This document shows, one piece after another, positions 1 to 34,174 of a stretch of DNA of 34,174 nt (position 1 is its first letter; each line of letters begins with the position of its first letter). The translations under genes were made by a program, and so were the position numbers. The notes below the pieces were generated by a model. The model was not told the origin of the DNA. It did no database searches and was given only the letters and a program-made list of their open reading frames with translations. The DNA comes from Kiritimatiellota bacterium (GTDB lineage Bacteria > Verrucomicrobiota > Lentisphaeria > Victivallales > JAADHT01). The stretch covers positions 1 through 34,174 of the forward strand of contig JAUUYH010000005.1 in assembly GCA_030590505.1 (NCBI GenBank), written 5' to 3'.

Positions 1-84
1 TAGTGTCTGCGTAATATGCGTCTGTCCAACAACGTCAGCAAAACATTGTGGTCTCCATTTTCTTGCAAGTACCTGATATTCCAT
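1..84 (-). CDS. dnaX: DNA polymerase III gamma/tau subunit, N-terminus only (continues beyond window)
   Basis: Reverse complement of 1-84 translates as [28 protein letters not shown], the classic DnaX N-terminus. Missing from the ORF track because it is truncated. Confidence 0.9.
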
Positions 85-247
85 AATTTTTATTATTTGG
101 TAATTGACAGAACCGATAATATAAAGAAAAGATTAAAATAATGTTGAAGCCCAATGCTAAAGTAGGTTATTCCAATTATTTCAATCCTAAAATCCTAAAA
201 ATCGTTTCTATCATTGAATATTAATGAGCCATTGCCAGTCACCAGAA

Positions 248-332
248 AAACCTACGGCGCCCGGTTCCATCGCATGGAGCTGCTTGGTTCCCCATCTGAC
301 TCGATTAGCGCGAATCCGGCGCATAGAATCCA
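248..332 (-). ncRNA. ffs: Small bacterial signal recognition particle RNA (4.5S type)
   Basis: Minus strand reads GCGCCGGATTCGCGCTAATCGAGTCAGATGGGGAACCAAGCAGCTCCATGCGATGGAACCGGGCGC. This matches the SRP domain IV pattern GUCAG-N-GGAA-N-AGCAGC, with outer complementary arms and a T-run after the 3' end. Location upstream of dnaX matches the scr-dnaX arrangement known in other bacteria. Ends approximate. Confidence 0.8.
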
Positions 333-496
333 GCAACCAGCAATGACATAAAGCAATAACAATATCAGCTTTTTAGAAAGTGTCAACTTTCAATAACGAA
401 GCTTTTTGAAAAAAAATGGAGAAGGGTTTGAAAAATCAATCGACACTGTCCCAAAATGGATCAAAATAAGTCTTCAAGTGATACTTAGGCATCATT

Positions 497-3175
497 TTAT
501 TGTTTCAGAAACTCATCACGAGTCATGGTCCAATTATCCCATTTACTATTCAGATATTTCAGATGTGGTAAAGTTCTTAAAAATTCTTTATCAACAAGAT
601 GTTCTGGAATTGTCAATTTCTCAAGTTGTTTGCAGTTCTTTAGAGGTGAGAGATCTTTTAGGCTTGAACAACCACTGAGAGAGAGAGTTTTCAAAGGCAT
701 TCTGGCAAGAGGAGAAATATCTGTCAATTTTTTATTATCATGACACTCAAGAGAGTGTAGTTTAAGCTCCTTTATGGGATCCAAAGATGTGATATCATTA
801 TCAGCACAATCCAATTGTTTTAGGGCCATATTTTTGAGAGGTTCAAGTGATTTAATATTATTTCCACTACAGTCAATCAGTTGAAATTTGAGTCCACTTA
901 GAAAATCAAGCGATTCAAGGTTGCGATTGCTACATCTAAATGCAGGACTTGCGTTATATTCAGCGCATAATTTCCAAAAACGCTGTCTTAATTCAGGACA
1001 TATTTTCTCTGATCGTTCCGGATTGAGTTGCCCAGAGAGTAGAGACGTAATGGCAATAGCTGATTCTGGATATTTTTCTACAGCCCGTTTGTATGTAGAA
1101 AATGCCTTGGCAAAATCCCCTCCCCCCATATAAATTCGCCCCTCAAGGAGGAGGAGGTCAAGGGATGGATTGAGCTCTTTAAGAAGAAGTGTATCATGAA
1201 TGGCTGATATAATATTTTCATCACCGCCGAGTTCACTATTTATATATGCCCGTTTCAGAAGGGCTTCCGCACCGAGTTTTGAGTCTGGGTAACTGTTGTA
1301 AACCCTAGAATAGGCCTTCTGCGCAAGGGCAAGAAATCTCAGCTGGTCATTTTTGTCAGTTGCCGCACGGCTTTCACGGTAAAACGCATCTCCTTCAATT
1401 GTAGGGGGGACTAACTCCGGAACATCTTTCTGATATAACTTAATATTGCTAAAAACTTTCCCTTTTCCAAATGTATAGAGTCCGATAAGCCCCCCCTCGA
1501 GGTAGAAAATATCACGATATGCAAGTAATTTTCTGCCATCACAAAAAAGACGAAGTTCAGGTCCCTCTTTCTCTATTCTTATATGATATTTTCTGCCCGC
1601 TTCGAGCGAAAAGCCAACTGCTGTAAAAAAGCCACCCCGTCTCTGAATAATAGCACTGGTGTTTCCAAGTCCGCCCACTTGCAGATAATACCCAGCATCG
1701 GTCGGGTTATCTTTTGAACCTGCAATGATTACACTTAAATCTCCACTAACTCCGAGATCATTTGCATCAGGAACTTCAGCATCAAACTCCACTGCAAGAT
1801 TCCCGTATATGATTTTCTTATAAAAAAGTATAAATGAATTTTCTTGACCAGCATTCGCAAATAATTCACCATTATTGTACTGCCAATTGCCACTAACCAT
1901 ACTCCAGTTTTTTTGAAAAGATTCCTGTGAAATAGGGGTGATATTGGTGCCCTGCCCCCAATTCGATGTACGTTTTGTGTTGTAAATAGAAAGCATTGAA
2001 AGGACAAGAATAACCAAAAAAATCAAAAGAGCAAAAACTGTAGATGTCATTTTATGGCGTTTGAACAGCAGTACGCAATGTCTAAAAATGCTGGCACCCT
2101 CAGCCTTTGTAACATATCCCCCGAGAAATGCATCCACCTCACGTATAAGTTCTGGTACTGCTTGGTAGCGATTTTTAGGACTCAATGCCATAGCTTTCAT
2201 AGTTACCGCAGCAAGAGGTTTAGGCACATCTCTTAAAGGATTTCGATCAGCTACTGGTATAATACGCCCTGCGATTGTATCATCCAACGACTGTCGTATA
2301 TCTTTTACTTTTATGGGTTTGCAAAGAGTTAAGATAGTATAAAGCATCGTACCCAATGCATATATATCAGTAACTGGGGTTCTTTTAGAGTTATGCCCTG
2401 CCGCCTGTTCTGGTGCCATAAAACCAGGAGTTCCCTTGATCTCACCATCAAGAGTTTTATCATAATTACTATTTTTTGAGAGCTCTGCAAGATTTTTATC
2501 AGTAGCAGGTCTTAGAGATTCAGGTTCGACTGTTGTAGGGATAATTTTAGCAAGCCCCCAATCGAGGACTAGCACCTCTCCATAGTTACCTATTTGAATA
2601 TTTTCAGGTTTGAGGTCGAGATGAATAATTCCTTTAGAATGGGCAAAACCTATTGCATCGCACACCTTTAAAAAAATGCTCAATAGATGTCTCAAATTAT
2701 ATTTCTCAGCATATTCAGGTTCATTTTTGCCAACTTTAGTCAAAATATGAGCAAGGGTTTCTCCCTCAATAAGCTTCATTGTAAAATATGGTTTTCCATT
2801 TTTATCAATACCTATATCATGAATTGGTACAATATTAGGATGTTCGAGGTTTGCAGTAATTCTGGCTTCTTGTATAAATCTTGATTCAACGGTTGCTTCA
2901 TTATCAGGATTTTCTGCGAGAAGTGCCATAGCAAGGTCGCGTGCAGTATCTCGATCTTTAACCTGAATAATATTTTTCATTCCTCCCTTACCGATCTCCT
3001 GACACTCTTTGTATTTATTTGGAGGTTTAATTGTAAGGTCAGATCTGCTTACAGAAGTCAACTTGGGAATGGAGTGCCTTTCAGTTCGTCCGTCGAGAAG
3101 ATCTCCCATTTCAATACTGTTAGCAACAATACGATTTTTTGAAGACATTTTCTCTGTGTTTTTAGTCATTGGCAC
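497..3175 (-). CDS. Ser/Thr protein kinase with TM segment, LamG/DUF1080-like domain, TPR-like segment and C-terminal leucine-rich repeats
   Basis: Kinase motifs HSKGIIHLDLKPENIQI, VLDWGLAK, GTPGFMAPEQ; hydrophobic TM STVFALLIFLVILVLSML; C-terminal LxxLxCxxN repeats. Confidence 0.85.
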   Translation of the reverse strand: MPMTKNTEKMSSKNRIVANSIEMGDLLDGRTERHSIPKLTSVSRSDLTIKPPNKYKECQEIGKGGMKNIIQVKDRDTARDLAMALLAENPDNEATVESRFIQEARITANLEHPNIVPIHDIGIDKNGKPYFTMKLIEGETLAHILTKVGKNEPEYAEKYNLRHLLSIFLKVCDAIGFAHSKGIIHLDLKPENIQIGNYGEVLVLDWGLAKIIPTTVEPESLRPATDKNLAELSKNSNYDKTLDGEIKGTPGFMAPEQAAGHNSKRTPVTDIYALGTMLYTILTLCKPIKVKDIRQSLDDTIAGRIIPVADRNPLRDVPKPLAAVTMKAMALSPKNRYQAVPELIREVDAFLGGYVTKAEGASIFRHCVLLFKRHKMTSTVFALLIFLVILVLSMLSIYNTKRTSNWGQGTNITPISQESFQKNWSMVSGNWQYNNGELFANAGQENSFILFYKKIIYGNLAVEFDAEVPDANDLGVSGDLSVIIAGSKDNPTDAGYYLQVGGLGNTSAIIQRRGGFFTAVGFSLEAGRKYHIRIEKEGPELRLFCDGRKLLAYRDIFYLEGGLIGLYTFGKGKVFSNIKLYQKDVPELVPPTIEGDAFYRESRAATDKNDQLRFLALAQKAYSRVYNSYPDSKLGAEALLKRAYINSELGGDENIISAIHDTLLLKELNPSLDLLLLEGRIYMGGGDFAKAFSTYKRAVEKYPESAIAITSLLSGQLNPERSEKICPELRQRFWKLCAEYNASPAFRCSNRNLESLDFLSGLKFQLIDCSGNNIKSLEPLKNMALKQLDCADNDITSLDPIKELKLHSLECHDNKKLTDISPLARMPLKTLSLSGCSSLKDLSPLKNCKQLEKLTIPEHLVDKEFLRTLPHLKYLNSKWDNWTMTRDEFLKQ

Positions 3176-3596
3176 TTTTTTCGTAAACCGCTCTTACATT
3201 TATTGCAATACCGCCCCGCGGTCGGAATGCCCCTATTACTTCGGCATATCGTGGTTTGCAGACATTAACGATTCGATCAAGTATAATATTTACTGCTTCT
3301 TCATGGAAGGTATTATGATTACGAAATGCAAAGATAAACAGTTTTAGTGATTTACTTTCAATACATAATTTATCGGGAATATACTGAATAGTAATCTCAC
3401 CAAAATCGGGCTGATTAGTAACAGGACAGAGAGATGTAAACTCAGGGCAGTCGAAGGTAATTTCATAATCTCTATCAGGAAAGAGATTATCAAAAGTTTC
3501 CAGCATAGCGTCTTCAGGAGAATCGGAAACAACGGTCTCCGACTTGCTCAATAAAGTTAGATCTTGAAATCTTTGATTGTTATCTAAATGTGCCAT
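3162..3596 (-). CDS. queF: NADPH-dependent 7-cyano-7-deazaguanine reductase QueF
   Basis: CPEFTSLCPVTNQPDFGEITIQYIPDKLCIESKSLKLF and FRNHNTFHEEAVN are QueF signatures. Overlaps the kinase start by 14 bp. Confidence 0.9.
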   Translation of the reverse strand: MAHLDNNQRFQDLTLLSKSETVVSDSPEDAMLETFDNLFPDRDYEITFDCPEFTSLCPVTNQPDFGEITIQYIPDKLCIESKSLKLFIFAFRNHNTFHEEAVNIILDRIVNVCKPRYAEVIGAFRPRGGIAINVRAVYEKSAND

Positions 3597-3771
3597 AGAT
3601 ATAAAGTATAGTATTAAGATTCAAAAATTCAAACCAAAATATAAGAATCGAAAAGAATTTTATTATTGGATGGACATTTATAGAAGGAAAATAGAGTAAT
3701 GAGGGCGGTATATTTATGGTTAATTATGAAGCAGACGATAAGAGTTCGCGAACCTTCGAACTGCTATTTGG

Positions 3772-5778
3772 TCATAATTGATCTTTAAAAATCTCTTCAT
3801 ATTTTTTCTTATAAGCGTTAGGGAAGAGCTCTACAGCCTTTCGAAAATTGTCACGTGCCGAAGTAATTTTACCTAACTGGAGTTGCGCACAGGAAAGTCT
3901 GTAATAGAGAGAAGCTCTTTCTGGTGATTTGCTCAAAGCCTCTTTTAGGTACTTCTCCATTATCCCCCATTTCTGATTCTGTTCTGCGTACTTCGCAGCG
4001 TTCATCCAATGAATAGGCGAATAGGGAGCAAGCCTGCAGCAATCATTAAGCATAAATTCCAACTGTTCTTCATTTATAGTTTTTTTGATATTTGTTCGAA
4101 AAACGGACAAATTAGCAGATTCATTAAAACGAACAAGAGCCACTTCATACCTAATTTGGTGTATTGAAGCAATCACCGCAATCAATGCAATCAATGGACC
4201 TATACCGTACCACAATAGAAGCATCAGTTTGCTTCGATTTCGAGTTAAATCTACATCCGCCTCTTCTGCTTCCTGTCCATTTAGTTTGGATGCATTCATA
4301 ATAAGCAGCATAGTTATAGCAGTAGCTACAGTGCCGGGGATCTGAATATTAAAATCAATAAGCGAATGAATTGCCCACCCAGCCCATCCGGTAATAATTG
4401 CAACATTCAGCCATTGCCACAATCTATCATCTCTGGAGACTTTATTAAATCCATTTTTAAATTTTCTAAAAAAGATATAAAATGGTGTTGTAAAAAGCAT
4501 TATAGCAGAAAGCAATCCAAAGAGACCTGCCTGAGAAGCAAAACTCAGAATCATATTATGTGGCATGTGCGGTGCTTCATCACCTGGGAAAGCTTTTATT
4601 TTTGTATATTCATGGAAGAAATCTCCCCACCCTGTACCGAAGAGAGGATGATTAAAAAATATTTTAAGAGCTACTTTGTAGTAGTCAAAGCGTACATTCA
4701 TTGAAGCTAGGGAACGTTCAGCTAAATCAGAGGTGATCATAAAAAAACTACCTACAAGAATAAGAGCAGCAACTGAAATTTTGTATTTAGGTTTGATTGG
4801 TGTAAGCATTATAAAAAAGAAAGATGCAGCTCCGAGCCCGAGAAATGCTCCGCGACTGTAAGTGTAGCGTAATACAAAAAGAATTAATCCAATTACAGCA
4901 ATCAAAAAAAGCAATGAGATATATTTTTGTTTTTTTTCCGGAAAGCGAAAAAGCAGTAACGCAAGCACGCAAAAGATGCAAAACACAATTAGCATAAAAA
5001 GAGGTCTTGAAGTTGCCGGTGGGCTAGCCATAAAGAGAATGATTATTCCAATTAAAACAGCTACTGATTTCAAAATAAATTTGCTTTTCAAAATGCCCCA
5101 TATACATATTGGGATTGTCAAAATAAGATGAGCAGCGAGACTATTACAGATGGAAAAGGGTGTAAAAACTCGCGTCTGAAGCAGTCGTGACATCATTGCA
5201 GAAGAGAACTTAACTCCTGTCTCCTGCTCCTGTTTATAGATATATGCAAGGGTTGTCTTAAATCCATATAAGTATTGTTCCAACCCCATAAATACAACAA
5301 TAACAGTTGATAACACAATTGCATTTAAAAACCATATTTTCAGGTCAGGTCGTAGCATAATCAATCTGTAAATCACTAGACAAAAAGCTGCGTATCCCGC
5401 AAATAGAGCAGTCTGAATAATCGCAAAATCAAACATTGAAGCATTAAGAAAGCCAGGCAATACCGAGATAAAAAGAAGCACCCAGGAGAGCGGAAGCAGG
5501 AGTCGATTCTCGTTATCATACTCTAACGGCTTAGTACATAAAAGCACCCCCAGTAGTAGCATTGCTGAAAAGATAGAGAACAGCATCGGTGGCCATGAGA
5601 TCAGAATAACGCCAACAATTGTTGCTGGAAAGGTATTAGACACCTCTGGAAGGCCTGTAATTATTCCGAATTTAAGAGGGAGAAGAAACAGAAGGAACAA
5701 CGCAAGAACGCTCAATACACCAGTGGCTTTGGTGCATATCTGTTCCGATTTGCAAAGCGTTGTTCTATTATCAGACAT
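3772..5778 (-). CDS. O-antigen ligase/polymerase-like (Wzy/WaaL) membrane protein with C-terminal TPR
   Basis: Many TM segments; FGTGWGDFFHEYTKIKAFPGDEAPHMPHNMILSFASQAGLFGL is O-antigen ligase family-like; TPR-like C-terminus. Confidence 0.75.
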   Translation of the reverse strand: MSDNRTTLCKSEQICTKATGVLSVLALFLLFLLPLKFGIITGLPEVSNTFPATIVGVILISWPPMLFSIFSAMLLLGVLLCTKPLEYDNENRLLLPLSWVLLFISVLPGFLNASMFDFAIIQTALFAGYAAFCLVIYRLIMLRPDLKIWFLNAIVLSTVIVVFMGLEQYLYGFKTTLAYIYKQEQETGVKFSSAMMSRLLQTRVFTPFSICNSLAAHLILTIPICIWGILKSKFILKSVAVLIGIIILFMASPPATSRPLFMLIVFCIFCVLALLLFRFPEKKQKYISLLFLIAVIGLILFVLRYTYSRGAFLGLGAASFFFIMLTPIKPKYKISVAALILVGSFFMITSDLAERSLASMNVRFDYYKVALKIFFNHPLFGTGWGDFFHEYTKIKAFPGDEAPHMPHNMILSFASQAGLFGLLSAIMLFTTPFYIFFRKFKNGFNKVSRDDRLWQWLNVAIITGWAGWAIHSLIDFNIQIPGTVATAITMLLIMNASKLNGQEAEEADVDLTRNRSKLMLLLWYGIGPLIALIAVIASIHQIRYEVALVRFNESANLSVFRTNIKKTINEEQLEFMLNDCCRLAPYSPIHWMNAAKYAEQNQKWGIMEKYLKEALSKSPERASLYYRLSCAQLQLGKITSARDNFRKAVELFPNAYKKKYEEIFKDQL

Positions 5779-5787
5779 AATCTATAC

Positions 5788-6705
5788 TTATTGTTCGTCA
5801 ATCTCTTTAAGAAGCTTTACTTCAGAGTCATTAAGTCCGGAAAATACATCTTCTTCATGCTTTTTAGGCACTGATTTCTTAGGCATATTGTATTTTTTAA
5901 GGTAAACGACGCGTATATCATCCCGGGAACAGACAATCGCTTTCTCTTTCCCCTCAACCTGTACAGTTACGCTACGAGTAAGAAGGTTACGGTCAATTAT
6001 CTTCCCCCTCCCCTCTTCACATTCACAAGCTGCTCCACGTCTCGGCATATCCTGATCAAGCTCTTTATAGCCCTCATGTTCATATTTTAGACAACACTTC
6101 AAGCGCCCGCAACATCCTGAAATATTAATAGGATTTAAGGAAAGGTCTTGCTCTTTTGCCATTTTTACATTAATAGAGGCAAAGCTCTGAAGGAAACGGC
6201 TGCAACATAAAACTTGTCCGCAAACTCCGATACCACCACACAATGCAGTCTCGTCACGCACCCCAATCTGACGCAACTCTATACGTGTATTCAGTACCTG
6301 TGATATATTTTTCACAAGCTCCCTGAAATCGATTCGACCATCCGCAGTAAACTGAAATGAGACCAACTTGCCATCATAAGAGTAGTGGCAATTCAGAAGT
6401 TTCATTTTCAGCTTCAGGTTTTCAATCTGCTGTACTCCAGTTCTGAATGCTGATTTTGCACGCATATGATTTTCATTCGCCTTACTCTGATCAAGAACAG
6501 TCGCCTTTCTCTCAATTTTTGGAAAATCAGGAGCATCAGATTTCGAACCTATATCATGTTCGATCAACCTTACAATTCGTCCGTAATCAAGAATTTTATC
6601 TTTGCGAATTACGCACCAATCATTGACTTTTAGTTTCATATCCTCAGAGGACTTAGCAAGATATCTCGCTCCTGAGTCCACTCTTATATCATATATTGAA
6701 TCCAT
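5788..6705 (-). CDS. PSP1 C-terminal domain protein (RicT/YaaT-like)
   Basis: CGGIGVCGQVLCCSRFLQSF...INISGCCGRLKCCLKYEHEGYKELDQDMPRRGAACE is characteristic of the family. Confidence 0.9.
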   Translation of the reverse strand: MDSIYDIRVDSGARYLAKSSEDMKLKVNDWCVIRKDKILDYGRIVRLIEHDIGSKSDAPDFPKIERKATVLDQSKANENHMRAKSAFRTGVQQIENLKLKMKLLNCHYSYDGKLVSFQFTADGRIDFRELVKNISQVLNTRIELRQIGVRDETALCGGIGVCGQVLCCSRFLQSFASINVKMAKEQDLSLNPINISGCCGRLKCCLKYEHEGYKELDQDMPRRGAACECEEGRGKIIDRNLLTRSVTVQVEGKEKAIVCSRDDIRVVYLKKYNMPKKSVPKKHEEDVFSGLNDSEVKLLKEIDEQ

Positions 6706-7107
6706 TATTTAATTCCTATAATTCATATTTTAATAACCTGCTTTCTGCGGGTTCTGCTAATTCGAATAACAATGATACTCCGGAGCACGGAAAAATCAAG
6801 GGACTAGCAATATTTATTTGCATACAAAAAAATACGAATATTTATACATCAATGAGCAGGTTAAGTGCAATTTTCATACAAAGACAGACTAATGAGCCAC
6901 AAAAAAAATGGGTATTTATCCTTAATTTAAAACTACTCTAGATAATTCAATAGCATTCATATATCATTAATAAACAAGAACTTCTACATATTCGATATCA
7001 GCCAAATATCTTTATTTCATTGACCGACTTATTGTCCTACAAACCCTAAACGTGAAATTTTACGATTATTTGAGTTGATGCTTTACAAAACGGGCGTATA
7101 TTACGAA

Positions 7108-7545
7108 ATGAAAATTTTAGTAATCAATGGGCCGAATATGCAGTTGCTAGGGCAACGTGAACCTGACATCTACGGGAGTAAATCTCTTGCAGATCTTGAA
7201 ACGAGGCTTGTTAAAATTGCTAAAGAGGCAGATTATGAGGTGATTTTTTTTCAGAGCAACCATGAAGGCGACATAGTTGATCATCTTGGAATGGCTGATA
7301 AAACAGTTGATGCTGTTATTATCAACCCAGCAGCTTACACGCATACAAGTGTGGCAATACGGGATGCGATTAAAGCAATTAATGTTCCCGTTGTTGAAGT
7401 ACATTTAAGTAATATAGCTGAACGTGAAGAATTTAGACACACCTCGCTTACTGCTCCCGTTTGCATGGGACAGATCTGCGGGTTTGGATTAATAGGATAT
7501 GAAATGGCATTTAATGCCTTAAAAGATTTTTTAACAAATAAATAG
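7108..7545 (+). CDS. aroQ: Type II 3-dehydroquinate dehydratase
   Basis: MKILVINGPNMQLLGQREPDIYG, FFQSNHEGDIVDHLG, VVEVHLSNIAEREEFRHTS. The internal ATG at 7108 fits better than 7075. Confidence 0.93.
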   Translation: MKILVINGPNMQLLGQREPDIYGSKSLADLETRLVKIAKEADYEVIFFQSNHEGDIVDHLGMADKTVDAVIINPAAYTHTSVAIRDAIKAINVPVVEVHLSNIAEREEFRHTSLTAPVCMGQICGFGLIGYEMAFNALKDFLTNK

Positions 7546-7631
7546 TTTTTAAGATTTACTAAATCGAAGCCCTATCTCTATAGATATAGGTTAAGAGACA
7601 GTAAGATTAGTACAGAAAATAAGGATAAAAT

Positions 7632-8072
7632 ATGAAAGTAGCAGAAATTAAAGTGATTGTTCAGATGATGACGGACAACGACCTTACAGAATTCAAAATT
7701 GAAGCTGAAGAGATGCACTTATGCATAAAAAGAGGATCTGAAAGAACGATTGTAACTGTTCCGCAAGCAATAGCTGCAGCGGCACCTATTGCGCAGGCTG
7801 TCGTTGGAACAGACGCACCTGAAGTAGATGAAGATCCGAAAGAGACTATAGATTCTCCTATAGTAGGAACATTCTACAGAGCATCTTCTCCAGAATCTGA
7901 TTCGTTTGTCGAAATTGGGACAAAAGTAACTCCTGAATCAGTTGTCTGTATCATTGAAGCAATGAAAGTTATGAATGAAATAAAAGCAGAAAAGAGCGGA
8001 ACAATTAAAGAAATTTTAATTGATAATGCACAGGCTGTCGAGTTTGGACAACCTCTTTTCATTATTGAGTAG
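7632..8072 (+). CDS. accB: Acetyl-CoA carboxylase biotin carboxyl carrier protein
   Basis: EAMKVMNEIKAEKSG biotinylation motif; followed by accC. Confidence 0.95.
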   Translation: MKVAEIKVIVQMMTDNDLTEFKIEAEEMHLCIKRGSERTIVTVPQAIAAAAPIAQAVVGTDAPEVDEDPKETIDSPIVGTFYRASSPESDSFVEIGTKVTPESVVCIIEAMKVMNEIKAEKSGTIKEILIDNAQAVEFGQPLFIIE

Positions 8073-8170
8073 CAGTCAATCAGGAAATTCAGACAGAGCT
8101 AATTTGATAAAAAGAGACGCATCTAATTGATGTAAGTTTTAATATTAAAAAGTTCGAAGGAAATTATATA

Positions 8171-9535
8171 ATGTTTGAGAGAGTTTTAATAGCAAACCGT
8201 GGTGAAATAGCATTGCGGATAGTCAGAGCATGTAAAGAGATGGGTATCGAATCTGTTATGGTATATTCTCAGGCGGACGAGACAAGTCTCCCAGTTCAGC
8301 TTGCTGATCATGCCGTATGCATAGGGCCTGCACCTTCAACAGAAAGTTATCTTTTAATTGAGCAGATTATAAGTGTTGCTGAAATTTGTGATGTTGATGC
8401 AATTCACCCTGGATATGGATTTCTCGCTGAAAATGCTCACTTCGCAGAAGTTTGTGAAAGATGCAAAATTAAATTTATCGGCCCCGGCCCCGATCAAATC
8501 AACTCGCTTGGTGATAAATCGATGGCACGTAAGACCATGCTGAAAGCTGGCGTTCCAATTACTCCTGGCAGTGATGGAGAAATTGATGATGAGGCAACTG
8601 CTGAGAAAATTGCCAATGAGATGGGTTATCCTGTTATAATCAAAGCATCTGCTGGTGGTGGTGGAAAAGGAATGCGTGTAGCCCATAATCAGTCAAGTCT
8701 GATCCAAGGATTTCACGCGGCAAAAACTGAAGCCGAACGTGCATTTGGCAATGGTGCTGTTTACATCGAAAAATATATCGAAAACCCAAAACATATAGAA
8801 TTTCAAATTCTTGCAGATGAACATGGAAATGTTGTCCATCTCGGAGAACGAGACTGCAGTACGCAGAGACGGCATCAAAAACTTATTGAGGAATCTCCAT
8901 CTCCTGGACTGAGTAAAGAGCTACGAGATCAGATGGGCAATGCTGCGGTAAAAGCTGCGAAGGCCGCAAATTACACCAATGCAGGAACTATAGAATTTCT
9001 TCTTTCAAGTAAAAATGAGTTCTACTTTATGGAGATGAACACCAGAATCCAGGTTGAACACCCTGTTACAGAAGAAATTACGGGAATTGACCTTATAAAA
9101 GAGCAAATCCGAATTGCTGCAGGAGAAAAACTATCATTTACCCAGGAGGATATCAACTTTAGTGGACATGCAATTGAGTGTCGTATAAATGCAGAAAATC
9201 CATATAAGAACTTCACTCCTAGTCCAGGAAAAGTAGAACTATTCAGCGCTCCCGGAGGAATGGGAACAAGAATTGATTCTCATGTATATTCAGGATATAC
9301 AATTTCACCGCACTATGACAGCATGATTGCTAAACTAATCGTCCATGCTGATACTCGTGAAGAAGCAATTGCTAAGTGTGAAAGAGCCCTTGATGAATTT
9401 ATCATCAAAGGTGTACATACATCAATTCCTTTCACGAAATTTCTTCTTGGATCAAAAGATTTCCTTGAAGGTAAATACGATACAGGATATATTGAACGAA
9501 TTATGAAAAGTGGACTATTTGAAGAGCATCCATAA
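8171..9535 (+). CDS. accC: Acetyl-CoA carboxylase biotin carboxylase subunit
   Basis: [60 protein letters not shown]. Confidence 0.97.
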
Positions 9536-9590
9536 TTAAATAAAGTAAAATTCAATGATTCAGTTAGAGATAATCTGAACAAGGAATTTT

Positions 9591-9634
9591 ACCCGCCGTT
9601 GACGGGTATACTTATGCGATATATTATTCGCATA
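9591..9634. repeat. Two adjacent small hairpins in the accC-asp23 intergenic region
   Basis: ACCCG-ccgttga-CGGGT, then TATGCGA...TCGCATA. Function not determined. Confidence 0.5.
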
Positions 9635-9662
9635 AATCTAAATAAAAAATAAGGAGAGAAAG

Positions 9663-10076
9663 ATGAAAAAATCAAAAAAAAGAAGCAATCTTCCTGGTGC
9701 AATAAATGCAGAAGGTAATGAATTAGGTCTGATCCATATACATGAAAATGTTATAGCTACAGCTACGAGAAAAGCAACTTGTAAAGTGGACGGAGTTGTC
9801 AGGATTGCTGGAAGTGCACTTGTTAATAATATTGCTGAACTTATTGGTAATAAAACAATCGGAGATAGAGCAATTACCGTTGATATCGAGGGTTCGACTG
9901 TATCAATTGACATAAAGGTTAATATTATATACGGAGCACATGTACCTACAGTTGCCTCTAATATTCAGAGTTCAGTTGTCGATGAAGTTGAAAAAATCAC
10001 TGGCATGACTGTTACTGCAGTAAATGTTGTGGTGCAAGAACTTGATGACTCAGAAGAACTTGAAAACAACGGATAA
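9663..10076 (+). CDS. Asp23/Gls24 family envelope stress protein
   Basis: GLIHIHENVIATATRKATCKVDGVVRIAG...VDIKVNIIYGAHVPTVASNIQSSVVDEVEKITGMTVTAVNVVVQEL. Confidence 0.85.
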   Translation: MKKSKKRSNLPGAINAEGNELGLIHIHENVIATATRKATCKVDGVVRIAGSALVNNIAELIGNKTIGDRAITVDIEGSTVSIDIKVNIIYGAHVPTVASNIQSSVVDEVEKITGMTVTAVNVVVQELDDSEELENNG

Positions 10077-10112
10077 CTTTAAACTGATCATACATACAAA
10101 ACAAGATAGGAA

Positions 10113-10592
10113 TTGCAAACTATTATGAACTATATTTATAACTTAAGAGATGAATGGATTCAGGACTTCGGACCATTCAGAGCTGGTTTTATATCTGCTG
10201 TATGTTGTTTTCTTATTATAGTCGTTATATTCTATATATTCAAAATGTTAGGACGAAAACGCATACGGGAAATAATTATTCCGGGAGAAAAGGGTGCACT
10301 TGTTGTATCCGCTGGTGCGGTTGCAAATATGGTTAATACTGTTATCGCTGATCAATTCAGATGTATTACTATAAAAAAAATCATTCTCTGGAAAGGGAAT
10401 CGAGGTACAGTAATGGAGATACAGGGTGCGTATGATATTGATGGAGGACGACTTCCAGAAGTGGCAAACGGAATACGCGAAGCCATTTTAAACAACCTTG
10501 ACGGCCAGCTAGGAATTACAACCATAAAAGAGATTGTCCCTAATATCAAAAAGATTACTGCGAATAATTTGAATACAGGGAAATTTAAATAA
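10113..10592 (+). CDS. Membrane-anchored Asp23-like protein (AmaP-like)
   Basis: N-terminal TM (FISAVCCFLIIVVIFYIF) plus Asp23-like GALVVSAGAVANMVNTVI; next to the Asp23 gene. Start may be TTG 10113 or ATG 10125. Confidence 0.6.
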   Translation: MQTIMNYIYNLRDEWIQDFGPFRAGFISAVCCFLIIVVIFYIFKMLGRKRIREIIIPGEKGALVVSAGAVANMVNTVIADQFRCITIKKIILWKGNRGTVMEIQGAYDIDGGRLPEVANGIREAILNNLDGQLGITTIKEIVPNIKKITANNLNTGKFK

Positions 10593-10697
10593 AAAAAGAT
10601 GATTAAATAATATTTTTTTATATTGCAGTGACTTAATGATGTGTTACATTACCTCACGAAAAGATCAATATTATATTTACTGAATTAGAGGAGTAAA

Positions 10698-10943
10698 ATG
10701 ACAAAAGAAGAAGTATCACAAGCGGTAATTGCAATAATAAACGACATATTACCAGAGGGTGACTGTTCTGATATAAATCCGGACGAACGTCTCAGAGATC
10801 AACTTGATCTTGACTCAATGGATTTTCTTGATATTGTAATGGAATTAAGAAAACAGTATGGCGTTGAAGTTCCAGAAGAGGATTATCAACAACTGGCGAC
10901 ATTGAGTAGCTGTATTAAATATTTAGAACCAAAAATGAAATAA
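10698..10943 (+). CDS. Acyl carrier protein
   Basis: DQLDLDSMDFLDIVMELRKQYGVEVPEEDY, the phosphopantetheine attachment region (DSM rather than DSL). Confidence 0.85.
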   Translation: MTKEEVSQAVIAIINDILPEGDCSDINPDERLRDQLDLDSMDFLDIVMELRKQYGVEVPEEDYQQLATLSSCIKYLEPKMK

Positions 10944-10996
10944 AAGCCTTTTCGACTCTCTCTTAAATAGCGTATTTCATAACATAAAGTTTTTTT

Positions 10997-11455
10997 GTGA
11001 ATAATAAGATTAAATATATTGTGGGCCTTGGAAATTATGCAAAAAATGATGACGGCATAGGGCTGAGAATAGTTGAATATATTGTTGACAACAATCTTGA
11101 TAACGGCTTTGAAGCTATTGAGATTGCTAATGACGGGATGCGTCTTCTCACATACTTTACAAATTCAACGGAAAAAATTATTCTTGTTGACTGTGCTCTT
11201 ATAGGCAAAAAACCTGGAGAGCATCTTCTTTTCCCTTATGACTCTATTCAAACACAAAAAGAGGTCGGAAATATATCAACCCATGAAGGGGATATTGTAA
11301 AACTAGTTGAATTGGCTAAAGAGCTGGACTATCCCATTCCGGAACTCCAAATCTTGGCGATTGAGCCTGAATCTCTTGATATGGACATGAAACTATCAGA
11401 ATGCCTTGAATCTAAACTTAAATTATATGTCGATGCTGCTATAGCAGCTATTTAA
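10997..11455 (+). CDS. Hydrogenase maturation protease-like (HycI/HyaD family)
   Basis: IVGLGNYAKNDDGIGLRIVEYI, VDCALIGKKPGEHLLF, STHEGDIVKLVELA. Confidence 0.8.
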   Translation: MNNKIKYIVGLGNYAKNDDGIGLRIVEYIVDNNLDNGFEAIEIANDGMRLLTYFTNSTEKIILVDCALIGKKPGEHLLFPYDSIQTQKEVGNISTHEGDIVKLVELAKELDYPIPELQILAIEPESLDMDMKLSECLESKLKLYVDAAIAAI

Positions 11456-11473
11456 ATCTAAAATTCCCGTATT

Positions 11474-12136
11474 ATGCCAAATAAAAAACAACGAATAGCT
11501 GTTTTCGGAGGAACATTTAACCCACCTCACAATGGACATTTGCAACTTGTTCAGAAAATCATTCACGATAACATTGCAGATAAAATTCTTTTTATTCCAG
11601 CACTTCACCCCCCTCATAAACCGGGTATCCCTTCTGTCTCATTTCAAGATCGCCTCGCAATGGTTCAGATTGTTGTTGACTGCTTAAATAAAAAAGAAGG
11701 TGCTGAGCTCTTTTTCCTAAGCAATATAGAAGGAGAACGAACTGAGACCCCTTCTTATACCTATGACACGATGATAGAACTTGAAAAACAATATCCAGAT
11801 TCCACCCTCTCTCTTCTTGTAGGTGGAGACAGTCTGCTACATCTGCATACATGGTATATGGCAGAGAAACTGATAGAGAATTGGGGTATTTTGACCTATC
11901 CACGGGGCGACATCTTTGCATCTCCTGAAGCGATAAAGAAAAAATTAAAGAAAAACTGGAACGAAAAGATTGCCTCATTGCTCTTTCAGTCTATATTACT
12001 TGTTGACATCTGTAATATTTCATCAACAGAAATACGTGACGATTTAAAGAATCAAGGGGATATGTTATTCCGTTTTCTTGATTCTGGTGTATATAAATAT
12101 ATAAAAGAAAAAGGACTTTATAAAAATGACAAATAA
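11474..12136 (+). CDS. nadD: Nicotinate-nucleotide adenylyltransferase
   Basis: RIAVFGGTFNPPHNGHLQLVQ, GGDSLLHLHTWY, ISSTEIRDDL. Confidence 0.93.
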   Translation: MPNKKQRIAVFGGTFNPPHNGHLQLVQKIIHDNIADKILFIPALHPPHKPGIPSVSFQDRLAMVQIVVDCLNKKEGAELFFLSNIEGERTETPSYTYDTMIELEKQYPDSTLSLLVGGDSLLHLHTWYMAEKLIENWGILTYPRGDIFASPEAIKKKLKKNWNEKIASLLFQSILLVDICNISSTEIRDDLKNQGDMLFRFLDSGVYKYIKEKGLYKNDK

Positions 12137-12521
12137 AAAAGAGAAAACAACAACAGCTGATATGATTGCAGATCTAGCCATAAAGGTTATAGATGCAGGA
12201 AAAGGTGAAGATATAGTAAAACTACCAGTATCCGAACTATCAGTGCTTGCTGATTATTTTGTATTGTGTACGGCGAACTCTGATCCGCATCTTAGGGCGA
12301 TCTCTGAAAGATTGAAACGCGAAATATCCAAAAAATTTGGGAGAAAACCAAAACTTGATGGTGAGGCAAAAAGTAGTTGGATTGTAATGGACTATGGACT
12401 GATTGTTATACATATTCTCTCTCCTGAAATGAGGGAACATTATCAGTTAGAAAGCCTATGGACTAATAATCCTAAAATGGAGGCACTTGAAACAGTCTCT
12501 GAATCCGCATCAATGGAGTAG
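12126..12521 (+). CDS. rsfS: Ribosome silencing factor RsfS
   Basis: GEDIVKLPVSELSVLADYFVLCTANSDPHLRAISERL; SSWIVMDYGLIVIHILSPEMREHYQLESLW; follows nadD. Confidence 0.93.
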   Translation: MTNKKEKTTTADMIADLAIKVIDAGKGEDIVKLPVSELSVLADYFVLCTANSDPHLRAISERLKREISKKFGRKPKLDGEAKSSWIVMDYGLIVIHILSPEMREHYQLESLWTNNPKMEALETVSESASME

Positions 12522-13295
12522 ATGAAAAAGAGCAAACAACAAACTGAAACAGTAATTGAAGCAATTGACCTAACCTTGGGATATGACGATTTCATATTAC
12601 TCAAGAATATTAATTTTTCCGTAAAAAAAGGAGAAATATTTGCAATACTCGGTGGGTCAGGATGTGGAAAAAGCACTGTATTAAAACACCTTACTGGCCT
12701 CTATGATCCACTTAAAGGAGACGTTTTAATTAATGGAACAAGCATTGTAAATGCAGAAAAGGAAGAGAAAAATGCATTAATGAGGCAGTTCGGAATTCTA
12801 TACCAGTCAGGTGCTCTTTTCAGCTCTATGACCATTGAAGAGAATATAGCAATGCCACTCCATGAATTCACTGACCTGTCAGAAAATATCATTGCTGCAA
12901 TGGCACAAGTCAAACTCAGTCTTGTAGGCCTTGAGGGATTTGAAGGATTTGCCCCTTCTGAAATCAGCGGAGGTATGAAAAAAAGAGCTGGGCTTGCTAG
13001 AGCAATGTCACTTGATCCTCAAATACTATTCTTTGATGAACCATCCGCTGGATTGGATCCTATATCATCCGCTGATCTTGATAAGTTGATTCTTGAATTG
13101 CGTAAAGCAACAGGAACAACGATGGTGATTGTAACTCACGAGCTTGACAGTATATTTACAATAGCCGACCGAGTTATAATCCTAGATAAAGAGTCTAAGG
13201 GCATAATTGCAGAAGGTAATCCTAAGGATCTGAGAGATAACTCTACAAATCCATGGGTTAAGGAATTTTTAAATCGCTCTGACATGAGAAATTAA
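12522..13295 (+). CDS. ABC transporter ATP-binding protein, MlaF-like
   Basis: Walker A GGSGCGKST, signature EISGGMKKRAGLARAM, Walker B LFFDEPSAGLDP; precedes an MCE-domain gene. Confidence 0.9.
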   Translation: MKKSKQQTETVIEAIDLTLGYDDFILLKNINFSVKKGEIFAILGGSGCGKSTVLKHLTGLYDPLKGDVLINGTSIVNAEKEEKNALMRQFGILYQSGALFSSMTIEENIAMPLHEFTDLSENIIAAMAQVKLSLVGLEGFEGFAPSEISGGMKKRAGLARAMSLDPQILFFDEPSAGLDPISSADLDKLILELRKATGTTMVIVTHELDSIFTIADRVIILDKESKGIIAEGNPKDLRDNSTNPWVKEFLNRSDMRN

Positions 13296-13348
13296 AATCT
13301 GATAAGAAATTTAAAGGAAAAAAGCATTATGTTTAACAGGAGTTTAAG

Positions 13349-14212
13349 ATGAGTAATAAAGGTAACAAATATAAAGTCGGATTATTGGCAATAAGTTCAC
13401 TTATTCTTACAATTGTAATATTGGTCTCTCTTGGAATAATGAGCACATTTCAGGAATCATACAGTTTTATGACAGTTATATCTACCTCTGTGCAAGGGTT
13501 GGAAAAAGGTGCAAAAGTAAAGTTCAAAGGTGTGACAATTGGAAAAGTGGATCAAATTCTAATCTCGAGAGATGGTGGAAACATACTGATATATATGGAG
13601 ATGGATCCTAAAGCTGTTGCAGCTAAAAATTACAAACTGGAAGAAACAGGAAAAGACCTCGATAAGCAAGAACAGTTTAAAAGGTTTATGGAAACGAGAA
13701 TTAAAAATGGAGCAAGATGCCAGCTCCGGTATGGCGGTATAACAGGCAATCTTTATATTGAAATTGGTATATATGATACGGGAAAATTCCTTAAGAAAGA
13801 TTATCAGTTACCGAAAGATCATCCTCCATACATCCCTTCTATCCCGCCAGTTCTTATTGGTAATATCATGGGGACTCTGCAAGAAGCACTTGAACATATC
13901 GCGAACATCGATGTTAATAAGATCGTGAAAGACATAGAAAAGACCATGCTAAATGTTAATAAAACATTGACCGAGATAAACAAAGGGATAAAGGATGCCC
14001 AGATTTCAAAACTTTCTGAATCCATGAACGGATTCCTCAATTCTTCTGAAACTGCCATGGATGAAATACTTGAACTCCGTAAAACAATTGATGTCACACT
14101 TCAGAATGCAAATGATATCATGGCAGCGGCAAAAACTCTCATACAGTATATTGAGGAACATCCGGCATCACTTATTAACGGAAGACAGGATGATCCTGTT
14201 ATGACCCCTTAA
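13349..14212 (+). CDS. MlaD/MCE-domain lipid transport protein
   Basis: N-terminal TM and MCE region VISTSVQGLEKGAKVKFKGVTIGKVDQILIS. Confidence 0.9.
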   Translation: MSNKGNKYKVGLLAISSLILTIVILVSLGIMSTFQESYSFMTVISTSVQGLEKGAKVKFKGVTIGKVDQILISRDGGNILIYMEMDPKAVAAKNYKLEETGKDLDKQEQFKRFMETRIKNGARCQLRYGGITGNLYIEIGIYDTGKFLKKDYQLPKDHPPYIPSIPPVLIGNIMGTLQEALEHIANIDVNKIVKDIEKTMLNVNKTLTEINKGIKDAQISKLSESMNGFLNSSETAMDEILELRKTIDVTLQNANDIMAAAKTLIQYIEEHPASLINGRQDDPVMTP

Positions 14213-14262
14213 GCGTTAGACGCAAAAACTCAGCAGTATATGTTTATAGGAAGAATACAGAT

Positions 14263-15909
14263 ATGAAATCCGCCCCCTCATATAAACGTTGCCTCATCTA
14301 TATAATTCCTATGATCGTTGCTCTGATAGCACGCGAATTGCTCTATATCGAATGGTTAAAATCGCCTTTTAGGTTTTATCATATACTTTCTGGTCTTGAT
14401 ATGCAGACATTTGTAATGCGTGGAGAAAACTTCTACAACGGCACTACCTCATTCAATATGTACAGATTCTTTATTGCAGTAATATATGCCATCTGCGGAA
14501 AAGAAAATCTGGTAGAAGGTGTTATTGCAGCACAGATGATGATGGGAGTTATCACAACTGGGTTAACTGTTTATCTTTACAGGCATATTTTTCGGAACAA
14601 AATAGGTGCAATGATTGCCGGTCTATTCTGTGCACTATATACCCCCCTGATGGTCTATGAAACTCAAGTACTGAAAGAAACACTTTTTCTTTTTCTATCT
14701 ATTCTGGCTTTGACATTGATTGTATTTGCACGAAAGAAACACTTCCCGCCCCTACCCTCATACATTGCTGGTGCTGTAGCAATTATGCCATTTTTTATAC
14801 GTTTTTCAGGTGTAATATGGCTAACATTTATCTACTTCTGGTTAATCACATACTGCTACAAAAAAAAACAGTTATGGAAACCCCTGTCTTTTGCAATTGC
14901 AGGATCTTTTACAGTAATAATCTTAGTATTCTCATACAATCTAAGCCACAACTACTCCATTCTCCACTACTTCACTCCAAATACTCCATACCTTCTTGGT
15001 GTGGGTGCAACGCCAGATGCTAAAAATTTATCATTTAAGCTATCTAAAACAACAACTGCCAAAGTATCTCCACAACCTCTATTTAGCTATATAAAAACAT
15101 ATACATCTAAAATTGCATACATATTCTCAGGTTACGAGCAACCGAACAATATAAATTACTATTTCACCTGTAGCAAATTGCCATTACTCAAGTTTTTCAT
15201 TGGCTCCTTTGTTCTAGTTCCACTCTCCGTTGCCGGACTCTTAATGATGGTTATATATTTCAAAAAAGAGAAAAGAGTGACAATCTTTTTTCTCTATATG
15301 ATAGCATTTATCATCCCAATGATTCTCTTCCTGCCACTTGCAAGATATAAAATGGCACTAACTCCTGTTTTTGCTATATTCGCAGCTTGGTGGATTATCT
15401 ATATGATCAATCTCTTAAAATCACAACAAAAACAGCCAATCGTAATACCAATGTTGATATTCCTCTCCGCATTCCTCTTTTCTGGTTATATATGCAGAAA
15501 TAGACCTATGCGAAACTCTGACAAAAAAGCGTACGGCCTTGCGGCATCCTACCTACCAAATAAACTTATGATCAAAGGAAGATTTCAAGAAGCCAGAGAA
15601 CTACTAGAACTCTGCTACTCTAAAAACACTGACAACCCATATATCATGCTAGATTACGTATCTTCTCTTCTAGGATGTGGAGAACCTGTCCAAGCTGAAA
15701 AAATTCTACTGAAACAGAAATCAATACAAGATCAAATCCTCCTAGGACGCTATTTCTATGAACTAGCAGAGTGTACATTAATACTCGGTCACTCAAAAAA
15801 TGCCTTAGAATATTATAAATCAGCCCTACAATTACCTATATCACCTCAACGAAAAAAAATGATTAGAACGAAAAGAACAATGATTCAACGCGCACTAATT
15901 ACAAAATAA
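14263..15909 (+). CDS. GT-C/ArnT-like polytopic membrane glycosyltransferase with C-terminal TPR-like region
   Basis: Multi-TM, GT39-like layout; helical repeat C-terminus. Confidence 0.55.
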   Translation: MKSAPSYKRCLIYIIPMIVALIARELLYIEWLKSPFRFYHILSGLDMQTFVMRGENFYNGTTSFNMYRFFIAVIYAICGKENLVEGVIAAQMMMGVITTGLTVYLYRHIFRNKIGAMIAGLFCALYTPLMVYETQVLKETLFLFLSILALTLIVFARKKHFPPLPSYIAGAVAIMPFFIRFSGVIWLTFIYFWLITYCYKKKQLWKPLSFAIAGSFTVIILVFSYNLSHNYSILHYFTPNTPYLLGVGATPDAKNLSFKLSKTTTAKVSPQPLFSYIKTYTSKIAYIFSGYEQPNNINYYFTCSKLPLLKFFIGSFVLVPLSVAGLLMMVIYFKKEKRVTIFFLYMIAFIIPMILFLPLARYKMALTPVFAIFAAWWIIYMINLLKSQQKQPIVIPMLIFLSAFLFSGYICRNRPMRNSDKKAYGLAASYLPNKLMIKGRFQEARELLELCYSKNTDNPYIMLDYVSSLLGCGEPVQAEKILLKQKSIQDQILLGRYFYELAECTLILGHSKNALEYYKSALQLPISPQRKKMIRTKRTMIQRALITK

Positions 15910-16008
15910 CCCTACAATTACCCAAATTTTCAAACTAAATTATTTATTAGTTTAGTCCTTATTGAAAATTCTTTTCCTTTTTCTATTTGTATTCTCGTTT
16001 TATCCCCT

Positions 16009-16032
16009 TATCTTAATTAAGATAGTTTTTTT
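16009..16032 (+). terminator. Possible intrinsic terminator
   Basis: TATCTTAATTAAGATA palindrome followed by GTTTTTTT. AT-rich, so weak. Confidence 0.4.
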
Positions 16033-16078
16033 AAACAGAGGCTGGCACTAAAACTTAGGAATATAACAGAAGTTATCA

Positions 16079-18991
16079 ATGAAACATTTAAAATACATTT
16101 TTGCACTTTATTTGCTACTAATTTCCCTTGTGTATGCTGACAATACTGCTATAAAATTGACTGAAGTCGAACAAGAATGGATTGATAAAAATCCATCCAT
16201 TCGACTCGGCATTGATCCAGGATGGCCTCCCTTTGAATGGTTTGATTCAAATGGAAACTATACTGGACTCTCTTCAGGATTTATTAATGTCCTTAGCAAA
16301 CGCTTAGGCATCTCAATAATACCAGTGCGTGGAATAACCTGGAACAACGTAATGACGGAAGCAAAAAACGGAACTATAGATCTCATTGCATGCATTACAA
16401 AATCACCTAAACGTTCAAAATTTTTAAATTTCACAAAACCTTATGCTGCTTATCCATTTGTATTAATAACACGCTCTGATTTTCGTACAATATCAGGGCT
16501 AAAGGAGTTAACGAAAGATAGAGTTGCCACAACAAAAGGATATGTATTCCCCGAATATATTACATCTCAAAATCCTGATATCAATCTGACAATTTTTAAC
16601 ACACCACTTGAAGGGCTCCAAGCTCTATCTCTTGGCAAAATTGATGTATATGCAGGAAATTTAGGAGTATTGACTTTTCTTATTAGGACCGAAAGTTTTA
16701 CCAATCTTAAAATTGCAACTCTAGTCAAGGGCCAGGAGCGCAACGAACTCTCTATGGGAATACCAAAAAATAAGCCGATACTTTATTCGATAATACAAAA
16801 AGGGCTTGCTTCAATATCTGACAAAGAACGTATTGCAATAAGGCGTAAATGGGTAAATTTCAACATAAAGCACCCTAACAACTGGGGTATCTTTTTAGTC
16901 TGGACGATTCCTATATTAGCTATTTCTGTATCAATAATTAGTTTTTTCATCTATACAAATAGAAAACTTGCAAACGAAATTACCGAACGTAAAAAAGCCG
17001 TGGCTTCTGCAGAAAAAGCAAATCGTACAAAAAGTGAATTTCTTGCTAATATGTCACATGAAATCCGTACTCCAATGAATGTTATTTTAGGAATGTCACA
17101 ACTTGCGGAGGATACTCAATTGTCCACTCTGCAACTAAACTACATAGAAAAGATCAAAAGTGCCGCAAATTCCTTATTGGGAATAATTAATGATATTCTT
17201 GATTATTCAAAAGTCGAAGCTGGCAAGATGACGATTGAGAATATTAATTTTGAGCTGGATGCTATGATTGACAGTACAGTTGAACTGATTGGTCTGCAGG
17301 CTTCTGAAAAGAACTTGGAATTACTTACGGATATTGATCCTAACATCCCTGGCAATTTAATTGGTGATCCTCTGCGCCTTTCACAAATTATAAATAATCT
17401 AATGAGCAACGCTATCAAGTTTACCCAGAAAGGCAGTGTTATTCTTCGGTGCGAAAAAATGCAACAAGATGCAGATAAAATAGTAATTAAATTTTCCGTT
17501 TACGATACAGGCATAGGAATTAAAGAAGAGGCAAGAAATAGACTATTTAAGCCGTTTTCGCAAGCAGATGGATCAACAACACGTCAATTTGGCGGCTCTG
17601 GCTTAGGATTGACAATATCCAAACGCTTATGTGAACTGATGGGGGGAACTATCTGGGCAGAAAACAATAAAGGCCTTGGAGCTGTATTCTCTACCACCAT
17701 TCCGTTTAGCTTAATGAAGAGTGCGAAAAAAGCAACAATTAAACGAAAAACTGGCCTAAAGGGCAAGCGTGCTCTAGTCGTGGATGATAATGCGGATGCT
17801 AGAAAGATCACCATGAAGTTGTTGAAATCATTAGAGTTTAAAGTTACAGGAGTTGATTCTGGAAAAAATGCTTTAATCAAACTACATGATGCAGAAGAAA
17901 ATGGCAAGATTTTTAGTATTGTTTTACTTGATTGGAAAATGCCAGAGATGGATGGGATTGAAGTATGTAAACTTATAAAGAAAAATTTCCATTCAAGAAA
18001 TTTAAAAATATTAATGTTAACTGCATTCGGAAGTGAAGAAATAAGAAAACAAGCAATCAATGCTGGATTTAACGGTTTTCTAAATAAACCAGTCAGAGCA
18101 TCAATTCTATTTGATGCAGTGATGATGGCATTCGGTCATAAAACAACTTCAATAAAAACTAAAACATCAACAAACACCAATAGTTTGAAGGGAGCAAAAA
18201 TACTACTAGCAGAGGACAACCAATGTAACCAAGAAATAGCATCTGGATTATTGAAAAAAATGGGAATGGAAATAGTAATTGCCAATAATGGCAAGGAAGC
18301 AGTTGAAAAAGTAACATCCATGGATTTTGATTTGGTGTTAATGGATATTCAGATGCCAGAGATGGATGGCTTAACTGCAACCCGTAAAATTAGACAACTA
18401 TCCCTTCCTGGGATTAAAAAATTGCCTATAATTGCAATGACCGCACATGCGATGAAGGGAGATTGGGAAAAAAGCATAGAGGCTGGAATGAATGATCATA
18501 TTACAAAACCAGTCGATCCAGAGTTGTTATATAATACCATAAAAAAACACCTTCCGAAACATATACACAGTCAACCAACAGATATAACTTCTCAATCTAA
18601 AAAAAGAGAAGCTAAGGCGCCCCAAGTTACTGTCCCAAAAATAGATGGTATCAATATAAAAGCAGGGCTTATGTATACTGATAACGATCCAGAATTTTAC
18701 ATGCAAATGTTATCTAATTTAGCAAAGGACTATAAAGATATTGAAGTGCGAGTACGAACAGAAGTTGAAAAGAATAACATGGAGGCAGCCGTAACTTTGG
18801 CACACTCTCTAAAAGGGCTTGCGGCCACTCTAGGAGTAGATCCTGTAAAAACAGCTGCGGCAGAATTGGAAGCTCTCCTTCGTACAAATAAAAGAGACTT
18901 AACCCTAGATAACTCCATTGCAAAACTAGGCAAAATTAATAAAAAAATCTCTTCTTCAATTATTGACTCTTTGCCACTCTTGACAAAATAA
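16079..18991 (+). CDS. Hybrid sensor histidine kinase: SBP_bac_3 sensor, TM, HisKA, HATPase, two REC domains, Hpt
   Basis: [56 protein letters not shown]; two receiver blocks ([42 protein letters not shown]); Hpt [17 protein letters not shown]. Confidence 0.93.
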
Positions 18992-19161
18992 TTACTACCT
19001 AGATTGTGCAAACATAAGTGTGTGAGTTCCGTAAATACTTTGTTTTCAGATGCTTTACCTTTTCTATAAAGCTCCTTTTAATGGAACTGAATAAAAAGCC
19101 AAAGCATATGCGGACAAATGACTTATGCTAATTGCGTGTTTAGGGTTACACTATTTAGGTA

Positions 19162-20085
19162 CTAATGTAATTCAATGCCTTTTATTGATAGTATTGCATG
19201 GTTAAGAATCTTTTGTATCTCAGTAATATATTCAGAGACAGCATTCATACTACCTGGCAATGTAAAAATTAAAGTTTTGTCAATTGTACCAGCAATAGAA
19301 CGACTTAGTAGTGCTGAAGGGATGTTCTCTCCATATTTAACCCTAATAAATTCCATTATACCCGGAATCTCTCTATCAAGCATAGGTTTAATTGTCTCAG
19401 GTGTAATATCTCTCTCTGCAAGTCCTGTTCCGCCTGTTGTAATAAAAAGATCGCAACCTGATTTTACAGAATTAGTCAAAGTCTCTTTAAGTTTATCTTG
19501 ATCATCAGGTATCAAAATATTTGCGAAGTTCGCAGAGAAATATGTTGACGCTATATGCTCCTCAAGAAGTTCTTTTATCCTTGGACCGCTTCTATCCTCA
19601 TATTCTCCAGAAAAAGCTCGGTCACTAAGAGTGATTATGTGTATATTTAAAGGTTTTTCAATTAATGCTATTTCATCACCAGCCTTTATTTTACCACCTT
19701 TAATTACCCGGCAAAAGATACCCTCTTTCGGCATTACGCATTTACCAATTTCACGATAGATGGCGCATCCTCCTCCGTGGCATTTTTTACCAATTTGGGT
19801 AACTTCCATAATGACATCTCCAATTTGAAGCTGGGTAAAAATCGGAAGCGAGACAAGATTAACTCCTTCCGTTGTTATATTTTCAGCAAATTCACCAAAT
19901 TTAAACGTTTTCCCACTACTTTCAGAGAACTTATCTATGCTCTCCTTTGAGAGAAGACTAATCTGTCTGTGCCATTTACCGGAATGCGCATCCTCAAGAA
20001 TACCGACTTCATTTAAAGTTATTTCAGGAACAGGATGCTTTATAGTCCCCTTCTCAACCGAAATGTTTACTGATAATATTTTCAT
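19162..20085 (-). CDS. MOSC domain - MogA/MoaB molybdopterin adenylyltransferase fusion
   Basis: N-terminal MOSC-like KCHGGGCAIYREIGKCVMPKEGIFCRVIKGGKIKAGD; C-terminal IITLSDRAFSGEYEDRSGPRI and FITTGGTGLAERDITPETIKPMLDREIPGIMEFIR. Confidence 0.9.
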   Translation of the reverse strand: MKILSVNISVEKGTIKHPVPEITLNEVGILEDAHSGKWHRQISLLSKESIDKFSESSGKTFKFGEFAENITTEGVNLVSLPIFTQLQIGDVIMEVTQIGKKCHGGGCAIYREIGKCVMPKEGIFCRVIKGGKIKAGDEIALIEKPLNIHIITLSDRAFSGEYEDRSGPRIKELLEEHIASTYFSANFANILIPDDQDKLKETLTNSVKSGCDLFITTGGTGLAERDITPETIKPMLDREIPGIMEFIRVKYGENIPSALLSRSIAGTIDKTLIFTLPGSMNAVSEYITEIQKILNHAILSIKGIELH

Positions 20086-20133
20086 TTTTAGTCCTTTTTA
20101 TAAATTAATATTTTTCAAATTCTGGATGTCTTT

Positions 20134-20595
20134 CTAAATTGAAACTTCTTCTTTTGTCTTTTCTATAAGCTTTATTCCGCAAATCTTCATATTCTTGTCA
20201 ACAGCCTTGCACATATCATAGACTGTAAGCAGAGATACACTGACAGCTGTTAGTGCTTCCATCTCAATACCTGTCTGACCAATACACTTCACTTCGCTGC
20301 ACACCTCAATTCCATCTTCAAGAATAGTTGCCTTTACATCTGCTTTTGATATAATTAAAGTGTGGCATAGTGGAATTAAATCCGCGGTCTTTTTTGCCGC
20401 CTGAACACCTGCGAGTTCCGCAGTTATCAAAACATTTCCTTTTTTCATTTCATTCGCGTTAATCTGTTTTAAAGTTTCATCACTTAGTGTTATAAAACCT
20501 TTTGCTTTTGCAATTCTTACTGACTCAGGTTTATCTCCTACATCAACCATTGTTGGACGGTTATCCGCTCCGATATGTGATAATTTATTTGTCAT
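20134..20595 (-). CDS. moaC: Cyclic pyranopterin monophosphate synthase
   Basis: LSHIGADNRPTMVDVGDKPESVRIAKAKGFI, AGVQAAKKTADLIPLCHTL, GQTGIEMEALTAVSVSLLTVYDMCKAVDK. Confidence 0.95.
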   Translation of the reverse strand: MTNKLSHIGADNRPTMVDVGDKPESVRIAKAKGFITLSDETLKQINANEMKKGNVLITAELAGVQAAKKTADLIPLCHTLIISKADVKATILEDGIEVCSEVKCIGQTGIEMEALTAVSVSLLTVYDMCKAVDKNMKICGIKLIEKTKEEVSI

Positions 20596-20729
20596 TTTTT
20601 ATTTCCTTATTTTTTTCTACTACGTTTGGATGCGAGAACGCCTCGAGCAAATTCACATCCGAGAACGGTTATGCGACAGTGAAATATATAGCCATTAAAA
20701 AAAAGCTAAATGTTCACTTCTGTGTCTCT

Positions 20730-20819
20730 TAACTCCAGCACTTTCGAACTTTAGACCTTCAGCACTCTAGCACTCTAGCACTTCAGAACTTCAAAATTTC
20801 TTCCACTTCCACTTCCACC
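20730..20819. repeat. Degenerate short tandem repeats between moaC and moaA
   Basis: CAGCACTTTCGAACTTTAGACCTTCAGCACTCTAGCACTCTAGCACTTCAGAACTTC...TTCCACTTCCACTTCCACC, reaching the moaA stop codon. Confidence 0.7.
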
Positions 20820-21620
20820 TTATCCTCCGATTGAGTAAAATTCATTATTATTGCTTTTATGTCCAGATTCTGGTTTATTTCCAATGGCTATTTTCAAAGC
20901 ATCCTCTATTCCAAGCTCTCTCACAGAATAGCAAATATCATTAAATAGGCATGGATATATTTTTCCATCACTTGCAAGGCGGATACGATTGCATATTTCA
21001 CAGTTCCCTCCATCGCCACCCTGCACTGCCCAGAATGTTCCTTCTTCCATATTCATACGCCTGATATAACGGATCAAATACCCATGCTTATCTGCGAACT
21101 TCGCAACTTCCTGAGCATCTAGTTCATCAGATGATTCTTTTATTACGCAATTGATTTTAATCTCTTTAAAACCTGCAGAATCAGCAGCTTTCAATCCATC
21201 TAAAACCATATTAACATCTCCACCACGGGTAATATCCCTGAACCTTTCGGGATCTAACGAGTCTAGGCTAACATTAATCCGATGCAATCCAGCACCCTTC
21301 AATTCTTCTGCAAATTTCGCAAGTAAAATACCATTGGTTGTCATCGCATAATCTTTAATCCCCTCTATCTCTGTGAGCATAGCAACAAGAGTTATAATAT
21401 TTTTTCGTACCAGTGGCTCACCACCAGTTAAACGAACTTTGTCAACCCCAAATTCTACCGCTTTTTTTGTCACATTATAAATCTCTTCGAATGAAAGTAT
21501 ATCACTATGAGGAATCAATTTTATTCCATCTTCTGGCATACAATATTTACAACGCAGATTACATAGATCTGTAACTGAGATTCTTAGATAATTTATTTTT
21601 CTATTAAAATTGTCTTTCAT
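20820..21620 (-). CDS. moaA: GTP 3',8-cyclase MoaA, shortened form
   Basis: RISVTDLCNLRCKYCMPEDG, RLTGGEPLVRKN, NCEICNRIRLASDGKIYPCLF (second cluster Cys), 266 aa. Confidence 0.88.
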   Translation of the reverse strand: MKDNFNRKINYLRISVTDLCNLRCKYCMPEDGIKLIPHSDILSFEEIYNVTKKAVEFGVDKVRLTGGEPLVRKNIITLVAMLTEIEGIKDYAMTTNGILLAKFAEELKGAGLHRINVSLDSLDPERFRDITRGGDVNMVLDGLKAADSAGFKEIKINCVIKESSDELDAQEVAKFADKHGYLIRYIRRMNMEEGTFWAVQGGDGGNCEICNRIRLASDGKIYPCLFNDICYSVRELGIEDALKIAIGNKPESGHKSNNNEFYSIGG

Positions 21621-21800
21621 AATTTACAAATCCTTTTAAATCTCTATTTTTCCACTATGACTTAATGTAGTTTAAATCTGAGAAATACAAGATTAATTAA
21701 CCCGAATTATATTAATTTCTGACAAAAGATTCCACCTTAAACGATCATAAAAATTTACAAAGTCTAACAAAACATTATTTCATGTACTTAAAAACAGCTG

Positions 21801-21825
21801 AATATAATTCGGGATCAGGAGAAAA
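21801..21825 (+). repeat. 25-bp repeat copy 1
   Basis: AATATAATTCGGGATCAGGAGAAAA. Confidence 0.85.
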
Positions 21826-21982
21826 CATATAGAATATTAGATGCTTGATGCTTGAGAAAACCATAAATCATCAGGAATCTAGTAAAAAGTGATTAATAAA
21901 GATTGTTTTTTTTATATTCTGAATTAAACTATTAAAAATGAAGAGGTAATCACAATGAAATCTCAGGTTTTATGTGCAAATA

Positions 21983-22007
21983 AATATAATTCGCAATCAG
22001 GAGAAAA
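21983..22007 (+). repeat. 25-bp repeat copy 2, supplying the GGAG ribosome-binding site of the PIN gene
   Basis: AATATAATTCGCAATCAGGAGAAAA followed directly by GTG. Confidence 0.85.
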
Positions 22008-22484
22008 GTGAAAAAAGAAAAAGTATACCTTGATTCCACGGTTCCAAGTTATTTTTTTGATGAAAGAAAACAACTGAATTCATTTATTGATATTACGAAA
22101 CAATGGTGGCACAGTTAGTCTAAAAATTATGAGATTTGGATTTCAGATGCAGTTATACAGGAACTTGGCGAAGGGAATTATCCAAGAAAAGATGAGATTC
22201 TTGAGTTTGTAAGAGAAATTCCATTGCTTGAACCGAATAAAGATTTGGAATAAATTGTAGATTTTTATATTGAAAATTATGTAATGCCTAATGATTTAAT
22301 AGGCGATGCCGTTCATCTGGCATACGCTTCTTTTTATGAAATAAACTATTTATTGACTTGGAACTGTAATCATTTGGCTAATGCGAATAAACGTAAGCAC
22401 ATAAGAGTTATAAATGGAAGGCTTGGATTATCTACTCCTGAAATCGTAACACCTATGGAGTTGTTTAAGGAGGATGAAAAATGA
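22008..22484 (+). pseudogene. PIN-domain toxin-like gene with two in-frame stops
   Basis: VKKEKVYLDSTVPSYFFDERKQLNSFIDITKQWWHS*SKNYEIWISDAVIQELGEGNYPRKDEILEFVREIPLLEPNKDLE*IVDFYIENYVMPNDLIGDAVHLAYASFYEINYLLTWNCNHLANANKRKHIRVINGRLGLSTPEIVTPMELFKEDEK; TAG at 22116-22118 and TAA at 22251-22253 in one otherwise continuous frame. Confidence 0.85.
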
Positions 22485-22729
22485 TCTCTAACGAAATACT
22501 TGAAGAAAAATACAAAGTACAGAAACGCTTGTCAAAAAAAGCGAAAAACATTCATGACTATTTTCTAAAAGCACATCAAGCAACAGAAAATTTTACACAT
22601 AAAGACAGTGGAATAAAATATCATGAAACAACTCCACCTCAACACATGGTTTCAGAAAAAACAGCTAAATATAATTCGAAATCCGGAGAAAAACCACCCG
22701 ATGATATTATGATAAAAAAGACCACTTGA
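22481..22729 (+). CDS. Small putative antitoxin partner of the PIN gene
   Basis: ATGA overlap with the PIN frame; MISNEILEEKYKVQKRLSKKAKNIHDYFLKAHQAT. Its 3' part includes repeat copy 3. Confidence 0.5.
   Translation: MISNEILEEKYKVQKRLSKKAKNIHDYFLKAHQATENFTHKDSGIKYHETTPPQHMVSEKTAKYNSKSGEKPPDDIMIKKTT
22668..22692 (+). repeat. 25-bp repeat copy 3
   Basis: AATATAATTCGAAATCCGGAGAAAA. Confidence 0.85.
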
Positions 22730-22834
22730 TCATTCATAAATCAAATAACTTTAACATTAAAAGCAGTTCCCCATTCTACAAGAGTGGTTTAATTGGACAG
22801 TAAAACAACACCAATCTTGATGATATACTAGCGA

Positions 22835-22910
22835 CGGATGAAATCTTAACATTTTCTTTAAACTTAATTAGCTAGCAAAAGAAAGACAAGATATCTACCG
22901 CTTGCGGTAT
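22835..22910 (+). repeat. 76-bp inverted repeat, left arm
   Basis: CGGATGAAATCTTAACATTTTCTTTAAACTTAATTAGCTAGCAAAAGAAAGACAAGATATCTACCGCTTGCGGTAT; differs at 3 positions from the reverse complement of 25653-25728. Confidence 0.95.
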
Positions 22911-22912
22911 AT

Positions 22913-24088
22913 TTAAAGAAGTCTAACATCTAACATCGTTCCTTTTTTTATAACTGTCTCTCCGATTGGAATAACAATTGCGCCATCAGCGTTGCACATT
23001 GCACTTATGTGAGCGGATCCATGATAATCAACTTTTAAAATTTTTCCTGAAGATACAAATTTTACTGGAATAATTGAAGCTCGCACCGCTTTTTTACGCT
23101 TAATCTCTTCACTCAACTCAGCCTTTATAGTTGTATGGTCAAAATTGTGTCCCATCATTTGATAAAGAAACGGTTTGATCAGCATTTCAAACTGCAGGAA
23201 TGTAGATACAGGATTTCCGGGAAGCCCGAAGCATCTCGTATCTTCTATAACTCCAAATGTCGATGGATTACCTGGTTGTACTGCAACTTTATTGAATAAG
23301 ATTTCAACTCCATTTTCTTTCAGGATTCCGGGAACTAAATCGTAATCCCCCATAGATACGCCTCCAGAAAGAATGAGGATATCATTCTCAGCGATTCCAC
23401 GTTTTATCGCACCATCAATCGCCTCTTCCGTGTCAACAGCAATTCCGTAGTTGCGAACTTCGCAACCCATATTTTGTGCCTGTGCTGCAAGTTGCCAGCC
23501 GTTACTATTTCTAATTTTTGCACCTTCAGCTTTTTCTGACGGTTCAACAAGTTCACTGCCGGTTGCAATTATTCCTACACGCGGTTTGTCCGCAACTAAC
23601 ACCTCTGCACAGCCAAGAGTTGCAAGTACCGCAATATGCTCTGGCTTTATCAGTACTCCTTTTTCTAATACAATATCACCAGACTTTATATCTTCAGCTT
23701 TATAACAAATATTATTTCTTGTCTCCTTGGCGGTAAAGCGTATTTTGCCACCTTCAATCTCTTCTGTATATTCCACCATAATCACACAGTCTGCTCCTTC
23801 CGGAACCACTGCACCTGTCATTATTTTAGAGCATTGACTCGCTGAAATATCTTTTTTAGGACAATATCCTGCAGGAATTTCTTCAATAACAGTAAGTTCC
23901 TTGCAAAAATCCTCACGACGACATGCATATCCATCCATTGCTGATTTATCAAAAGGAGGCATATCCATATCCGATTCTATATCTTCAGCTAATATACGAT
24001 TAAGACTTTCTGCCAATGAGACACTTTTTATCCCAGTTCTGACGACAGTGCCCATCACAATCTTTTTCGCTTCTTCAAATGTTATCAT
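22913..24088 (-). CDS. moeA: Molybdopterin molybdotransferase MoeA
   Basis: DMPPFDKSAMDGYACRREDF, IMTGAVVPEGADCVIMVE, LSGGVSMGDYDLVPGIL, FGLPGNPVSTFLQFE. Confidence 0.95.
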   Translation of the reverse strand: MITFEEAKKIVMGTVVRTGIKSVSLAESLNRILAEDIESDMDMPPFDKSAMDGYACRREDFCKELTVIEEIPAGYCPKKDISASQCSKIMTGAVVPEGADCVIMVEYTEEIEGGKIRFTAKETRNNICYKAEDIKSGDIVLEKGVLIKPEHIAVLATLGCAEVLVADKPRVGIIATGSELVEPSEKAEGAKIRNSNGWQLAAQAQNMGCEVRNYGIAVDTEEAIDGAIKRGIAENDILILSGGVSMGDYDLVPGILKENGVEILFNKVAVQPGNPSTFGVIEDTRCFGLPGNPVSTFLQFEMLIKPFLYQMMGHNFDHTTIKAELSEEIKRKKAVRASIIPVKFVSSGKILKVDYHGSAHISAMCNADGAIVIPIGETVIKKGTMLDVRLL

Positions 24089-24107
24089 AATATAAATTCC
24101 TTTATCT

Positions 24108-24178
24108 AATTTAATTGTTCATATTATACGGTCGTCCGTATGCGGTCGTCCCTACGAAGAATCCCCTGCATCAATATT
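24108..24178. repeat. Direct repeat flanking the Bro-N gene, left copy
   Basis: AATTTAATTGTTCATATTATACGGTCGTCCGTATGCGGTCGTCCCTACGAAGAATCCCCTGCATCAATATT; matches 25008-25068 apart from an extra roughly 14-nt piece. Confidence 0.85.
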
Positions 24179-25000
24179 TTTCTGTTTCAAATAATTCCCG
24201 TCTGTTATAACCTTCTTTTTAGTGGTACTTTCTAACTCTTTTCTTGCATTTCTTGCAACTGAACCACCTTTTTTTGCTGAAATCTTATTTTTAGCTAAAC
24301 CTTCCGCATCTACACTCTCTGCAATCTGACGAGTTGACAATTCCGCCAAAGCTGTAAAAATCAACTCTGCATCGCTCATATGATCCCGTAAATTATGTGC
24401 TTTTAAATCTTTTAATTTTTTATGCTCTTTAACAGATAATCCGCTCCACTCAGAATGAATAAGATTTGTCAGTATTGCAAACTCTTCACCCTCTTCTATT
24501 TTATGATCCTTCCAGTAATCTGTTAACTTATTATGAGTTTCTTGTCCCAACATCCGTTGCTGAATCCATTTTTGACTTCTTCCCAATTTCTGCCAGTTTT
24601 CTCTGGCTCTGTCAAGAGATTTCCCAGGATCTGTTATCTCTGTCATCCTTTCATACCCGACCTTGGCTAACCAAAGTTTTATAGGCTCTGCTTTTTTGCT
24701 TGGTACGCTCTGAACAAGGCGTAAAATGGTTTCAACATCTGCTACATCAGTAAGGCGCATCTTACCATCTTGGGCTTTCATTTTCAACTGGTGACAATTT
24801 GTCACCACTTGACTTCCTTCAATTTTCAGCCTCTCTTTAAGCTTATTCCAGTATTTTCGTGATTTCTGATATTCCTTCTGTTCAGTCAAAGCAGCAACGA
24901 TGTCAATCACCGAAAAATACCATTTTTCTCTCTCTTCATCAAAATGACGCCGAATTTTAAAATCTTCAAATATTGTTATTTTTTTCTCTGTCATTATCAA
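24152..25000 (-). CDS. Bro-N/antirepressor-type DNA-binding protein
   Basis: FEDFKIRRHFDEEREKWYFSVIDIVAALTEQKEYQKSRKYWNKLKERLKIEGSQVVTNCHQLKMKAQDGKMRLTDVADVETILRLVQSVPSKKAEPIKLWLAKVGYERM. Confidence 0.8.
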   Translation of the reverse strand: MIMTEKKITIFEDFKIRRHFDEEREKWYFSVIDIVAALTEQKEYQKSRKYWNKLKERLKIEGSQVVTNCHQLKMKAQDGKMRLTDVADVETILRLVQSVPSKKAEPIKLWLAKVGYERMTEITDPGKSLDRARENWQKLGRSQKWIQQRMLGQETHNKLTDYWKDHKIEEGEEFAILTNLIHSEWSGLSVKEHKKLKDLKAHNLRDHMSDAELIFTALAELSTRQIAESVDAEGLAKNKISAKKGGSVARNARKELESTTKKKVITDGNYLKQKNIDAGDSS

Positions 25001-25007
25001 ATCCTTT

Positions 25008-25068
25008 TTTTAATTTTATTGTTCATATTCTACGGGCGTCCCTACGAAGAATCCCCTGCATCAATGTT
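25008..25068. repeat. Direct repeat flanking the Bro-N gene, right copy
   Basis: TTTTAATTTTATTGTTCATATTCTACGGGCGTCCCTACGAAGAATCCCCTGCATCAATGTT. Confidence 0.85.
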
Positions 25069-25629
25069 TTTTATTTTACAGTATTCATTCATTGTGTTCA
25101 CGTTTTTATACCAGTTATTCTCTGACATTTTGATGAATTCAACATTCAGGTGATCAAAAAGGGCAATAATTCTGCGTTTGCCTGATTCCAATACTTTTTC
25201 AGCATGAGGAATTACGCTTCTCCTATAAACAGCAAATAGAGGTTCATATCGATCTTTGCCAGTGACAGGTACTACAATATCTGCACCGCGTTTTTCTGCT
25301 ATTTGAACCATTTTTTTTATAAATCCCATATCTAGTTGCGGAATGTCACATGCTGTAATAAAGTTTAGCTCACTTTTTGATTTTTGCAGGCATGATAAAA
25401 TTCCCATAAGAGGACCAGCACCTATCTCTTTATCAGGCACAATAGGCAAATTAAGAAACTTATACTTCTCTGGATCATTTCCACTAATTATAAGATTATC
25501 AAAAATAGGAGCCAACTGTTCTACGATATGCGCAATCATAGGCTTGCCATTTATGGGAAGAAGGCTCTTGTCTTCACCCATTCGACTGCTTTTGCCACCG
25601 GCTAATATTATTGCTGTTTTATTTTTCAT
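25042..25629 (-). CDS. mobA: Molybdenum cofactor guanylyltransferase MobA
   Basis: AIILAGGKSSRMGEDKSLLPINGKPMI, FITACDIPQLD. Confidence 0.92.
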   Translation of the reverse strand: MKNKTAIILAGGKSSRMGEDKSLLPINGKPMIAHIVEQLAPIFDNLIISGNDPEKYKFLNLPIVPDKEIGAGPLMGILSCLQKSKSELNFITACDIPQLDMGFIKKMVQIAEKRGADIVVPVTGKDRYEPLFAVYRRSVIPHAEKVLESGKRRIIALFDHLNVEFIKMSENNWYKNVNTMNEYCKIKNIDAGDSS

Positions 25630-25652
25630 ATTTTTTATTTTACCACGACGTT

Positions 25653-25728
25653 ATACCGCAAGCGGTAGAGATCTTGTCTTTCTTTTGCTCGCTAATTAAG
25701 TTTAAAGAAAATGTTAATATTTCATCCG
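25653..25728 (-). repeat. 76-bp inverted repeat, right arm
   Basis: Reverse complement of 22835-22910 with 3 mismatches. Its outer end overlaps the mobB stop codon. Confidence 0.95.
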
Positions 25729-26297
25729 TGTAAAGCATAAATCATCTTCCATCTATTATTTGTAAATACGATCTCATCTGGCTGCAGCGACCACCCTGTT
25801 CCATCAAAATCTATCATTTCATCTGCGAAATGCGCAACTTTTTTACATGAATGCTTAATCTCTGTTGAACCTTTTTCTCTTATAATAAGAAACACTCCAG
25901 GTTCAATTACGCGCCTCGCACTATTTGATTCACAGATAATGCAGGCATTTTTAGGAATCAATTTCATCAGCTCTGACACTCCCTCTGTCAAATGCTCTCT
26001 CAAGACTCGCAACCAGTAAACTTTCTCAGCACCAGCATTGAGCATTCTAACCGTGTCTTTTTCTGCCGGTCCTTCGGTCTCTTCGGTTATCATATAATCA
26101 CCCTTTAATGATGAACAGACTCCACACCCTTCGCCGCCACGTGGACACTTACCGTCCTTCTCTTTTATGGTGGTGATTTTTATACCGATTACATTTGCGA
26201 CATTCGCATATTTTGCAATCAGCTCACAAGCAAATTCCGTCTTGCCGACATTTCGGCCTGCGGCACCAATTATTATCATATTTTCTATATTTTTCAT
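25722..26297 (-). CDS. mobB: MobB-like P-loop NTPase (Moco biosynthesis)
   Basis: IIGAAGRNVGKTEFACELI; located next to mobA. Confidence 0.7.
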   Translation of the reverse strand: MKNIENMIIIGAAGRNVGKTEFACELIAKYANVANVIGIKITTIKEKDGKCPRGGEGCGVCSSLKGDYMITEETEGPAEKDTVRMLNAGAEKVYWLRVLREHLTEGVSELMKLIPKNACIICESNSARRVIEPGVFLIIREKGSTEIKHSCKKVAHFADEMIDFDGTGWSLQPDEIVFTNNRWKMIYALHG

Positions 26298-26342
26298 GTT
26301 GTTTTCTCATTATTATACGAGCGGGCGTATTTTACGTGATAT

Positions 26343-27389
26343 TTATATAATTTTGGCGGCGGTTGCTTTGAAATTTATTATTACTTTATCTTTAATTTTT
26401 AAATTCATTTTTATCATAGACTCTTCTGTTATTAGAACTGCCATATTTACGCCGATATTAACAAAAACCTCAACCCCTAATCGTACGTTTTCAATATCCT
26501 TAATCTCTCCTCTGAAATGGTTTCTTGCACTTGATTCGGAGATCTCTTTTGAAATTGTAATTGCTTCTCCTGGTAATATTAAATTTACATGTCCGTTTTC
26601 TGCGGATGTCGCAACTTCAAACTCCACTCCGGCGGTTTTGAAGAATCCTATGTTGTTACTTTTTTTTATCAATTCTCCTTGATAGAAATTTTTAATTCCT
26701 GCGAAATTCGCAACAAATTCAGATTTAGGATGTTGGAATATTTCATTTGGTGTGCCAGTTTGGACAACCGTTCTGTTTTCCAGTACTGCAATATTTTTTG
26801 CTAGGGCAATAGCCTCCTCATAGTCATGAGTTACATGTATAACCGTCTGACCATCTGCATTTATTTTTCGTAGGAGAGAGCGCATTTCTGCTTTTGCCTG
26901 TATATCAAGCGACGCTAAAGGCTCGTCTAGTAACAACAAGTCTGGATGAGTTGCAAGGGTACGGGCAAGTGCTGTTCTTTGGGCTTCCCCCAGCGAGAGA
27001 GTCTCTGTATCTCTATTCAGGAGATGTGTTATACCTGTTTGAGTTGCAAAGGTATGGACTTCCGCTTCAATTTCTGATTTCTTTAAATTACGACACTTTA
27101 GAGGGTATGCAATATTCTCCTTTACAGAAAAGTGAGGAAACAACGATTGATCTTGATAAACTAATCCTATCCTACGATTCTGTATCTTCTCTTTTGTAAT
27201 ATCATTACCCTCAAAGTGAATAGTTCCACCATCGGCTTTAATCAGACCGATAATAATCTCCAATAAAACAGTTTTCCCTACGCCCGACTCACCAAGCAAG
27301 ACAAAATAGTCCCCTTTCTCTACAGAAAAAGATATATTTTCAATAGTAAAATCACCCAGTTTTTTTGATATATTATTAAGTTTTAGCAT
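26343..27389 (-). CDS. Molybdate/tungstate ABC transporter ATP-binding protein
   Basis: Walker A GESGVGKT, TLSLGEAQRTALARTLATHPDLLLLDEPLASLD, C-terminal TOBE-like region. Confidence 0.9.
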   Translation of the reverse strand: MLKLNNISKKLGDFTIENISFSVEKGDYFVLLGESGVGKTVLLEIIIGLIKADGGTIHFEGNDITKEKIQNRRIGLVYQDQSLFPHFSVKENIAYPLKCRNLKKSEIEAEVHTFATQTGITHLLNRDTETLSLGEAQRTALARTLATHPDLLLLDEPLASLDIQAKAEMRSLLRKINADGQTVIHVTHDYEEAIALAKNIAVLENRTVVQTGTPNEIFQHPKSEFVANFAGIKNFYQGELIKKSNNIGFFKTAGVEFEVATSAENGHVNLILPGEAITISKEISESSARNHFRGEIKDIENVRLGVEVFVNIGVNMAVLITEESMIKMNLKIKDKVIINFKATAAKII

Positions 27390-28182
27390 CTTTTTTCTTT
27401 CCTGATAGTAATCTTAAAATAATAAAAATCATAAGACAGATAAATATAAACAGTGCGGCAACTGGTCTTGAATATTTCAGACCATGAGTATTGAATCTAT
27501 CCCATATTAATATAGGCGTAATCATAGGATAATAGGCTATAACTATTACTGCTCCGAATTCACTTAACCCTCTAGCCCACATCATAATCAAGCCGGAAAG
27601 AACTGATTTCCATGCTAAAGGTAGACTAATTGTAAAAAAGACTCTACTAGGTGATGCTCCAAGAGTTAAAGCCGTTTTTTCCAATTTTTCAGGAACAGCT
27701 AAAAAACCGTCGCGAGCACCATTAATTAAAAAGGGCACACTCACAAATGCCATTGCAATTGCAATACCGCCATAACTGTTGATAAGTGAGAACCCACATT
27801 TCTCTGCTATGTTCCCGGCAAATGATCCGCGTGCGAGCACTCCAAGAAGGGCAATCCCAGCTGCAGTATGAGGAATAATAATCGGCAAATCAATGATTCC
27901 TGTAATAAACCTTTTAAATGGAAACTCTTTGCGCGCTAACAAGTACGCGAAAGGAATTGCGAGTATCGCAAAAAATAGAGTACCAGCCATAGAGACAAGC
28001 AAGGTCATTAAAATACTGCTCTGAACTTTACTGTCATTTGCCGCACTCATAAAATCGGCCCCCGAACAGTTCAAAAACATTCCAAGCAGAGGTGCAACAA
28101 TAAACAAGAGGATGCAACCTCCTGCAAATATCAGCAGTAAATTAAAATATGATATATTCTTCCTACTCATTGTCTTACTCAT
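27376..28182 (-). CDS. Molybdate/tungstate ABC transporter permease
   Basis: IIDLPIIIPHTAAGIALLGVLARGSF, WARGLSEFGAVIVIAYYPMI. Predicted start lies inside the adjacent tandem array; alternative ATG at 28170. Confidence 0.9.
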   Translation of the reverse strand: MSKTMSRKNISYFNLLLIFAGGCILLFIVAPLLGMFLNCSGADFMSAANDSKVQSSILMTLLVSMAGTLFFAILAIPFAYLLARKEFPFKRFITGIIDLPIIIPHTAAGIALLGVLARGSFAGNIAEKCGFSLINSYGGIAIAMAFVSVPFLINGARDGFLAVPEKLEKTALTLGASPSRVFFTISLPLAWKSVLSGLIMMWARGLSEFGAVIVIAYYPMITPILIWDRFNTHGLKYSRPVAALFIFICLMIFIILRLLSGKKKDAKT

Positions 28183-28328
28183 TCTTCCTACTCATTGTCT
28201 TACTCATTGTCTTACTCATTGTCTTACTCATTGTCTTACTCATTGTCTTACTCATTCTTCCTACTCATTCTTCCTACTCATTCTTCCTACTCATTGCCTT
28301 ACTCTTTGTCTTACTCTTTGTATTACTC
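28159..28328 (+). repeat. Tandem array of 12-bp (GTCTTACTCATT) and 13-bp (CTTCCTACTCATT) units
   Basis: 13 full units in order 13,12,13,12,12,12,12,12,13,13,13,12',12' plus one partial, with no unique spacers. Confidence 0.97.
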
Positions 28329-29087
28329 TGATATATTCTCCCAATACTCACATAATTTAAACAATATAGAAAAAATCTCTTTCAGGCATTTTTTTATGTT
28401 TTGAACTTCCTGTTCTTCTAGTGTCTGCCTAGCAGTTATAATATCTAAATAAGCAGAAGATTTCAACGCAGAACTCATGGCCATATTAAAAAAGCGCCTA
28501 TGATCAAAGGATGAAAAACGTCCATTGCCTTCCGCTATATTTAAAACAATACCTAAAGAATATTTATCTAAAGATGTAAAATCTTTATGAGTTAATTGAT
28601 TAAGTGAATATATTGATTTCAGCAAAGCAACATACTCTATAGCTTTTCTATATACTTGCATTTTCTCATGAGAAAAAAATGATTGTTCTTTGTTTAAATC
28701 ATACTGAGCATATTCTTCATTAATCTGAGATCTGCGATAAACACTTTTTCTTAATCCTATTAACATATTAGCAATTACAAAAAGTTTTTGTTTAGAGGTG
28801 TTTTGGTAATCTTCTGGAATCACCTCCCATATCTTTAAAATATCAATACATGCTGCACATTCCAGTGTTGATCCAAGAGAATAGTCAAGACTATTCAATC
28901 TAGCATCCGATAAAGGCATACTGTTTCCTTGTACTAGGTTTAGTACAATACTTTCTGAAGCTCTATTAATTTGATTATAGACAGCAAGAGATATCTGCTT
29001 TGAATCAAAAATAACCTGAAGTGATGTGATGAAGGCTATTGACTTTTGATACACAGATAATTTTTCATAATCAAATTGTGTTTTCAT
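28323..29087 (-). CDS. Tandem-duplicated four-helix-bundle protein (S23/23S rRNA-intervening-sequence protein family, Avd-like)
   Basis: LSVYQKSIAFITSLQ...YNQINRASESIVLNLVQGNS...LDYSLGSTLECAACIDI, then a second domain MQVYRKAIEYVALLKS...LDKYSLGIVLNIAEGNGRFSSFDHRRFFNMAMSSALKSSAYLDI. Confidence 0.85.
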   Translation of the reverse strand: MKTQFDYEKLSVYQKSIAFITSLQVIFDSKQISLAVYNQINRASESIVLNLVQGNSMPLSDARLNSLDYSLGSTLECAACIDILKIWEVIPEDYQNTSKQKLFVIANMLIGLRKSVYRRSQINEEYAQYDLNKEQSFFSHEKMQVYRKAIEYVALLKSIYSLNQLTHKDFTSLDKYSLGIVLNIAEGNGRFSSFDHRRFFNMAMSSALKSSAYLDIITARQTLEEQEVQNIKKCLKEIFSILFKLCEYWENISE

Positions 29088-29115
29088 TATATATTCCTGT
29101 TTAATTAAAAATTTT

Positions 29116-29139
29116 AGAGTAAGACAATGAGTAAGACAA
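29116..29139 (-). repeat. Two inverted units of the 28159-28328 array upstream of the four-helix-bundle gene
   Basis: AGAGTAAGACAATGAGTAAGACAA, the reverse complement of TTGTCTTACTCATTGTCTTACTCT. Confidence 0.9.
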
Positions 29140-29209
29140 CTTACCTTTCTTCCTTGTGGTTAATTTTTTCATATCTCCCCCCCTTACCCCGAGTTTACCT
29201 TACTCATTT

Positions 29210-30181
29210 TTATTTCTTCGCATACGGTTTCAACTCTTCTGGGATTGCTTTGTATGTTTCGGATTGTGATGGAATTGCAGAAGGTTGCCCAAGTTTTTCC
29301 ATTATAGCCATCCCCTTTCTGCTCAAGATAAAATCAACAAATGCCATTGCTGCAGCTTTATTCGGTGGATTTTTTGGTATTGTAATACCATAAACCATTG
29401 GTGCCCCAGTTTTGGTTATAAATTCTCCTGGTTTTTTCCCGGAGATTTGTACCGTTGCTTTTTTGTAGAAATCAGTCAACTCAGTTTTTTTTAGATTTAC
29501 TTCATCAGGAATAATCAAATATTTCAAACTATGTTGTTGTGCAACGGAACGATAAAGAAAGATATAATCTATTGCTTCTGCTTCAAGAAGAGCCAGCAAA
29601 TCTGTCTCTTTAGGACGGATATAATTGAGGTTTTTTGCTAAAAGATTATCGGTGATTGTTTTATCTTTATAATATTCTCCAGCAAGTTTCATTGTCAGAA
29701 CTGCACGATATCCGCATGGATCAGCATTCGGATCAGATCTACCAAAGATAATATCTTTTTCCATTAATATTTTGTACCAATTATCGCTGTTTATATCTTT
29801 CGAGCGTCTTGATGCTTCATGATACACAATAGACATTTCATTTGTAGCAAATTTTATATTCCATGACGCATATTCAGGAATAAGCAATTTATTTATTACA
29901 GTATAATCAGCAGAAGCCATAATATCACAAGGACGTTTAAGATCCGTAATCTTGCGTGCACATGTACGGCTACCTGAGGCTTCTAGCATAATCTCTACAT
30001 CTGGATACTCTTTATTAAACTCTTCTGTTATCTCTTTGAATGGTACACTCAAACTTCCCGCATGGAAAACGACAAGCTTCCCTGAAATTTCATTTTCATT
30101 CCCATTTTTCACCTTTTTACCGCAACTGACAAAAAGCAACGATATTGCGAATATCGCAATAATTGTTTTTAATGTTTTCAT
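29210..30181 (-). CDS. Tungstate/molybdate ABC transporter substrate-binding protein (WtpA/ModA-like lipoprotein)
   Basis: Lipobox SLLFVSCG; LVVFHAGSLSVPFKEITEEFNKEYPDVEIMLEASGSRTCARKITDLKRPCDIMASADYTVINKLLIPEYASWNIKFATNEMSIVYHE. Confidence 0.9.
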   Translation of the reverse strand: MKTLKTIIAIFAISLLFVSCGKKVKNGNENEISGKLVVFHAGSLSVPFKEITEEFNKEYPDVEIMLEASGSRTCARKITDLKRPCDIMASADYTVINKLLIPEYASWNIKFATNEMSIVYHEASRRSKDINSDNWYKILMEKDIIFGRSDPNADPCGYRAVLTMKLAGEYYKDKTITDNLLAKNLNYIRPKETDLLALLEAEAIDYIFLYRSVAQQHSLKYLIIPDEVNLKKTELTDFYKKATVQISGKKPGEFITKTGAPMVYGITIPKNPPNKAAAMAFVDFILSRKGMAIMEKLGQPSAIPSQSETYKAIPEELKPYAKK

Positions 30182-30198
30182 TTGTTTTCCTTTGTTAT

Positions 30199-30422
30199 CT
30201 TTGTCCTAATCTTTCTCTTAATCCTTGTCTTAATCCTTGTCTTAATCTAAAATCTCATCTCCTAATCGTTCTCCTAATCTTTGTCTTAATCTAAAATCTT
30301 CCCTCTAATCTTTGTCTTTGTCTTAATCCTTGTCTTAATCCTTGTCTTAATCTAAAACCTTTCTCCTAATCTTTGTCCTAATCCTTGTCCTAATCTAAAT
30401 TTTCTTCTCCTAATCTTTCCTT
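30199..30422 (+). repeat. Degenerate tandem array (CTTAATC-CTTGT type) at the 3' end of the second four-helix-bundle gene
   Basis: TTGTCTTAATCCTTGTCTTAATCTAAAA(N)CTCCTAATC superunits with 1-2 nt length variation. Confidence 0.95.
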
Positions 30423-31769
30423 TCTTTCATCTTTCATCCTTCCCCAATACTCATCTAATTTAAATAACATAGAGTAAATCTCTTTTAAACACTGTTTTTC
30501 TTTCTCAACACTAATATTTGAAATAATATTTTTAGCTACAATTAAATCTAGAGACGCGGATGATTTTAAAGTAGCGGTCATCGCGATACTTAAAAATCGC
30601 CTATGGTCAAGGAATGAATAACGACCATTTCCTTCAGCAATATTTAAAATAATACTCACTGAATATTTATCTAAGGAGCGAAAGTTATTATAGCTCATTT
30701 GCTGGAGCTGGAATATTGATTTTAATAAACAGATATACTCTATTGATTTCATGTATACCTGCATTTTTTCATGATGAAAAAATACATTATTATTTGTTGA
30801 TCCATATTCATTCTCCTGTTCATTGACTTGCGGGGCTTTATGTACATTTTTCTTTAATCCTATCAACATCTTGCAGATTGTCTGTAGTTGAGTTTTGAGA
30901 GATTTTTGATGATCATCAGATATTAATTCCCATATTTTCAGGATATCTATACAAGCTGCACATTCAAAGGTTGATCCCAGAGAATAGTCAAGTCGATTTA
31001 ATCTAGAATCAGACAATGGCATACTATTGGCTTGAACTAAGTTCATCACAATGCTTTCTGATGCTCTGTGTATTTGGTCGTAAACAGCAAACGGGTGTTG
31101 CTTGGAATTTATGACATTATTGAGAGAGGCAACAAAAGCAATGGATTTTTGATATACAGATAATTGTTCATGATTAATTTTTTTTTTCATATCTTTTGTT
31201 TTGTTTAAATTGAGATTTGAGGGAATGGTAGGATTAGAGCTGGCGGAGGGGGTTTGATTTGGATTAATAGAAAGATTGGGATTAGGACAAGGATTAGGGG
31301 AAGGATTTTGATTAAGACAAAGATTAGGACAAGGATTAGGGGAAGGATTTTGATTAAGACAAAGATTAAGACAAGGATTAGGAGAAGGATTTAGATTAAG
31401 ACAAAGATTAAGACAAGGATTAGGAGAAGGATTTAGATTAAGACAAAGATTAGGATTCGTATTTCCCTTCACTTCGCTTTTAAATTCTGTATATTTTTCA
31501 AGGAGCTTTTCTCCCTCTTCTGTAATCAAGGTTCGCCCTCCCCCTTGACCACCTCTTGTTGTTTCTATAAGTTTTACCCCAAATCCTTGTTCAGCTTTTT
31601 TTAGATCACCCCAGGCTTTACGGTAACTGATATTCAACTTCTCAGCTGCTGCGGACAATGAACCACTTAATTTAATCTCTCTAAGCAGCCGACACTTCCC
31701 TTCCCCAAAAAAACCTTCAGAGTCTTCTGTGCTAAACCAAACCTTAATTTTAGGTATAATCTTTTTCAT
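30390..31769 (-). CDS. ModE-type HTH domain fused through a low-complexity N/P/L/C tract to a tandem four-helix-bundle protein
   Basis: N-terminus CRLLREIKLSGSLSAAAEKLNISYRKAWGDLKKAEQGFGVKLIETTRGGQGGGRTLITEEGEKLLEKY (ModE HTH); middle (NPSPNPCLNLCLNL)n; C-terminus INHEQLSVYQKSIAFVASL...HRASESIVMNLVQANSMPLSDSRLNRLDYSLGSTFECAACIDILKIWE, a close paralog of 28323-29087. Confidence 0.85.
   Translation of the reverse strand: MKKIIPKIKVWFSTEDSEGFFGEGKCRLLREIKLSGSLSAAAEKLNISYRKAWGDLKKAEQGFGVKLIETTRGGQGGGRTLITEEGEKLLEKYTEFKSEVKGNTNPNLCLNLNPSPNPCLNLCLNLNPSPNPCLNLCLNQNPSPNPCPNLCLNQNPSPNPCPNPNLSINPNQTPSASSNPTIPSNLNLNKTKDMKKKINHEQLSVYQKSIAFVASLNNVINSKQHPFAVYDQIHRASESIVMNLVQANSMPLSDSRLNRLDYSLGSTFECAACIDILKIWELISDDHQKSLKTQLQTICKMLIGLKKNVHKAPQVNEQENEYGSTNNNVFFHHEKMQVYMKSIEYICLLKSIFQLQQMSYNNFRSLDKYSVSIILNIAEGNGRYSFLDHRRFLSIAMTATLKSSASLDLIVAKNIISNISVEKEKQCLKEIYSMLFKLDEYWGRMKDERKERLGEENLD
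31291..31456 (-). repeat. Four in-frame 42-bp tandem units inside the ModE/four-helix-bundle ORF
   Basis: Units start at 31291, 31333, 31375, 31417: GGATTAGG(A/G)GAAGGATTT(A/T)GATTAAGACAAAGATTA(A/G)GACAA. Opposite orientation to 30199-30422. Confidence 0.95.
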
Positions 31770-31796
31770 ATTCTTTTTTTACTAAGGGAATTATAT

Positions 31797-32075
31797 ATCC
31801 TTGTCCTAATCTTTGTCCTAATCTTTAATCCTAATCTTTAATCCTAATCTTTGTCTTAATCTATTTTCTTAATCTTTAATCTTTGCCTCTAAAAAAAAAG
31901 AGGAGTTTAGATTAATCTTTGTCTTAATCTATTTTCTTAATCTTTAATCTTTGCCTCTCAAAAAAAGAGGAGTTTAGATTAAGACAAGGATTAAGACAAG
32001 GATGAAGAGAAAGAAGTTTCCTTAATCTTTGTCTTAATCTATTATCTTAATCTATTTTCTTAATCTTAAATCTTT
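31797..32075. repeat. Third CTTAATC-type array with a 68-bp tandem duplication and inverted segments
   Basis: Units on both strands. 31845-31912 is duplicated at 31913-31979 with a CCTCT-A(n)-AGAGG hairpin in each copy. Inverted GATTAAGACAAGG units at 31976-32002. Confidence 0.92.
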
Positions 32076-32092
32076 CCCCGAGATTAAGTTTT

Positions 32093-32275
32093 TTATTCAA
32101 AACATCCTAGTTGGCATTTGCTGATACGGATCTTTTCATCATTGCAGATTTTTCCTATCGCTGAGAGCTTAACTTGCAGCTCTTCTGCAATTACATGTGC
32201 TGAATGACATGCTAAAAATACTTTTCCATCCTTTTCAAATGTTTTTTCTTCTACTGCCGCTTTTATCTCTTTCAT
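32093..32275 (-). CDS. Small Cys-containing protein of unknown function
   Basis: MKEIKAAVEEKTFEKDGKVFLACHSAHVIAEELQVKLSAIGKICNDEKIRISKCQLGCFE. AAGGAG ribosome-binding site upstream of ATG at 32275, a better start than 32329. Confidence 0.65.
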   Translation of the reverse strand: MKEIKAAVEEKTFEKDGKVFLACHSAHVIAEELQVKLSAIGKICNDEKIRISKCQLGCFE

Positions 32276-32409
32276 TTTTAACTCCTTGTGGTTAGGGGAT
32301 GTCCACACAGGGAGATCCATACAGATCATTTTATTCGTTATGCATTACATAACATAACGCATTGGTAAAAAAAGCAACTGGGGTACAGTTGCTTTTAATA
32401 AATATATCT

Positions 32410-33270
32410 CTATTTTGCTGCTTTTTCAGAACCTCTTACATAGATGAACCAGTAAACAAGTCCACATAAAATGAACCCACCAACAAAGTTACCAAGTGTA
32501 ACAGTTATGATATTATTAGTCCACATTGTCGTCCAGTTAAGAGCTCCGAGCAGTTCAGGAGTTTTTCCTGAAGCTACAACTGCTTTATCAAACCCTTTAG
32601 CAAAGATTCCAGCTGGGATAAAATACATATTAGCAATACTATGCTCAAAACCTGAAGTAACAAACGCCATAATCGGGAAGAAAATAGCAAGTACTTTTCC
32701 GCCGATATCTTTGGATGCCACAGCCATCATTACAGCTAAACAAACAATCCAGTTACAGCAAATAGCACGGAAGAAATATGCAAAATTATGTCCAGTAGGT
32801 TGAACAGAACTTACTTTTGCACTGGCAATCTTAATCGCTGTCGCACCAACATTTCCATCTAAAAGACAAGAAAATTTTGCAATCATAATAGCTAAAAGTA
32901 CAGAACCGATAAGGTTTCCAAGATAGACAAAGAACCAGTTTTTAGCTAATCCAGCAAAACCGATTTTCTTCTCTGCAAGAGCAACTCCCAACAAGCAATT
33001 TCCTGTCCATAATTCAGATCCTGGGATCATTACAAGCATAAGTCCTACACTAAAAACTCCACCGATGAAGAATTTCTTCAATCCGAAAAGTGCGGGTTCT
33101 CCACCTATTGACCATCCTGTTCCTACAACCGTTGCAAGGTGAGCTGCAAATCCAATAAATACTCCTGCAAGAATTCCGAGTAATAGTAATTTACCCGCAG
33201 TTCCTGCAGCTTTCTTTTCTCCGATTCCTACCAATGCTTTTGAAAGGTCAGCTGGTGCCATAAAATTCAT
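32410..33270 (-). CDS. Formate/nitrite transporter family protein (FocA/FdhC-like)
   Basis: Multi-TM; GSELWTGNCLLGVALAEKKIGFAGLAKNWFFVYLGNLIGS; FVTSGFEHSIANMYFIPAGIF. Confidence 0.92.
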   Translation of the reverse strand: MNFMAPADLSKALVGIGEKKAAGTAGKLLLLGILAGVFIGFAAHLATVVGTGWSIGGEPALFGLKKFFIGGVFSVGLMLVMIPGSELWTGNCLLGVALAEKKIGFAGLAKNWFFVYLGNLIGSVLLAIMIAKFSCLLDGNVGATAIKIASAKVSSVQPTGHNFAYFFRAICCNWIVCLAVMMAVASKDIGGKVLAIFFPIMAFVTSGFEHSIANMYFIPAGIFAKGFDKAVVASGKTPELLGALNWTTMWTNNIITVTLGNFVGGFILCGLVYWFIYVRGSEKAAK

Positions 33271-33460
33271 CTTAACTTTTCTCCTATTTTCGTGTACATA
33301 CTTACTGTTTTGCTTTATTTTATTACCTAAAACAACGCACAGGCACAGAGTTTACACTTATTCTTCACTTATTCAAGCGTATTGTGATATTTTTCACATA
33401 AAAATATATACATTGTTTCAATATATATATACACACCTATATTCTTGTAGGTTTAAAAAA

Positions 33461-33679
33461 TTAATCATCTTGTTTGATTTGTATAGTAAATAGCTCCTTT
33501 TCTGTGGTGATTGAAACGGTTTCCCATCCTTTACCCAAAGCTGTTCGCATAACATTTTCTTTAGCTGTTTCGTTATCAACGACGATTTCCAACTCTTTAT
33601 CCTTTCCACTCTTCATGGCTGCAACCATTTTCATTATCGGTTGTGGGCAGATTAATCCTTTTGCATCTATTTTTTTCAT
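33461..33679 (-). CDS. TusA/SirA-like sulfurtransferase family protein
   Basis: MKKIDAKGLICPQPIMKMVAAM, the canonical CPQP motif. ATG at 33679 preferred over 33703. Confidence 0.9.
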   Translation of the reverse strand: MKKIDAKGLICPQPIMKMVAAMKSGKDKELEIVVDNETAKENVMRTALGKGWETVSITTEKELFTIQIKQDD

Positions 33680-33730
33680 TATTTTTTCCTTTCGGACGGG
33701 CACATAGGCGCCGTCCCTACATTTTGTTGG

Positions 33731-34174
33731 TTATTCTTTGCCTCTCATACAGTATCCAATTATTGCAACAATTATGATTCCTGTAACTACAGCAATCTGT
33801 CCATTTATACCGACACCTTTTGGTGTTGCTGCTAATCCCCAATTATGCGCAAGAGCTGCTCCTGCAAGCATTCCTATCACAAAAACTGCACCATCTCCAT
33901 CACCTTCGCCAGCTAAGACACACTGCCTGCCTGGACATCCACCACCAAGTGTAAAGCAAAGACCTGCAAGTACCATTCCTAGAAAATTCCAAAGAGCTGC
34001 CGTATGAGCTATTGGTTGACCTTCATATCCTAATTCAAACTGACCGAACATCAAATTTGCGATTGTCGCAGCAATGACCAGAGCTACGGCTCCATATAGT
34101 AAATGCATCTGCTTAAATAAAATAAGGTCTCTAATACCTCCGATTGTACAGAATCGACTTCTTTGAACTAAAAA
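33731..34174 (-). CDS. YeeE/YedE family transporter-like protein, C-terminal part; continues past window end
   Basis: The frame stays open to the window edge: LVQRSRFCTIGGIRDLILFKQMHLLYGAVALVI...LGGGCPGRQCVLAGEGDGDGAVFVIGMLAGA. Confidence 0.88.
   Translation of the reverse strand, partial: FLVQRSRFCTIGGIRDLILFKQMHLLYGAVALVIAATIANLMFGQFELGYEGQPIAHTAALWNFLGMVLAGLCFTLGGGCPGRQCVLAGEGDGDGAVFVIGMLAGAALAHNWGLAATPKGVGINGQIAVVTGIIIVAIIGYCMRGKE

Follow-up and report, generated by a model that had tools for sequence, protein, structure and literature searches.

Tandem double-S23 genes with inverted short-repeat arms in a bacterial mod operon: a candidate mobile element

S23 proteins, rRNA intervening sequences, the RAYT/REPIN system and heptamer repeats are all already known. 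The 23S rRNA intervening sequence of Coxiella carries an S23 open reading frame whose start codon follows a run of tandem heptamers, and RNase III cuts the 28-bp terminal stem of this sequence, heptamers included; an S23 protein of known structure, 2GSC, forms a homopentamer (PMC4990558). RAYTs are thought to move REPINs, which consist of paired inverted REPs (PMC3116915), and the DGR accessory protein Avd is homologous to PF05635 (PMC10053308). Heptamers of Xanthomonas occupy about 186 places per genome and could not be tied to mobile elements (Rehm et al., PMC4692102). Apart from the Coxiella intervening sequence, a literature search that covered few subscription journals or preprints turned up no paper joining S23 with repeats; priority for the link described here is not certain.

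We examined a window, the whole 34,174-nucleotide stretch of DNA analysed, in which two S23 genes share a mod operon. On the minus strand the order is a modE-like HTH-S23 fusion (ORF2), modA, a double S23 (ORF1), modB and modC. The features are:

27376..28182, minus strand: modB, permease (PF00528), the downstream host-operon gene, with its first codons within an array
28164..28328: 3′ arm of the ORF1 element, 12 bp x 13.4, reading GTCTTACTCATT on the plus strand, overlapping the annotated modB start (TRF score 210)
28323..29087, minus strand: ORF1, 254 aa, free-standing tandem double-S23 in the modA-modB gap (PF05635 twice, E 1.6e-23; TIGR02436)
29117..29139, opposite polarity to the 3′ arm: 5′ arm of the ORF1 element, GAGTAAGACAAT, 12 bp x 1.9 (TRF)
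29210..30181, minus strand: modA, molybdate-binding protein, between both S23 genes (PF13531, E 3.7e-33)
30197..30418: 3′ arm of the ORF2 element, 12-bp units of the CTTAATCCTTGT type as read on the plus strand, in overlapping rows (TRF score up to 324, at 30210-30399)
30390..31769, minus strand: ORF2, ModE-type HTH, repeat-encoded linker and tandem double-S23 (TIGR00637, PF00126, PF05635 twice)
31261..31457, opposite polarity to the 3′ arm: 5′ arm of the ORF2 element, GATTAAGACAAG/GATTAGGACAAG, 42-bp row, an in-frame linker (TRF score 310)
31804..32074, both polarities: additional same-family arrays, among them a 68-bp duplication, lying upstream of the modE-S23 gene (TRF, polarity map)

The initial annotation, made from the letters alone, took ORF1 and ORF2 for related four-helix-bundle genes, and the profiles agree: both carry two PF05635/TIGR02436 domains, with PF05635 scores of 83.4 and 89.5 bits (cut-off 33.8) and TIGR02436 scores of 73.5 and 82 bits (cut-off 24), and they are 60% identical across the double-S23 part. 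The N-terminus of ORF2 holds a ModE-type HTH (residues 21-101, TIGR00637). In a Pfam scan PF05635 was found in both proteins, and HTH_1 was the sole addition in ORF2. An AlphaFold model of ORF1 from a two-row alignment was of low confidence (pLDDT 36) and uninterpretable. PADLOC gave no defence-system match, no S23 was found in phages and no ORF1 relatives among viral contigs, and the window ORFs that were searched had no match to a reverse transcriptase profile.

Array polarity had been said to reverse across each S23 part, and TRF recovers the reversal at both ORFs; the 30197-30418 array is self-similar to 31256-31460 in inverted orientation. Arrays were also placed on both sides of each gene. 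At ORF1 they are present and inverted, but the arms are very unequal, with about 13 units on the 3′ side and about two on the 5′ side; in the transcript a 24-bp pairing of the two arms is predicted (RNA fold, z -2.1). At ORF2 the arms are likewise inverted, but the 5′ array lies inside the reading frame rather than beside it, coding for an NPNLCLN-type linker that joins the ModE domain to S23. These arrays are not due to chance, since 20 random Markov-1 windows with the same dinucleotide make-up gave a maximal TRF score of 59, against 210-324 here. The 2.5-Mb genome of the window has 53 listed places similar to the ORF2 array (GATTAAGACAAG), window copies included; its dispersed arrays are mostly single-orientation. 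The two ORFs need not form one element; they look like two, in separate gaps of the mod operon.

The architecture of an S23 gene between inverted arrays is real and general, occurring in many phyla. S23 was present in 40 of 60 related genomes, giving 76 loci; at each we searched the 300 bp flanking the HMM match on either side, stretches that may take in the ends of the S23 ORF. Tandem arrays lay upstream in 45/76, downstream in 47/76 and on both sides in 35/76; flank similarity was inverted at 49/76 and direct at 14/76. For ParE toxin genes of the same genomes (n = 29) the corresponding counts were 3, 3 and 0, with one inverted pair (49/76 vs 1/29, Fisher 6e-9). A second set of 80 named loci was fetched from bacteria and an archaeon, of which 78 were usable; these were found via one conserved motif, and the S[IV]xN[IL]AEG subfamily is over-represented. 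Inverted arms were found at 57/78 of them (direct, 13), as against 3/274 control positions displaced 1.8-2.5 kb along the same contigs (p 5e-44). Homologs were expected to have adjacent arrays of non-random polarity, and both sets bear this out: one or both flanks hold an array at 57/76 order-level and 67/78 named loci. Clear inverted arms are missing in about one quarter to one third of loci, and about one sixth have direct similarity. In Xanthomonadaceae inverted arms flank S23 at 30/30 loci, with units GGGAATC, GGGATTC, GGGACTC and GGGAATG; this set was reached via a gammaproteobacterial genome bearing GGGAATC, and its family label rests on the repeats and on relatives of a known xanthomonad protein.

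Arm length has its mode at 4-5 heptamers for either arm, against 1 in the shuffled control, and the lengths of the two arms are correlated. The agreement in number with the pentameric S23 structure is suggestive only. Read on the sense strand, heptamers of the 5′ arm contain AGT at 58 loci, as against 3 for ACT, so that at most loci the array has a set orientation with respect to the gene; the window copies belong to the exceptions. Neighbor direction is also biased: at 102 loci with identifiable neighbors, both ran the same way as S23 in 78, both opposite in 6, and 18 were mixed. Random insertion into an operon would predict equal numbers of same-direction and opposite-direction cases; either insertion tracks transcription, then, or sense copies alone survive. 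S23 in the Nostocales set is under purifying selection (pN about 0.1 vs pS 0.5-0.6).

Unit size appears to follow the number of S23 domains among relatives in the phylum, a strong lead and not proof. Double-S23 proteins have an irreducible unit of 12-15 bp in 13/13 cases, while for single-domain relatives of either half of ORF1 the unit is 6 bp in 24/30 (13/13 vs 6/30, p 7e-7). The size classes mix HMM and alignment criteria, and a single fusion may lie behind all the double-domain proteins, which limits the independence of the test. It had been suggested from the window alone that protein and repeat diverged together, and a correlation of protein identity with array similarity over 154 loci upholds this (Mantel r 0.139, p 0.0005; maximum of 2000 permutations 0.045). 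The correlation is significant yet small, covariation being mainly among close relatives, and repeat units diverge fast once protein identity falls below 70%. Some units recur across phyla: AGTGGTT is common to Ruminococcus, Fibrobacter and Thiohalocapsa, AGTGGCT to the window's order and Acidobacteria, and AGGAGTC to Nostoc and L015, which is related to the window.

Empty-site alleles, the absence of which would have counted against a mobile system, exist on Nostoc plasmids and at accB-accC of Xanthomonadaceae. On Nostoc plasmids of about 90% identity the junction of two operon genes, A and B, measures 3 bp in five, while two others carry a 420-bp S23 element there and a third a 602-bp version; TTCTA stands on both sides of the element, leaving target duplication ambiguous. 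At the junction of B and C one plasmid locus (L164) has a different S23 element with GGGGAAAA arms, and the junction is closed in the others examined. Among 30 accB-accC gaps, 25 are of 1-22 bp, four hold a 435-449-bp S23 element and one an unrelated 280-bp element. The modA-modB gap is empty (66 bp) in one related genome (G022); in another (G017) it contains a single-domain S23 flanked by CTAAACA arms, and in the window the double S23. In both relatives modA is syntenic and modB is 56-57% identical to that of the window; all three are too distant for base-level comparison, and the mod evidence stays at the level of the operon.

In the 602-bp Nostoc version the S23 gene is itself interrupted by a roughly 180-bp element that has arms of the same kind but lacks S23. 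This mini-element occurs at 94 places on 42 Nostocales plasmids. One copy interrupts rarA, which is uninterrupted at that site in two plasmids: the site GAAAAAGCCC^ATAATG becomes CCC, then an insert running from TTGAAGAAGAATTCAG to GAATTCTGTTTG, then ATAATG. No target-site duplication was seen at the empty sites of mini-elements (two insertions). The insertions adjoin ATAA, and on the other strand the ends read TTAT^CAA...TTCAA^, which we take to resemble those of IS200/IS605. The mini-elements have extra ends outside their arrays, and another mover is possible; S23-bearing copies are without the TTGAAGAA end.

We consider it probable that an S23 gene and its two inverted arrays form one mobile unit. 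The layout with its mirror polarity, the modal arm length, the filled and empty alleles and the array elements lacking S23 are observed; mobility and specificity rest on comparison of sequences, and binding and chemistry are inferred. Such a unit would be of about 0.4-1 kb, without a recognisable nuclease domain, and would occupy gaps between operon genes. An S23 oligomer may bind the arrays, at about one domain per unit (6-7 bp for single domains, 12-15 bp for fused doubles), probably on folded arms of the transcript or of a single strand, and a copy would then be made or moved by a host or trans-acting enzyme; all of these steps are inferred. That enzyme is unidentified, because no catalytic domain is known in S23. 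The sense bias, the AGT orientation and the parallel with rRNA intervening sequences favor some involvement of the transcript; a route through single-strand DNA would fit the mini-elements, with their lack of target duplication and AT-rich target. The window genes would be double-domain members with 12-bp arrays, placed in the modE-modA and modA-modB gaps. The candidate mobile or repeat-based system proposed in the initial annotation is supported to this extent, without proof of array binding or of recent movement of the window copies.

Among the alternatives, it is a serious possibility, though one we think somewhat more apt to be wrong than right, that the elements act at the RNA level as intervening sequences: the arms would pair in the operon mRNA, RNase III would excise the S23 segment, and the element would spread by way of RNA, using a reverse transcriptase supplied in trans, with S23 acting like its relative Avd. 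The 78:6 sense bias, the tie of AGT polarity to gene orientation and the predicted pairing of the arms all suit it, as do the S23 ORF, heptamers and RNase III-cut 28-bp stem of Coxiella (PMC4990558) and the homology of Avd with PF05635 (PMC10053308), but selection on expression could also yield a sense bias, and mini-elements interrupt coding sequence in rarA and S23 genes. We think it unlikely that the elements are instead DNA hairpins served in trans by a Y1 transposase of IS200/IS605 or RAYT type, with S23 as passenger or cofactor. Paired inverted repeats of the REPIN kind, thought to be RAYT-moved, give this reading a model (PMC3116915). It also draws on the insertion of mini-elements beside ATAA without target duplication; their IS200/IS605-like ends would count for it as well. 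Y1 was found in 39/60 related genomes but went undetected in two near-complete ones (G013 and G020) that both hold inverted-array S23 loci, and Y1 in trans for this reason does not appear to be a general requirement; the proposal of a Y1 transposase dependence for every array element is weakened accordingly. Moreover, S23 itself matches PF05635 only, and the mini-element end missing from S23-bearing copies is the TTGAAGAA one.

That nothing moves at all, S23 being a local, vertically inherited regulator that binds neighboring repeats grown by slippage, seems to us distinctly improbable. S23 does hold orthologous positions within families (accB-accC accounts for 10/30 Xanthomonadaceae loci), and arrays elsewhere in the window's own genome could be its targets. 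Slippage leaves unexplained the mirror polarity, the matching arms and the mode of 4-5 units, however, and empty and filled sites on closely related Nostoc plasmids, together with different S23 elements within the same modA-modB gap, speak against it. The reading of the arrays as general genomic clutter, associated with S23 by chance or by sharing of islands, is hardly credible: TRF does find an array-like repeat away from S23 in the window, at 20731-20818, but the frequencies of inverted arms at shifted positions and at ParE are far from those at S23, and chance and clutter were ruled out by these controls and the random windows.

The mobile unit of S23 and its arrays suggests a wider proposal, which we offer tentatively and would not be surprised to see fail: that S23 is a modular nucleic-acid reader, at about one domain per 6-7 nt; that heptamer arrays, the most frequent type of tandem repeat between prokaryotic genes, are for the most part ends and footprints of S23 elements; and that these form a nuclease-less mobile class. 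The link gives function-unknown S23 a testable partner and the unexplained heptamers a first lead. It may also explain where rRNA intervening sequences come from and points to a candidate code by which DNA or RNA could be recognised in modular fashion, and the elements are suggested as a new type of minimal mobile element.

Compared with known systems, S23 elements are like the 23S rRNA intervening sequences of Coxiella and Leptospira in having an S23 ORF in the loop, ends predicted to be complementary, tandem heptamers ahead of the ORF and sense orientation to host transcription, but they lie in operon gaps, both of their arms are tandem arrays, and they come with mini-elements and many unit types. 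The window copies are not inserted in a 23S rRNA helix but lie in the mod operon, and a pattern check of S23 loci found no conserved rRNA motifs. The arm units of Xanthomonadaceae are that group's unexplained “GGGANTN” heptamers, and the known heptamers of Xanthomonas and Nostoc (GGGAATC, GGGGA(C/T)T) are identical or similar to S23 arms in Xanthomonadaceae and Nostocales, but the earlier study drew no connection to S23 and generally saw no mobile-element association (PMC4692102). Avd shares its protein superfamily with S23 (PMC10053308), whereas no template or variable repeat was identified at S23 elements, without a dedicated test. Classical DNA transposons differ in that mini-element empty sites lack target-site duplication. 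Palindromic mini-elements derived from IS200/IS605 also insert beside a short AT motif without target duplication, but the S23-related ends are heptamer arrays and the element has no transposase gene. As with RAYT/REP/REPIN, one gene is flanked by repeats also found elsewhere in the genome (PMC3116915). As to short inverted pairs the picture is mixed: some occur in Xanthomonadaceae, both orientations of GGGAAT lying within about 200 bp at 3/4 places in one genome (G674), and the dispersed arrays of the window's genome are mostly single-orientation. S23 differs in lacking the Y1 nuclease domain, the defining test of RAYT/REPIN, and in having 6-7-bp tandem arrays, not 20-40-bp palindromes. The best reading is that the S23 system works like RAYT/REPIN or like an rRNA intervening sequence and belongs to neither.

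Besides the arrays that adjoin its S23 genes (encoding PF05635/TIGR02436 four-helix-bundle proteins), the window contains the following:

20731-20818, moaC-moaA intergenic array built from AACTTCAG/AGCACTCT units and CTTCCA units
24152-25000, ORF between mobA and moeA
31845-31982, 68-bp tandem duplication inside arrays located upstream of modE-S23

No S23 gene adjoins the moaC-moaA array; the tandem duplication has a CTCTAAAAAAAAGAG hairpin inside it. The annotated start of modB falls within an array (28159-28182) whose unit there reads M-S-K-T in the modB frame, which leaves the real start codon of the gene in doubt. The ORF looks Bro/DinD-like; it yielded no match when searched against NCBIfam. 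Some 45-60 bp from the end of mobA recur in direct orientation across the ORF's final codons and the bases just downstream.

Two further S23 loci lie in other genomes:

L163 2498-2857, Pseudanabaena plasmid, S23 gene and its long arrays of GCTAAAA units
L196 3787-4249, S23 match over 463 bp, Syntrophomonadaceae

On the plasmid, the gene and its arrays form an insertion in a type I-D CRISPR locus, where they separate cas6 from cas4. The Syntrophomonadaceae match is spread out as though an insertion had occurred within the S23 gene itself. The accB-accC gap of another locus (L390), the same gap as used by S23 elements (gene plus inverted arrays), is occupied by an element of 280 bp whose ends are long inverted repeats (CTGCCCTATAACTCTGAGTGGCC).

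We also examined GxxExxY / PDDEXK_3 genes (PF13366) in related genomes (L102-L130; 25 loci counted for inverted flanks). Their inverted arrays are of CACGAA/TTCGTG type, 9-10 bp, and inverted flanks occur in 20 of the 25 (p = 3e-9 versus the ParE toxin control genes). The array-flanked architecture is the same as that of S23 loci, with repeat units unrelated to the S23 ones.
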